Origin: Alphaproteobacteria bacterium
GTDB lineage: Bacteria > Pseudomonadota > Alphaproteobacteria > Micropepsales > Micropepsaceae
Assembly (NCBI GenBank): GCA_028865545.1
Contig: JAGWJY010000004.1
Coordinates: forward strand, 1-64,000
Direction: 5' to 3'
Length of the DNA: 64,000 bases
Shown: in pieces, positions 1 through 64,000 of the stretch
Layout of the letters: each line of letters opens with the position of its first letter
How positions within the stretch are numbered: position 1 is the stretch's first letter
Program-made: the position numbers and the translations under genes
Notes under the pieces: generated by a model
The model's input: the letters and a program-made list of their open reading frames with translations, nothing else
The model's database searches: none
Told to the model about the DNA's origin: nothing

Positions 1-742
1 AATCGACTTCGCAGTTGGAGTAGCGCAGCTGGTCCGGCAACCCCGATCTGTAACGCGTACGCGTATCGCCCGCGCGGATTAGACTGCCCCGCAGCACGCT
101 GAAGTCCTTCGGCGCCGCAAGCAATCCCGTCCTGATTTCCGTGGCGACGACCTTTGCCGTCGCCAGCTTCTCGCCCGGAGTGAGCCCACGCGAGAACATC
201 GCATAGTGCGGGTTCTGAACGATATCCTTGCGCACCGAGTACGCGATGCCGGTTTCCTGCTGCTGTGTGCCGTCCGCCGTTTTCACGAACGGCGTCGCGA
301 CCACGCGCTCCGTTGGCGATCGGCGCCATGTGTAGGTGACCGCCCCCGTCTTGTTGTTCAACGCTCCCATGGTCAGGTAACCGGGCGTCGGCCCGAGAGT
401 GCCGAGTGTGCTTGCGGCCATATCCGATGCTGCAGCGATCGTGGTTCCGGGCGGAAGCGGAACCACGAAGAAGCACTCCCAATACTCGTGGTCTTGCGGT
501 GTCGCCAGCGAGTGATCGATCCTGCCCTGCGGGATGTTCGGGTTCGTAACCGCGTACTCGTCATAGAACTGGTCGTCGTGGGTTTTCCGCCCCCGCAGCG
601 ACGCGAAGTCTGACGGCATCGCTTCGACCGCAATCTTCAGTATATGCGCGATGCCAGTGGGTGGTGACGATGATTGCGCGAACGCCGGAACGGCGAGCAT
701 ACCCAACAGGGCAATGGCCGTGCCGCCCAACGTTTTCCTCAA
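1..742 (-). CDS. Secreted hypothetical protein, partial (C-terminus off window), TTG start
   Basis: Reverse-strand frame open from 742 to the window edge; N-terminus (M)RKTLGGTAIALLGMLAVPAFAQSSSPP looks like a signal peptide; AGGA-like SD upstream. Not in the ORF track (TTG start, runs off the edge). Confidence 0.75.
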   Translation of the reverse strand, partial: MRKTLGGTAIALLGMLAVPAFAQSSSPPTGIAHILKIAVEAMPSDFASLRGRKTHDDQFYDEYAVTNPNIPQGRIDHSLATPQDHEYWECFFVVPLPPGTTIAAASDMAASTLGTLGPTPGYLTMGALNNKTGAVTYTWRRSPTERVVATPFVKTADGTQQQETGIAYSVRKDIVQNPHYAMFSRGLTPGEKLATAKVVATEIRTGLLAAPKDFSVLRGSLIRAGDTRTRYRSGLPDQLRYSNCEVD

Positions 743-1194
743 TGTCCTGCTTCCCTGTGGTCCGAACAGCCCTACGACCATATCCCTGCCACCCCACGAC
801 CCCTTATGTGCTTAGACTGGCACAGAATTCAGCTGCGAACCAGGAGCAGAAACGGGACTCGTGTGGGGCCAGCGTTCAAAGGAACCGTTACGCTTCAAAG
901 GTACCTTGTATAGCCCCACCTTGAGCTAAGTGTTTGGCGTTTCGGGAATTGTGGTCCCATTCTCGACCGCACCAGTCTGCACTCGCAAAGCGAGAGAAGA
1001 CTGCCCGCCGCAGCTCAATGGGCGAAGGCGGACTATTTCCGCGAGCTGCGCCTGGCAAGCCACTCTTCGCTGCGAGTCGTCCGCGGAATCTTTCGTCCGT
1101 GATTGGCTTTTTGACATTTCCGCCGTGCGTCACGTCAACTTGACCATGCAAAAGCGGGCTGGGCTGTGGCCGCCATTCTTCGTAGAATGATTCC

Positions 1195-2367
1195 ATGATC
1201 CCCAATTCCATCCCGTCCCTCGATCACTGGCTTGGCGATACCGCGGACATGCTGCGCGACACGGTGCGCAGCTTCGTCGGCGACAGGATCTCGCCCATCG
1301 CCGACGAGATCGACAAGACGAACGAGTTCCCACGCTATCTGTGGCCCGAGATGGGCGCGCTCGGCCTGCACGGCATCACCGTCGAGGAAGAATATGGCGG
1401 CTCGGGGCTCGGCTATCTTGAGCATGTGATCGCCATCGAAGAGGTCAGCCGGGGTTCTGCCGCCGTCGGTCTTTCCTACGGCGCGCATTCCAACCTCTGT
1501 ATCAATCAGATCCGACGCAACGGCAGTGAAGAACAGAAGCGGCGCTATCTGCCGGGCCTGATCTCCGGCGAGCATGTGGGCGCCTTGGCCATGAGTGAGC
1601 CAGAGGCGGGCTCGGACGTGATCTCAATGAAGCTGCGCGCTGAGAAGCACGGCGACCGCTATATTCTCAATGGCACCAAGATGTGGATCACCAACTTCAA
1701 GCATGCGGACACGCTGGTGGTCTACGCCAAAACCGATCCCGGCGCCGGATCGCAGGGCATCACGGCCTTCATTGTCGAACGCGGCTTCAAGGGATTCTCG
1801 ACGACAGAGAAACTCGACAAGCTCGGCATGCGCGGCTCCGACACCGGCGAACTGGTGTTCAACGATTGCGAAGTGCCGGAGGAGAACGTGCTGGGCGGGT
1901 TGGGCCGTGGTGTCAAGGTGCTGATGAGCGGCCTCGACTACGAGCGCGTGGTGCTGGCCGCGGGACCGCTCGGTATCATGCAGGCATGCCTGGATATCGT
2001 CATTCCCTATGTCCACGACCGCAAGCAGTTCGGCGTGCCGATCGGCTCCTTCCAGCTGATGCAGGGCAAGATCGCCGACATGTATGTGGCGCTGTCGGCG
2101 GCGCGCTCCTATGTCTACACGGTGGCGCGGGCCTGCGATCAGCACAAGAACACGCGCAAGGACGCGGCCGGCGCGATCCTCTACGCGGCGGAGAAGGCGA
2201 CATGGATGGCACTGCAGGCGATCCAGTGCCTCGGCGGCAACGGTTACATTAACGATTTTCCGACGGGACGGTTGCTGCGCGACGCCAAGCTCTACGAGAT
2301 CGGCGCTGGCACCAGCGAAATCCGTCGCTGGCTGATCGGGCGGGAGTTGTTCGAGGAGACGGCCTAG
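1195..2367 (+). CDS. ivd: Isovaleryl-CoA dehydrogenase (acyl-CoA dehydrogenase family)
   Basis: 390 aa; [60 protein letters not shown]; neighbours mccB/mccA. Confidence 0.93.
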
Positions 2368-3149
2368 TCGCCGCTCTTCATGTCCGCCTTGATCAGGTCG
2401 CTTTCGTAGATCACGCCGATCGGCTTGCGGTTGCGCTTGTCCTTGAACACGGCGAAGCCGCGGAACAGGCCCTCTGAGGTCTTCTTCAGAGCGGCGGAAA
2501 TGGTGTCGCTGTCGAAGATTTTCTCGTCGATTGAAAGGCCGTTGATCTCGCGCAGGTCTATGCTCTTCTCCCGCGGGTTGGCGAGGACGTCGCTGATGTA
2601 TTTCACGATGAGCGTTTCGGCGCCGTTGCCGACTAGGCGCGAACGCGCATAGGCCGCCGGCATGTAGCCGACATATTCGTCGTGCTCGTTGACCAGCAGA
2701 ATGTGGACGAAGTTCTCGAAGTCCTTGAGCGCCACGAACAAGCGCTTGATCAGGACCGGATTGAACACCGCCTTGCCCGACGACTTTTTGATCGTGACGA
2801 AGATGTCCTTCTTCGTGTACGAGGCCGGATTGCGCACGACGTCGAGTTCTTCAATAACGGAATCGGGCCGCAGCACGATGCGCGCACCGCTGGTCGGGAA
2901 GTGTGCAAAGTCCTCCTTGCCGAGATCGCTGAGGCGCCTGGTAGCTGGCTCCTTCTTCTTTTCCGGCTTGGCGAGGGCTCCGAAGGTGAGCAGCGCGATG
3001 GACGATCCGAAGACAACCACGGCTGCTGCGACCATCACCGAAGCTGGCGTTAGGGAAACTCCGGCATAGGGCGCCGCCACGTAAGCTCCGCCCAAGACCA
3101 GCCCGGCGCCGGCCCCAACCAAGGCCGCAATCAACGCCCTATTCGTCAT
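2364..3149 (-). CDS. Membrane protein with CBS-like C-terminal region
   Basis: 261 aa; two N-terminal TM segments, then CBS-like pattern ([42 protein letters not shown]). Confidence 0.6.
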
Positions 3150-3291
3150 CTCCCGTACAACCCACCCGCCGATAGCCCTACCGTTAGATTAATGATAACC
3201 CAGGGAAGCGGTTTGGGCCACGGGCAAAGTGGCCACAGAAGGCGGTCTGCGTTAAGCAAGAGCCGGAATCTGTAAGAAAAAGAACGGCAAA

Positions 3292-4473
3292 ATGGCAGCA
3301 AGCGACATTGTGATTCTTTCCGCGGCCCGCACGCCTATTGGCGGGTTTCAGGGTGACTTGGCGACACGCACCGCGCCGGAGCTCGGCGCGGTGGCAATCA
3401 CGGCGGCCGTAGCGCGCGCTAGCATCGAGCCCGAAATTATCGGCGAGGCCGTCATGGGATGTGTGCTGCCCGCCGGCGTGGGACAGGCGCCGGCGCGTCA
3501 GGCAGCGCGCTTTGCCGGATTGCCGGATCGCGTTTCGGCGACGACGGTCAACAAGGTCTGCGGCTCAGGCATGAAGGCGATCATGATCGCCGCCGATCAA
3601 CTGGCGCTGGGACGTACCGAGTTCGCCGTCGCGGGCGGCATGGAGAGCATGTCGAACGCACCCTATCTGCTGCCCAAAGCGCGTGGCGGCTATCGTCTCG
3701 GACATGGCGAGGTGAAGGACCACATGTTCCTCGATGGACTGGAAGACGCCTATGAGCACCGCCTGATGGGCACCTATGCCGAAGATGCGGCACGACACTA
3801 TCAATTCACGCGCGAGCAGCAGGACGCCTATGCGACGGAATCCCTGATGCGGGCGCGGAAGGCGCAATCGAGCGAGGCATTCGCCGACGAGATCGCCGCC
3901 GTGAAGATTGCCATACGAGGCGGGGCGGTGGAGATCACCGTCGACGAGCAGCCGCGCAAGGCCGATCCGGCGAAGATCCCGGCACTCAAGCCGGCTTTTT
4001 CCAAGGACGGCACGGTGACCGCTGCGAATTCTTCGTCGATCTCTGACGGCGCGGCGGCTCTGGTGCTGACGCGCGCCGACGTTGCAGAGAAACGCGGTTT
4101 GCGGCCGTTGGCGCGCATCGTGGCGCAGGCGAGCTTCGCGCATGAGCCGCGTTGGTTCACCACGGCCCCGGTCGGCGCCATCAAGAAGGTACTGATGCTG
4201 GCCAAGTGGAAGACGGAAGAGGTGGATCTGTTCGAGATCAATGAAGCCTTCGCCAATGTGGCGATGATCGCCATGCGCGATTTGGCGCTGCCGCACGAGA
4301 AGGTCAACGTCAACGGCGGCGCCTGCGCGCTGGGCCACCCCATCGGCGCCTCGGGCGCACGTATCATGGCGACGTTGATTTACGCGCTGCTGCGGCGCGG
4401 GCAGAAGCGCGGCGTCGCCTCGCTGTGTATCGGCGGCGGCGAAGCGACGGCGCTCGCGGTGGAGATTCTATGA
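3292..4473 (+). CDS. Acetyl-CoA C-acyltransferase (thiolase)
   Basis: 393 aa; NKVCGSGMKA, GGMESMSNAPYLL, NVNGGACALGHPIGASGARI, CIGGGEATAL. Confidence 0.95.
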   Translation: MAASDIVILSAARTPIGGFQGDLATRTAPELGAVAITAAVARASIEPEIIGEAVMGCVLPAGVGQAPARQAARFAGLPDRVSATTVNKVCGSGMKAIMIAADQLALGRTEFAVAGGMESMSNAPYLLPKARGGYRLGHGEVKDHMFLDGLEDAYEHRLMGTYAEDAARHYQFTREQQDAYATESLMRARKAQSSEAFADEIAAVKIAIRGGAVEITVDEQPRKADPAKIPALKPAFSKDGTVTAANSSSISDGAAALVLTRADVAEKRGLRPLARIVAQASFAHEPRWFTTAPVGAIKKVLMLAKWKTEEVDLFEINEAFANVAMIAMRDLALPHEKVNVNGGACALGHPIGASGARIMATLIYALLRRGQKRGVASLCIGGGEATALAVEIL

Positions 4474-4997
4474 ACCTTGCGAGCAGGCGTGACGTTCTGA
4501 TTGGCTCGGCCGCCGTGCTGTTCGCGTCTGCGGCGCGGGCCGCCGCGGCCACGAATGCCGACATCCTGTCCTGCTACATGACGATCGATCAGACGCCGAT
4601 ACGCTTCGACGACGAGTTCTCGTTTATCTCGGGGCTGGAAGCCCATCAGCCTTGCCGGGTCTATGTTCCCCTGGCGTGGGGAAATCCGCGCGGCTTTCGT
4701 CTGCAGGTCGAAGATAAAAAAGGAAAAATCACCGAGCCGGCCTTCCACCCGGCGACCGATATGCCGCCTCCGGACATGCTCGGCAAGCTGGGCAACTATC
4801 TTTTCATGGTACCCGGCGCGGTCATCGGAATGCGTACGACCGTACCGGCGAAAAGAATTTTTCCATCACGCGGAACATTTAAGCTGCATCAAATATATGT
4901 CCCCGAGCCGTCGAGAGACATTACGAGCGTCCCCTATGCACTTGTTGCGGAGAACGGACCTGTCCACATGCCGCCCAAGATCGTCACCGTCATATAA
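4470..4997 (+). CDS. Exported hypothetical protein (Tat-like signal)
   Basis: ATGA overlap with the thiolase stop; N-terminus MNLASRRDVLIGSAAVLFASAARAAA. Confidence 0.7.
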   Translation: MNLASRRDVLIGSAAVLFASAARAAAATNADILSCYMTIDQTPIRFDDEFSFISGLEAHQPCRVYVPLAWGNPRGFRLQVEDKKGKITEPAFHPATDMPPPDMLGKLGNYLFMVPGAVIGMRTTVPAKRIFPSRGTFKLHQIYVPEPSRDITSVPYALVAENGPVHMPPKIVTVI

Positions 4998-5024
4998 TTT
5001 CGCTATAGCCAACGGACGCTGATC

Positions 5025-6632
<1,608 letters not shown>

Positions 6633-6689
6633 TTTGGCCTGACAGCAGAAACACGTTAAGCACACACGGCCACCTGACCGCGTTCCGCC

Positions 6690-6842
6690 ATGACCCAGCT
6701 CGACCCCCATACCCGCATCTATTTCACGCCGCCGCCGTTTATGCGGGGCTTCGGTTGTGCCGGATGCTTTCTCGTCATCTTCGTCATCGGTGGCATCGTC
6801 GGCGTGCTGCTGTTCGGCTGGAAGACGTTGCTCGGCTACTAG
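6690..6842 (+). CDS. Small single-TM protein (50 aa)
   Basis: MTQLDPHTRIYFTPPPFMRGFGCAGCFLVIFVIGGIVGVLLFGWKTLLGY, below the ORF-track cutoff; one strong TM segment; directly downstream of mccB. Confidence 0.5.
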   Translation: MTQLDPHTRIYFTPPPFMRGFGCAGCFLVIFVIGGIVGVLLFGWKTLLGY

Positions 6843-6969
6843 TGGTTGTAGTTCACGGCGATTTGCATCCGACCATCGCGTTTCGTCGTGGTGCTGCATT
6901 AATTTCACGGCAAAAATCGTCCAGGATGCGGCCCTAAGGGTGCCGTCCGATTAACCTTAGGGGGATGTC

Positions 6970-7311
6970 ATGGATCAGCTGATACACTACGCCAACGAGG
7001 CTTTGAGCTTCTTTCGCGAGGGCTTCGCACACGTCAACGCCATACTCGGCCTCATCATCGCACTGTTTGCAGCCTTCCAGCTCTCGAGCTGGCGCAAACT
7101 GTGGGAGATCGCGCTGGCCGCAACCCTGGTTCACGTCGTCGCCCTGGTACTCATCCCGGTAATCGACCACAACGCACCGCTGCGCTTGCCGCCGCTGGTC
7201 GATCTCAGCTTCTGGCGCGATACGCTGGCGGTCTATGTCGGTTATATCATCATAATCGCCGTCTTCTTCTTCATGCGGACGAGGTTGTTCAGGGGCGGCA
7301 GCCACCATTAG
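6970..7311 (+). CDS. Small membrane protein (113 aa)
   Basis: Three predicted TM stretches; resembles the product at 7413-7742. Confidence 0.7.
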   Translation: MDQLIHYANEALSFFREGFAHVNAILGLIIALFAAFQLSSWRKLWEIALAATLVHVVALVLIPVIDHNAPLRLPPLVDLSFWRDTLAVYVGYIIIIAVFFFMRTRLFRGGSHH

Positions 7312-7412
7312 AGCGGCGCGCCTAAGTTTTAGGCAGCGTTGGCGATAGAAGTTTGTGTGCGAATATCGTACACTCCGCGACCATTTCAGAGAGTGGCGGG
7401 TGGGGGAGTAAC

Positions 7413-7742
7413 ATGGACGTCATTACGAGTTTTCACGCCTATTTCAGAGAATTCCTGCATGGCATGGATCACTACCATCTGATCCAGGCGGCAATCATCG
7501 CGCTGTTTTTCGGCATGGCGACGGCGAGCATTACCGGCTTGTTCATCGTGCCGGTGGTGGCGGCGCTGGTTTACATCGGAGCGGACACGATCATACCGCC
7601 GCTGGTGCATCACACTCCGATCGTGATGCCGGCGATGAATACAGCGCTGCTCAAAGAGGGCGTCGCGCTCTACATCATCATGCTGATTGCGATGGCCGTC
7701 GTGTTCACGATCAAGAAAGTGATCCTGAACATCCGCCGCTAG
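7413..7742 (+). CDS. Small membrane protein (109 aa), probable paralog of 6970-7311
   Basis: MDVITSFHAYFREFLHGMDHYHLIQAAIIALFFG...; GGGGGAG SD-like sequence before the ATG at 7413. Confidence 0.7.
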   Translation: MDVITSFHAYFREFLHGMDHYHLIQAAIIALFFGMATASITGLFIVPVVAALVYIGADTIIPPLVHHTPIVMPAMNTALLKEGVALYIIMLIAMAVVFTIKKVILNIRR

Positions 7743-8170
7743 GCGGCGAAACGGCCTGCGTGCACTTGATAAAAGCTTTTAAGGAAGATCGCGATCTCGG
7801 CGGCCTTGCCGGGCGTGATAAGATTGTTGATTGCGTCGCTGGTAATGGTGAAGACATCGGCGGTGCCGGCGGCCTCAGGCGTGAGGTGGTCGAAGCCCAT
7901 GCTCCAGTCGCCGAAAAGGCGCTGGTCGATGTGCTGCCGGATCATCGCGCGGCAATTGAAGTGACGGCTGTCCCGGCCGATGCGGGCGTAAGTTTCCTCT
8001 ACGGCCGCTTCCGGGCCTTCGAGTACCTGCAAAAAGCCTTGTTCTATATGGAGAAGCAATCCAGTCACGCCGTGGGCGCGGTTGTTACGCCGCGACGCGT
8101 CTAGTATGTCGTTGAGGTCGGCGCCGCCCATTACCGAGGTTGCTGCGCTGACATAGACAAGTTGGTGCAT
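7739..8170 (-). CDS. BLUF-domain blue-light photoreceptor (single domain)
   Basis: MHQLVYVSAAT, RRNNRAHGVTGLLL, GFLQVLEGPEAAVEETYARI, DWSMGF: the BLUF Tyr, Asn, Gln and Trp/Met positions are present. Confidence 0.9.
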   Translation of the reverse strand: MHQLVYVSAATSVMGGADLNDILDASRRNNRAHGVTGLLLHIEQGFLQVLEGPEAAVEETYARIGRDSRHFNCRAMIRQHIDQRLFGDWSMGFDHLTPEAAGTADVFTITSDAINNLITPGKAAEIAIFLKSFYQVHAGRFAA

Positions 8171-8320
8171 GGGAGATCCTCGCGAAGCCCAGGAGCCTCT
8201 CAAAACCGGCTTAAATCTATGTAAAAAACTACCGCTGTTTTTCTGGTTAATCCGAAGCGGCGAGACCGGAATCGGCTGCGGAGAAATCAGGGCATAACAA
8301 GGCAGTAGCTAGCGCTCGGA

Positions 8321-10207
8321 ATGTTCCAGAAGATCCTGATTGCCAACAGAGGCGAGATCGCCTGCCGGATCATGCGCACCGCGCGCGTGATGGGGATCGG
8401 CACGGTCGCGGTATATTCCGACGCGGATGCCGATAGCGCGCACGTCGCCGCGGCCGACGACGCGGTGCGGATCGGGCCGGCGCCGGCCCGCGAAAGTTAT
8501 CTGAGAGTCGACGCCATCCTGGCCGCGGCCAAGGCCACCGGTGCCGAGGCCATCCACCCCGGTTACGGTTTTCTCTCGGAGAATGCGGATTTTGCCGACG
8601 CCTGTGCGGTCGCCGGCATCGTGTTCATCGGTCCGCCCGCGGATGCCATCCGCGCCATGGGGTTGAAGGACCGCGCCAAGGCGCTGATGGAGAAGGCCGG
8701 CGTGCCGGTGGTGCCCGGCTATCACGGCGCCGACCAGACCGGGCTGAAGGGCAAGGCGGGGAAGATCGGCTATCCGGTGCTGATCAAGGCGGCAGCCGGC
8801 GGCGGCGGCAAGGGCATGCGACGGGTCGATGTTGCGGAGGATTTCGAGGCGGCGCTCGAAAGTGCCCAACGCGAGGCAAAGTCGGCCTTCGGCGACGACC
8901 GCGTGCTGATCGAGAAATATGTTTCGCAGCCGCGGCATGTGGAAGTGCAGGTGTTCGCGGACCAGCATGGTCATGTGCTGCATCTGCTGGAGCGCGACTG
9001 TTCTCTGCAGCGCCGTCACCAGAAAGTGATCGAAGAGGCGCCGGCGCCGGGGATGACCGAAGCGATGCGCGCGCAGATCGGCGCCATCGCCGTAAAGGCG
9101 GCACAGGCGGTGGGTTATGTCGGCGCAGGTACGGTGGAGTTCATCGCCGATGCCTCGAAAGGCCTGCGTCCCGACCGTATCTGGTTCATGGAAATGAACA
9201 CGCGGCTGCAGGTCGAGCATCCCGTGACCGAAGCGGTCACCGGCATCGATCTGGTCGAATGGCAGCTGCGGGTGGCTTCCGGCGAGGCGCTGTTCAAGCG
9301 ACAGAACGATATCCGCCCGAAGGGGCATGCCGTCGAGGTGCGGCTTTACGCGGAGGATCCGCCGAGCGGCTTCCTGCCGTCCACCGGCACGCTGGAGCGG
9401 CTGGTGCTGCCGGACAGCGTGCGTGTCGATGCCGGTGTGCGCGAAGGCGACGCAGTGACGGCGTTCTACGATCCGATGATCGCCAAAGTAATCGCGCATG
9501 ACGCGACACGTGCGGGCGCCATCGCCAAGCTCGCGGGCGCACTGACAAAAGTCGAAATTGCCGGCCTGCGCACCAACAATGCCTTTCTCGTCCGTACGCT
9601 GCGCCATCCCGATTTCATTTCGGGTGATATCGATACCGGTTTCATTCCGCGCCATATCGAGGAGCTGGCGCCGCAGACGCCGCCGTCCGACGACGTCCTT
9701 GCCGCCGCCGCGCGTTATGTCCTGGGCAAAACGTCGGCGGATACAGACGCCGATCCCTGGAGCAATGCGGATTCCTTCCGTCTGGCCGGCCCCGCACGAC
9801 AGGTCATGGATTTCGTCGTCGACGGCAAGCATCGCCGCGTCGCCATACCGGCGCCGTCGGCGAAATTCACAACGCAGGTGCTGAGACTTGCAAACGGTGA
9901 TCTTGCGGCGATGGACAAGGGCGAGACGTTCGTGCTCCATCTCCACGATCCGCTGCATGACGTGGACACGGAGGGCGAGGGCGCCGACCGCATCCTGGCG
10001 CCGATGCCCGGCAAGATCATCCAGGTCCATGTCCAGGCGGGGCAGGCCGTACGCCGCGGCGATCCGCTGGTTATCCTGGAAGCGATGAAGATGGAGCACA
10101 CCTTGTCGGCGCCGCGCGACACCACAGTCGAAACCGTCGACGCCGTGCTGGGCGACCAGATTACCGAAGGCGCCGTGCTGGTGCGTTTCGCGGGAGAGGC
10201 ACCTTGA
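8321..10207 (+). CDS. mccA: Methylcrotonoyl-CoA carboxylase alpha subunit (biotin carboxylase + BCCP)
   Basis: 628 aa; KILIANRGEIACRIMRTAR, AAGGGGKGMR, EMNTRLQVEHPVTE, biotinyl site EAMKMEH. Confidence 0.94.
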   Translation: MFQKILIANRGEIACRIMRTARVMGIGTVAVYSDADADSAHVAAADDAVRIGPAPARESYLRVDAILAAAKATGAEAIHPGYGFLSENADFADACAVAGIVFIGPPADAIRAMGLKDRAKALMEKAGVPVVPGYHGADQTGLKGKAGKIGYPVLIKAAAGGGGKGMRRVDVAEDFEAALESAQREAKSAFGDDRVLIEKYVSQPRHVEVQVFADQHGHVLHLLERDCSLQRRHQKVIEEAPAPGMTEAMRAQIGAIAVKAAQAVGYVGAGTVEFIADASKGLRPDRIWFMEMNTRLQVEHPVTEAVTGIDLVEWQLRVASGEALFKRQNDIRPKGHAVEVRLYAEDPPSGFLPSTGTLERLVLPDSVRVDAGVREGDAVTAFYDPMIAKVIAHDATRAGAIAKLAGALTKVEIAGLRTNNAFLVRTLRHPDFISGDIDTGFIPRHIEELAPQTPPSDDVLAAAARYVLGKTSADTDADPWSNADSFRLAGPARQVMDFVVDGKHRRVAIPAPSAKFTTQVLRLANGDLAAMDKGETFVLHLHDPLHDVDTEGEGADRILAPMPGKIIQVHVQAGQAVRRGDPLVILEAMKMEHTLSAPRDTTVETVDAVLGDQITEGAVLVRFAGEAP

Positions 10208-10632
10208 CCATCCATCTCATCAAGCTATGCGTCGGCGTTGACAGCATCGAAGAGCTTGCCGCATGGCAGAAGGGGCGCCTCAAGGAATTGAAAGCAAAGA
10301 AGCGCCCGCCCGTGCTGATGCATGTGACGCGCATGATGCCCAAGCGCATCGATGAGCTGCTCGACGGCGGATCGCTGTACTGGGTGATCAAGGGGCAGAT
10401 CGCAGTGCGTCAGCGTCTGTTGGAGATCAAGCCGGTGACCAAGAACGGCGGGCCGCATTGCGGCCTGGTCTACGATCCCAAACTGGTGGCGGTGGCACGC
10501 CGCTCGCATCGCCCGTTCCAGGGCTGGCGCTATCTGAATCCGAAGGACGCGCCGCCCGATGCGCGCGATCTCAAGGGCGTCAATCTTCCCGAGAAGCTGA
10601 AGATCGAGCTGGCGGAGCTCGGGCTGCTTTAA
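10204..10632 (+). CDS. DUF1489 family protein
   Basis: 142 aa; MTIHLIKLCVGVDSIEELAAWQ; ATGA-type overlap with mccA. Confidence 0.8.
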   Translation: MTIHLIKLCVGVDSIEELAAWQKGRLKELKAKKRPPVLMHVTRMMPKRIDELLDGGSLYWVIKGQIAVRQRLLEIKPVTKNGGPHCGLVYDPKLVAVARRSHRPFQGWRYLNPKDAPPDARDLKGVNLPEKLKIELAELGLL

Positions 10633-11159
10633 TCTCGAAGCTGCTTTTCCAAAACGATGAAATGCAGGTCGTCGCGGCGAGGTTCTCCACAGCGGATGTC
10701 GCCATAAGGAAAGGGCCGCGTTTCTCCCGTCGGCTCATAGCCCCGGCGCACGTACCAGGCGATCAGTGTGTCGCGGATATTCACGACGGTCATGCGGACG
10801 CGCCGTGCTCCACGTTTCCGGATGACGGCTTCGGCCTCGGCAAGGAGGCCACGCCCGAGTTGACGATCCTGCAGGTCGGGGCGAACGGTGAGCATGCCGA
10901 GATACCAGACGTCGGGTTCAGCCGGTTCCAACCAGACGCATCCCAGCAGGGGACCGTCCGCCGAATCGCGAAGCGTGAGCAACATCGCTTCCGGCTGCGC
11001 CTCCAGATCGGCGCGGAGTTTTGCGGCGTCGGTGCGCTGGCCGCCCAGGAAGTCGGCCTCTGTGGTCCAACCCAAACGTGAGCTTTCGCCGCGATAGGCG
11101 GCGTTGACGAACGCGGCGACAGCCGTCAGGTCGTTGTCGGTCACGGGATAAAGCGGCAT
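10629..11159 (-). CDS. GNAT family N-acetyltransferase
   Basis: WYLGMLTVRPDLQDRQLGRGLLAEAEAVIRKRGARRVRMTV...WYVRRGYEPTGETRPF. Confidence 0.85.
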   Translation of the reverse strand: MPLYPVTDNDLTAVAAFVNAAYRGESSRLGWTTEADFLGGQRTDAAKLRADLEAQPEAMLLTLRDSADGPLLGCVWLEPAEPDVWYLGMLTVRPDLQDRQLGRGLLAEAEAVIRKRGARRVRMTVVNIRDTLIAWYVRRGYEPTGETRPFPYGDIRCGEPRRDDLHFIVLEKQLRD

Positions 11160-11163
11160 TGTC

Positions 11164-12012
11164 CTATACGGCCATATTGTCGATGAGACGCGTATTGCCC
11201 ACCTTGGCGGCCGCGAGCACGCGCGCGGAATGATGAAGCGAGTCCAGGGGTGACAGCGTCGCCGCATCACGCACGGCAACGTAATCGACCGATGCGAAGC
11301 CGCATTCCAGCAGAGCCCGTTTGCCTTCCGCTTCGGCCGCTGGGATCGGCTCGCCGTTGTGCAAGGCGGCAATGACGCGTTTCAGCACGACGTTCAGTTG
11401 GCCGGCAATCCGGCGTTCGTCCGGCTTGAGATAGGCGTTGCGGGACGACATGGCGAGTCCATCGGATTCGCGGATGATCGGTGCGCCAAAGATCTCGGTA
11501 GCCAGGCCGAGGTCAGCGGCCAAGCGCCGCACGACCAAGAGCTGTTGGTAGTCCTTCTCGCCGAAGGTGGCGATGTCCGGCATGGCCGCCAGCAGGAGCT
11601 TGGCGACGACTGTTGCGACACCCCCAAAGAAGTGAGGCCGGAAATCGGTTTCCAACCCCTGGCTGGGCCCTCCGACTTCGATCTTGGTAGCGAAACCTTG
11701 TGGGTACATTTCGCCGACCGAGGGCGCAAAGATCAGGTCCGTCCCGCCGACGGCAGCAAGCTTCGCGGCATCGGCGTCCAGCGTCCGCGGATAGCGGTCG
11801 AAATCTTCGTGCGGCGCGAATTGTGTCGGGTTTACGAAAATACTGACTACGACCTTGTCCGCACGCTTTTGTGTCTCGTGCACCAGCGACAAATGGCCCT
11901 CATGGAGGGCGCCCATGGTCGGCACCAAGCCGATACGCGCGCCGTTCCGCCGCTCGACGGCGATCCGGGCGCGTAGTTGGGCGACGGTGGTGGCAACGGG
12001 CAGGGCAGACAT
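11164..12012 (-). CDS. panC: Pantoate--beta-alanine ligase
   Basis: 282 aa; GLVPTMGALHEGHLSLV, VSIFVNPTQF, FGEKDYQQL, SSRNAYL. Confidence 0.97.
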   Translation of the reverse strand: MSALPVATTVAQLRARIAVERRNGARIGLVPTMGALHEGHLSLVHETQKRADKVVVSIFVNPTQFAPHEDFDRYPRTLDADAAKLAAVGGTDLIFAPSVGEMYPQGFATKIEVGGPSQGLETDFRPHFFGGVATVVAKLLLAAMPDIATFGEKDYQQLLVVRRLAADLGLATEIFGAPIIRESDGLAMSSRNAYLKPDERRIAGQLNVVLKRVIAALHNGEPIPAAEAEGKRALLECGFASVDYVAVRDAATLSPLDSLHHSARVLAAAKVGNTRLIDNMAV

Positions 12013-12083
12013 GATCCGCCAATGATAGCGCGTGCGGGCAAGGAGGCGCTACAATGGACTCGCCACCCAACGAAAAATCCCAG

Positions 12084-15000
12084 ATGCCCAACAAGCTGCG
12101 CCAAGCCATCGCCGACGCTTACCTGGCCGACGAGAACGCCATCTCCGCCGAACGGATTTCACTGGCAAAACTAACCCCGGCAGAGAGCGCGGCAACGCAG
12201 GCTCTGGCGCTCGAACTGGCGAGCCGCATCCGTGCGGAAGGTAACAAGCGCGGGGGCGTCGACGCCTTCACGCAAGAATACGCGCTGTCCACGGAAGAGG
12301 GCGTGGCGCTGATGTGCCTGGCCGAGGCGCTGCTGCGCGTGCCGGATGCGGAAACCGCCGACCGGCTGATCCGCGACAAGATCGCGCCGGGCGACTGGGA
12401 CAGCCATAACCAGAAATCCGACTCCCTGTTTGTGAACGCCTCCACCTGGGCGTTGATGCTGACCGGGCGCATCGTGCGCATGGACCAGACAGCAAAGTGG
12501 GATCTGGACGGAATCGCCAAGAAGCTGATCGCCCGCTCTGGAGAGCCGGTGATCCGTCAGGCCATCACGGCGGCGATGCGCGTGCTCGGCGGGCAATTCG
12601 TGCTCGGCCAGACCATCGGCGAAGCGCTCAAGGCGTCACGCGGTTATCGCGACAAGGGCTATCGCATGTCCTTCGACATGCTGGGCGAGGCCGCCTACAC
12701 GGCACAGGACGCCGAGCGTCATCTGGGCGCCTATCGCAAGGGCATTGCGGCGATTGCTGCGGCCTATCCGGTGGACGACACCCCGATCTTCGAACGCCCA
12801 AGCATCTCGGTGAAACTGTCGGCGCTGCATCCGCGCTACGAATGGGTCAAGCGGGAACGCGTGATGGCGGAGCTGCTGCCCGCGCTCGTGGATCTGGTGC
12901 GCCAGGCGCGCGCCGCAGAGATCGGCGTCACCATCGATGCCGAGGAAGCCGACCGGCATGAAATCATGCTCGATCTGTTCGAGGCCGCGATAGTCGCTGA
13001 AGGGGTAGCGGATTGGAACGGGCTTGGGATCGTCGTCCAAGCGTACCAGAAACGCGCGATTCCGACGTTGAACTGGCTGATCGATCTGGCACGGCATACC
13101 AAGCGCCGCATTCCGGTGCGCCTCGTCAAAGGCGCTTACTGGGATACCGAGGTGAAGCGCGCGCAGGAAGCCGGGCTACCGGATTATCCGGTGTTCACGC
13201 GCAAGGCGGCGACCGATACGTCCTACATAGCCTGTGCCCGCACCATCTTAGCGGCACGCGACGCGATCTTCGCGCAATTCGCCACCCACAACGCGCATAC
13301 GCTGTCGGCGGTCGAGGTGTTGTCGGGCGGCAAAGGCGATTTCGAATACCAGCGCCTGCACGGTATGGGCGAGTCGCTCTATGAGCTTTATCACGAGGTG
13401 AAGAAAGCCTCCGCCGTTGGCGCGGGTACCCGTATTTATGCACCGGTCGGCAGCCACGAAGACTTGCTCGCCTATCTGGTGCGCCGACTTCTGGAGAACG
13501 GCGCCAACACCTCTTTCGTCAACCGTATGGCTGATGACGAGTCGCCGATCGAAGCGTTGATCGCCGATCCCATAGCGCAGATGGCGAAGGAGACGCCGCG
13601 CCGCAACCCCAAAATTCCGCCGCCGTCAGAGATGTTTGCGGATCGGAAGAATTCGTCGGGCTTTCTGTGGAGCGACCCGCAGGTCGCCGCGCCGATTATC
13701 GCCTCCATCCAGGACGCGCTGCGCGAGCCCGCAATCGCTCTGCCGGTCGTGGCCAGCGGCAAGCGCGAAGGCAAGCCGATCTCCCTGCTCGATCCGGCAA
13801 ACCGCAAGCGCCTTGTCGGATACGCCACGGAAGCCTTGCCGGCAGATGCATTAACGGCCCTGGGGCATGCTCATCGCGCCCAGAAGGACTGGAACGCGAA
13901 AGGCGGCGCCGCGCGAGCTGAAATCCTGGAACGGGCGGCCGATTTGTTCGAAGGGAAGCGCACGCAACTGATGGCGCTCGCGGTTCGCGAAGCCGGTAAG
14001 ACACTGCCGAACGCGCTGGGCGAAGTACGCGAAGCGGTGGATTTCCTGCGCTATTACGCGGTGGAAGCGCGCCGGCGGTTCTCCGCGCCGACCGCGCTAA
14101 CCGGTCCGACCGGCGAGTCCAACGAGTTGTCATTGCACGGTCGCGGCGTCTTCGGCTGCATCAGCCCGTGGAACTTCCCGCTCTCGATCTTCGCGGGGCA
14201 GGTGGCTGGTGCGTTGGCGGCGGGCAATGCCGTGCTCGCCAAGCCGGCGGAACAGACTCCGTTGATCGCCGCGGCCGCGGTCTCGCTGCTGCACGAAGCC
14301 GGCGTGCCGATAGAGGTGCTCCAATTCCTTCCCGGCGACGGGCCGAAACTTGGCCGCGCGTTGTGCGCCGATGCCAGGCTGGCAGGCGTCGCTTTCACCG
14401 GATCGACGGAAGCGGCCATGGCCATCAACCGCGCGCTGGCGGCGCGCAGCGGCCCCATCGCCACACTGATCGCCGAGACCGGTGGCCAGAATGCGATGAT
14501 CGTGGATTCGACGGCCTTGCCGGAACAGGTGGCGCGCGACGCAATCTCGTCGGCTTTTGACAGTGCAGGCCAGCGCTGCTCGGCGCTGCGTGTGCTGTTT
14601 GTGCAGGAAGACGTCGCCGACAAGATGCTCGACATGATCCTGGGTGCCATGGATCAACTGAAGATCGGCGATCCGATGGATTTAGCGACCGATATCGGCC
14701 CGGTGATCGACGAAGCAGCGCGCGAGGTGCTGGAAGTGCATGCGGCACGTATGACGCGCGAAGCAAAGCTGTTGCGCAAGCTGACGCTCGGCAAGGAACA
14801 CGATGCCGGGGTTTTCTTTCCGCCGCATGTCTTCGAGATCGAATCGATTACCCAGCTGCAACGAGAGGTCTTTGGGCCGGTGCTGCATGTCGTGCGCTAT
14901 GCCGCCGACAAGCTCGACATAGTCTGTGACGCGATCAACGCCACCGGCTACGGGCTGACGCTCGGCGTGCATAGCCGCATCGAGGAGACGGCGGCGTTTG

Positions 15001-15212
15001 TGCGGGCGCGGGTGCATGCCGGCAACATCTACGTCAATCGCAACCAGATCGGTGCGGTAGTCGGCGTGCAGCCGTTTGGCGGCGAAGGCCTGTCCGGCAC
15101 CGGGCCGAAGGCGGGTGGGCCGCATTATCTCAACCGCTTTGCGGCGGAGCGTACCTTCACCGTCAACACGGCTGCCGCCGGCGGCAACGCGGCGCTGCTC
15201 AGTTCCAGTTAG
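12084..15212 (+). CDS. putA: Bifunctional proline dehydrogenase / L-glutamate gamma-semialdehyde dehydrogenase (start 12054 or 12084)
   Basis: ~1045 aa; RLVKGAYWDTEVKRAQ, CISPWNFPLSIF, ETGGQNAMIVDSTALPEQ, SAGQRCSALRVL, FGGEGLSGTGPKAGGP; no N-terminal RHH domain apparent. Confidence 0.96.
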   Translation: MPNKLRQAIADAYLADENAISAERISLAKLTPAESAATQALALELASRIRAEGNKRGGVDAFTQEYALSTEEGVALMCLAEALLRVPDAETADRLIRDKIAPGDWDSHNQKSDSLFVNASTWALMLTGRIVRMDQTAKWDLDGIAKKLIARSGEPVIRQAITAAMRVLGGQFVLGQTIGEALKASRGYRDKGYRMSFDMLGEAAYTAQDAERHLGAYRKGIAAIAAAYPVDDTPIFERPSISVKLSALHPRYEWVKRERVMAELLPALVDLVRQARAAEIGVTIDAEEADRHEIMLDLFEAAIVAEGVADWNGLGIVVQAYQKRAIPTLNWLIDLARHTKRRIPVRLVKGAYWDTEVKRAQEAGLPDYPVFTRKAATDTSYIACARTILAARDAIFAQFATHNAHTLSAVEVLSGGKGDFEYQRLHGMGESLYELYHEVKKASAVGAGTRIYAPVGSHEDLLAYLVRRLLENGANTSFVNRMADDESPIEALIADPIAQMAKETPRRNPKIPPPSEMFADRKNSSGFLWSDPQVAAPIIASIQDALREPAIALPVVASGKREGKPISLLDPANRKRLVGYATEALPADALTALGHAHRAQKDWNAKGGAARAEILERAADLFEGKRTQLMALAVREAGKTLPNALGEVREAVDFLRYYAVEARRRFSAPTALTGPTGESNELSLHGRGVFGCISPWNFPLSIFAGQVAGALAAGNAVLAKPAEQTPLIAAAAVSLLHEAGVPIEVLQFLPGDGPKLGRALCADARLAGVAFTGSTEAAMAINRALAARSGPIATLIAETGGQNAMIVDSTALPEQVARDAISSAFDSAGQRCSALRVLFVQEDVADKMLDMILGAMDQLKIGDPMDLATDIGPVIDEAAREVLEVHAARMTREAKLLRKLTLGKEHDAGVFFPPHVFEIESITQLQREVFGPVLHVVRYAADKLDIVCDAINATGYGLTLGVHSRIEETAAFVRARVHAGNIYVNRNQIGAVVGVQPFGGEGLSGTGPKAGGPHYLNRFAAERTFTVNTAAAGGNAALLSSS

Positions 15213-15213
15213 G

Positions 15214-16713
15214 TCAGCGTGTCGCGATGGCGGCGAAACAGGTCTGGCCGCGTTCGGTCAGGCGAGCGCATACTTGGCGCGCCTCGCGCTCCAGGAAGGG
15301 GCCGAAGCGTGCGCGGTAGAGCAGATGTCCGTCGATCGACTGGAAGGGCACCACGATGCGCTGGGCCTGACCCAGTACGTCCATGGACTTCTCCGCGTAG
15401 GTCGCGAGTTGCGCGCGCGCCTGGTCGATGTCGGTGAAGGCGCCAATCTGGATCGTCCAGTCGTGGACACCGAGGGACGCCAAGGCGGTGCCATTGTCGC
15501 CGATATCGCCTTCGCCGAATTCTGGGCGGAGGATGGGTCTGGGGACCACGCGCTTGACGTCGTTCGGCTGATAGGAGGCGACGACGGCCGGCTGAGGCTG
15601 CTGCGGTCTCGGCTCCGGCGTGACCACCGTGTTGTCGCCGCTGTCCGCGGTGAATGTGGTGTCGGGACGGGATTCCGCGGCATCCTCATCGTCGGGATTG
15701 GCGGCGTCAGCCAAGGTGACCGGATCCGGCTCAGGCAGGACGTTGGGCGGCAAAGTTGTGGCGGTGTTGACGGCCACCGTCTGCCAGGGGATCGGTCCGC
15801 GCGCGACCAAGGTTGGGTTCTGCGCGATCCGGTCGAAGGTGTCATTGAGGAGCCGCTCCATCTCCTTGTCGCGGCGCTGTGCCGTGCGCCCGCCCATGAC
15901 GACACCGATGACTTGCGACCCGTTGCGCACCACGGAGGATACCAGGTTGAAACCCGAGGCCGCCGTGTAGCCGGTCTTCATGCCATCGGCGCCGGGAAAT
16001 CGACCCAACAGATTGTCGTGACCGACGTAGTGATAGCCGTGGTAGACGAAATCCCGCGTCGCGAAATAGTGGAAATATTGCGGGAAGTCATAAGCCAAAT
16101 GCCGCGCAAGAACGGCGAGATCTCTGGCCGTGGTGATCTGCAACCGGTCCGGCAGGCCGGACGCGTTGTGATAAAATGTGTCGCGCATGCCGAGGGCACG
16201 CGCCTTGGCGTTCATCAGTTCCGCAAAATGTGATTCCGTGCCGCCGATCGCTTCCGCGATGGCGACCGCGACATCGTTGGCCGAATGGACGACGATGGCC
16301 TTGATGGCCGTCTCAACGGGAATCGTTTCGCCTGGGCTGACGCGCAGATTCGTCGCAGCCTGATGCGCGGCGTGCGCCGAAAACGTCAGCGTCGTCGCCA
16401 TCGTCATCTGGCCCTTCTTCAGCGCGTCGAAGAGCATGTAGAGAGTCATCAACTTGGTCAGCGAGGCGGGATGGCGCTCGGCGTCCGCGTTGCGGGCGTA
16501 CAAGACCTTGCCGGTTTCCCCGTCCACAATCAGCGCGGCATCCTTCGCCGGGTCCGTAAGGCTGGCGGGCATGGGGGCGTAGTGGCGGTGGTAGTGGCGC
16601 CTGGCCTGGGCGGGAGACGACACCAAGAATCCCAGCGCCACAATTAGCGCTAGAACCGCCAACGACCCCAGTTTCGCGGGCCGACCGATTCGGTCACGCG
16701 CTAGGTTAAACAT
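15214..16713 (-). CDS. D-alanyl-D-alanine carboxypeptidase with C-terminal SPOR domain
   Basis: 499 aa; signal peptide; HPASLTKLMTLYMLFDALKKG, HSANDVAVAIAEAIGG, DGMKTGYTAASGFNLV; C-terminal WTIQIGAFTDIDQARAQL. Confidence 0.93.
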   Translation of the reverse strand: MFNLARDRIGRPAKLGSLAVLALIVALGFLVSSPAQARRHYHRHYAPMPASLTDPAKDAALIVDGETGKVLYARNADAERHPASLTKLMTLYMLFDALKKGQMTMATTLTFSAHAAHQAATNLRVSPGETIPVETAIKAIVVHSANDVAVAIAEAIGGTESHFAELMNAKARALGMRDTFYHNASGLPDRLQITTARDLAVLARHLAYDFPQYFHYFATRDFVYHGYHYVGHDNLLGRFPGADGMKTGYTAASGFNLVSSVVRNGSQVIGVVMGGRTAQRRDKEMERLLNDTFDRIAQNPTLVARGPIPWQTVAVNTATTLPPNVLPEPDPVTLADAANPDDEDAAESRPDTTFTADSGDNTVVTPEPRPQQPQPAVVASYQPNDVKRVVPRPILRPEFGEGDIGDNGTALASLGVHDWTIQIGAFTDIDQARAQLATYAEKSMDVLGQAQRIVVPFQSIDGHLLYRARFGPFLEREARQVCARLTERGQTCFAAIATR

Positions 16714-16857
16714 TCACAGCCCCAAACTCCCGGGTTGCTGGCTTCCACACTGCAACAATGAGACCAAATCATGGCCGCAGGTGCAAGCCCGTATGGGAAA
16801 TTGACTTTAACTTGTCGGCATTTACGGGTGGTTAACCGGCACCCTGAGGGCGAATTG

Positions 16858-16927
16858 GTGCAGTGCAGCAAGATTAACTTGACTTTCCGGATGGTGCGCC
16901 GCATATAAGCTATGTTGCATTGCAGCA
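16858..16927. promoter_or_regulatory. Candidate phasin promoter with two PhaR-like operator repeats
   Basis: GTGCAGTGCAGCA (16858-16870) and TTGCATTGCAGCA (16915-16927) flank TTGACT (16879-16884)-N19-TATAAG (16904-16909). Confidence 0.45.
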
Positions 16928-16978
16928 GGCGCTGACGCTGGTCCGAAGGCGGTGCGCCACGACGGAGAGGTAAGGACA

Positions 16979-17443
16979 ATGGCGAAATCAGCAAAAGTGG
17001 CCGGTGACAAAATCGCCGATGCCGCGGAAAACATCGAGACAGCAATGAAAAACGGTACGGAAGCCATCAAGGCCGGCTTTGAAAAGGCCGTGAAGAATTA
17101 CGATCAGATCGTCGGCTACGGCAAAGAAACGGTCGAAGCTTATGTGAAATCGGCCAATGCCGCCGGTAAGGGCGCCGAAACCCTGCACAACGAGCTTTAT
17201 AGCTATTCCAAGCAGTCGGTCGAAGAGTCGATTGCAGCTGCGAAGGCGCTGCTCGGCGCCAAATCGGCCCACGAAGCCTTCGAACTGCAAAGCGGTTTCG
17301 CGAAGACGGCATTCGAGGCCTATGTCAGCGAAGTCACGAAGCTTTCCGAACTCTTCGTCTCGACGACGAAAGAGGCTTTCGAGCCGCTTCAGGGCCGCGT
17401 TCAGGCCTGGGTCGAAGTCGTCCAGAGCGCCCGCGCTGCTTAA
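16979..17443 (+). CDS. Phasin family protein
   Basis: 154 aa helical protein; EAIKAGFEKAVKNYDQIVGYGKETVEAYVKSANAAGKGAETLHNELYSYSKQSVEESIAAAKALLGAKSAHEAFELQSGFAKTAFEAYVSE. Confidence 0.9.
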   Translation: MAKSAKVAGDKIADAAENIETAMKNGTEAIKAGFEKAVKNYDQIVGYGKETVEAYVKSANAAGKGAETLHNELYSYSKQSVEESIAAAKALLGAKSAHEAFELQSGFAKTAFEAYVSEVTKLSELFVSTTKEAFEPLQGRVQAWVEVVQSARAA

Positions 17444-17471
17444 TACGGCGTTTCCGCCGGAATTCGAATAG

Positions 17472-17505
17472 GAAGGGCCTGGGACACGCTCCCGGGCCCT
17501 TTTCC
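17472..17505 (+). terminator. Rho-independent terminator after the phasin gene
   Basis: AAGGGCCTGGGA-cacgc-TCCCGGGCCCTT: 12-bp stem (one G-U) followed by TTTT. Confidence 0.85.
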
Positions 17506-17603
17506 GTTTGGCGCCGACCGTACCCACATAAACTGTACGTAGAGACACCTGTTGCGGAAGCTTCCTTTCATCCTCTTATAGTATGGTGCATTCGGGTAAG
17601 ACG

Positions 17604-17957
17604 ATGGCGGACAAGCGCGACCAGCGAGGACAGGACACCGACGGCGGCGACGGGGCGAATGGCCCTGGCACCGGCGTGGTGACGAAAACACGCCCGAAAA
17701 CCAAGAAGCCAAGCCTCTACAAGGTCCTTCTGCTGAACGACGACTACACACCTATGGAGTTCGTCGTTCATATCCTGGAGCGTATCTTCAGCAAGAATCG
17801 CGACGAGGCGGTGCAGATCATGTTGCATGTCCATCGGCACGGCGTGGGTATTTGCGGCGTCTTCACCTTCGAGGTCGCCGAAACAAAAGTTGCGCAGGTC
17901 ATTGAATTCGCCCGCCGGCATGAGCATCCTTTGCAGTGCACGATGGAAAAGGAATAG
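17604..17957 (+). CDS. clpS: ATP-dependent Clp protease adaptor ClpS
   Basis: [28 protein letters not shown]...[26 protein letters not shown] at 17604 preferred because a TATAGT box at 17577-17582 abuts the ATG at 17583. Confidence 0.95.
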
Positions 17958-17959
17958 CG

Positions 17960-20287
17960 ATGCCATCACTGTCGCGGAGCCTGGAACAAGCGCTGCACCG
18001 CGCGATCAAGCTGGCAAGCGACCGGCATCATGAATATGCCACGCTGGAACATCTGCTGCTTGCCCTGACCGACGACCCGGATGCGGCGCAGGTCATGAAG
18101 GCCTGTAACGTCGACACCGACGCGCTGCGACTCATCTTGAAGAAATACATCGATGACGAATTGCTGACGTTGGTGATCGAGGACGGCGAGGACGCCAAGC
18201 CCACCACCGGCTTCCAGCGGGTGGTGCAGCGCGCGGTGCTGCATGTGCAGAATTCCGGTCGCGACGAGGTGACCGGTGCCAACGTGCTGGTGGCGCTGTT
18301 CACCGAGCGCGAGAGCCACGCCGTCTATTTCCTGCAAGAGCAGAACATGACGCGATTGGATGCCGTCAGCTACATCAGCCACGGCATCGCCAAGCGGCCC
18401 GGCATGAGCCAGCAGAAGTCCGTGCGCGGCGCCGAAGAGGACGAAGAAGGCGAGAAATCCACCAAGCAGGGCACCGGTGCGCTGGAAAGCTACTGTGTCA
18501 ATCTGAACGAGAAGGCCAAGCAGGGCCGAATCGATCCGCTGATCGGCCGCGACGCCGAGGTCGAGCGCACCATCCAAATCCTTTGCCGACGCCAGAAGAA
18601 CAACCCGCTGTTCGTCGGCGATCCCGGCGTCGGCAAGACCGCCATCGCCGAAGGACTCGCGCGCAAGATCGTCAAGAACGACGTTCCCGAAGTGCTGCGG
18701 AACTCCATCATCTTCGCCCTCGACATGGGCGCCCTGATCGCCGGCACGCGTTATCGCGGCGATTTCGAGGAGCGGCTCAAGTCGGTCATCAAAGAGATAG
18801 AAGGCGTTGCCGGGGCGATCTTGTTCATCGATGAGATTCACACGGTGATCGGCGCCGGCGCCACCAGCGGCGGCGCGATGGACGCCTCCAACCTGCTTAA
18901 ACCGGCATTGCAGGCGGGCTCGCTGCGCTGCATGGGCTCGACGACCTATAAGGAATACCGCCAGTATTTTGAGAAGGATCGCGCGCTGGTGCGCCGCTTC
19001 CAGAAAATCGATGTGGCCGAACCGACCGTGCCGGACACGATCAAGATTCTGAAGGGGCTGAAGCCCTATTTCGAGGAATACCACAAAGTTCGCTACACGG
19101 CGGATGCCATCAAAGCCGCAGTGGAACTGGCGGCGAAGTACATCAACGACCGCAAGCTGCCCGACAAGGCCATCGACGTGATCGACGAAGTCGGTGCCTC
19201 GCAGATGCTGCTGCCGGAATCGCGGCGCAAGAAGGTGATCGGCGTCAAGGAAGTGGAAGAGGTGATCGCCAAGATGGCGCGCATTCCTCCCAAATCCGTG
19301 TCCAAAACCGATGCCGAGGCATTGCGCACGTTGCCGGACGATCTCAAGCGCGTGGTGTTCGGCCAGGACAAGGCGATCGACGCGCTGTCCTCGGCGATCA
19401 AGCTGGCGCGCGCTGGTCTGCGTCAGGCCGAAAAGCCCATCGGCTGCTATCTGTTCTCCGGCCCCACCGGCGTCGGCAAGACCGAGGTCGCCAAGCAGCT
19501 GGCGTCCATCATGGGCGTGGAACTGCTGCGCTTCGATATGAGCGAATACATGGAGCGGCATACGGTGTCGCGCCTGATCGGCGCGCCGCCAGGCTATGTC
19601 GGCTTCGACCAGGGCGGGCTGCTCACCGATGGCGTTGACCAGCATCCGCATTGCGTTCTGCTGCTCGATGAAATCGAGAAGGCGCATATGGACCTGTTCA
19701 ACATCCTGTTGCAGGTCATGGATCACGGCAAGCTGACCGATCACAACGGCAAGAAGATCGACTTCCGCAACGTCGTGCTGATCATGACGACCAATGCGGG
19801 CGCTTCTGACGCGGCGAAGGATTCCATCGGCTTCGGCCGCGGCAAGCGCGAAGGCGAGGACGAGGAAGCGATCAAGAAGCTGTTCACGCCAGAGTTCCGC
19901 AACCGTCTCGATGCGACGATCGCGTTCGCGCCTCTCGGCCGCGAGACCATCGACCGCGTGGTCGAGAAGTTCGTGCTGGAACTCGAGGCGCAGCTGATCG
20001 ACCGCGACGTAACCTTCGACCTGACGCCGGAAGCGACGCGCTGGCTGGGCGAGAAGGGCTATGACGACGCTTTCGGGGCGCGGCCGTTGGCGCGGGTGAT
20101 ACAAGACCACATCAAGAAGCCGCTGGCCGACGAAATCCTGTTTGGCAAGTTGAAGAGCGGCGGCACGGTGCGCGTGTTATTGGATCGCGCGGCCGACAAG
20201 CTGGTGTTCGAATTCATCACCGACGCCGACGCCAAGCCCAAGGCGCTGCCGCCGCCGCGAAAGCCGAAGAGCGAAGAGAGCGTTTAG
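17960..20287 (+). CDS. clpA: ATP-dependent Clp protease ATP-binding subunit ClpA
   Basis: ~775 aa; two AAA+ modules (GDPGVGKTAIAEGLA; SGPTGVGKTEVAKQLA), Clp_N repeats; directly after clpS. Confidence 0.96.
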   Translation: MPSLSRSLEQALHRAIKLASDRHHEYATLEHLLLALTDDPDAAQVMKACNVDTDALRLILKKYIDDELLTLVIEDGEDAKPTTGFQRVVQRAVLHVQNSGRDEVTGANVLVALFTERESHAVYFLQEQNMTRLDAVSYISHGIAKRPGMSQQKSVRGAEEDEEGEKSTKQGTGALESYCVNLNEKAKQGRIDPLIGRDAEVERTIQILCRRQKNNPLFVGDPGVGKTAIAEGLARKIVKNDVPEVLRNSIIFALDMGALIAGTRYRGDFEERLKSVIKEIEGVAGAILFIDEIHTVIGAGATSGGAMDASNLLKPALQAGSLRCMGSTTYKEYRQYFEKDRALVRRFQKIDVAEPTVPDTIKILKGLKPYFEEYHKVRYTADAIKAAVELAAKYINDRKLPDKAIDVIDEVGASQMLLPESRRKKVIGVKEVEEVIAKMARIPPKSVSKTDAEALRTLPDDLKRVVFGQDKAIDALSSAIKLARAGLRQAEKPIGCYLFSGPTGVGKTEVAKQLASIMGVELLRFDMSEYMERHTVSRLIGAPPGYVGFDQGGLLTDGVDQHPHCVLLLDEIEKAHMDLFNILLQVMDHGKLTDHNGKKIDFRNVVLIMTTNAGASDAAKDSIGFGRGKREGEDEEAIKKLFTPEFRNRLDATIAFAPLGRETIDRVVEKFVLELEAQLIDRDVTFDLTPEATRWLGEKGYDDAFGARPLARVIQDHIKKPLADEILFGKLKSGGTVRVLLDRAADKLVFEFITDADAKPKALPPPRKPKSEESV

Positions 20288-20583
20288 CTCTTTTCTTCAC
20301 GTCCCCCGGCGTGGGGAGGTCGCACGCCATGTCAGCGCAAATGGTCGCAGCCACCTTGTTGGTCGGGAATTCACACTTACATGCGATGGAAGGGCGGAGC
20401 CTGCGCGGAACGGGAGTGATGTCGCGCAAACGCCGCGCCGGTGGATTTTTGGGAGCGGAAAGAGGTCCGATTTAGGAAGGAGATTTTACAGCCATAACAA
20501 GTGGTTACGCCGCAAAATCCCCATTCGAATTCGAGGCAGCCGAAACGCTGAAATATCTCGTAGAGTCGAACGAGGCGAGCGCC

Positions 20584-21000
20584 TTACAGCGCCGCGCGGA
20601 TTTTCGCTGCAACGGGCTCGAGGAGTTGCGGAGCGACCATCTCGCGGGCGTGAAACTTCAGGTCGATGCCGGCCGTGCGCGGGATGATGTGGAAGTGCAC
20701 GTGCATCACGCTCTGCCCCGAGGCTTCGCCATTCAATTGGGCCAGCATAAGGCCGGGGCAGGCGAGGGCTTTTTTCACAGCCTTCGCCACCAGCTGCGTC
20801 GTAGCGATCAGCGCGGCCATGCCTCCAGGTGAAAGGTCAAAAATGTTTTCGGCGGGATCCTTCGGGATCACCAGCGTGTGGCCTTCCGCCTGCGGCATCA
20901 CATCCATGAAGGCGAGCGTGCGAGAGTCCTCATAGACTCTCACACAGGGGATTTCGCCGCGCAGAATTTTTGCGAAGACATTGTTGGGATCATAGGGCAT
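20584..21000 (-). CDS. HIT family protein
   Basis: HVHFHIIPR histidine triad; VFAKILRGEIPCVRVYEDSRTLAFMDVMPQAEGHTLVIPK. Confidence 0.93.
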   Translation of the reverse strand: MPYDPNNVFAKILRGEIPCVRVYEDSRTLAFMDVMPQAEGHTLVIPKDPAENIFDLSPGGMAALIATTQLVAKAVKKALACPGLMLAQLNGEASGQSVMHVHFHIIPRTAGIDLKFHAREMVAPQLLEPVAAKIRAAL

Positions 21001-21063
21001 GAGAGACTCACGGCTGGTGTTGTTGGTGAGCATTCTACCGCGCCAAGCAAAGGGGAGGCAAAA

Positions 21064-22227
21064 CTACGCCTTTTTGTACGGCCCCGCCTCACCCAATTCC
21101 TCAATGTCCTCCGCCACCGCGTCGCGTTCGGCCTGCAGATAATCGGCGACGGCGCGGCGCAGGCCGGCATGGGCGAGGAAATGGGCGCTGTAGGTGGACA
21201 CCGGCTGGTAGCCGCGCAGCAATTTGTGCTCGCCCTGGGCACCGGCTTCCACCTTCTTGAGGCCGCGGGCGATGGCGAAGTCGATGGCCTGATAGTAGCA
21301 GGTCTCGAAATGGAGGAACGGCACGAACTCGATGCAGCCCCAATTGCGGCCGAACAGGATGCCTTCGCCGGAAAGATTGAGCGCACCCGCGATATAGCGT
21401 CCGTCGCGCCGGGCCATCACCAGCAGGATCTGCTCGGCCATGTTCTGGCCGATGCGGCTGAAGAATTCGCGCGTCAGATAGGGCGTGCCCCATTTGCGCC
21501 CGCCGGTGTCCATGTAAAACTCGAAGAACGTGTCCCAATGAGCTTCGGTGATGTCGTGGCCGGTCAACCAGTCGAATTCGATACCGGCCTCGTGGATGCG
21601 GCTGCGCTCCTTGCGCAGGGTTTTCCGCCGGGACGACGACAATTCGCCAAGGAATTCACCGAAGCTGCCATAGCCGCGGTTCTCCCAGTGGAACTGACGA
21701 TCGGTGCGCTGCAGGTAGCCGAATTCGCCCGCGGTCTGCCATTCCTCCTCGATCGGGAAGGTGATGTGCAGCGAGGAGACCCGGAGCTGCTCCACCGCGG
21801 CCGCGCCGCCCGCCAGCAGGGCGGTGCGGGTCGCCTTTTCCTCGGCACCTTTTGAAATCAGAAACCGGTGCCCCGTTACGGGCGTAAACGGCACACAGGA
21901 TTGGAGCTTGGGATAATAGGCACCGCCAGCGCGCTCCAGCGCGTCCGCCCAAGCGTGATCGAAGACATATTCGCCTTGCGAATGGCCTTTCAGGTAGAGA
22001 GGCAGAAGTCCCTCGATACGCGCGTCGCGCTCGACGGCGAGATGCAACGGGCGCCAGCCGGTATGCGCCACGGCCGAGCCGGATTCCTCTAGTGCCTCGA
22101 AGAACTCGTAGCGGGTGAAAGGATGCGGATCGGCCGCACCGGCGGGATTGGCGCAGGCGTTCCACGCCGCCGCTCCGATTTCGGCGGCGCTTCCAGCCAG
22201 ACGCACACTAATCTTGCTTCCCGTCAC
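21064..22227 (-). CDS. GNAT family N-acetyltransferase, COG3146-like
   Basis: 387 aa; HPFTRYEFFEALEESGSAVAHTGWRPLHLAVE...FETCYYQAIDFAIARGLKKVEAGAQGEHKLLRGYQPVSTYSAHF. Confidence 0.85.
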   Translation of the reverse strand: MTGSKISVRLAGSAAEIGAAAWNACANPAGAADPHPFTRYEFFEALEESGSAVAHTGWRPLHLAVERDARIEGLLPLYLKGHSQGEYVFDHAWADALERAGGAYYPKLQSCVPFTPVTGHRFLISKGAEEKATRTALLAGGAAAVEQLRVSSLHITFPIEEEWQTAGEFGYLQRTDRQFHWENRGYGSFGEFLGELSSSRRKTLRKERSRIHEAGIEFDWLTGHDITEAHWDTFFEFYMDTGGRKWGTPYLTREFFSRIGQNMAEQILLVMARRDGRYIAGALNLSGEGILFGRNWGCIEFVPFLHFETCYYQAIDFAIARGLKKVEAGAQGEHKLLRGYQPVSTYSAHFLAHAGLRRAVADYLQAERDAVAEDIEELGEAGPYKKA

Positions 22228-22691
22228 GCGATCTCGAAAATGGCTTCCACTTCGCAGGCCACGCCGCGCGGCAGCGAACCGGCGCCCACGGCAGCGCGGG
22301 CATGCTTTCCAGCGTCGCCGAAAACTTCCACCAGCAGATCCGACGCACCGTTGGCGACCTCGGGATGCTGGGTAAAATCCGGCGGCGCGTTCACGAACAC
22401 CGTGATCTTTACGCAGCGTCGAACCCGATCAAGATCACCGCCGCAGGCCGCATTGATCTGCGCCACAAGGTTGATGGCGCACAGCCGGGCCGCCGCCTTG
22501 CCGTCGTCTACCGACATGTCCTTGCCGACCACGCCGACATATTTCAGCCCTTCGGGCGCCGATGTGATCTGTCCAGAGATGAACACCAGATTGCCGCTCG
22601 CAACGGTGGGGACGTAGCTTGCCACCGGTGCCGGCGGCGTGGGCAGCGTGATTCCCAAATCCTTCAAACGGGCTTCTATGCGACCTGTCAT
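22224..22691 (-). CDS. RidA family protein
   Basis: VPTVASGNLVFISGQIT...ARLCAINLVAQINAACGGDLDRVRRCVKITVFVNAPPDFTQHPEVANGASDLLVEVFGDAGKHARAAVGAGSLPRGVACEVEAIFEI. Confidence 0.9.
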   Translation of the reverse strand: MTGRIEARLKDLGITLPTPPAPVASYVPTVASGNLVFISGQITSAPEGLKYVGVVGKDMSVDDGKAAARLCAINLVAQINAACGGDLDRVRRCVKITVFVNAPPDFTQHPEVANGASDLLVEVFGDAGKHARAAVGAGSLPRGVACEVEAIFEIA

Positions 22692-22780
22692 GTGCGATCC
22701 TCTTTTGGCCAAAGCTATCCCGCCAAAGGCAATTTTGCGAAGGGTTTTCGTGCATGGGCGTCACGCGCTATAGAGGTTCC

Positions 22781-23833
22781 ATGACCAGACGGCTCGACGC
22801 CGACAACCCTTGCCCAGCGCGGGACGGTTTCGTGATGCCCGCCGAATGGGCACCGCATATGCGCGCCTGGATGTGCTGGCCTTGCCGCGATGAGGCCTGG
22901 GGCAGCGCCGACGCTTTGCTGCGCGCCAAACAGGCATACGCGCGCATCGCTCGCGCCATCTCCACCTTCGAGCCGGTCGTTATTGCTGTACGCCACGAGG
23001 ATATCGCCGAGGCAAAGCTGGCGACCGCCGGCAAGGTAGATTTGTTTGAGGTGCCGCTGGACGATTCCTGGGCGCGGGACATCGGACCGACCTTTCTGCG
23101 AGGGCCAGCAGGAAGGCGGGGTGCCGTACAGTGGCGGTTCAACGCCTGGGGCAACAAGTACCAGCCATACGGCAGCGATGCAGCGTTCGCGTCGCGTGTT
23201 GCCAAGGCCGCGGATGTGTCCCTATACGAAGCGCCGCTGGTCTGCGAGGGTGGAGCCATTCACGTTGATGGCGAAGGTACGGTGATCACCACCGAGCAGT
23301 GCCTGCTCAATGCCAACCGCAACCCGTATTTGACGCAGGCGCAGGTTGAGGAGCGGCTGGCGCTGTACATCGGCGCGCGGCAGGTTATCTGGCTCGGTGA
23401 CGACTTCTCGGACGACGAGACGGACGGTCATGTTGACAACATCGTCTGCTTCGTTGCGCCTGGGCGCGTGCTGGTGGGCATCCCTCCGCATGACACGCAT
23501 CCGGACTTTGAGCCTGTGCAGGAAGCGATCAGGCGATTGAAGGCGGCGCGCGACGCCGAAGGACGCAGCATCGAGGTGATCGAAATCGTCCAGCCCGCGC
23601 GCGTGCGGTTCGACTGGCGCGGGCGCCCATTGCAGGCGAGTTATGTCAATTTTTACCTGCCCAACGGCGGTGTGGTGATGCCGGCTTTTGATGATCCCAA
23701 TGATGAGAAGGCACGTGCGGTGCTGGCGGACTGTTTTCCAGGCCGCGACATCCTGCAGGTCGACGCGCTGGATATCGTCCAAGGCGGTGGCGGTATACAT
23801 TGCATTACCCAACAGGAGCCCGCCGCGTTATGA
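22781..23833 (+). CDS. aguA: Agmatine deiminase
   Basis: MPAEWAPHMRAWMCWPCRDEAW; DDSWARDIGPTFL; ETDGHVDNIVCFVAPGRVL; GGGGIHCITQQEP. Confidence 0.95.
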   Translation: MTRRLDADNPCPARDGFVMPAEWAPHMRAWMCWPCRDEAWGSADALLRAKQAYARIARAISTFEPVVIAVRHEDIAEAKLATAGKVDLFEVPLDDSWARDIGPTFLRGPAGRRGAVQWRFNAWGNKYQPYGSDAAFASRVAKAADVSLYEAPLVCEGGAIHVDGEGTVITTEQCLLNANRNPYLTQAQVEERLALYIGARQVIWLGDDFSDDETDGHVDNIVCFVAPGRVLVGIPPHDTHPDFEPVQEAIRRLKAARDAEGRSIEVIEIVQPARVRFDWRGRPLQASYVNFYLPNGGVVMPAFDDPNDEKARAVLADCFPGRDILQVDALDIVQGGGGIHCITQQEPAAL

Positions 23834-24699
23834 GGACCGTCAACACCGCGGCCGTGCAGTTTGCCTGCAGCTGGGACAAGCGTGCCAATGTCGACAAGGC
23901 GAAGGAGCTTGTCCGCGCCGCGGCGGCGAAGGGCGCGAATGTGATTCTGCTGCAGGAATTCTTCGAGACACCGTATTTTTGCCAAGACCAGTCGGCGGAC
24001 CATTTCGCGCTGGCCGCGCCGTTCGAAGGCAATGCGCTGATCGCGGAGATGGCCGAGTTAGCCAAAGCGTTGAATGTCGTGTTGCCGATCAGTTTCTTTG
24101 AGAAGGCAGGACACACGCATTTCAACTCGCTCGCCATGATCGATGCCGGCGGTGAGGTGCTCGGGCTCTATCGCAAGTCTCATATCCCCGACGGTCCTGG
24201 CTACCAGGAAAAATATTACTTCACACCCGGCGATACGGGATTACGGGTGTGGCGCACGCGGTTCGGTGTACTGGGTGTCGGCATCTGCTGGGACCAGTGG
24301 TTTCCCGAGGCGGCCCGGGCGATGGCGCTGCAGGGTGCGGAAGTGTTACTCTATCCGACAGCCATCGGCAGCGAGCCGCCACCGGCACCGCCGGTCGACA
24401 GCCGCGACCATTGGCGCCGTGTGATGCAGGGGCACGCGGCAGCCAATTGCATGCCGCTCGTCGCCTCGAACCGCATCGGTGTCGAGAAGGGACAGGCGGG
24501 CGAATTGGCGTTCTACGGTTCATCCTTCATCGCGGACGCAACAGGCGCGATTGCTGCTGAGCTGGGGCGCAGCGACGAGGGGTTCGTGCTCGCGAGTTTT
24601 GATCTGGAAGAAGTCGCCAAGCTGCGGGCGTCTTGGGGATTGTTCCGTGACCGCCGGCCCGAGCTCTACGGCGCCCTAACGAGCTACGATGGCCGCTGA
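23830..24699 (+). CDS. aguB: N-carbamoylputrescine amidase (nitrilase superfamily)
   Basis: VILLQEFFETPYFCQ; YRKSHIPDGPGYQEKYYFTPGDTG; GVGICWDQWFPEAARAMALQGAEVLLYPTAIGSEP; ATGA overlap with aguA. Confidence 0.95.
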   Translation: MRTVNTAAVQFACSWDKRANVDKAKELVRAAAAKGANVILLQEFFETPYFCQDQSADHFALAAPFEGNALIAEMAELAKALNVVLPISFFEKAGHTHFNSLAMIDAGGEVLGLYRKSHIPDGPGYQEKYYFTPGDTGLRVWRTRFGVLGVGICWDQWFPEAARAMALQGAEVLLYPTAIGSEPPPAPPVDSRDHWRRVMQGHAAANCMPLVASNRIGVEKGQAGELAFYGSSFIADATGAIAAELGRSDEGFVLASFDLEEVAKLRASWGLFRDRRPELYGALTSYDGR

Positions 24700-24700
24700 G

Positions 24701-25822
24701 TTATTCCGGCACGGCGCTGAGTGGCAGTTCGAGGTATTTGATAGTGCGGCGCTGATAGGTGTAGGTCATCCGCAAGCTGCCGTCGCGGGCCTGGATCATC
24801 GCCGGGTAGGAGAACTGGCCTTCACCGTCTTCCGGTGTCCGAAACATGCGGAAATGTTCGCCGTCACGGCTGACTGCCAAGTTGAGCACGTTACGGCGGT
24901 TGTAACTGTTGTTGTAGATCATCACGATACGACCGTCGCGAAGCCGTACGGCGTCGATACCGGAATTGGGATTGGGCAGATCGATATCGTGCCCCTGGGT
25001 CCAATGTCGTCCATCGTCGAAGGAATCTGCCGCTACGATGCGCGCCGAACGGGTGTGGGCGCGGGCATAGAGCCGGATGTGATGATTGCCAAGGTCGATC
25101 AGTGTCGGCTGGATAATGCCGATCGTGGTTTCCGTCGGCGGATAGAGCTTGGTGTGGATTCCACTGTCGACGTTATGTGCGATCGGTCCTTTTTCCGCCG
25201 CCGCGGCGCGCGCTCCGGCGTCGGGAATGTCGGACGCAGCCGGCAGGGTGATCGGTCCGATCTTCTGCCAAGTCGCGCCGTTGTCGGCGCTGCGTTCGAT
25301 CCACACAGCCCAGGACTGATAGGACTCCACCGAAGAGCCGGCGAGTATGGTGCCGTCGCCAAGGAGCAACGGTTTGGCGCGGATCGGGCCGAGCAAGCCG
25401 GCTGGCAGGTGCTCGGGCGCCGACCAACTTACTCCTTCGTCATCGCTGTAGAGGCGGCCGGCGGTCCACTCCGAAGGCTTGGGGCCGAATTTGTAATAGA
25501 GCCACAACCGACCGGTCGCGCTGTGAAATAGCACCGGGTTCCAGCACGGGATGTGCGGTTCGCGGACCAGCACCTGCGGTCTGCTCCAGCGGCCGTCACG
25601 TCGCACAGCGCCCCAGATCGCGACATCGTCGGCGCCTTCCTTGGTGCCGCCGAACCAGGCGGCCATCATCGCGCCGTTCTTCAATTCGACCAGGGTGGAA
25701 GCGTGAGCTTCAGGAAAGCCGGCGCTGCCCGGCACAAAAATGAAGCCGTTACTATTATCGGCTGGCGCTGCAATCGCGAGCGTAGCGAGCCCGATCACAA
25801 TTATCAAAAGGCGGCGCATCAT
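24701..25822 (-). CDS. Sialidase-like / BNR (Asp-box) repeat secreted protein
   Basis: 373 aa; signal peptide; three Asp-box-like motifs (YSDDEGVSW, RSADNGATW, DSFDDGRHW). Confidence 0.8.
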   Translation of the reverse strand: MMRRLLIIVIGLATLAIAAPADNSNGFIFVPGSAGFPEAHASTLVELKNGAMMAAWFGGTKEGADDVAIWGAVRRDGRWSRPQVLVREPHIPCWNPVLFHSATGRLWLYYKFGPKPSEWTAGRLYSDDEGVSWSAPEHLPAGLLGPIRAKPLLLGDGTILAGSSVESYQSWAVWIERSADNGATWQKIGPITLPAASDIPDAGARAAAAEKGPIAHNVDSGIHTKLYPPTETTIGIIQPTLIDLGNHHIRLYARAHTRSARIVAADSFDDGRHWTQGHDIDLPNPNSGIDAVRLRDGRIVMIYNNSYNRRNVLNLAVSRDGEHFRMFRTPEDGEGQFSYPAMIQARDGSLRMTYTYQRRTIKYLELPLSAVPE

Positions 25823-26733
25823 GCCCTGCCTTCACCTTCGCCCCACAGCCAGGCCGCGCCGCGTACGCCGCTGGAGTCGCCATGCTTGTTCCTGACGATT
25901 CTGGTGGGTCCCTCAGGGGTAAAGGCATAGCGCTCGACGCGGGGCGGCAATTCCGTATACAGATCATTGATATTGGACAAGCCGCCACCCATGACGATGA
26001 CGTCCGGATCCAGGATGCCGACGAGCGTGGCAATCGAGCGTGCCAGGCGGTCGTAATACATCTCCATCTCGTCCGCCGCCGCCTTGTCGCCCCGGTGCGC
26101 CGCCGCGACGATGTCCGGAACTGCAAGCGCATGGCCGGTATGCGACTTGTAAAGGCGCGCCAATGCCGGACCGCTGCACCATGCTTCGATGCAGCCGCGC
26201 TTCCCGCAATAGCAATCGGGGGCGTTTTCGATTTCCAGCGGCTCTCGTGCGGGCAGGGGATTGTGCCCCCATTCGCCAGCAATGCCGTGCGCACCGGGCA
26301 GCAGGTGCCCGCCGACACAGACACCCCCGCCGACACCGGTACCGACGATGATCCCGAAGACATTGCTGAAACCGACGCCGCCGCCGTCAGTGGCTTCCGA
26401 CAGGGCAAAGCAGTTCGCGTCGTTCTCGACGCGCACGTCGCGATTGAGCGCCACACTCAGATCCTTATCCAGCGGGTGACCGATCAGTCGCGTCGAATTC
26501 GCGTTTTTGACCAAGCCCGTCTTACGGCTGATGGCCCCTGGAATGGCAATGCCAACGGAACCACGCACGCCTAGTTTGGCTTCGGTGCCGAGGACGAGAT
26601 CGCGGATGGCGCGGACGGTCTCGCCGTAGTCGTTTTGTGGCGTCGGTACACGGCGGCGCAACAACTCCTCGCCACGCTCGCCGAGGGCCATGATCTCAAT
26701 TTTCGTTCCGCCCAAATCTATACCGAAGCGCAT
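25819..26733 (-). CDS. ROK family sugar kinase
   Basis: 304 aa; FGIDLGGTKIEIMAL, GTGVGGGVCVGG, Zn motif CYCGKRGCIEAWCSGPAL; ATGA overlap with the sialidase-like gene. Confidence 0.9.
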   Translation of the reverse strand: MRFGIDLGGTKIEIMALGERGEELLRRRVPTPQNDYGETVRAIRDLVLGTEAKLGVRGSVGIAIPGAISRKTGLVKNANSTRLIGHPLDKDLSVALNRDVRVENDANCFALSEATDGGGVGFSNVFGIIVGTGVGGGVCVGGHLLPGAHGIAGEWGHNPLPAREPLEIENAPDCYCGKRGCIEAWCSGPALARLYKSHTGHALAVPDIVAAAHRGDKAAADEMEMYYDRLARSIATLVGILDPDVIVMGGGLSNINDLYTELPPRVERYAFTPEGPTRIVRNKHGDSSGVRGAAWLWGEGEGRA

Positions 26734-26747
26734 GGCAGGTTTCCCAC

Positions 26748-27392
26748 TTATGTCAGACGCGCCGCGATGAAAGCCTCGGCCGCCGCCCAGTCGTCAGCAT
26801 GACAATTTGCATGAATTGGTACCGGCAACAATCCTTTTAGACGACTGTCGCCGACCAGATGGATTGTGAATATCTTCGGCGCAAGCTCCGCCACGGAGGC
26901 GAGATGTTGCGGTAGATCGTCGATGAAAAACGTTGCGGCAGTGGTGTGGGCTGCGAGCGCTTTCACGGCGGCACCTTTCGGTCCGCTGTTGGCGATGATG
27001 GGAAAATCCAGCGACAGAGATTGCAGATTGCGCCTGCGCGCAGGTGCCTGACACTCCGTGATGTTCGACAAAACAACAATATCAGCGGCTGTCGACAGCC
27101 TGGTCAACGCCGAGCATGCGCCGTCGACGGCCTGCAGGGAATCGAGGTCCTGCCGGAATTCATCCAACAAGGCCGTTACTTCGACATCCAATACAGCGAT
27201 CTGATCCGCGAGGCGCTTGACGTTGCCGTGCAGACGATAGCTGGTCAGATCGAGGTACAAGCCTTGTTCCTGCAAGAACTGATCAAACCCTTCGACAAAA
27301 CGCAAAATCACTTCGTCGGCGTCTGCGATGATCAGCGGGCGGCCGGGATTCAACCGAGCGAGCACCTGACCGATACTGAAGTCAGCGCTCAC
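26748..27392 (-). CDS. HAD-superfamily hydrolase-like protein (GTG start)
   Basis: LIIADADEVILRF; IVVLSNITE; FFIDDLPQHLASV; GTGA overlap with the upstream DUF3572 gene. Confidence 0.7.
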   Translation of the reverse strand: MSADFSIGQVLARLNPGRPLIIADADEVILRFVEGFDQFLQEQGLYLDLTSYRLHGNVKRLADQIAVLDVEVTALLDEFRQDLDSLQAVDGACSALTRLSTAADIVVLSNITECQAPARRRNLQSLSLDFPIIANSGPKGAAVKALAAHTTAATFFIDDLPQHLASVAELAPKIFTIHLVGDSRLKGLLPVPIHANCHADDWAAAEAFIAARLT

Positions 27393-27661
27393 GGGCCGCC
27401 CAACACGTGATGCGTCAAGTGGATGTCGCGTGCCTCCAATTCCTGTTCGCGGCAAAAATCCATCAGCAGGATGTCGTCCTTGAGCAGAAAGTCGACGACG
27501 GCCTGCAGAAAACCCGCGTCAGACGCCTGCGCACGCAAGGCCGAGGGCTCCAAGCCAGCGCCGAGAACGAAACGGTCGAAATGGTCCTGCCGGGAGGCCA
27601 GAAAGGCCAAGCCATTGAGGGCAATCGTTTCGGCGCGATCCGGTGTCATCCTTTCCCGCAT
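27389..27661 (-). CDS. DUF3572 family protein
   Basis: MTPDRAETIALNGLAFLASRQDHFDRFVLGAGLEPSALRAQASDAGFLQAVVDFLLKDDILLMDFC; start 27661 or 27649. Confidence 0.75.
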   Translation of the reverse strand: MRERMTPDRAETIALNGLAFLASRQDHFDRFVLGAGLEPSALRAQASDAGFLQAVVDFLLKDDILLMDFCREQELEARDIHLTHHVLGGP

Positions 27662-27896
27662 GAGATTGTCCTTAGCGCATTTTAACTGGAAGGACAGGTG
27701 AAAAAGGGCGGTGGATGAATCGGATGGCGCCCTCAAAAACGTGATTTCCCCCCAATTTGGCTCCCGCCTCAGGGGTAGCGTCAAGGGAGCGTTAAGACAT
27801 CCAACCTAATACTACCGGCGGCCGAAACCACCGAGTCGGCCCCTGCATGCGAGCCGGGCGGCTCGCGGCGGCACCGGGTGCGCGGAGAGGCATGAC

Positions 27897-28271
27897 ATGG
27901 ACGCCAAGGCCAAAACGGTCCTGATCGTGGAAGACAACGAGCTGAACATGAAGCTCTTCCATGACCTTCTGGACGCGCACGGTTATCAGATTTTGCAGAC
28001 GAAGGACGGGATGGAAGCGCTCGATATCGCGCGCGAACACCGCCCGGATCTCATTCTCATGGACATCCAGCTTCCGGAAGTGTCCGGCCTGGAAGTCACA
28101 AAATGGTTGAAGGAAGACGATACGCTGAAGGCCATCCCGGTCGTCGCTGTTACCGCGTTCGCTATGAAGGGCGACGAGGAAGTGATCCGTCAGGGCGGGT
28201 GCGAGGCCTATATCTCCAAACCAATTTCGGTCACCAGCTTTTTGGATACCGTTCGCCGTTTCATCGGATAA
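27897..28271 (+). CDS. divK: Single-domain response regulator DivK
   Basis: [23 protein letters not shown]...[22 protein letters not shown]; adjacent to pleD as in other Alphaproteobacteria. Confidence 0.93.
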
Positions 28272-28280
28272 GGAGCGGCC

Positions 28281-29651
28281 ATGACGGCGCGGGTCCTTGT
28301 CGTCGATGACATCCTTTCGAACGTTAAATTGCTCGAAGCCAAATTGACGACCGAATATTTCGAGGTCGTCACGGCTTATTCGGGGCAAGAGGCGCTCGAC
28401 AAGATCGATGAAAGCAATCCTGATATCGTTCTTCTCGACGTTATGATGCCCGGCATGGACGGCTTCGAAGTCTGTCGCCGCATCAAGGCGAATCCTCTGA
28501 CCGCGCATGTTCCCGTCGTCATGGTTACGGCGCTGGACCAGCCGAGCGATCGCGTGGCGGGACTGGAAGCGGGCGCCGACGATTTCCTGACCAAGCCCGT
28601 GGACGATGCAGCTTTGTTTGCACGCGTTCGTTCGCTGGTGCGCCTGAAGATGATGACCGACGAACTGCGCATGCGCGAGACAACCGGGCAGAGCATGGGC
28701 TTGGTCGATCCGGCTTCGACGCTAACAGACAGCACGGTTTCGGGACGAATTCTGATTATCGAAGACCGGCCGGAGTCGGTGGCTTGGTTTAGCAGCGCGC
28801 TTCAGCTTGCCCATGACATCTCCGCCGTAGACACGTTTGAAGAGGCGCTGGTGCGCGTGCGCGGCGGCGACTACGACCTTATCATCGTCAACCTTGGTAT
28901 GCGTGGTTTCGATGGCCTCAGGCTATGCTCGCAGCTCCGTTCGCTGCCGGAAGGGCGCAACGTGCCCATCCTGGTCGTCGTCAGCGACGGTGACAGACGC
29001 AAGCTGAACCAAGCGCTGGAGATGGGCGTCAACGACTACCTTACGCGCCCCGTCGACAAGAACGAGCTGGTGGCGCGCGTGCGCACGCAGCTGCGCAAGA
29101 AGCTCTACGCCGATCGTTTGCGCCAGAACGTACAGCTTAGCCTGGAGATGGCGATCACCGACCAGCTTACGGGCCTGCACAATCGCCGTTACATGAGCCG
29201 CCATCTTAGCAATCTGTTGACGCAAGCGCACAAGTCGGGCAAGCCGCTGGCCTTCGTCATCATGGATATCGATTTCTTCAAGTCGGTCAATGACAACCAC
29301 GGTCATGACATCGGCGACGAAGTGTTGCGCGAGTTCGCCAAACGTATTTCCGCTAACGTCCGCGGGCTTGACCTGGCCTGCCGCTACGGAGGCGAGGAGT
29401 TCGTCGTGGTGATGCCGGACACCGATGTGGCTTACGCCTATTCGGTTGCCGAACGCTTGCGCAAAAGCATCGAGACGACACCGATAGAGATAAGCCGCGC
29501 GCCGGGAAAACTGACCATCACTATCAGCATCGGCATCGCCAGTTCCGAAAGCAGCGATGACAAGGCCGAAGATTTGCTGCGCCGCGCGGACCAGGCACTC
29601 TATCGGGCCAAAAACGGCGGCCGTAATCGCGTCGTTGCCGACGCAGCGTAA
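28281..29651 (+). CDS. pleD: PleD-type response regulator (REC-REC-GGDEF) diguanylate cyclase
   Basis: 456 aa; two receiver domains, then ITDQLTGLHNRRYM and CRYGGEEFVVVMPD. Confidence 0.95.
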   Translation: MTARVLVVDDILSNVKLLEAKLTTEYFEVVTAYSGQEALDKIDESNPDIVLLDVMMPGMDGFEVCRRIKANPLTAHVPVVMVTALDQPSDRVAGLEAGADDFLTKPVDDAALFARVRSLVRLKMMTDELRMRETTGQSMGLVDPASTLTDSTVSGRILIIEDRPESVAWFSSALQLAHDISAVDTFEEALVRVRGGDYDLIIVNLGMRGFDGLRLCSQLRSLPEGRNVPILVVVSDGDRRKLNQALEMGVNDYLTRPVDKNELVARVRTQLRKKLYADRLRQNVQLSLEMAITDQLTGLHNRRYMSRHLSNLLTQAHKSGKPLAFVIMDIDFFKSVNDNHGHDIGDEVLREFAKRISANVRGLDLACRYGGEEFVVVMPDTDVAYAYSVAERLRKSIETTPIEISRAPGKLTITISIGIASSESSDDKAEDLLRRADQALYRAKNGGRNRVVADAA

Positions 29652-29660
29652 AGCGGTGAT

Positions 29661-30074
29661 TTACCTCTCTGCCGAACGTGTTGGAGTGCCGCGCATCAGC
29701 GTGATCGGTACCGTCACACTGTTTGTCTGCGACACGATCTTTACATCGACGATGCCGTAACGCGGCAGGTGTGCCGAGACATGGGCGCGTACCGGCACGA
29801 TCGCCTGAATGACAGCCGCGCCCGGTTGCGGCGGCCTTGCCATGAAGTACACTTCCAAAGTTTTCGTTTCCGGGACGGAAGAGTCGCGAACGCGTAGAAC
29901 CGGGCTAGCCCAACCACCAGTGGACACTGCGCCTCTCGCCGTAATGATAAGGCGGTGATGTTCGATGGTCGCCGTCGCGCGATCGACGCGATAAACGAGT
30001 TTGGTCGCCGTCCCGGCGTCCGCACCTGCCGTTACGACAATCAATAAGGCGATGAACGCCGCGTAGACGCGCAT
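29661..30074 (-). CDS. Secreted hypothetical protein (137 aa)
   Basis: MRVYAAFIALLIVVTAGADAGTATKLVYRVDRATATIEHHRLIITARG...; signal peptide, no recognised family. Confidence 0.55.
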   Translation of the reverse strand: MRVYAAFIALLIVVTAGADAGTATKLVYRVDRATATIEHHRLIITARGAVSTGGWASPVLRVRDSSVPETKTLEVYFMARPPQPGAAVIQAIVPVRAHVSAHLPRYGIVDVKIVSQTNSVTVPITLMRGTPTRSAER

Positions 30075-30146
30075 TCTCGCATCTTCCTTTGTCTGCTATT
30101 AGGACCATAGCGCATAAGAGAAAAATGCGGCGCAAATGAGGAGCGC

Positions 30147-31265
30147 ATGGGACCGTTGCAAGGCGTACGCATTGTCGAGTTCGCCGGGCTGGGCCCGGGG
30201 CCCTTTGCGGCGATGCTGTTTTCTGACATGGGCGCGGACGTCATCCGCATTGACCGCAAGGGCGGACGCAGTCCGCACAAAAGCGAGATCATCTATCGCG
30301 GACGGCGCGCCGTCGCGCTCGATATGAAAAATCCCGAGGCGCTGGAAGCCGCGCTGAAACTTGTCGAAAAAGCCGACGGGTTGATCGAAGGCTTCCGGCC
30401 CGGCGTGATGGAACGGCTGGGTGTTGGCCCGGCCATTTGCCTCGCGCGCAATCCGCGTCTCGTCTATGGGCGCATGACGGGTTGGGGGCAGTTTGGTCCA
30501 ATGGCCAACGCCGCAGGCCACGACATCAATTACCTCGCGTTGTCTGGCGCATTGCACGCAATCGGCGAAAAGGATCGCGCACCAGTGCCGCCGCTCAATC
30601 TGGTCGGCGATTTCGGTGGCGGCGCGCTTTATCTCGCCTTCGGCATGGCCTGCGCCATGCTGGAAGCGCGCAGCTCTGGTAAAGGGCAGGTGGTCGACGC
30701 GGCAATGACCGACGGTGCGATTTCGCTAATGTCGTTGTTCTACGGCCTGCGAACCGTCGGTATGTGGAACGATGCACGCGGGGAGAATTTTCTGGACGGT
30801 GGTGCGCATTTCTACGGGACATACGAGACAAAAGACGGCAAGTGGGTCGCAGTAGGATCAATCGAGCCGCAGTTCTACAAAGAACTCCTCGGGAAAGTGG
30901 GTATCGACGATCCGGCGTTCGGCGCCCAAATGGATCGTTCCGCTTGGCCTGCGCTGAAAGCGAAACTCGCGGCGGTATTCAAGACGAAGACGCGCGACGA
31001 ATGGGATACCGTGTTCGCCGGCAGCGATGCCTGCTACGCGCCTGTGTTGTCGATGGCGGAGGCGCCTAAGCATCCCCATAACGTAGCGCGCAAGGCGTTT
31101 GTCGAGGTTGAAGGGGTTACGCAACCTGCACCGGCGCCGCGCTACTCGCGCACCGAGGCCCAGATTCAGGGCCCGCCTGCCGCCGCCGACAACGATGCGG
31201 GGCTTTCCGCCTGGGGCTTCTCAGAAAATGAAATCGCCGCGCTGAGGGACAGCGGTGCGATCTAA
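30147..31265 (+). CDS. CaiB/BaiF family CoA-transferase (alpha-methylacyl-CoA racemase-like)
   Basis: 372 aa; [49 protein letters not shown]. Confidence 0.93.
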
Positions 31266-32044
31266 ACCTCGACCTCGCACCACACTGGCACGTGGTCGGA
31301 CGGCTTTTCGCGGCCGCGGACGCGCTTGTCGATGGCGCAAACCTTCAATCGATCGAGCGCCTGTGGCGACAGCAGGATGTGGTCGATGCGGATGCCGTGG
31401 TCCTTCTGCCATGCTCCGGCCTGATAATCCCAGAAGGTATAGCGGTTGGGCTGTGCATTGCAGGCGCGAAAAGCGTCCGCGTAGCCGAGGTTTTCGATCT
31501 TGCGCAGCGCGGCGCGCGACTCCGGCTGGAACAACGCGTCCTGGGACCAGGCAGCCGGATCGTAGCAGTCCTCCGGCATCGGGATAACATTGTAATCGCC
31601 CATCAGCACCACAGGCTCTTCGAAAGTCAGCAGGGCGCGGGCGCGATCATGCAGGCGTTCCAGCCATGCTAGCTTGTAGGCGAATTTCTCGGTGCCGATC
31701 GGATTGCCGTTGGGGGCATAGATCGACGCGATACGGATCACGCCTTTGTCGCCGGTCGCGACAGCTTCGAGATAGCGGGCGTGGTCATCATCCTTGCCGC
31801 CGGGCAGGCGGGGGGTAACGTCCTCCAGCGGACGCTTCGACAGAATCGCCACGCCGTTGTATGTTTTTTGTCCGTGTACGGCGCAGTTATAGCCGAGATC
31901 TTCGAAAGTCGCGGCCGGGAAGGTGTCGTCCGTGCATTTGATCTCCTGCAGGCAGACGATATCCGGCGAGGCTTCCTTTAGCCATTGCACGGCGGCATCC
32001 AGCCTTGCCTTCACAGAGTTCACATTCCAGGTGGCGATCTTCAT
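31262..32044 (-). CDS. xthA: Exodeoxyribonuclease III
   Basis: [59 protein letters not shown]. Confidence 0.94.
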
Positions 32045-32094
32045 GGCATCATTCTTGACGGTGTCGCCGGAGGCGTGAGGTTGGGTTGTGGCGG

Positions 32095-32436
32095 TTAGAC
32101 CGAAAAACTCGTGCCGCAACCGCAGGAAGAGGTAGCATTCGGGTTGTTCACCTTGAACGAGGCGCCGATCAGGTCGTCGACAAAATCGATTTCGGCGCCT
32201 TTGAGGAACTCTAACGAGGTGGAGTCGATCAACACCGTGACGCCGCCTTCCTGAATGGCTAGGTCGTCATCGGCGCGGATATTGTCCAAGGCGAAATTGT
32301 ACTGAAAGCCGGAGCAGCCGCCGCCGGTAACCGCCAGGCGCAGCATCATGGGCTGGCCTTCGGCCGCAATAATCTCGGCGATCCGCTTGGCGGCGCGGGA
32401 TGAAACCTTGACGGGCAGGGCTGTTTCGACGGTCAT
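32095..32436 (-). CDS. erpA: Iron-sulfur cluster insertion protein ErpA (HesB/IscA family)
   Basis: LRLAVTGGGCSGFQYNFALD; C-terminal NPNATSSCGCGTSFSV. Confidence 0.92.
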   Translation of the reverse strand: MTVETALPVKVSSRAAKRIAEIIAAEGQPMMLRLAVTGGGCSGFQYNFALDNIRADDDLAIQEGGVTVLIDSTSLEFLKGAEIDFVDDLIGASFKVNNPNATSSCGCGTSFSV

Positions 32437-32480
32437 GGATGTCCTTTAAGTGCCATAATCATAGCGAGTCTTATGTAGTC

Positions 32481-33713
32481 ATGGGAATGGCAAGCGCAAA
32501 GGCCGGAATGACGGAGATTTCGCCTGCCGGGCGGCTTCTGGGGCCGCTTTTCGTGCCGCCGGTCGCGCGAGCGCCCTACGCCACCAAGCCCGCGGACAGT
32601 CGCGGGCGGCTTTACCCGGAAAACGAAAGCGCCACGCGCACGTGTTATCAGCGTGATCGCGACCGCGTGCTCCATTCCACCGCCTTCCGCCGCCTCAAGC
32701 ATAAGACGCAGGTCTTCGTGCAGCATGAAGGCGATTATTACCGCACACGCATGACACATTCTCTGGAAGTGGCGCAGATCGCCCGGTCCGTATCGCGGGT
32801 GTTAGCGCTGGACGAGGATTTGGCGGAGGCTTTGGCGCTGGCCCATGACATGGGCCATACGCCGTTTGGCCATGCGGGCGAAGAAGCGTTGGCGGCAGCG
32901 AGCGCTCATATCGGCGGGTTCGATCACAACGCCCACGCCCTGCGCCTGGTAACCAAGCTTGAGCATCGCTATCCCGACTTCGACGGCTTGAACCTGACCT
33001 GGGAGACACTCGAAGGCCTCGTCAAGCATAACGGTCCGATCAAGCCGCCGGTGCCGGCGCCGATCTCGAGTTTCGATGCGCGCTGGCCGCTGGAGCTCTC
33101 CACCTGGCCGGGGCTCGAAGCGCAGATCGCGGCGTTGGCCGACGACATCGCCTATCTCACGCACGACATCGACGACGGATTGCGGGCGGGCCTTTTCGAA
33201 ATCGACGACCTGGAGGGTGCGCCGCTCGCGGGCATGCATGTGACCGCAATCCGCGCGCGCTATGGTGCGCTGGAACTCAGCCGCTTCATCGGCGAACTCG
33301 TCCGCACACTGATCGGCTTGCTGGCCGAGGATCTAATTGCCGAGACGCGGACTCGCTTGGCGCGGGCATGTCCGGGTTCGGCCGCGATGGTGCGGGGCGG
33401 CGAGGGCCCGACAGCCTCCTTTTCTCCGTCGATGGAGCGGGACGCCGCGGCGCTAAAGCAGTTCCTTTTCAGCCGCATGTATCGTCACAAACGGGTCATG
33501 GCGTCGATGGACAAGGCAAAGACGGTCGTGGCAGAACTGTTCAAGGCCTTATCGCGCGAGCCGTCGCTGTTGCCAGCAGACTGGGCGGCGGCGTGCGGGG
33601 GTGGCGGTGATGCCGTTACGTCCGGAATCGTCCGGGACTACATTGCCGGCATGACGGATCGCTTTGCACTGCAGGAATATCGGCGGATTTTCCACACAGA
33701 GATTGCGCTTTAA
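32481..33713 (+). CDS. dgt: Deoxyguanosinetriphosphate triphosphohydrolase-like protein (start uncertain: 32439, 32481 or 32508)
   Basis: HD motifs RTRMTHSLEVAQIARS, ALAHDMGHTPFGHAGE, ADDIAYLTHDIDDGLRAG. Confidence 0.93.
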   Translation: MGMASAKAGMTEISPAGRLLGPLFVPPVARAPYATKPADSRGRLYPENESATRTCYQRDRDRVLHSTAFRRLKHKTQVFVQHEGDYYRTRMTHSLEVAQIARSVSRVLALDEDLAEALALAHDMGHTPFGHAGEEALAAASAHIGGFDHNAHALRLVTKLEHRYPDFDGLNLTWETLEGLVKHNGPIKPPVPAPISSFDARWPLELSTWPGLEAQIAALADDIAYLTHDIDDGLRAGLFEIDDLEGAPLAGMHVTAIRARYGALELSRFIGELVRTLIGLLAEDLIAETRTRLARACPGSAAMVRGGEGPTASFSPSMERDAAALKQFLFSRMYRHKRVMASMDKAKTVVAELFKALSREPSLLPADWAAACGGGGDAVTSGIVRDYIAGMTDRFALQEYRRIFHTEIAL

Positions 33714-33783
33714 GACCTTAAGGACGCCGTGATTCGGCCGTGGGCCGGTGCTACATTGATGCCATCAGATTCGGAGCAGGCGG

Positions 33784-34638
33784 ATGCCCAAATACGAACG
33801 CGATACCTATGAGCCAGATGATGTCCGCGTCTTCGACGGTGGCGCGGATGAAGAGGAAGATGGAGGTTCGCACCTGCCAGTCGTCATAGTCATCTCGCTC
33901 TTGGTGCTGGCGGCGTTCGGCGGGGTGGTTTGGCTTGCCTACAACAACGGCGTGGCGCACGGCCGGGCAGACGTGCCAACACAAACCGTCGCGCAGAACA
34001 CGGCTAACGAGCCTGCGGCGACGGCGCCAGGCAGTGGCGACATACCCACCAAGCAGATCAAGGTCTATCAACAGCCGGCAGGCGCGGATGAGGACGCCGG
34101 CCAGAGCAGCCCGGCGGCAGCGCCTATGACCAAAGCCCCAGCGGCCCTGCAGGCGCGGCCTGTCGAGCCGATGAAAGCGGCAGCAACGCCGCCGGCAGCC
34201 ATGACGACGACCGCCAAGGCGCCGTTGAAAATCGCAGAGAAGTCGCCGAAACGGATGCCGGCAAAGGTTGTCGAGGCACCGAAGCCAGCCACGGCACCAC
34301 CGGCGAAGCTGATGCCCGCCAAAACGGCCGAAAAGCCTGTGGAGAAGCCTGTTGCGAAAACCGTGGCCGCACCGGCTGCGGCTGCCGCCGGCGGGGGGTA
34401 TGTGTTGCAGATCGGCGCCTATAAGTCGCAAAACGACGCCGATGCGGCATGGAAGGCTTATCAAGCCAAGCACGTAGCCCTGCTTTCGGGCATTTCTTCG
34501 GATGTCCAGAAAGCCGATCTGGGTGACAAAGGGGTGTGGTACCGGCTGCGCGTCGGCTCGTTCGCCGACAAAGATGCTGCGGCTGCGCTCTGTGATCGCT
34601 TAAAGGCGAACGGTGGGGCGTGTTTTCCGGCGAAGTGA
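33784..34638 (+). CDS. SPOR-domain membrane protein
   Basis: 284 aa; one N-terminal TM, Ala/Pro/Lys-rich linker, C-terminal GGGYVLQIGAYKSQNDADAAWKAY...WYRLRVGSFADKDAAAALC. Confidence 0.88.
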   Translation: MPKYERDTYEPDDVRVFDGGADEEEDGGSHLPVVIVISLLVLAAFGGVVWLAYNNGVAHGRADVPTQTVAQNTANEPAATAPGSGDIPTKQIKVYQQPAGADEDAGQSSPAAAPMTKAPAALQARPVEPMKAAATPPAAMTTTAKAPLKIAEKSPKRMPAKVVEAPKPATAPPAKLMPAKTAEKPVEKPVAKTVAAPAAAAAGGGYVLQIGAYKSQNDADAAWKAYQAKHVALLSGISSDVQKADLGDKGVWYRLRVGSFADKDAAAALCDRLKANGGACFPAK

Positions 34639-34667
34639 GTTGAGCGCCGAGAGCGGATTAAAGGGAC

Positions 34668-35681
34668 ATGCGTACAAGGGTCGTCTACGGGTGCTCCGGC
34701 TTGCAGCTCGGGGCAGAGGAGCGCGCGTTTTTTCGCGATGCCCAACCGTGGGGGTTCATCCTCTTTGGCCGCAACGTCGCCGATCACGAACAGGTGCGCG
34801 AGCTGGTTGGGGCATTGCGCGAAACCGTTGACGATGCACGTGCGCCAGTGCTGATCGATCAGGAAGGTGGCCGTGTGTCGCGCCTCAAGCCACCCAACTG
34901 GCGCGAACGCCCGGCTGCCGTGCGCTTCGGGGAAGTCTATGCGAAGGCGCGCGAAGCGGCTTGTGAGGCGGCCTATCTGAACGCCCGGCTGATCGCCAGC
35001 GATCTCGTTGATCTCGGCATCAACGTCGACTGTCTGCCGTTGCTCGACATCCCGGTGGAGGGAGCCGACGACGTGATCGGCGATCGCGCCTTTGCGCGCG
35101 ATCCAACCACCATCATCGACCTTGGCCGCGCAGCGATCGAAGGGTTGATGGAAGGTGGTGTCCTGCCAGTCATGAAGCACATTCCCGGCCACGGGCGCGC
35201 CATGGCGGACTCTCATCTGGCGTTGCCGCATGTGGATACGGACACGGAAATGCTAAGCGCAACGGACTTCGTTACTTTCCGCAGCCTGAACCAATGTCCG
35301 TTGGCAATGACGGCCCATGTGGTCTACGACACGATTGATCCGCAACGTCCAGCGACCACGAGCCCCAAGGTGATTCGCGACGTGATTCGCGGCGAAATCG
35401 GCTTCGACGGCCTGCTAATGTCGGACGACATTTCAATGGGGGCGCTTTCCGGGCCGGTTTCCGTGCGCACCAAAGCGGCCCTGTTCGCGGGCTGCGATGT
35501 CGTGCTTCACTGCAATGGCAAGATCGAGGAGATGAAGGACGTGGCCGAGGAAGCGAAGCCGCTCGAAGGCGCGTCGCTCAAACGCGCAGAGCATGCGCTT
35601 GGCCTGCTGACGTCTCCAGATCCTTTCAATCCAGCCAGCGCGGAAGCGCGGCTTAGCGAACTTCTGGGAGCCGCCGCGTGA
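34668..35681 (+). CDS. nagZ: Beta-N-acetylhexosaminidase
   Basis: 337 aa; LIDQEGGRVSRL, VLPVMKHIPGHGRAMADSHL, FDGLLMSDDISMGAL. Confidence 0.95.
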   Translation: MRTRVVYGCSGLQLGAEERAFFRDAQPWGFILFGRNVADHEQVRELVGALRETVDDARAPVLIDQEGGRVSRLKPPNWRERPAAVRFGEVYAKAREAACEAAYLNARLIASDLVDLGINVDCLPLLDIPVEGADDVIGDRAFARDPTTIIDLGRAAIEGLMEGGVLPVMKHIPGHGRAMADSHLALPHVDTDTEMLSATDFVTFRSLNQCPLAMTAHVVYDTIDPQRPATTSPKVIRDVIRGEIGFDGLLMSDDISMGALSGPVSVRTKAALFAGCDVVLHCNGKIEEMKDVAEEAKPLEGASLKRAEHALGLLTSPDPFNPASAEARLSELLGAAA

Positions 35682-36484
35682 GCGAACCGCTTGAGACCGC
35701 AACCTTCGAGGAGTTTGAGGCCTCCGCTGCGGCGCCGGAAGACGCACTGGTGGTGACCGTCGACGGCTTCGAGGGACCGCTGGACCTGCTGTTGACACTG
35801 GCGCGCAACCAGAAGGTCGATATCGCCAAGATCTCGATCCTCAAATTGGCCGACCAGTACCTGGAATTCATCGAGTCCGCCAAAAAGATGAACCTGGAGC
35901 TGGCGGCCGACTATCTGGTGATGGCCGCCTGGCTGGCCTATCTGAAATCGCGCCTGATCCTGCCGCAGCCCGAGAGCGCGGAAGGCGAACCGACGGCGGA
36001 CGAGATGGCGTCACGCTTGCGCTGGCGCCTGCAGCGGCTGGAAGCCATGCGGGAAGCCGCAGCGCGGCTGATGGCACGCGATCGGATCGGACGTGACGTC
36101 TTCGCCCGCGGCATGCCAGAGCCGGTGAAGGTGGTGAAGCTCCGCACCTATACAGACTCCCTCTACGACCTGCTGACGGCCTATGCGACCGAGCGGGTAA
36201 AGAAGATGCGCGGCAAGACCTACCAGCCGCACATGTCGCCGGTCTTGCTGATCGAAGAGGCCAGGGAACGCCTGGAGCGGATGTTGGGCAGGATTCCCGA
36301 CTGGAGCGGGCTCACAAACCTGTTGCCGCTTGGCTGGACAGGGGGGCAGAAGCGGCGGTCAGCGCTTGCGAGCACGCTTCTGGCGTGCCTAGAACTGGCC
36401 AGGGACGGGCGGGTCGAGATTCGCCAGATGGGGCCGTTTGAGGAAATTTTTATCAGGGATCGTGGCAACGAGGCCTTAGCATGA
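35678..36484 (+). CDS. scpA: Segregation and condensation protein A
   Basis: FEGPLDLLLTLARNQKVDIAKISILKLADQYLEFI; AADYLVMAAWLAYLKSRLILP. Confidence 0.95.
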   Translation: MSEPLETATFEEFEASAAAPEDALVVTVDGFEGPLDLLLTLARNQKVDIAKISILKLADQYLEFIESAKKMNLELAADYLVMAAWLAYLKSRLILPQPESAEGEPTADEMASRLRWRLQRLEAMREAAARLMARDRIGRDVFARGMPEPVKVVKLRTYTDSLYDLLTAYATERVKKMRGKTYQPHMSPVLLIEEARERLERMLGRIPDWSGLTNLLPLGWTGGQKRRSALASTLLACLELARDGRVEIRQMGPFEEIFIRDRGNEALA

Positions 36485-37236
36485 ACCGCGTATTGCGTTT
36501 GAGAGAAGCCCTGGCAGAAGCAATAGCCGACGACGGCGTTGTCACAGGGACGGAAAGGGTAGAAGAGGCTGTGTCCGGCGTAAACATAGAGCATTTGCGG
36601 ATGACCGAGGCGCTGCTGTTTGCGGCTTCCGAGCCGTTGGATGAAGCCGCGCTGGCCTCATCGCTGCCTGAGGGGGCGGACGTCGCAGGCATTCTCCAGG
36701 AACTTCGACGTATCTATGAAGGCAGGGGTGTAACCCTCTCTTGTGTTGCGGAAAAATGGCAATTTCGTACTGCGCCGGACCTGGCCTTCCTGCTCCGCCG
36801 GGAGAAGCCCGAGCAGAAGCGCCTGTCGCGTGCCGCGATCGAGACGCTTGCCATCATCGCCTACCACCAGCCCGTCACCCGGGCTGAAGTTGAGGATATT
36901 CGCGGCGTCGCCCTGTCCAAGGGGACTGTCGACGCTCTAATGGAGATCGGTTGGGTCAAAATCCGCGGCCGTAAGCGTACGCCGGGCCGTCCGGTAACTT
37001 ACGGCACGACGGACGCCTTCCTGGTACAGTTCGGCTTGGAAAGCGTCAGCCACCTGCCGGGAATGGACGAACTGAAGGCCGCCGGCTTCCTGGAGGCCAT
37101 GCCACCGTCAGGCTTCGACGTACCGAGCCCAAGCGATGAGTTGGGCCCCGACGAAGATCCCTACGACGGGGAAGAGCCGGGCGACCTGGCGACTGGCACG
37201 GCGGATCCCTTCGCGCCGGCCTCATCGGACGGCTGA
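36481..37236 (+). CDS. scpB: Segregation and condensation protein B
   Basis: RMTEALLFAASEPLDEAAL; RAAIETLAIIAYHQPVTRAEVEDIRGV; GRPVTYGTTDAFLVQFGL. Confidence 0.95.
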   Translation: MNRVLRLREALAEAIADDGVVTGTERVEEAVSGVNIEHLRMTEALLFAASEPLDEAALASSLPEGADVAGILQELRRIYEGRGVTLSCVAEKWQFRTAPDLAFLLRREKPEQKRLSRAAIETLAIIAYHQPVTRAEVEDIRGVALSKGTVDALMEIGWVKIRGRKRTPGRPVTYGTTDAFLVQFGLESVSHLPGMDELKAAGFLEAMPPSGFDVPSPSDELGPDEDPYDGEEPGDLATGTADPFAPASSDG

Positions 37237-37329
37237 TCGCTCATCGTTGACCTTCAATCGCATTGCGCCAAAATGTCCGCCGTAGGGGCATAGGGCTGCG
37301 CAGTGCGCAGCTCAGCGAAGGAGCAGACG

Positions 37330-37704
37330 ATGAAGATCGTACTGACCGGTATTGCCTGTGCATTCGCCTTGCTGACCACGATGCCATCGGCATATGCAGA
37401 TCCGCCGACGCACAACACGGTGTGTCTCGACGCCGGCAACATCGACCATTATTCCTATCCCGACGATAAGACGATCCTGTTCCACATGAACGCCGGGAAG
37501 GTGCGGATATGGCGCAACGACCTGCCGCGCGCCTGTCCGGGGCTGAAGTTCGAGCAGGGGATCGCGCTGGAAATCCGAGGCGGCGTAATCTGTTCGAACA
37601 TGCAGGTCGTCTACGTGCTACGCCGCTGGACACCGTGTTTCCTCGGCGCCTTCACGCCTTACACGCCGCCGCCGAAGGCAACGGAGCAGGGTGCACACGA
37701 CTAG
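37330..37704 (+). CDS. Secreted hypothetical protein (124 aa, DUF6491-like pattern)
   Basis: Signal peptide MKIVLTGIACAFALLTTMPSAYA; cysteine-containing C-terminal half; GGAGCAGACGATG SD context. Confidence 0.6.
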   Translation: MKIVLTGIACAFALLTTMPSAYADPPTHNTVCLDAGNIDHYSYPDDKTILFHMNAGKVRIWRNDLPRACPGLKFEQGIALEIRGGVICSNMQVVYVLRRWTPCFLGAFTPYTPPPKATEQGAHD

Positions 37705-37716
37705 GACGAAGCTCAT

Positions 37717-37749
37717 GACGTCGCGGCCCGGGAAATGAGCCGCGGCGTC
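37717..37749. terminator. Hairpin between convergent genes (possible bidirectional terminator)
   Basis: GACGTCGCGGC-N11-GCCGCGGCGTC, 11-bp stem with one G-U, plus outer CTAGGAC/GTCCTAG; no clear T-tract. Confidence 0.4.
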
Positions 37750-38916
37750 CTAGTCCTCAAGTTCCACGATGACGGCCTCGCCGTTTTCGAGGGCGATGGC
37801 GAGTGAGCCTTGGCGCAACGCAATGGCGTCCTTGCCGAATACTTCCGCACGCCAGCCCTGTAGCGCAGCGACGCCGTCGTCATCGCCGGCAGCCAGCCGC
37901 TCAATATCATCGGTGTTCGCGATCAACCGTGGGGCGACGCCGGCCTCTTCGGCCCTGAGCCTGAGCAGCGTCTTGAGCAGGTCTATGGTGGCCGGCGACG
38001 GCTCGCGCTTGTGCCGCCGAGGGTGGTGGTGATGGTCGCTTTCCGGGACGTCGGGCGGTGGCGCGTCCTTGCTTTCTTCGATGGCGCTGAGAAGGCTCTT
38101 CCCCATGCGCGATGCGGCGAAGCCTTTAGGCATCGAGCGGATGCGCTCGAGGGACTCCGGCCCGTCCGGCGGATTGGAAGCGATCTCCAGCAGCACGTCG
38201 TCCTTCAGAACGCGGTTCCTAGGCGTGTCGCGTGTCTGAGCCTCGCGCTCGCGCCACGCGGCGACAGCGGCAAGCGTCGCAAGAAAGCGCTTGTTATTGG
38301 TGCGCGGCTTCAATCGTTTCCAGGCGTGGGCCGGATCGAGCGCATATAGTTCTTCGCTTTTTAGTGCGGCGATTTCCTCCGCCACCCAGCTCGCGCGCTT
38401 GTTCTTCACCAGTTGCGCCGACAGCGTTTCGTAAATCGTGCACAGATGCGTGACGTCGGCGAGTGCGTATTCGAGCTGACGCTTGGTGAGCGGTCGCCGC
38501 GCCCAGTCGGTAAAGCGCGCAGACTTGTCGACGGTGGCATGGGCGATCTTGCGCGCCAGCGTCTCGTAGGACGCCGCTTCGCCAAAGCCGCACACCATCG
38601 CCACGATCTGTGTGTCGAACAGCGGATCTGGGATGACGCGGCCGCCGTGCCAGAAAATCTCGATGTCCTGACGTCCTGCGTGCAGCACTTTGATAATGTG
38701 GGGGTTCTTCAGCAGTGCAAAAAACGGCGCAAGGTCGAGGCCGTCCGCCAGCGGATCGATAATAGCCGCGACGCCGGGGGCCGCGATCTGCAACAGACAG
38801 AGCTTTGGCCAGTAGGTCGAATCGCGCATGAATTCGGTGTCGAGCGCGATGTAGGGCGCGTCCTTCAACTCGCCCGCCAGGGTCTTCAAATCCGCCGTCG
38901 TTTCTACAATCCTCAT
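37750..38916 (-). CDS. rnd: Ribonuclease D
   Basis: MRIVETTADLKTLAGELKDAPYIALDTEFMRDSTYWPKLCLLQIA; HAGRQDIEIF; DWARRPLTKRQLEYALADVTHLC. Confidence 0.95.
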   Translation of the reverse strand: MRIVETTADLKTLAGELKDAPYIALDTEFMRDSTYWPKLCLLQIAAPGVAAIIDPLADGLDLAPFFALLKNPHIIKVLHAGRQDIEIFWHGGRVIPDPLFDTQIVAMVCGFGEAASYETLARKIAHATVDKSARFTDWARRPLTKRQLEYALADVTHLCTIYETLSAQLVKNKRASWVAEEIAALKSEELYALDPAHAWKRLKPRTNNKRFLATLAAVAAWREREAQTRDTPRNRVLKDDVLLEIASNPPDGPESLERIRSMPKGFAASRMGKSLLSAIEESKDAPPPDVPESDHHHHPRRHKREPSPATIDLLKTLLRLRAEEAGVAPRLIANTDDIERLAAGDDDGVAALQGWRAEVFGKDAIALRQGSLAIALENGEAVIVELED

Positions 38917-38977
38917 CGGATCGTGATAGCGGATTCGGCCGCCCATCGCGCTGGAATTTGCGCAAAACGGCTAAAAA

Positions 38978-40816
38978 TCACCGCTGCGGGAGGCCAACGA
39001 TGCGTCCCGGCATGCCAGCCGCGTCGAAATAGCGCGTGGAACCGACCTCCTGGACGTCTAGGACCGTATGGAAGCCGTTGACGGCGGCCGGCGATACCAC
39101 CCGCCAGCGGGTCACTTTAGGCATCTTTCCGCCCTTCAGGGCTTCAGCGATCACACGGCCCTTGAGCGTTCCGGGACCCGTCAGATCCACGCCCAGGATG
39201 TGTGCCATCGTGGGCGTGACGTCAACGTTTCCGACTGGAGCGGTATCGTTAAAGCCAGCTTTGAAATCCGGCCCGATGGCCGCCATGAAGTTGCGGGTGT
39301 CGGTGCGGCTCGGGCTGCCATGCATGCCTTGGCCGGTCTGCAGGTTGGTGTCCGCGATTTCGGCCGTGCACATCTGTGCACCAAGTTTGCATCCCTTCAC
39401 CACGAAAGAACGAAAGCCGATCACAATGTCCGGCTGGGGCACAGTCGCATGCCCAATCAGATTTACAGCGCTCATCGGCAGCGCGCCGGCGAAGTCCTTG
39501 GGATTGCCGTTCTTGAGGAGCGCATCGTTGACGAACAGTGCACCGACATAGGGCTGCTCGATAAGCCGGTCGAAAATGCGTTTCGCGGTGGCACGTTTGT
39601 CGGCACCGTCAGGCACATAGATGAAATCAGAACCGCCGTTCGCGGCGACGATGGCCATCGGATGATCGACCGACGGTCCGATGAAGGCATCGCCAAACTG
39701 TGGCCGCATGCCATTATCGAGGACAAGTTGTTGGTTCTCCTGGTCGGGATCGTAGATGTTCAGGTTGCCAAGCCAGCGGGCCACGTCCAGCGCGACAAAG
39801 CCGGTCGCCAGCGTATTGCGCCCCAAAGTTCCATCGGGCGTCGGAGTAGCTTTGGCGATGGTCGAGAAGCCGTGATCGGCGATCACGAAGACATCGGTGT
39901 TGTCGGCCAATCCCCACTGCTTAAGGGCGTCCAGAATGCCTTTCAGATCGCTGTCGGCGTTGTAGATGGCGGCGCGGGCATCGGTGCTGTTGATGCCGGG
40001 GATGAGCTTGCCTTCGCTGTCGGTCGCCCCGTGCTGCGTGGTGTCGGGATCGCGCGACCAGAACAGCATCGCGAAAGGTTTGCCGGAGCTCTTCAGATCG
40101 GGGATCAAGGTCTGTGTGGTCACCGACAGGAGATAGGCCTGTTGCGTGAGATTTGGGACGCTGGTGAACGGAGGTGCACCTACGCCCGTTGCACTGAACG
40201 CATCTGATGCTATCTGGTCGCGCAGCATCGTGCTCATGGTCGAACTGCCGTCGAGATTTTTGGGATGGTTGGTCGACTCGTCGATGAAGATGCCGAGCGG
40301 GCCGTCAATGTCGTCGTTCTGGCTGTCGAGTGCGGCCAGCCACTGAATGGCGAGCGGGCCCTTCTTTCCCACCAGGATCGTGTCATAGCCGGCCGCGCGC
40401 GCGGCCTGCATGAGCGTCGTCTGGCCCATATAGCCGTCGCCGAAATGGTTCTTGACTGCGCGCAGGATGCAATCGTCCTCCAGGAAGGTCAGTTTCACGG
40501 CCGGCCCTAGGCGGCATTGGATGGGAAATCCCAGATACAGGGTGTTGGCGTAGTCGCCTGTGTCGCCCAGGAAATGTCCGGTGGCGATGGCCGAGGCGTT
40601 GGCCGTGGTCAGTGTGGGGTAGACCGCGTGGCTATTGGAGAAATCGACGCCGTTCTGGCGGACTTTCGTCATGGTCGGGGCGGTTTCGGGCGTGACACTG
40701 GAGTAGCGCAGCCCATCGGCGACGAAGATCACCACATTTCTCTGGGGGCCTGCCTGGGCAGGCAGGATGGCGGCGAGGCACAGAATTGCTACGAAAGCGA
40801 AGCGCGGTAGAGGCAT
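38978..40816 (-). CDS. Secreted alkaline phosphatase superfamily protein (type I phosphodiesterase/nucleotide pyrophosphatase-like)
   Basis: 612 aa; signal peptide; NVVIFVADGLRYSSVTPETAPTMTKVRQNGVDFSNSHAVYPTLTTANASAIATGHF; FVIADHGFSTI. Confidence 0.85.
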   Translation of the reverse strand: MPLPRFAFVAILCLAAILPAQAGPQRNVVIFVADGLRYSSVTPETAPTMTKVRQNGVDFSNSHAVYPTLTTANASAIATGHFLGDTGDYANTLYLGFPIQCRLGPAVKLTFLEDDCILRAVKNHFGDGYMGQTTLMQAARAAGYDTILVGKKGPLAIQWLAALDSQNDDIDGPLGIFIDESTNHPKNLDGSSTMSTMLRDQIASDAFSATGVGAPPFTSVPNLTQQAYLLSVTTQTLIPDLKSSGKPFAMLFWSRDPDTTQHGATDSEGKLIPGINSTDARAAIYNADSDLKGILDALKQWGLADNTDVFVIADHGFSTIAKATPTPDGTLGRNTLATGFVALDVARWLGNLNIYDPDQENQQLVLDNGMRPQFGDAFIGPSVDHPMAIVAANGGSDFIYVPDGADKRATAKRIFDRLIEQPYVGALFVNDALLKNGNPKDFAGALPMSAVNLIGHATVPQPDIVIGFRSFVVKGCKLGAQMCTAEIADTNLQTGQGMHGSPSRTDTRNFMAAIGPDFKAGFNDTAPVGNVDVTPTMAHILGVDLTGPGTLKGRVIAEALKGGKMPKVTRWRVVSPAAVNGFHTVLDVQEVGSTRYFDAAGMPGRIVGLPQR

Positions 40817-40953
40817 GAGCCGGGAATCCCTCAGAAAAAGGCTCGGAAGACTAAGCTTTCTTTGCGACAGTTAAACCATATAACGGGCTGTTTCGGCCCT
40901 TGACCGGCCCCCCGGCAACCCGCCACATACCGCCCTTTTTCGAAGGAATAGCC

Positions 40954-42759
40954 ATGCACGCCTATCGCACCCACACCTGCGGCGAATTGCGCAAAGTGCA
41001 CGTCGGAAGCCGTGTGCGCCTGTCCGGCTGGGTCAATCGGCGGCGCGATCATGGCGGGCTTCTGTTCGTCGACTTGCGGGATCATTACGGCATCACCCAG
41101 TGCGTTATCGAGCCAGAGGCCACCGCCTTCGCCACGGTCGACAAGGCGCGCTCGGAATGGGTGCTGACACTGACTGGCACTGTGGTCGCCAGGACGGAAG
41201 ACACGATCAACAAGGACCTGCCAACGGGCGAGGTTGAGCTTCGTATCGAAGAGGCATCAGTGCAGGGCATGGCACTAGAACTCCCGCTACCAGTGTTCGG
41301 AGATCTCGACTACCCCGAGGACGTACGGCTGAAATACCGTTTCCTCGATCTGCGCCGCGAGCGGTTGCACAAGAACATCACCCTGCGGTCGAAGGTGATC
41401 TCATCGATCCGGCGGCGGATGATTGAGCAGGGTTTCACCGAATTCCAGACACCGATCCTGACGGCGTCGTCGCCCGAGGGCGCGCGCGACTTCCTAGTGC
41501 CCTCACGTATCCATCCAGGGAAGTTCTACGCTCTCCCACAAGCCCCCCAGCAGTTCAAGCAGCTCATCATGGTGGCGGGCTTCGATCGCTACTTCCAGAT
41601 TGCCCCCTGTTTCCGCGACGAGGACGCCCGCGCTGACCGTTCGCCTGGTGAGTTTTATCAGCTCGACCTGGAAATGAGCTTCGTCACACAAGACGATGTT
41701 TTTGCTGCGGTTGAGCCGGTTCTGCATGGCGTGTTCGAGGAATTTTCCGAGGGCCGGAGCGTGTCGCCGGCACCGTTCCCGCGCATCCCGTACGACGTGT
41801 CCATGCTGAAGTACGGCGTCGACAAGCCGGACCTGCGCAATCCCATCATCATTGCCGATGTTTCCAGTGTCTTCGACCGCGAGGACGTGGTCTTCAAGGC
41901 CTTCAAGGGCAAGACCGTGCGTGCGATTCCGGCGCCAGGTGCGGCCACACAGCCGCGTTCCTTTTTTGACAAGCTGAACGACTGGGCGCGGACCGACATG
42001 GGCGCGCCGGGGCTAGGCTATGTCGTGTTCGAGAACGAAGGTGGCGCGCTAGCGGGCAAGGGACCGATCGCAAAGTTTATTCCGCCTGCCGCCTTGGCAG
42101 AAATGGCCGCCAAGGCTGACGTGAAGACTGGCGACGCGCTGTTCTTCTCGGCCGACACCAAGAGGGACCGGGCGGCGGCCCTGGCCGGGCAGGCGCGCAT
42201 CCGCATCGGCCGCGAGCTGGGCCTGGTCAAGGAAGGCGAGTTCAAGTTCTGCTGGATCGTCGATTTTCCGATGTACGAGTGGAACGAGGACGAGAAGAAG
42301 ATCGATTTCTCGCACAACCCGTTTTCCATGCCGCAGTTCGATCGCGAGAAGTTCCTGGCGCTCGATCCCGTCGACCGCGCCACGATCGAAGGCATCAAGG
42401 CGTATCAGTACGACATCGTCTGCAACGGCATCGAGCTGTCGTCGGGCGCCATCCGCAACCACGATCCCGACGTGATGCTGAAGGCCTTTGAGATCGCGGG
42501 CTATGCGCGCGAGGAGACCGAGCAGAAATTCGCCGGGATGCTGAATGCTTTCCGCTACGGCGCCCCGCCGCATGGCGGCACTGCGCCGGGCATCGACCGC
42601 ATTGTCATGCTGATCGCGGGCGTGGAGAACTTGCGCGAGGTCACCATGTTCCCGATGAACCAACAGGCGCAGGATCTGATGATGAACGCGCCCAACGAAG
42701 CCTCTCTTAAGCAGTTGCGCGAGTTGCATATTCGGGTGGTGCTACCGGAGGCCAAATAG
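40954..42759 (+). CDS. aspS: Aspartate--tRNA(Asp/Asn) ligase
   Basis: [93 protein letters not shown]. Confidence 0.97.
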
Positions 42760-42845
42760 TCCCGGGGCGGTTCCTTGACGCAAGTCATCGAAATTGCGGC
42801 AAGAAAGCTCTAAGGTGTGAGGTCTTCGCAAGGAGGCCCATTCAC

Positions 42846-43226
42846 ATGATCGAGATTCTGCAGGGATTTCCGGATGACGTGCTCGCCATCTCCGGATACG
42901 GCGAGGTGACGGAAGAGGATTACCGCAAGGTTCTGATCCCGGCCACCAATGAAAAGCTGAAGAAATACAAGAGTGTGCGGCTCTTCTATCTGCTAGGTGA
43001 CCGCTTTACCGGGTTCACGGCCGGTGCCATGTGGCAAGACACCAAGCTCGGTCTCTCGCGCTGGAGCCATTGGGGCCGCATCGCCATGGTGACGGATGTG
43101 CATTGGATCGCGCAGGCGATGCGCTTGTTCGCGCCGCTGTTCCACCATCCCGTGCGTGTGTTCAGCAACGCCGAATTCGAGACGGCCAAGCGCTGGATCG
43201 CCGAACAGGAGGCGAAGGCCGCCTAG
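42846..43226 (+). CDS. SpoIIAA-like (STAS/AAS-like) family protein
   Basis: 126 aa; LKKYKSVRLFYLLGDRFTGFTAGAMWQDTKLGLSRWSHWGRIAMVTDVHWI. Confidence 0.8.
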   Translation: MIEILQGFPDDVLAISGYGEVTEEDYRKVLIPATNEKLKKYKSVRLFYLLGDRFTGFTAGAMWQDTKLGLSRWSHWGRIAMVTDVHWIAQAMRLFAPLFHHPVRVFSNAEFETAKRWIAEQEAKAA

Positions 43227-43252
43227 GTCCGTCGGTACGGCCGGTGGCGACG

Positions 43253-43795
43253 TCAGACCTCTGTGAGACCGGCGAGCTTGAGCACCGTGTTCCAATTGCG
43301 GGCGGTGCCGCGCGTTTCGAGTTTGCGATCGATCACCGACAGAGTGAATTTCGATGTGGCAAAACCGTCGGGATAGACCACATAAAGCTCGCGGCCGAGG
43401 GCATGGAAGTATTCGCGGCCGGTTATGCAGGCCTTCAACGAGTCCAGATTTTTCCTGACCGGCTTGTCCTTCAGGAATACGACGGCGAGGTGTGCGGGAT
43501 CGTTCTTCGTTTCATCGCGAAAGGGATTCCCGGCGACGATTTTTTCCCATTCCGCGGCGCTGCGGACCATGACGCGTGTATCGATGCCGAAGCGCTTCGC
43601 CGTTTCCGTTTCGAACAGTTTCTCGAAAGACGAGGGCGCGCGAGGCCGACCTCGGAATACGATGTTGCCGGACTGCAGTACGGTCCGCACGTCGGCGAAG
43701 CCAAGAGCGGAGACGAAGTCCCGCAGCTCTGCCATGGCGATCTTGTTATGGCCACCCATGTTGATACCGCGGAGCAAGGCGATATAGGTCATCAT
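43253..43795 (-). CDS. DUF1697 family protein
   Basis: 180 aa; YIALLRGINMGGHNKIAMAELRDFVSALGFADVRTVLQSGNIVF. Confidence 0.88.
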   Translation of the reverse strand: MMTYIALLRGINMGGHNKIAMAELRDFVSALGFADVRTVLQSGNIVFRGRPRAPSSFEKLFETETAKRFGIDTRVMVRSAAEWEKIVAGNPFRDETKNDPAHLAVVFLKDKPVRKNLDSLKACITGREYFHALGRELYVVYPDGFATSKFTLSVIDRKLETRGTARNWNTVLKLAGLTEV

Positions 43796-43833
43796 GAGGG
43801 CATCTTGCGGCGCATGCCGCCGCCGGACAAATG

Positions 43834-43868
43834 AAAAGGCCGCGCCTCGGTAAGGCGCGGCCGTTGTT
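43834..43868 (-). terminator. Rho-independent terminator after the atp F0 genes
   Basis: Minus strand GGCCGCGCCTTACCGAGGCGCGGCC followed by TTTT; 9-10 bp GC stem. Confidence 0.8.
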
Positions 43869-43884
43869 TTACCCCACCAGATAT

Positions 43885-44469
43885 TCAGTTCAGCTTGTCC
43901 GGAAGTTCCTTGATGCTGTCGCCGATCAAGGCGGTGGCGCGTTTCTCGTCGACACGCGCGGCAATGAGCTTTTCGGCCGCCGCTGTGGCGGTGTCGGCCG
44001 CTAGGCCGCGAATTTCGGCCAGTGCGGCTGCCTCAGCCTGTTCGATCTTGTCCTTCGCCATCTGGGCGCGACGATCGATCTGTGCCCGCAGCTGCGTCCG
44101 CATGTCTTTCCCGAAGCGCTCAGCCTCGGCCTTGGCATCGGCGATGATGGCGGCCGCTTCGCTTTCGGCCTGTGCCGCCTTCTGGACATAACCTGCCAGA
44201 ATGGCGGCGGCTTCCTCGCGTAGGCGCTTGGCTTCCTCGAGTTCGTTGGCAATTGCGGCGGCGCGCGCGTCCAGCATCTTGGCGAGCATGGCGGGGACGC
44301 GCAGGCGCAAAAAGATCACGACAACGATGGCCAAGCCGACCGCTACCCAGAATTCAGGATTTTGAAACAGCGTCATCGTGATACCCTGAACCTCAGCGCG
44401 ATAGATGACGAGAAGAAAGACGATCGATCCGACCGTCAGCGACGACGCGGCGGCGCGAAAAGTTGACAT
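43885..44469 (-). CDS. atpF: F0F1 ATP synthase subunit b (start 44469 or 44376)
   Basis: FWVAVGLAIVVVIFLRLRVPAMLAKMLDARAAAIANELEEAKRLREEAAAIL; downstream of b', c and a. Confidence 0.9.
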   Translation of the reverse strand: MSTFRAAASSLTVGSIVFLLVIYRAEVQGITMTLFQNPEFWVAVGLAIVVVIFLRLRVPAMLAKMLDARAAAIANELEEAKRLREEAAAILAGYVQKAAQAESEAAAIIADAKAEAERFGKDMRTQLRAQIDRRAQMAKDKIEQAEAAALAEIRGLAADTATAAAEKLIAARVDEKRATALIGDSIKELPDKLN

Positions 44470-44487
44470 AACGCTCCCTCCCCATCG

Positions 44488-45024
44488 TCAAGCGTCCAAC
44501 CCCTTGACGGCAGCCTCAGCCTCCTGCGGGGAAATCGTATCCCCAATCAGGCGCGCGACAATAGCCGCTGCCGCATCTTGCGCCGCGATTGTGACATGTC
44601 GTGCAGCCTCCTGGCGCATGGCGGCGATCCTGACCTCGGCCTTGGCGGAGGCTTCCTGGGCCTCGGATTCCGCGGCGGCCTTGGCCTTTTCGACCTCCTC
44701 CGCGACGTGTTTGCGGTTCTCTTCGGCCACTTTCTGGGCCCGGCCCCGGGCCAATGCCAATGCCGACTGGTAGGAGGCTTCCGCCGATTCCGCGCTCTTA
44801 CGATGCTGCTCGGCAGCGCCAAGATCGTCGGCAATCCGGCCCTTGCGCTCGCCGATCACCGCACCAATGCGCGGGCCGGCGATGCGCCACAACACCACGA
44901 GCAAGACGGCGAAAGTGATCGCAAGCCAGAAAAGCTGGCTCGGATATGTTGCCGTATCGAACGGGGGAAACGCGCTGCCCTGCTGGGCAACGGTTCCCGT
45001 TGTTGCGGCGGGAGCGGTCTGCAT
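44488..45024 (-). CDS. F0F1 ATP synthase subunit b'
   Basis: FPPFDTATYPSQLFWLAITFAVLLVVLWRIAGPRIGAVIGERKGRIADDLGAAE. Confidence 0.92.
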   Translation of the reverse strand: MQTAPAATTGTVAQQGSAFPPFDTATYPSQLFWLAITFAVLLVVLWRIAGPRIGAVIGERKGRIADDLGAAEQHRKSAESAEASYQSALALARGRAQKVAEENRKHVAEEVEKAKAAAESEAQEASAKAEVRIAAMRQEAARHVTIAAQDAAAAIVARLIGDTISPQEAEAAVKGLDA

Positions 45025-45248
45025 CAGGTGAACAGGATGATGAGCGCGATCACCAGGCCATACAGACCCGTCGCTTCGCACAGCGCGAAGCCGAGCAGCA
45101 GGTTTGTGGTCTGGCTGGACGCCGCGCCCGGGTTACGCAGGGCGCCCTGCAGATAGCTGCCGAACACGATTCCGATGCCGTTGCCGGCGCCGGCCAGCGC
45201 GATACAGGCAAGGCCCGCGCCGATCATTTTTGCTGCGTGAAGATCCAT
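45024..45248 (-). CDS. atpE: F0F1 ATP synthase subunit c
   Basis: 74 aa; AAKMIGAGLACIALAGAGNGIGIVFGSYLQGALRNPGAASSQTTNLLLGFALCEATGLYGLVIALIILF. Confidence 0.97.
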   Translation of the reverse strand: MDLHAAKMIGAGLACIALAGAGNGIGIVFGSYLQGALRNPGAASSQTTNLLLGFALCEATGLYGLVIALIILFT

Positions 45249-45269
45249 TTGAAAAGGCTCCTTGGTTTT

Positions 45270-46022
45270 TCAGTGATGTTCGTGGAGGTGCAAGGCTTCG
45301 TTCAGGTAGATGCAGGTCAGGATCGCGAAAACATAGGCCTGCAGGAATGCCACTAGCATTTCCAGCGCGCCAATGAAGACGATCATGAACATCGGTGTGA
45401 TCGACAGTACGGACAGGATGCCGCCCGCCGCGCCGAGCGCGACAACAAAGCTTGCGAACACCTGTAGCATCGTGTGGCCGGCCAGCATGTTGGCGAACAG
45501 ACGGACGGAGAGGCTGACGAGGCGCGTCAGGAACGAGATGATCTCGATCGGCACCAACAGGAGCAGTAGCAGAAAGGGAGCTTTCGGCACGAAGAGTTTG
45601 AGGAAGCCAAACCCATGGCGGATGAAGCCGACCACGACGACAGTAAGGATGACGACCGCCGCCAGGGCGAAGGTGACCGCGATCTGACTGGTCACCGTGA
45701 AGGCGCCGGGGATAAGGCCCATGAAGTTGCTGAACAGCACGAACATGAAGATGGCGAAGACAAAGGGGAAGAATACCATCCCATCGTCGCCGGTCGTCGA
45801 CTTGATCATGTTGGCAACGAATTCGTAGGAGATCTCGGCCATCGACTGTGCACGCGTCGGCACCAAGCGGCCGCGCGACACGGCAAGTGTCAGGAACAGT
45901 GACACCGCCGCGACGACGATGCACATGAACAGGGCCTGGTTCGTGAAGGAGACGTCGTAGGAGCCGATGTGCAGCGGCACGATCGGTCTCACCTCGAACT
46001 GCTCCATGGGGCTCATTGCCAC
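45270..46022 (-). CDS. atpB: F0F1 ATP synthase subunit a
   Basis: 250 aa; FFPFVFAIFMFVLFSNFMGLIPGAFTVTSQ; SLSVRLFANMLAGHTMLQV. Confidence 0.96.
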   Translation of the reverse strand: MAMSPMEQFEVRPIVPLHIGSYDVSFTNQALFMCIVVAAVSLFLTLAVSRGRLVPTRAQSMAEISYEFVANMIKSTTGDDGMVFFPFVFAIFMFVLFSNFMGLIPGAFTVTSQIAVTFALAAVVILTVVVVGFIRHGFGFLKLFVPKAPFLLLLLLVPIEIISFLTRLVSLSVRLFANMLAGHTMLQVFASFVVALGAAGGILSVLSITPMFMIVFIGALEMLVAFLQAYVFAILTCIYLNEALHLHEHH

Positions 46023-46026
46023 GGGG

Positions 46027-46356
46027 TTATTTCTCCACGTCCTTTGCCGCCATCTCGGCGTTCAACTCTTTTGCCGCGGCCATCACGTTGCGGATCCCCG
46101 CTGCGGCGCCCAGCACGAACATCACAACCATCCCCCATGGGCGCGTCTGCAAATGCGACCAATGGTCGAAGGCCCAATCGATACCCCATCCCAAGCCGCC
46201 TCCCACGACGAGCGCGGAGACCATTTCCGTTGCAAAACGGAAGGCGATGCCTAGCGAAGTTGGCGGCGGCGGGTTTTTCCGCTGCGCGTGTTTCCTCTCG
46301 GCCTCGTCGATCCGTTCTGCCAGGCGCTTAAGGTCATCGGGTTCGGGAGAAGGCAT
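46027..46356 (-). CDS. atpI: ATP synthase accessory protein I
   Basis: 109 aa; FATEMVSALVVGGGLGWGIDWAFD...PWGMVVMFVLGAAAGIRNVM. Confidence 0.88.
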   Translation of the reverse strand: MPSPEPDDLKRLAERIDEAERKHAQRKNPPPPTSLGIAFRFATEMVSALVVGGGLGWGIDWAFDHWSHLQTRPWGMVVMFVLGAAAGIRNVMAAAKELNAEMAAKDVEK

Positions 46357-46513
46357 GTCACCGGCTCCCCATTCGCCGTTGAACGCTGCGCGGCTCGGTA
46401 CGAAAGCGGGCGGGACCATAGGGGCAGCGAAAAGTGCCGTCAAGCACATGCAAATTGACGCAAGGTGTTGGAATGGCTTGGTGATTCGGAAGCGCGGCGA
46501 AATAGACCCGTTT

Positions 46514-49500
46514 CTACTCCGCCGCGACGCGCTCCGCCTCGGCCAGGGTGACCGAAACCAGCTGGCTGATTCCACGTTCCGCCATGGTCACGCCAAACAG
46601 CCGATGCATGCGCGACATGGTCAGCGCGTGATGGGTGATGACCAGGAAGCGTGTATTGGTGATCCGGGTCATCTCGTCGAGCAGGTTGCAGAAGCGCTCG
46701 ACATTGGCGTCGTCCAGCGGCGCATCCACTTCGTCCAGCACGCAGACGGGCGCCGGGTTGACGAGGAACACCGCGAAAATGAGCGACATGGCCGTCAGCG
46801 CTTGCTCGCCGCCCGATAACAGCGACAGCGCTTGCAGCCGCTTGCCGGGGGGACGGGCGTAGATTTCCAAGCCGGCTTCCAGCGGATCCTCGGATTCGGT
46901 GAAGGTCAGCTTGGCTTCGCCGCCTTCGAACAGTTTCGCGAACAACGTCTGGAAGTTGGCGTTCACTTTCTCGAACGAGGCATGCAGACGCTCGCGCCCT
47001 TCACGGTTCAGGCTCTGGATACCGCGCCGCAGCCGGTCGATCGCGCCGGTCAGATCGTCCCGGTCTCCCGTAAGCGTGGCCAAGCGCTGTTCGTGCTCGT
47101 TGGCTTCCTCTTCCGCGCGCAGGTTCACGCCGCCGAGTTGCTCGCGCTCCTGCTTCAGCTTTTCGACTTTCTTTTCGGCCTGCTCAAGCTGTGGGAGTTC
47201 CTCGTCGTCCTTGAGTTCCGCCAATGCCGCCAGCTCGTCCGGCACAATTTCCAACTCGTCTCGGATGCGTTCGCGAAGCTCAGTGATGCGCGATTGCGCG
47301 CCTTCCAGCAACGCTTCCTCACGGGCGCGTTCCTCGCGGGCGGCGGACAAAGCATGGTCGGCGGCCTTGGCGACCTTGTCGGCTTCGGCGAGACACGCCT
47401 CCGCTTCGGCGCGCGCGTCGCCCGCCTGGTTGCGTGCCGCTTCGGCCACGCCGATGGCGTCGAGCAGCGTGCCGCGCTTTTCCGCGATGGTCTGCGGCAA
47501 AGCCTCGGCAACCGCGAGCTCTTCGTTCAGTTCGCTGGAACGGCGATCCAGTTCGGCAATATGTTCGACGGCCGCACTGCGCCGCGCTTCCCAGCGCGCA
47601 CGTTCTTCGACGATGGCGCTGAGACGTCGGGCTCGACCTTCGCCATCGCGCTTCAGGCCCTCGAGCGTGGCGCGGGCGTTTGAGCTGGCCGCCCGGGCTT
47701 CGCTGGTTTGTTCACGCGCATTAGCGACGCTTTGCGTCAACGCCTGGCCGTCGCCCAGTTCAGCGAGTGCTTGGGCCGCTTGCTGTTCGGATTCCTGCGC
47801 GGCGTCACGGGCCTGCGTCAGCCGGCGAATTTCCGCTTCTAGAGAGGCAAGGCGAGAGGCTCGCTCGGCTGCCGCTCGAACCGCCTTGGTTGCCGCGTCT
47901 TGCGCGGCGATGATGGCGTGCTCGTGACGACGCTCTGACTGTTCGGCCTCGCGGGCAGCATCGCGCGCCGTGCTGGCTGCTTCCTTGGCTGTGGAATAGG
48001 CCGCGAAGGTCGTAGCCCGCGCTTCCTTTGCCGCTACGATCTGCTCTTCGAGCGCCGCCAGACGGTTGTGCTGCGCCAGCCGCACGGCAGCGGCCGACGG
48101 CGCATCCGCCGACGCGCGGTAACCGTCCCAACGCCAGAGATCGCCACGCGGTGACACTAGGCGCTGACCAGCCTTCAATTCCTTTTGCAGGTCGATGCCC
48201 TGATCAGGAAACACGACGCCGGTCATCGACAGACGGCGCGACAGCGCCGACGGACCTTTGACGAACTCCGCGAGTGGCTTGGCGCCTTCGGGCAGAGGCG
48301 CCTTTTCGTCGAAATCTCCAAGATCGCGCCAATGGTGCGGAGCCGCTTCGTCAAGCGGTGCTTCGAGGTCGTCGCCCAAGGCCGCGGCGAGAGCCGCTTC
48401 ATAGCCGGGTTGCACGCTGACGGCGTCCACCAGCGGCGGCCACAAGCTCTGGCCCTCCGGGCGCAGCAGATCGCTGAGCGCCTTGGCTTCCGCCGACAGG
48501 CGCTGCACCTCGCGCTCACTATCTTCCAGCGGACCGCGCGTTGCGGCTTCGGCAAGTTCGGTTTCGGCCAGCTTGGTACGAGCTTCAGCAGCGAGAGCGG
48601 ACGCGGTCTCCGCCAATTGCCGGGCCTCGTCGGCGGAGTCTTCCGCAGCGCGCACATCAGGCGCTGCTGCTGCTCCCTCCATGGCCGTCGTAAGGCGAGC
48701 TTCGGCCTCGACCAGTTGCTGGCCGCTGGTCTCTGCCAGTTCGGCAGCCAGACGGCGCGAGCGCTCCAGGCTATCCTTGCGGGCATTGCGTTCGGCAAGT
48801 TCGGAGGTCAGCCGTTCCAGCAAACGTTCGGCCTGCGCCAGCGCTTCGTTGAGCTCTTCGGCGCGCGTCTGTGCTTCGCCGATTTCGACGCCAGCGCGTT
48901 CCTGCGCAGCTTCGAGTTCGTTGCTTTCGGCCGCAAGCGTGCCCAGCGCGGTTTCAGCGTCGCGATCCAGCGCACGTTCACGCTCGAGATCCTGCGCGGC
49001 TTGCGTCAGCCGCTGGCGCAGCGACTGAGCAAGTTCGCGGGCACGAGCCTCTTCTGCATCCAACGCTTCGCGCTCCACTACCAAGCGATGCAGTGCCGCA
49101 GATTTTTCCGCTTCAATTTGGCGCAATGGGGGCAGGGCGGTTGCCGCGTCGGCTTGTGCAGTCGATGCGTGCGCAGCGTGTTCGGTGCATGTCGCGACAA
49201 CATTGGTGGCCGCGGCGAGCGCCTCTTCCGCCGTCCTGGCGCGCAACTCGGCTGCCGTCCAGCGCAGATAGTGCGCCAGCGCCTCGGCGCGGCGGATGTG
49301 GCCGGAGAGATTGCGATATCGCGAAGCCTGGCGGGCCTGCCGCTTCAAGCTCTGCAACTGGCCTTCCACCTCGCGGATTACGTCATCCAGGCGCGAAAGA
49401 TTGCTCTCTGCAGCGCGCAGCCGCAGTTCGGCTTCATGACGACGTTGATGCAGGCCCGTGATGCCCGCGGCTTCTTCAAGAATGGCGCGGCGAGCCAGCG

Positions 49501-49969
49501 GCTTCTGACTGATCAACAAGCTGATCTGGCCCTGGCGGACAAAAGCCGTAGAGGAGGCGCCAGATGACGCGTCGGCAAAAAAGATTTGCACGTCACGCTG
49601 GCGGACATCGCGGCCATTGATGCGATAGACGGATCCCGCTTCACGTTCGATACGGCGCGAAATCTCAATGGTGTCGTAGTCAGCGTAGGGTGGATTGGCG
49701 CTGCGATCGGAATTGTCGACTGTGAGTGTCACCTCGGCCATGTTGCGCGCTGGCCTGGCCGCCGAGCCGGCGAAGATCACGTCGTCCATTTCCGCACCGC
49801 GCACGGAGGTGGGACGCGTTTCGCCCATAACCCAGCGCAAGGCATCGAACAGATTAGACTTGCCGCAACCGTTCGGGCCGACGATCGCCGTCAGCCCGGG
49901 CTCTATGAAGAGCTCGGTCGGTTCCACAAAGGACTTAAAACCGGATAGCCTTAACCTGCTAAACTTCAA
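46514..49969 (-). CDS. smc: Chromosome segregation protein SMC
   Basis: 1151 aa; MKFSRLRLSGFKSFVEPTELFIEPGLTAIVGPNGCGKSNLFDALRWVMGE; LSLLSGGEQALTAMSLIFAVFLVNPAPVCVLDEVDAPLDDANVERF. Confidence 0.97.
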   Translation of the reverse strand: MKFSRLRLSGFKSFVEPTELFIEPGLTAIVGPNGCGKSNLFDALRWVMGETRPTSVRGAEMDDVIFAGSAARPARNMAEVTLTVDNSDRSANPPYADYDTIEISRRIEREAGSVYRINGRDVRQRDVQIFFADASSGASSTAFVRQGQISLLISQKPLARRAILEEAAGITGLHQRRHEAELRLRAAESNLSRLDDVIREVEGQLQSLKRQARQASRYRNLSGHIRRAEALAHYLRWTAAELRARTAEEALAAATNVVATCTEHAAHASTAQADAATALPPLRQIEAEKSAALHRLVVEREALDAEEARARELAQSLRQRLTQAAQDLERERALDRDAETALGTLAAESNELEAAQERAGVEIGEAQTRAEELNEALAQAERLLERLTSELAERNARKDSLERSRRLAAELAETSGQQLVEAEARLTTAMEGAAAAPDVRAAEDSADEARQLAETASALAAEARTKLAETELAEAATRGPLEDSEREVQRLSAEAKALSDLLRPEGQSLWPPLVDAVSVQPGYEAALAAALGDDLEAPLDEAAPHHWRDLGDFDEKAPLPEGAKPLAEFVKGPSALSRRLSMTGVVFPDQGIDLQKELKAGQRLVSPRGDLWRWDGYRASADAPSAAAVRLAQHNRLAALEEQIVAAKEARATTFAAYSTAKEAASTARDAAREAEQSERRHEHAIIAAQDAATKAVRAAAERASRLASLEAEIRRLTQARDAAQESEQQAAQALAELGDGQALTQSVANAREQTSEARAASSNARATLEGLKRDGEGRARRLSAIVEERARWEARRSAAVEHIAELDRRSSELNEELAVAEALPQTIAEKRGTLLDAIGVAEAARNQAGDARAEAEACLAEADKVAKAADHALSAAREERAREEALLEGAQSRITELRERIRDELEIVPDELAALAELKDDEELPQLEQAEKKVEKLKQEREQLGGVNLRAEEEANEHEQRLATLTGDRDDLTGAIDRLRRGIQSLNREGRERLHASFEKVNANFQTLFAKLFEGGEAKLTFTESEDPLEAGLEIYARPPGKRLQALSLLSGGEQALTAMSLIFAVFLVNPAPVCVLDEVDAPLDDANVERFCNLLDEMTRITNTRFLVITHHALTMSRMHRLFGVTMAERGISQLVSVTLAEAERVAAE

Positions 49970-50008
49970 TGGATACGCGCCGTCCTACGCTGATGCGCTG
50001 TCCATTGT

Positions 50009-51025
50009 TCAGTGCTTGGACAGCAGAGAATCAAATCTAGCCTTCAACGAAGGCCACGTCGCATCTTCGGCCTGTACCTCGGTTCCATTGATGATGAACG
50101 TCGGCACACCCTGGATGTTGTATTTTGTCTCGCCGTCCTGGGCGACTTGATTGATGCGATCCTGCTCACTCTTGTCCGCAATGCATTGGTCGACTTTCTC
50201 GGCGCTCATCCCATAGACACGCGCCAACTGGATAAGCCCGCCGCGCACGTCGGTCACACCATATTCCGGGTCCCATTTGGGCTGATTCCGGAACAGAAGG
50301 TCAATGAATTGAAAATACTTATCCGCAGGCAAACAGCGGGCGATCGCCTCGGCGGCCGGGTCGGCAGGGTTAATGGGGAAAACGCGGAAGATATAAAAGA
50401 CCTTTCCGGTGTCGATGTAGTTCTTTTTGACGAGCGGAAAGATCGTCTGGTCGAAATGAGAACAATGCGGGCAGGCTGGTGCCGCGTACTCGAGAACCGT
50501 GATCGGGGCCTTGGGATTACCCAACGTCCGATCATGCTCGTAAAGCTGGACTTGCAGCGTGCCGCCATTTGCGATTGTCAGATCGTTGGACCCGCCTGTG
50601 AAGACGAAAAGATAGAGGACGGCGGCGGCCACGACCAGCACGACAGCGACCGACGCAATTATGATCTGATTGCGCGTGAACAGCGGCGCGCTTTGGTCGC
50701 GTCGCGAGGTTTCTGCCTTTGGGGCAACTTTTGGTTTCTTTGCGGCTTGCACCTTTGCAGGCTCTGCAGCCCGCAGAAAGCCGCGCAAGGCATCAATCTC
50801 GAAGCGCTCGGCTTTTGCCATCTCGGTCTGGCCCGCCGCACTGTAGGATGCTGCCTGCTGCTCGCGCTCCATGATGATCTTGCTGATGATCGCATGAATA
50901 TCGCTGTCGGTGGCGCCCGGCTGCGCATCGACCGTCGAGATGACGGCCCGCAAAGTCGAAAGGCGGCGCTCGTTATCGGTCGGCGTCGAGTTAAGGGCGT
51001 CGTTGAGCAGGTCCCTAAGGGCCAT
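50009..51025 (-). CDS. Membrane-anchored DsbA-family thioredoxin-fold protein with an N-terminal YqeY-like domain
   Basis: 338 aa; C-terminal YAAPACPHCSHFD and NIQGVPTFIINGT (DsbA-like); TM IIIASVAVVLVVAAAVLYLFVF; N-terminal ~88 aa resembles YqeY. Confidence 0.85.
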   Translation of the reverse strand: MALRDLLNDALNSTPTDNERRLSTLRAVISTVDAQPGATDSDIHAIISKIIMEREQQAASYSAAGQTEMAKAERFEIDALRGFLRAAEPAKVQAAKKPKVAPKAETSRRDQSAPLFTRNQIIIASVAVVLVVAAAVLYLFVFTGGSNDLTIANGGTLQVQLYEHDRTLGNPKAPITVLEYAAPACPHCSHFDQTIFPLVKKNYIDTGKVFYIFRVFPINPADPAAEAIARCLPADKYFQFIDLLFRNQPKWDPEYGVTDVRGGLIQLARVYGMSAEKVDQCIADKSEQDRINQVAQDGETKYNIQGVPTFIINGTEVQAEDATWPSLKARFDSLLSKH

Positions 51026-51063
51026 CCTTGGTCTCCAAATCCGAAAGTGAATCAGGCTGCGTG

Positions 51064-51553
51064 TCAGCTTCCCATATTAGTCCGACTCCGGCGGGCGCGG
51101 GCAAGGTCTTGAAGTGCGGCGCGAAGCCCATCTGGCCCCTTATATTTTAGGATCGGATCGGTCGGTGGGATGCTCGCCGGAGAAGGCCGGAGGGGGGGCG
51201 GGGCCGGCCGGACAGCGAGCGGCCCCTGTACAAACCGCAGCCGAGCGACCGCCGGGTGACCCAGATAGGCGTTGATTCTTTCGCACAAGGGGCGGGTTTC
51301 GTGCTGCAGGAACAGCGCGGCACCCGGCTCGGCCTTGAGCGTCAGTACCCCGCCGTTCGGCCCCTGCGAGAAACGTATGGGACGGGCCAATCGTGCGGTT
51401 TCAGGGCCGGCGATTTCCTCCCAGCGCAGCACCAAGGTCGGATCGGAAAACCCCGCGCGGGCAAAGGCGGAATGGGCAACTGTCGTTGCGTTAGGCGCCA
51501 GGGGCGACACCCAGTTGCGCCGTTCGCCTTGTTCAGCTTTGCCGGATCGGGCC

Positions 51554-51555
<2 letters not shown>
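51064..51555 (-). CDS. DciA-like (DUF721) protein
   Basis: LVLRWEEIAGPETARLARPIRF...GGVLTLKAEPGAALFLQHETRPLCERINAYLG. Confidence 0.8.
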
Positions 51556-53751
<2,196 letters not shown>

Positions 53752-53775
53752 TCATCCACAATGGGCGGCGACAGT

Positions 53776-53842
53776 GATTCGTGTGAGTCCACAGGTCAAG
53801 AGTCTTATGAATCAAAGACTTGCACTTGAGTCCTCAGGATTC
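53776..53842. promoter_or_regulatory. Cluster of six GANTC sites upstream of ccrM
   Basis: GANTC at 53776, 53785, 53800, 53809, 53828 and 53838. Confidence 0.7.
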
Positions 53843-54450
53843 CCACCACACAAGATGTTGTGGATGGGCGCGAAGCTGCGGCGGTGATGCGGGGTCGCTC
53901 CATGCCGCTTCAGTGCAGAAAGGTGGTCGGCGGTGCCGTAACCCTTGTTGCTTGCCCAGCCATAAACCGGATGCTCGGCGTGCAGCGCGGCCATCAAACG
54001 GTCGCGCGTGACCTTGGCGATAATCGACGCCGCCGCGATGGATACGGAGCGACCATCACCGCCGACAATGGTTTCGCACGGACAAGGCAGGGCGGGCGCA
54101 TCGTTGCCGTCGACCAACGCGAAACGCGGCGCCGGTTCGAGGGCTCGCACGGCGCGCGCCATCGCCAGATGCGTTGCTTGGCGGATGTTCAGCAAATCGA
54201 TCTCGTCAACGCTTGCTTCGCCGATGCCGACGGCTACAGCGTCTTCCATAATCGACGCATAGAGTCTTTCGCGCGTGGCGGCGGAGAGTTTCTTGGAATC
54301 GTCGAGCCCCTTCGGAATGCGTTCGCGCTCGAAGATCACCGCCGCCGCAACCACCGGTCCGGCCAATGGCCCGCGGCCGGCCTCGTCGACGCCGGCAATA
54401 TGACCGGCGATATGCGCAAGCGCGCGCGACTCGAAAGTGTAGTCAGGCAT
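53812..54450 (-). CDS. rnhB: Ribonuclease HII
   Basis: 212 aa; [54 protein letters not shown]. Confidence 0.96.
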
Positions 54451-54471
54451 CGGTGCGTTATAGCGTGACCG

Positions 54472-54765
54472 CTAAGAACGCGAAAACTGGCCTTCCAGGA
54501 CGAGCGTCAGGATGAGGGCTGCCGCTGCCAGGCTGACAGCGGTTGAACTGGCGACCTGTGTAATCACGAAATTCAGTTCCGCGCCGACAGACTGCACCGG
54601 CAGAAGAAGGAATGTCAGCGTGACGCAGACGGCGACATATGCCGCCGCTACGGCAAAACGAAAGCGGCGCTGCCTGCCTATGCGTGCCATCACGCGCACC
54701 GAAAATCCGTCATCGGCCACGGACGGGAGCGGCTGGCTTAGCAGGATGTCGAGTTCATCAGTCAT
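54472..54765 (-). CDS. Small two-TM protein, possible anti-sigma partner
   Basis: 97 aa; ATGA overlap with the upstream sigma gene; cytoplasmic N-terminus then TM segments. Confidence 0.55.
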   Translation of the reverse strand: MTDELDILLSQPLPSVADDGFSVRVMARIGRQRRFRFAVAAAYVAVCVTLTFLLLPVQSVGAELNFVITQVASSTAVSLAAAALILTLVLEGQFSRS

Positions 54766-55298
54766 GACACAGCCCTATTACGCCATGCATCCAACAGAAC
54801 GGCAAGCTTCTTACGTCCACGGTTAACATGGGATTTCAGCGTTCCGAGAGGCATGTCCAGCGCCGCCGCGGCCTCCTCGTTTGAAAAACCCAAGGCGAAA
54901 CACAGTGTCAGCGCGGCGCGCTGCGGCGGCGCGAGTTGCGCCATTGCCTTCTCCACATCGAGTTTCACCGCGCTGGTGAATTCTGTCTCGGGCGCGTCCG
55001 CTGCGATGTCGTCCGCTTCGTCCAACGGCTCCAATTTGCGTTTGCGCGCTTCCATCAGATATCGCGAATAAGCAATGGCGCAGAGCCAGCCGAAAAAAGA
55101 TCCCGTGCCAAATTGAGCGATCTTGCGGAAGGCCTCCAGAAAGGTTTCCTGCGCGAGATCGTCGGCCAGCGCGTGATTGCCGCGCGTCATGCGCAGCAGG
55201 AAGCCTCGCAGCTTCGACTGATGTTGCCGCACCAGCGTGCCGAAAGCCGCGGCGTTCCCAGCCGCGGCCTCGTGCGCCAACAGTCCGCTCTCGCTCAT
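54762..55298 (-). CDS. ECF-type RNA polymerase sigma factor
   Basis: 178 aa; DDLAQETFLEAFRKIAQFGTGSFFGWLCAIAYSRYLMEARKRK; AQLAPPQRAALTLCFALGFSNEEAAAALDMPLGTLKSHVNRGRKKL. Confidence 0.93.
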   Translation of the reverse strand: MSESGLLAHEAAAGNAAAFGTLVRQHQSKLRGFLLRMTRGNHALADDLAQETFLEAFRKIAQFGTGSFFGWLCAIAYSRYLMEARKRKLEPLDEADDIAADAPETEFTSAVKLDVEKAMAQLAPPQRAALTLCFALGFSNEEAAAALDMPLGTLKSHVNRGRKKLAVLLDAWRNRAVS

Positions 55299-55317
55299 GC
55301 GCGTCGATCACAGCGCC

Positions 55318-55704
55318 TCACCTGGGCGGACGCCTCTCCGTCAAGCCGCCAAGCAGCCGGGCCAAACCTACCATGAACGGGAAAATGCCGATCACCGCCA
55401 ACCAGGTCACATGCTCGCCTATGAAGGGGTTGCCGCCGCCGCCCATTGCCCAGAAGAACACGGCCAGCGCGATGCCAATGCACATCAGGAAGATGCCTGA
55501 TTGGACCGGGTTTCTGTAGCGGTCACTTCCCGAGCCGACACTGGCGAGCAATTCCGGCGAAAGCGTCTGTCCCTTTTCCGCGAGCGTCTCCAGCATCTTG
55601 TATTTTGCCACGCGTGAGCGGTACCGAAAGAAGCCGCTCAGTCCGACAATGAGGACGATCGCCGTCCAGAAGAGCGCCGTATCCACATCCAAGCCGTAAA
55701 TCAT
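55318..55704 (-). CDS. DUF6249-like membrane protein, paralog 1
   Basis: MIYGLDVDTALFWTAIVLIVGLSGFFRYRSRVAKYKMLETLAEKGQTLSPELLAS...; three TM segments. Confidence 0.7.
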   Translation of the reverse strand: MIYGLDVDTALFWTAIVLIVGLSGFFRYRSRVAKYKMLETLAEKGQTLSPELLASVGSGSDRYRNPVQSGIFLMCIGIALAVFFWAMGGGGNPFIGEHVTWLAVIGIFPFMVGLARLLGGLTERRPPR

Positions 55705-55736
55705 CTCAAGTCCCTCACAGGTCTGTCATCCCATAC

Positions 55737-55765
55737 ATGATGCAAGCAGGAACCGCTTTGGATGC
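55737..55765 (-). promoter_or_regulatory. Candidate ECF promoter for DUF6249-like paralog 1 (and the sigma operon)
   Basis: Minus strand GCATCC (55765-55760)-N16-GCATCAT (55743-55737), 33 nt from the ATG; same arrangement at 56249-56277. Confidence 0.5.
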
Positions 55766-55811
55766 AAAGGGGGAAACACCCTTCCAAGCGGCCTCGTCGG
55801 CCTGAGGCCGC

Positions 55812-56216
55812 TCAATCCACCCTAAACACACGGTTCAGGAGCACAAGCATACGGTCGCCCTCGAGTTGTACCAAGTGTACGCGATCCGAGATCGTGGCAT
55901 CGCTCGCCACGGCGCGAACGACCACGCCCGCATGATCAAAGGCCGCGATCGCGCTCTCTCGCTGCAACGTAAACGTCGCCAGCACGCCGGCGATGCACAG
56001 CAGTATGACCAGAGCACCATATTGCAGCGGCGTTCCGTTCCGCGTTTCCTTCTCCACGGATAGCTCGGAAGGTTGCTTTTGTCCCATCTTCTCCAATGTC
56101 TTCAGCATTTTGAGCTGGGCCACACGTGAACGGTGCTGAAAATAGAGGTTCAGCCCGACCACCAGAACAATCGCGGTTACGAACAGGACCACATCTGAAT
56201 CCAGGCCGAAAATCAT
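55812..56216 (-). CDS. DUF6249-like membrane protein, paralog 2
   Basis: MIFGLDSDVVLFVTAIVLVVGLNLYFQHRSRVAQLKMLKTLEKMGQKQPSELSVEKE...; N-terminal half matches paralog 1. Confidence 0.7.
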   Translation of the reverse strand: MIFGLDSDVVLFVTAIVLVVGLNLYFQHRSRVAQLKMLKTLEKMGQKQPSELSVEKETRNGTPLQYGALVILLCIAGVLATFTLQRESAIAAFDHAGVVVRAVASDATISDRVHLVQLEGDRMLVLLNRVFRVD

Positions 56217-56248
56217 CGCGAACCCCTCGCAAATCCGTTTTCGCCCCT

Positions 56249-56277
56249 ATGATGCAGCCATGCGTGCGTTTGGATGC
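56249..56277 (-). promoter_or_regulatory. Candidate ECF promoter for DUF6249-like paralog 2
   Basis: Minus strand GCATCC (56277-56272)-N16-GCATCAT (56255-56249), 33 nt from the ATG. Confidence 0.5.
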
Positions 56278-56284
56278 GGGGGGC

Positions 56285-57391
56285 CTAAAATAATGTGAGC
56301 TGGTCGTCCGCGCGCGGCGGCGGCTTGAAAAGATTGGTCCGCAGCGGGCTCAATTCCTTGTTCAGGCCCAAACGCCTGACCGCCATATGGAAACGTCGCG
56401 CGATCATCTGCGCATAGGGCCCGGTGCCGCGCATGCGGGCGTGCCACTGGGCATCGTAATCCTTGCCACCGCGCATCTGTCGGATCAGCGACAGCACATG
56501 CTTGGCGCTGTCGGGTCGGTTGGCTTCCAGCCACTCGCGAAACAGGTCTTTAATCTCCAACGGCAGGCGCAACAGCACATAACCGGCCGAACGAGCACCT
56601 GCATCCTTCGATGCCGAGAGTACGCTTTCCATCTCGTCGTCGTTGAGCGCTGGGATAACAGGCGCGAACATCACATGTGTCGGGATGCCTGCTGCACCCA
56701 GTCCTTTGATCGTCTCCAGACGGCGAGCCGGGGTTCCGGCACGCGGTTCCATGGCACGCGCCAGCTTGCGGTCGAGCGTGGTGATCGACACCGCCACACG
56801 CGTCAGCCCCATCTGTGCCATTTCTCCCAGGATATCCGCATCGCGCAGCACCAGCGGCGATTTGGTGACGATGCCGACCGGGTGTTTGAAATCGCGTAGC
56901 ACTTCAAGAACCGCACGCGTGATGCGCAGCTTCTTCTCGATGGGCTGATACGGGTCGGTGTTGGTCCCCATGGCGATGGTCTGCGGCACGTAGCCGGGCG
57001 CCGACAATTCCTTGGCCAGAAGCGCCGCTGCGTTAGGCTTGGCGAACAGACGGGATTCAAAATCCGCGCCGGGCGACATGCCGATCCAGGCGTGGGTCGG
57101 GCGCGCATAACAATAGATGCAGCCATGCTCGCATCCGCGATAAGGATTGATCGAACGGTCGAATGAAATGTCCGGTGACTGGTTGCGGGTAATGATGGTG
57201 CGCGCCGCCTCGGCGATGACCTCGGTGCGCAGGGGTGGGGGCGTGTCGTCGCCTTCACGCCATCCGTCATCCCAGCCGTCGTCGACCAAAACACGGGCGT
57301 GGCGCTCATAGCGCCCCGTGGCATTGGATACGGCGCCCCTTCCGCGTAACTGGCGGCGATCGGCAGTGGTGTTTAGGACCGTTGTCATCAA
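56285..57391 (-). CDS. PA0069-type radical SAM protein
   Basis: 368 aa; INPYRGCEHGCIYCYARPTHAWIGMSPGADFESRLFAK (CxxxCxxC); SPLVLRDADIL. Confidence 0.93.
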   Translation of the reverse strand: MMTTVLNTTADRRQLRGRGAVSNATGRYERHARVLVDDGWDDGWREGDDTPPPLRTEVIAEAARTIITRNQSPDISFDRSINPYRGCEHGCIYCYARPTHAWIGMSPGADFESRLFAKPNAAALLAKELSAPGYVPQTIAMGTNTDPYQPIEKKLRITRAVLEVLRDFKHPVGIVTKSPLVLRDADILGEMAQMGLTRVAVSITTLDRKLARAMEPRAGTPARRLETIKGLGAAGIPTHVMFAPVIPALNDDEMESVLSASKDAGARSAGYVLLRLPLEIKDLFREWLEANRPDSAKHVLSLIRQMRGGKDYDAQWHARMRGTGPYAQMIARRFHMAVRRLGLNKELSPLRTNLFKPPPRADDQLTLF

Positions 57392-57533
57392 GCAGGAATA
57401 TAGAGATCGGTATAGAACAAATCAAGTACAAACTTGTGCCGCAAATGCGTCGCTCTCGCAATAAAGATTGCAAACTCACCCTACGGCACGAAACTTATTT
57501 TCGCCGCGCGCCGTCTCGTACATATTGCAGTGC

Positions 57534-58193
57534 ATGATTAGCGTCGTCATTCCGACACAGAACGCGCAAGAGACCCTGACGCGCTGTTTCGACAGCCTGA
57601 TCGGCGCGACCGTGCATGGCGTCGTGCGCGAAGTGATCGTTGCCGACGGCGGCTCCACCGACGACACTCTATTCATCGCCGACGCAGCCGGAGCGCATGT
57701 CGTGCCAGCAGGAAAAACACGCGCATTGCAACTTGCGGCCGGCGCAAAAGCAGCGCGCAGCGACTGGCTTCTGTTTCTGTACCCGGAGACGGCCCTTGAG
57801 CCGGGATGGGATGTTGAAGCTGAAGCATTCATGGGGCGCGTACCGCTCGATCGTCCCCGCGCCGCGGCGTTCCGCTTTGGGCTGGATGATTTCGATGCAC
57901 GTTCGCGGCGCCTCGAAGCGATGGTCGCGTTGCGTTGCTGGCTGTTCAAACTGCCTTACGGCAATCAAGGGCTGCTGATCCCCAAGCGGCTTTACAACAG
58001 GCTCGGTGGTTACCGCGATACGGCGACGGAAGATGTAGATCTAGTACGTCGTGTGGGCGCGCGGAGGCTGGTGATGCTACGGGCGCGGGCAGTGAACAAA
58101 GCGGAGGCGAACGCCTGTGCGCTGCGCCGTCGAGCGTTAACGATCCTGCACGCGCTGCGCTTCCCGACCGGTGTCCTTGCCAGGTTGGGATAG
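57534..58193 (+). CDS. Glycosyltransferase family 2
   Basis: MISVVIPTQNAQETLTRCFDSLIGATVHGVVREVIVADGGSTDDTLFIAD; GNQGLLIPKRLYNRLGGY. Confidence 0.9.
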   Translation: MISVVIPTQNAQETLTRCFDSLIGATVHGVVREVIVADGGSTDDTLFIADAAGAHVVPAGKTRALQLAAGAKAARSDWLLFLYPETALEPGWDVEAEAFMGRVPLDRPRAAAFRFGLDDFDARSRRLEAMVALRCWLFKLPYGNQGLLIPKRLYNRLGGYRDTATEDVDLVRRVGARRLVMLRARAVNKAEANACALRRRALTILHALRFPTGVLARLG

Positions 58194-58214
58194 ATTTTCG
58201 GTCAGCAGAACGGC

Positions 58215-58760
58215 CTATTTCTCCATCAGCCGCGGCATGATCTCGACGAAGTTGCAGGGTCTGTGGCGGATGTCGAGCTGCCATTTGAGAATGCCGTCCC
58301 AGCCGTCCTTCACTGCACCGGGTGAACCGGGCAGGGCAAACAGATACGTGCCCTTCGCGACGCCGGCGCACGCGCGCGATTGTAGCGTCGAGGTTCCGAT
58401 CTTCTCGCAACTGATCTGGTGGAAGACGACGGAGAAGCCGTCGATCTCCTTCTCGAACACCGAACGGAACGCCTCTACCGTCACGTCGCGGCCGGTCAGG
58501 CCGGTGCCGCCGGTGGAAACCACCACATCGATCTGCGGATCGTCGATCCACGTACGAAGTTGCGCGGTAATGCGGACCTGATCGTCCCGTACGATGGTGC
58601 GGGCGGCGAGGACGTGACCCGCTTCCGCGATACGCGCCGCCAGCGTATCACCGGACGTATCGTCGGATGCCTCGCGCGTATCGGACACCGTCATCAGCGC
58701 GATGCGAACCGGGACGAAGGCGCGCGTGTCGTCAAGACGATGGGGTATCGTTGTCGCCAT
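58215..58760 (-). CDS. moaB: Molybdenum cofactor biosynthesis protein B
   Basis: RIALMTVSDTREASDDTSGDTLAARI; VVVSTGGTGLTGRDVTVEA; FALPGSPGAVKDGWDGIL. Confidence 0.92.
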   Translation of the reverse strand: MATTIPHRLDDTRAFVPVRIALMTVSDTREASDDTSGDTLAARIAEAGHVLAARTIVRDDQVRITAQLRTWIDDPQIDVVVSTGGTGLTGRDVTVEAFRSVFEKEIDGFSVVFHQISCEKIGTSTLQSRACAGVAKGTYLFALPGSPGAVKDGWDGILKWQLDIRHRPCNFVEIMPRLMEK

Positions 58761-60537
58761 TGTCGTCATCCTCATCAGTACCCAGCGGCGGCGGCGGCGG
58801 CGCGGACTGCTGCGGTGGATGATATGTCGGCCAATCGCCGCGGGCGGCTTCGTCAAGACTGAGCGCGGCATCATCGGTACGCCGGTGATACATCCAGTAA
58901 TAGGTGAGAAGGCGTTTGACGTAGCTGCGCGTCTCCGGCGCGCGCATACTTTCGATGAACATAAGCGGATCATCTTCCCGGCCGTCGCGCGCAGCCATCC
59001 ATTGTGACACTCTCGTCGGACCCGCGTTGTAGGCGGCGCACAGCTCGACGAGATTGCCGTTATAGCGATCGAGCAACTGCGCGATGAAGCGCTGACCCAA
59101 GCTCATATTGTAGCCCGGATCGAAGAGGCGCTCATAAGCGCCTCTGCCGCCGATATGAGCCGCTGTTGCGGGCATCAGCTGCATCAGACCTTTCGCGCCG
59201 GCCGGCGAGACGGCTGTGGCCTGGAAGCGCGTTTCGATCCGCGCGAAGGCGAGCACCAGCGACGGATCGATGGTGTAGCCGCCCAGCGGTTTGTACTGCG
59301 GAATGGGGAAGAGGCCGGTGAGGAGCAGGCCGCGCGCGGCGCTTGTTTCGCTGGCCCGCAATTCGAGATTGGGAACATCCAATGCGCGTGCCAGACCTGC
59401 GAAGGCGGCATCGAGATTCAGGTCGGCGGATTCGCCGAAGGCGCGGTTCAATTCGGCATTGACGTAATTGTCGTAGCCCTTCTCGTCGATCTGCCACAAG
59501 GCAACCGCACGGTGCGCCGCGGGCCGCTGCACGATCTGGGCGAATTGCGACGGCAGCAGCACCGGATCGGCAAAGCCGGTCTGCGGGTCCTGCCCCAGCA
59601 CGCGCTCGGCCAAGAGCCCGTAAAAAGTCGGCTCTTCGCGGGCGGCAGCGGTGAGCAAAGTGATGACGCGGCTCGGGTCGCCGGCACGCAGATAGGAACG
59701 GGCCGCCCAGAAAGCCGCAGCGCTGCGCGTCCAGTTCGGCATGGCGGCGACCTGCGCCAGGGTTTCGAAATGCTTGGCAGCAACACCGTAATTGTGCAGC
59801 CGGAAGGCGGCCAGACCGGCGCACCAGTCGAGCAACGGCGCGTCCGCGCGTCCCGTCGTTGCCGCACCGTCGCCGAGCGCAAAGGCTTTGTCGTTCATCC
59901 CCTCGGCGAGATAGGAGTAACAGACCCGCTGTGACAAACGCGAAATATCGGATGCTGGCGCGGTATTCGCTGCAATCAGTGCCTGCAGAGTGGCGAAGGC
60001 CTGATCCGGGCTGTCGTCGCTGATGTCAGACGAGATTTGTTCGAGAACGGCGCGCGCGGCGTCGGAAACGATCGGCGGATCCGGCGGGTCCATGTCTTCA
60101 TAGCCGCCGCCGCGCGGGTGTGCCGCGGTTGGCGCCGGAATCGAGGCGGTCATAACCGTGACGGTTTTATGATGGCGCTTGCGAATGTGCTTGGTCGCGC
60201 GCTTGACGGCGAGCTTGTATACGCGATGGGCGATCGGCAGATCGCCATAGTTACGCATCCAGGTGATGAGCTCGGACAACGGAATGCGCCTGGAGTGCGG
60301 CGAAAGGATATGCTCGGCCAGCAGGTAGCCCTTTAGAGATTTGTCTTCGAGCTTTTCGTAAAGCGCCTGCGCCTTGCTGAATTTCCCGACGCGCTCGTCG
60401 GCGATGATCTCGCGGTAATATCGGACGTCTTGCTGCGAAAGCACGCTGGGAACGAATTGCGGCACCGCTTCGTCGGCATGCGCCGGCGCGGCCGCAACAA
60501 CGAGCAAGGCGACTGTTAACGCGAGGCGGCGTATCAT
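58732..60537 (-). CDS. slt: Soluble lytic murein transglycosylase
   Basis: 601 aa; signal peptide; ALARIETRFQATAVSPAGAKGLMQLMPATA-type SLT domain; ELCAAYNAGPTRVSQWM; acidic/Pro-rich tail. Confidence 0.93.
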   Translation of the reverse strand: MIRRLALTVALLVVAAAPAHADEAVPQFVPSVLSQQDVRYYREIIADERVGKFSKAQALYEKLEDKSLKGYLLAEHILSPHSRRIPLSELITWMRNYGDLPIAHRVYKLAVKRATKHIRKRHHKTVTVMTASIPAPTAAHPRGGGYEDMDPPDPPIVSDAARAVLEQISSDISDDSPDQAFATLQALIAANTAPASDISRLSQRVCYSYLAEGMNDKAFALGDGAATTGRADAPLLDWCAGLAAFRLHNYGVAAKHFETLAQVAAMPNWTRSAAAFWAARSYLRAGDPSRVITLLTAAAREEPTFYGLLAERVLGQDPQTGFADPVLLPSQFAQIVQRPAAHRAVALWQIDEKGYDNYVNAELNRAFGESADLNLDAAFAGLARALDVPNLELRASETSAARGLLLTGLFPIPQYKPLGGYTIDPSLVLAFARIETRFQATAVSPAGAKGLMQLMPATAAHIGGRGAYERLFDPGYNMSLGQRFIAQLLDRYNGNLVELCAAYNAGPTRVSQWMAARDGREDDPLMFIESMRAPETRSYVKRLLTYYWMYHRRTDDAALSLDEAARGDWPTYHPPQQSAPPPPPLGTDEDDDNGDNDTPSS

Positions 60538-60563
60538 TCCTGACCCTTCAAGCTCGAAGAGTG

Positions 60564-61454
60564 TTAGCGGACCTCGGCGCAGCTCTCAAGCAGCCCGGCA
60601 GAAATGATTTTTTGTTCCGCAGCCTGCAGATCGCGCCAGGCGAGTTTCTTATGCGCGGGCTGGCGCAGCAGATAGGCAGGATGAAGCGTCGGCATCACCG
60701 GCACCGTCTCGTCGCCCACGCGATATTCCAGCCAGCGGCCGCGCAGCTTCATAATTCCTTCGGAGAATCCCATCACATGGCGGGCGGCGACGGCACCGAG
60801 CAGAATTATGATTCCGGGATTCACCAACTCGATATGCCGGCGCAGGAAGGGCAGGCACATCGCCGCTTCTTCCGGCGAGGGCTCGCGGTTGTCGGGAGGC
60901 CGCCAGTTGATGACGTTTGTAATATAAGCACAGGTGCGATCCAAATGGATCGCGGCCATCATCCTGTCGAGGAGTTTCCCGGCGCGGCCCACGAACGGAA
61001 GGCCTATGCGGTCCTCGTCGCGGCCTGGCGCCTCGCCGATGAACATGATGCGCGAGGCCGGATTGCCGTCGGCGAAAACCGTGTTGGTGGCGCCGCGCTT
61101 CAGGGCGCAGCCGTCAAAGCCTTCCAGCGCGGCCTTGAGTTCCGCCAGCGTGTTCGCACCACGCGCCAGCGACTGTGCCGTTCCAATACTGTCTTCCTCT
61201 CCCGATCCGTTGAGCGCCCGCGCGTTCGCACGCGGCGCCGTCCCCGAGAGGCTGGTGAAAGACGATAGCGGCGTACGCGATGCCTCCTCCACTGGTGCGC
61301 CGGCGCCAGGCGGCCGCCGCGGAGCCTGTTCTGTCGTCGCCCCGGACCTCTTTGCGAACCTGTTCACCGGCTCGTCACCGACAGCCTCGTCGGCTCCGGC
61401 CTCGACGAGCCAGGCAAGCGTTGCAAGGGGGGTGGTACTGGTCGGGTCGGCCAT
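60564..61454 (-). CDS. Uracil-DNA glycosylase (family 4-type)
   Basis: GCALKRGATNTVFADGNPASRIMFIGEAPGRDEDRIGLPFVGRAGKLLDRMM; VINWRPPDNREPSPEE; VMPTLHPAYLLRQPAHK. Confidence 0.9.
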   Translation of the reverse strand: MADPTSTTPLATLAWLVEAGADEAVGDEPVNRFAKRSGATTEQAPRRPPGAGAPVEEASRTPLSSFTSLSGTAPRANARALNGSGEEDSIGTAQSLARGANTLAELKAALEGFDGCALKRGATNTVFADGNPASRIMFIGEAPGRDEDRIGLPFVGRAGKLLDRMMAAIHLDRTCAYITNVINWRPPDNREPSPEEAAMCLPFLRRHIELVNPGIIILLGAVAARHVMGFSEGIMKLRGRWLEYRVGDETVPVMPTLHPAYLLRQPAHKKLAWRDLQAAEQKIISAGLLESCAEVR

Positions 61455-61557
61455 ACCCGCAGCATACGGCAGGGCGTCTTTTTGCGCGACGCCTTCGGTT
61501 GACCCCGCCGCTCGCCCAGCCCCATAACCTGTGGGGGAATGAATCTCGGGATCGGGC

Positions 61558-63222
61558 ATGGCGGACAACGTCCAGCGCGACAGCATTGAATACGACGTGG
61601 TGATCGTTGGTGGCGGGCCGGCCGGCCTGTCGGCCGCGATTAGGCTGAAGCAACTCGCGGTCGAGACCGGTCGGGAGGTCAGCGTTTGCGTTCTGGAGAA
61701 GGGCTCTGAAGTCGGCGCGCACATCCTTTCCGGGGCCGTCGTCGATCCCATCGCTCTTAACGAACTGATCCCCGACTGGAAAGCGAGGGGCGCCCCGATG
61801 GACGTCCCGGTCACCGACGACCGGTTCTACTTCCTGACCAAAACTGGAAGCATCCGACTACCCAATTTCACCATGCCGCCGCTGATGAGCAACCACGGTG
61901 CCTATATTGTCAGCCTGGGCAATGTCTGTCGCTGGCTGGCGACCCAGGCGGAAGCACTGGGCGTAGAGATTTATCCGGGCTTTCCCGCGGCCGATCTGCT
62001 GTTCGGTGACAAAGGTGAGGTCAGAGGCGTCGTCACTGGCGATCTTGGCGTGGCGCGCGATGGCCATCACAAGGATTCTTACACGCCCGGCATGGAACTC
62101 TTGGGCAAGTACACGCTGTTTGCAGAAGGCGCGCGCGGCTCACTGTCGAAACGGCTGATCGCCAAATATAATCTTCAAGACGGCCGCGACGTACAGAAGT
62201 TTGGCATCGGCCTCAAGGAACTCTGGGAGTTGCCTGCCGAAAAGCACCAGCGCGGCCTGGTGATGCACACGATGGGCTGGCCGCTGGCCAACGAGACGGG
62301 CGGCGGATCGTTCATGTACCATTGGGGTGAGCGCTTCTGCTCCGTCGGCTTCGTCGTGCACCTCAACTACAAAAACCCCTACCTCTCTCCCTTCGACGAA
62401 TTCCAGCGGATGAAACAACATCCGCGCATCCGCCCGTTCCTTGAGGGAGGCAAGCGGATTGGTTACGGCGCCAGGGCGCTGTCCGAAGGTGGATTCCAAT
62501 CGGTGCCGAAGCTGAGTTTCCCCGGCGGTGCGCTGATCGGGTGCTCCGCAGGCTTCATGAACGTGCCGCGCATCAAGGGCAGCCACCATGCGATGAAAAC
62601 CGGCATGTTGGCGGCTGAGGCCGCCTTCGCGGCAGTAGGCGAAAACAGGGCCGGCGACACGCTGATCGCCTATGAAAAAGCTTACCGCGGCAGCCATGTT
62701 TACGAGGATTTGAAGCGGGTCCGGAACGTAAAGCCGCTATGGTCCAAGTTGGGAACCTTCCCCGGCATCCCCTTGGGCGCACTGGATATGTGGACCAACC
62801 AGTTGTTCGGCTTCAGTCTTTTCGGCACGCTGGCGCATGGCAAGCCGGATTACGCCACTTTAAGAAAATCGAGCGACAGCACGCGTATTATCTATCCGAA
62901 GCCAGACGGTGTGGTCAGCTTCGACAAGCTTTCGAGCGTGTTCCTGTCCAACACCAACCATGAAGAGGACCAACCGGTACATCTGGTGCTTAGGGAGCCG
63001 GCGCTTCCGCTGCGGGTTAATCTGCCCGAATATGCGGAGCCGGCGCAGCGCTACTGTCCGGCAGGCGTGTACGAGATTGTCGGCGATGCGGCAGAGGCGC
63101 GCTTCCAGATCAACGCGCAGAATTGCGTGCACTGCAAAACCTGCGACATCAAGGATCCGTCGCAGAATATCACCTGGGTGACGCCGGAGGGCGGCGGCGG
63201 CCCGAATTATTCGAATATGTAG
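61558..63222 (+). CDS. Electron transfer flavoprotein-ubiquinone oxidoreductase
   Basis: 554 aa; DVVIVGGGPAGLSAAIRLKQ; SEVGAHILSGAVVDPIAL; C-terminal 4Fe-4S NCVHCKTCDIKDPSQNITWVTPEGGGGPNYSNM. Confidence 0.96.
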   Translation: MADNVQRDSIEYDVVIVGGGPAGLSAAIRLKQLAVETGREVSVCVLEKGSEVGAHILSGAVVDPIALNELIPDWKARGAPMDVPVTDDRFYFLTKTGSIRLPNFTMPPLMSNHGAYIVSLGNVCRWLATQAEALGVEIYPGFPAADLLFGDKGEVRGVVTGDLGVARDGHHKDSYTPGMELLGKYTLFAEGARGSLSKRLIAKYNLQDGRDVQKFGIGLKELWELPAEKHQRGLVMHTMGWPLANETGGGSFMYHWGERFCSVGFVVHLNYKNPYLSPFDEFQRMKQHPRIRPFLEGGKRIGYGARALSEGGFQSVPKLSFPGGALIGCSAGFMNVPRIKGSHHAMKTGMLAAEAAFAAVGENRAGDTLIAYEKAYRGSHVYEDLKRVRNVKPLWSKLGTFPGIPLGALDMWTNQLFGFSLFGTLAHGKPDYATLRKSSDSTRIIYPKPDGVVSFDKLSSVFLSNTNHEEDQPVHLVLREPALPLRVNLPEYAEPAQRYCPAGVYEIVGDAAEARFQINAQNCVHCKTCDIKDPSQNITWVTPEGGGGPNYSNM

Positions 63223-63232
63223 GAGTACAAAA

Positions 63233-64000
63233 TTGCGAATTCTTCCGCTCATCGCAGCATTTTGCGTTGCCACTACACTTGCAGGCTGCGCCACCGATCG
63301 CGGGGCGATAACGATCGGCGCGCCGGACGTTAACAACGAGGCAGATGTCTTCGGCGATTATCTGGCGGCGCGGTTCGCCGCAGATCATCATGATCTGAAC
63401 GAAGCGGCGAAGTATTACCGGGCCGGTTTGGACAGCGACCCAAAGAATCCGCAGCTTCTCGCGTTCTCGTTCTTCTACGCCGCCAGCTCAGGCGAGGTCG
63501 ATCAGGCTGCGGAGCTTGCCAAACGTTTGGCCGTCACGTCGCCCGACGACCGCGCGTCGCGACTGACCCTGGCGGTTGCCGCGTTGAAACATCGCGATTA
63601 CAAGGAGGCGCGGGCTCAGATCGCAAAGTCCGCCAACGGGCCCTTCACTACGTTTACCGTCGCTTTGATCGACGCTTGGGCCGCCGCCGGGATGGGGGAC
63701 GGAAAAGCTGCCGAGGCAGATCTGAAAAAGCTGCATGTGCAAAGCGCGGCCGACGCCTTGGCTTATTTCAACGAGGCGATGCTGGCGGAGTATCTCGGCC
63801 AGAAGGACACGGCCGATACCGATTACCAAAAAGAACTGGAGACGGCCGGCCCGTCGCCGCGGGTGATCGATGCTTATGGTCGCTTCCTGGAGCGCAATGG
63901 GCGGGCAAAAGAGGCCAAGGCCCTGTACGCCAAAGTTGAGGACGAGGGTGCCTTGGCGCCGATCGCCAAGGCCGGGCTCGCGCGCATTGCGGCGGGAACG
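63233..64000 (+). CDS. TPR-like lipoprotein, partial (C-terminus off window), TTG start
   Basis: (M)RILPLIAAFCVATTLAGCATDRG with LAGC lipobox; AGGAG at 63221-63225; 256 codons open to the window end; TPR-like repeats (LNEAAKYYRAGLDSDPKNPQL). Not in the ORF track. Confidence 0.8.
   Translation, partial: MRILPLIAAFCVATTLAGCATDRGAITIGAPDVNNEADVFGDYLAARFAADHHDLNEAAKYYRAGLDSDPKNPQLLAFSFFYAASSGEVDQAAELAKRLAVTSPDDRASRLTLAVAALKHRDYKEARAQIAKSANGPFTTFTVALIDAWAAAGMGDGKAAEADLKKLHVQSAADALAYFNEAMLAEYLGQKDTADTDYQKELETAGPSPRVIDAYGRFLERNGRAKEAKALYAKVEDEGALAPIAKAGLARIAAGT

Follow-up and report, generated by a model that had tools for sequence, protein, structure and literature searches.

A half-length YqeY domain joined through a predicted transmembrane helix to an alpha-DsbA1-like domain in an alphaproteobacterial genus

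Organization of the fusion gene

The window, the whole 64,000-nucleotide stretch of alphaproteobacterial DNA analysed here, carries one intact open reading frame of 338 codons plus a stop codon at positions 50009-51025 on the minus strand. A sequence-only reading had noticed this uninterrupted frame without giving its strand and had described a YqeY-type domain, one transmembrane (TM) segment and a DsbA domain in a single chain; all of the features that it quoted were found. The gene starts with ATG and is preceded by GGAGA, and the GGAG core was found again upstream of most of the fused relatives. It lies between dciA (DUF721; 51064-51639, minus strand; PF05258, 49.5 bits) on its upstream side and smc (46514-49969, minus strand; PF02463, 200.5 bits) on its downstream side, both of which belong by synteny to a conserved locus.

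The N-terminal domain is the first half of YqeY

Residues 1-86 (50768-51025, minus strand), which include the N-terminal sequence quoted earlier (MALRDLLNDALN), are predicted to form four helices (residues 2-13, 19-33, 40-63 and 67-86). The Pfam YqeY family, PF09424, matched residues 8-84 of the whole protein at 27.4 bits (curated cut-off 27; E=4.2e-6) and residues 1-110 alone at 30.9 bits (E=3.4e-7), and 7 of the 17 fused proteins matched it with an E of 0.01 or less. None of the NCBIfam models scored above cut-off against the fusion protein. A phmmer search of the PDB aligned residues 16-88 with YqeY (8xjg, E=1.5e-5), and a profile built from the fused N-domains retrieved mostly YqeY-sized open frames from the class and phylum samples; the frames that were read out among these matches were YqeY. 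The domain alone was modelled by AF2 with a pLDDT of 89.0, and pLDDT across residues 1-86 was mostly 87-97. When the predicted domain was compared with the PDB by Foldseek, the top five matches were all YqeY (8xjg/8xje; probability 1.00, TMq 0.72-0.75, best E 2e-3), and no non-YqeY structure appeared at probability 0.7. The agreement of Pfam, phmmer, the fused-domain profile and Foldseek shows that the N-terminal domain is homologous to YqeY, and no competing family emerged from Pfam, phmmer or Foldseek to displace the original assignment.

That assignment stands for the N-terminal four-helix half of YqeY but not for the rest of the domain. Like free YqeY (PF09424; 8xjg, 8xje), the fusion protein has the N-terminal four-helix domain with the RRLxTLR, ERE and G-x-x-x-x-A-x-x-E-x-x-EI patterns, whereas the C-terminal three-helix half and the KDRDIAAR loop occur in free YqeY only, and the TM segment and DsbA domain in the fusion only. 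The PF09424 match covers profile positions 9-87 of 143, after which the linker and TM segment come next. In a comparison of 18 fused N-domains with 49 free YqeYs, the C-terminal half was missing from all 18 fused copies, and the KDRDIAAR loop, which is conserved in alphaproteobacterial YqeY and kept by the free proteins, was deleted from every one of them.

A separate, complete YqeY is encoded on another contig of the same genome, and one is present in almost every genome of the genus, indicating that the fused domain is a derived half-length paralogue; replacement of the normal YqeY by the fusion is thereby ruled out. These results do not bear out the link to tRNA or amidotransferase that the sequence-only reading had implied: only the N-terminal half is present, the loop is gone, and a complete YqeY is encoded separately. 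We also asked whether a reversal of charge would prove that RNA binding was lost. The N-domain differs only slightly in charge from the N-terminal halves of free YqeYs and the net charges overlap, so no such proof is supported, and a loss of RNA binding is argued from the missing loop and the missing half alone.

The DsbA domain resembles Wolbachia alpha-DsbA1

Residues 163-338 (50012-50539, minus strand) constitute a DsbA domain. Thioredoxin_4 (PF13462) matched residues 164-319 at 117 bits, and the Pfam DSBA family matched the protein at 25.8 bits. The motif APACPHCSHF contains the active site C185-P-H-C188, and GVPTF contains the cis-proline, Pro308. The best sequence and structure match was in both cases Wolbachia alpha-DsbA1: phmmer against the PDB gave E=8e-26 with both cysteine pairs aligned, and Foldseek of the full model gave 3f4r as the nearest structure (E=1.5e-13). 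The earlier identification of a DsbA-like domain with CPHC and a cis-proline was thus borne out.

A second cysteine pair, C231/C281, is invariant in the alignment of fused proteins (A1) and aligns with C97/C146 of alpha-DsbA1; we infer a C231-C281 disulfide bond. In alpha-DsbA1 the non-catalytic pair C97/C146 inhibits the enzyme's oxidation by alpha-DsbB, and conservation of the pair extends to other DsbAs of alphaproteobacteria (PMC3839904). The Wolbachia protein (PDB 3f4r/3f4s/3f4t) shares with the fusion its DsbA fold, its second cysteine pair and its alphaproteobacterial origin, but it lacks a YqeY domain and has a CYHC (Tyr-His) active site in place of CPHC. DsbB is encoded in the genome (PF02600, 96 bits; G000:C5:58479-58916), which together with the CPHC motif and the cis-proline supports a thiol oxidase. 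The fusion protein is best read as a putative membrane-anchored, periplasm-facing thiol oxidase of the alpha-DsbA1 type.

The two domains are predicted to lie on opposite sides of the membrane

Between the two domains are a Lys/Ala/Pro linker (residues 87-119; 50669-50767, minus strand), which is net positive and predicted to be disordered, and a single TM helix or signal anchor (residues 120-142; 50600-50668, minus strand; IIIASVAVVLVVAAAVLYLFVF at about residues 121-142). The linker sequence varies among the fused proteins, each of which has one TM-like stretch. In the window protein, Kyte-Doolittle hydropathy reaches 3.00 over residues 121-139, flanked by charges of +3 on the N-terminal side and -2 on the C-terminal side. 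Across the fused proteins the net charge of the flanks ranged from 0 to +7 (N-side) and from -3 to 0 (C-side), and the N-flank was the more positive in 17 of the 18, with a tie in the other. By the positive-inside rule, this pattern places the YqeY half in the cytosol and the DsbA domain in the periplasm. Hydropathy and charge therefore predict the arrangement across the membrane that the sequence-only reading had proposed.

The full-length AF2 model, made from an alignment of 17 fused proteins, had a mean pLDDT of 86.6 and contained four N-terminal helices, a disordered linker (pLDDT <50 at residues 92-98 and 103-117), a helix at 118-142 and the DsbA fold. Its pTM of 0.56 means that the relative placement of the YqeY and DsbA ends is not predicted.

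The fusion is confined to one clade in the genomes sampled

Eighteen fused genes, with identical domain order, were found on screening 69 genomes of the genus; they occur in 12, six of which hold two. The conserved locus reads rnhB-methyltransferase-mutY (opposite strand)-dciA-dsbA-smc-atpB, and its dciA-dsbA-smc slot is occupied by either a fused or an unfused dsbA. Nearly all of the 18 fused genes lie in this slot, so the same N terminus does recur on DsbA beside smc in related genomes; in the exception, G083, two of its three genes are on contigs without the locus neighbours. Unfused relatives at the same locus start at or just before the TM segment, which indicates that the YqeY domain was added in front of the signal anchor.

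DsbA copy number in the dciA-smc slot varies widely across the genus. Unfused tandem copies between dciA and smc occur at L107 (G006) and in other unfused members, and one subclade (loci L077, L078, L079 and L082) has dciA flanked by three DsbA genes: before it a short one with a signal-like N terminus, and after it a pair of half-YqeY fusions. In this tandem pair the YqeY half of the first fusion has diverged further.

An SMC tree was rooted with seven outgroups, whose branches are long, and among fused genomes was restricted to those with a long SMC. In it the nine fused genomes formed one clade (SH-aLRT 99) that arises from within the unfused genomes, and every member of this clade in the tree retains the half-YqeY. 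The fused N-domains also formed one clade against free YqeYs (100/100). Each of these two trees requires a single change, and on this sequence evidence they show that the half-YqeY was gained once; repeated independent fusion is unneeded. The tree of the DsbA domain alone requires five changes, with weak forks. The fused N-domain, on a long branch (1.9), clusters with YqeYs from the genus itself (85/91), suggesting that it likely descended from the resident YqeY.

Outside the genus, the fused-N-domain profile revealed no DsbA fusion among 385 class and 399 phylum genomes sampled, as judged by open-frame length and by reading selected frames. A 664-aa frame in G803 proved to be YqeY behind a long open frame, and a 714-aa frame in G154 was read around its YqeY part. 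No YqeY-DsbA fusion was found in the open-access literature searched. The architecture is rare and, in everything searched, does not correspond to a catalogued or common DsbA subfamily, in line with the earlier view of it as unexpected.

The half-YqeY is under purifying selection

For six pairs of fused genes, Nei-Gojobori dN/dS of the N-domain was 0.10, 0.11, 0.14, 0.19, 0.15 and 0.01, and that of the DsbA part, in the same order, was 0.04, 0.03, 0.03, 0.18, 0.12 and 0.24. By this measure the N-domain is under purifying selection, and its low values (0.01-0.19) argue that the half-YqeY has been kept for a function. Together with the 18 fused homologues of identical domain order in 12 genomes, they also indicate that the gene is not a chance frame. 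A chance frame or an assembly fusion is ruled out, the fusion being present in 12 genomes and in two close species at 86-89% identity.

Proposed role of the half-YqeY

We propose that in one clade a copy of YqeY's N-terminal half was added to the cytoplasmic end of the signal anchor of a DsbA oxidase. The oxidase would probably be reoxidized by DsbB, whose gene lies elsewhere in the genome, with the second cysteine pair modulating it. The half-YqeY would not act on tRNA; on the cytoplasmic side of the membrane it would serve as a module for protein contact or assembly, placing or grouping the oxidase. With moderate confidence, and by analogy, we favour such a cytosolic docking or assembly module over a part of a tRNA enzyme. 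The precedent is NUQM, a YqeY-superfamily bridge subunit of mitochondrial complex I in Pichia pastoris, which shares with the fusion its superfamily and an N-terminal four-helix bundle, and whose bundle contacts proteins at a membrane complex; unlike the fusion, NUQM is eukaryotic, keeps both halves and is not fused to an enzyme (PMC12487887).

Next in order, though rather unlikely, is oligomerization, in which the half-YqeY, at the cytosolic end, would pair or trimerize the anchored DsbA, changing its substrate range or giving it isomerase activity, after the model of the N-terminal stalks of ScsC-type enzymes. Self-association is frequent among four-helix domains. The full model also matched the ScsC structures 7rgv and 5idr in Foldseek, but at an rmsd of 12-16 A, which indicates that the match stems from the DsbA domain; alpha-DsbA2 and ScsC are described as trimers (PMC6450060).

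Two further explanations rank lowest and equally so. It is improbable that a YqeY-like contact with RNA or the translation apparatus holds the oxidase near translating ribosomes and lets disulfides be made on chains entering the periplasm: YqeY genes frequently adjoin rpsU and preliminary evidence exists for OLE RNA binding by YqeY (PMC12054373), and the related helical and tail domains of GatB touch tRNA (PMC4027206), but all 18 fused copies have lost the C-terminal half and the KDRDIAAR loop, and the genome retains a complete free YqeY. The extension is just as doubtful as a passive cytoplasmic tail that aids stability or insertion of the signal anchor with no specific partner, since, although the unfused relatives manage without it and the first tandem copies of the duplicated clade have diverged further in the domain, the low dN/dS, nine residues invariant across 18 copies (L3, A10, T14, R21, I51, G65, A70, E73 and E76) and retention by every clade member in the SMC tree stand against it.

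The fusion has partial parallels in other proteins. GlnRS with an appended YqeY domain, in Deinococcus and others, is likewise joined to it by gene fusion, but there the domain is C-terminal and cytosolic and raises tRNA affinity, whereas in the window it is N-terminal, half-length and linked through a TM segment to a periplasmic enzyme (PMC3927822). YqeY is a widespread protein of unsettled function, and the fusion keeps only its N-terminal half, under purifying selection and apart from the tRNA machinery. This suggests that the half is an independent module for protein contact, with which the Pichia complex I case agrees, and a binder of the cytosolic half should reveal what it recognizes. 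In M. tuberculosis Rv2969c and B. subtilis BdbD, too, an N-terminal anchor tethers a DsbA domain to the membrane. Neither is known to have a folded cytoplasmic domain. A DsbA with such a domain would let a periplasmic oxidase be controlled from the cytoplasmic side. Only as an outside chance might the half-YqeY couple periplasmic oxidative folding to a cytoplasmic event, be it translation, translocation or the neighbouring DciA/SMC machinery; if so, the fusion would be a transmembrane link from cytoplasmic state to disulfide formation.

SMC proteins encoded beside the tandem fusions

Directly downstream of the tandem YqeY-DsbA genes at loci L082, L078, L077 and L079 (genomes G010, G007, G061 and G062), smc encodes proteins of 1364-1528 aa, compared with about 1156 in relatives. 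The extra length consists of two inserts of exactly equal size, one on each side of the hinge (99/99, 121/121, 176/176 and 187/187 aa, or 9, 11, 16 and 17 times 11 residues). They are encoded by 33-bp tandem repeats, EREGRAALETA-like before the hinge and YQAAKAAAEEA-like after it, and look like an in-register lengthening of both hinge-proximal coiled-coil strands in 11-residue steps.
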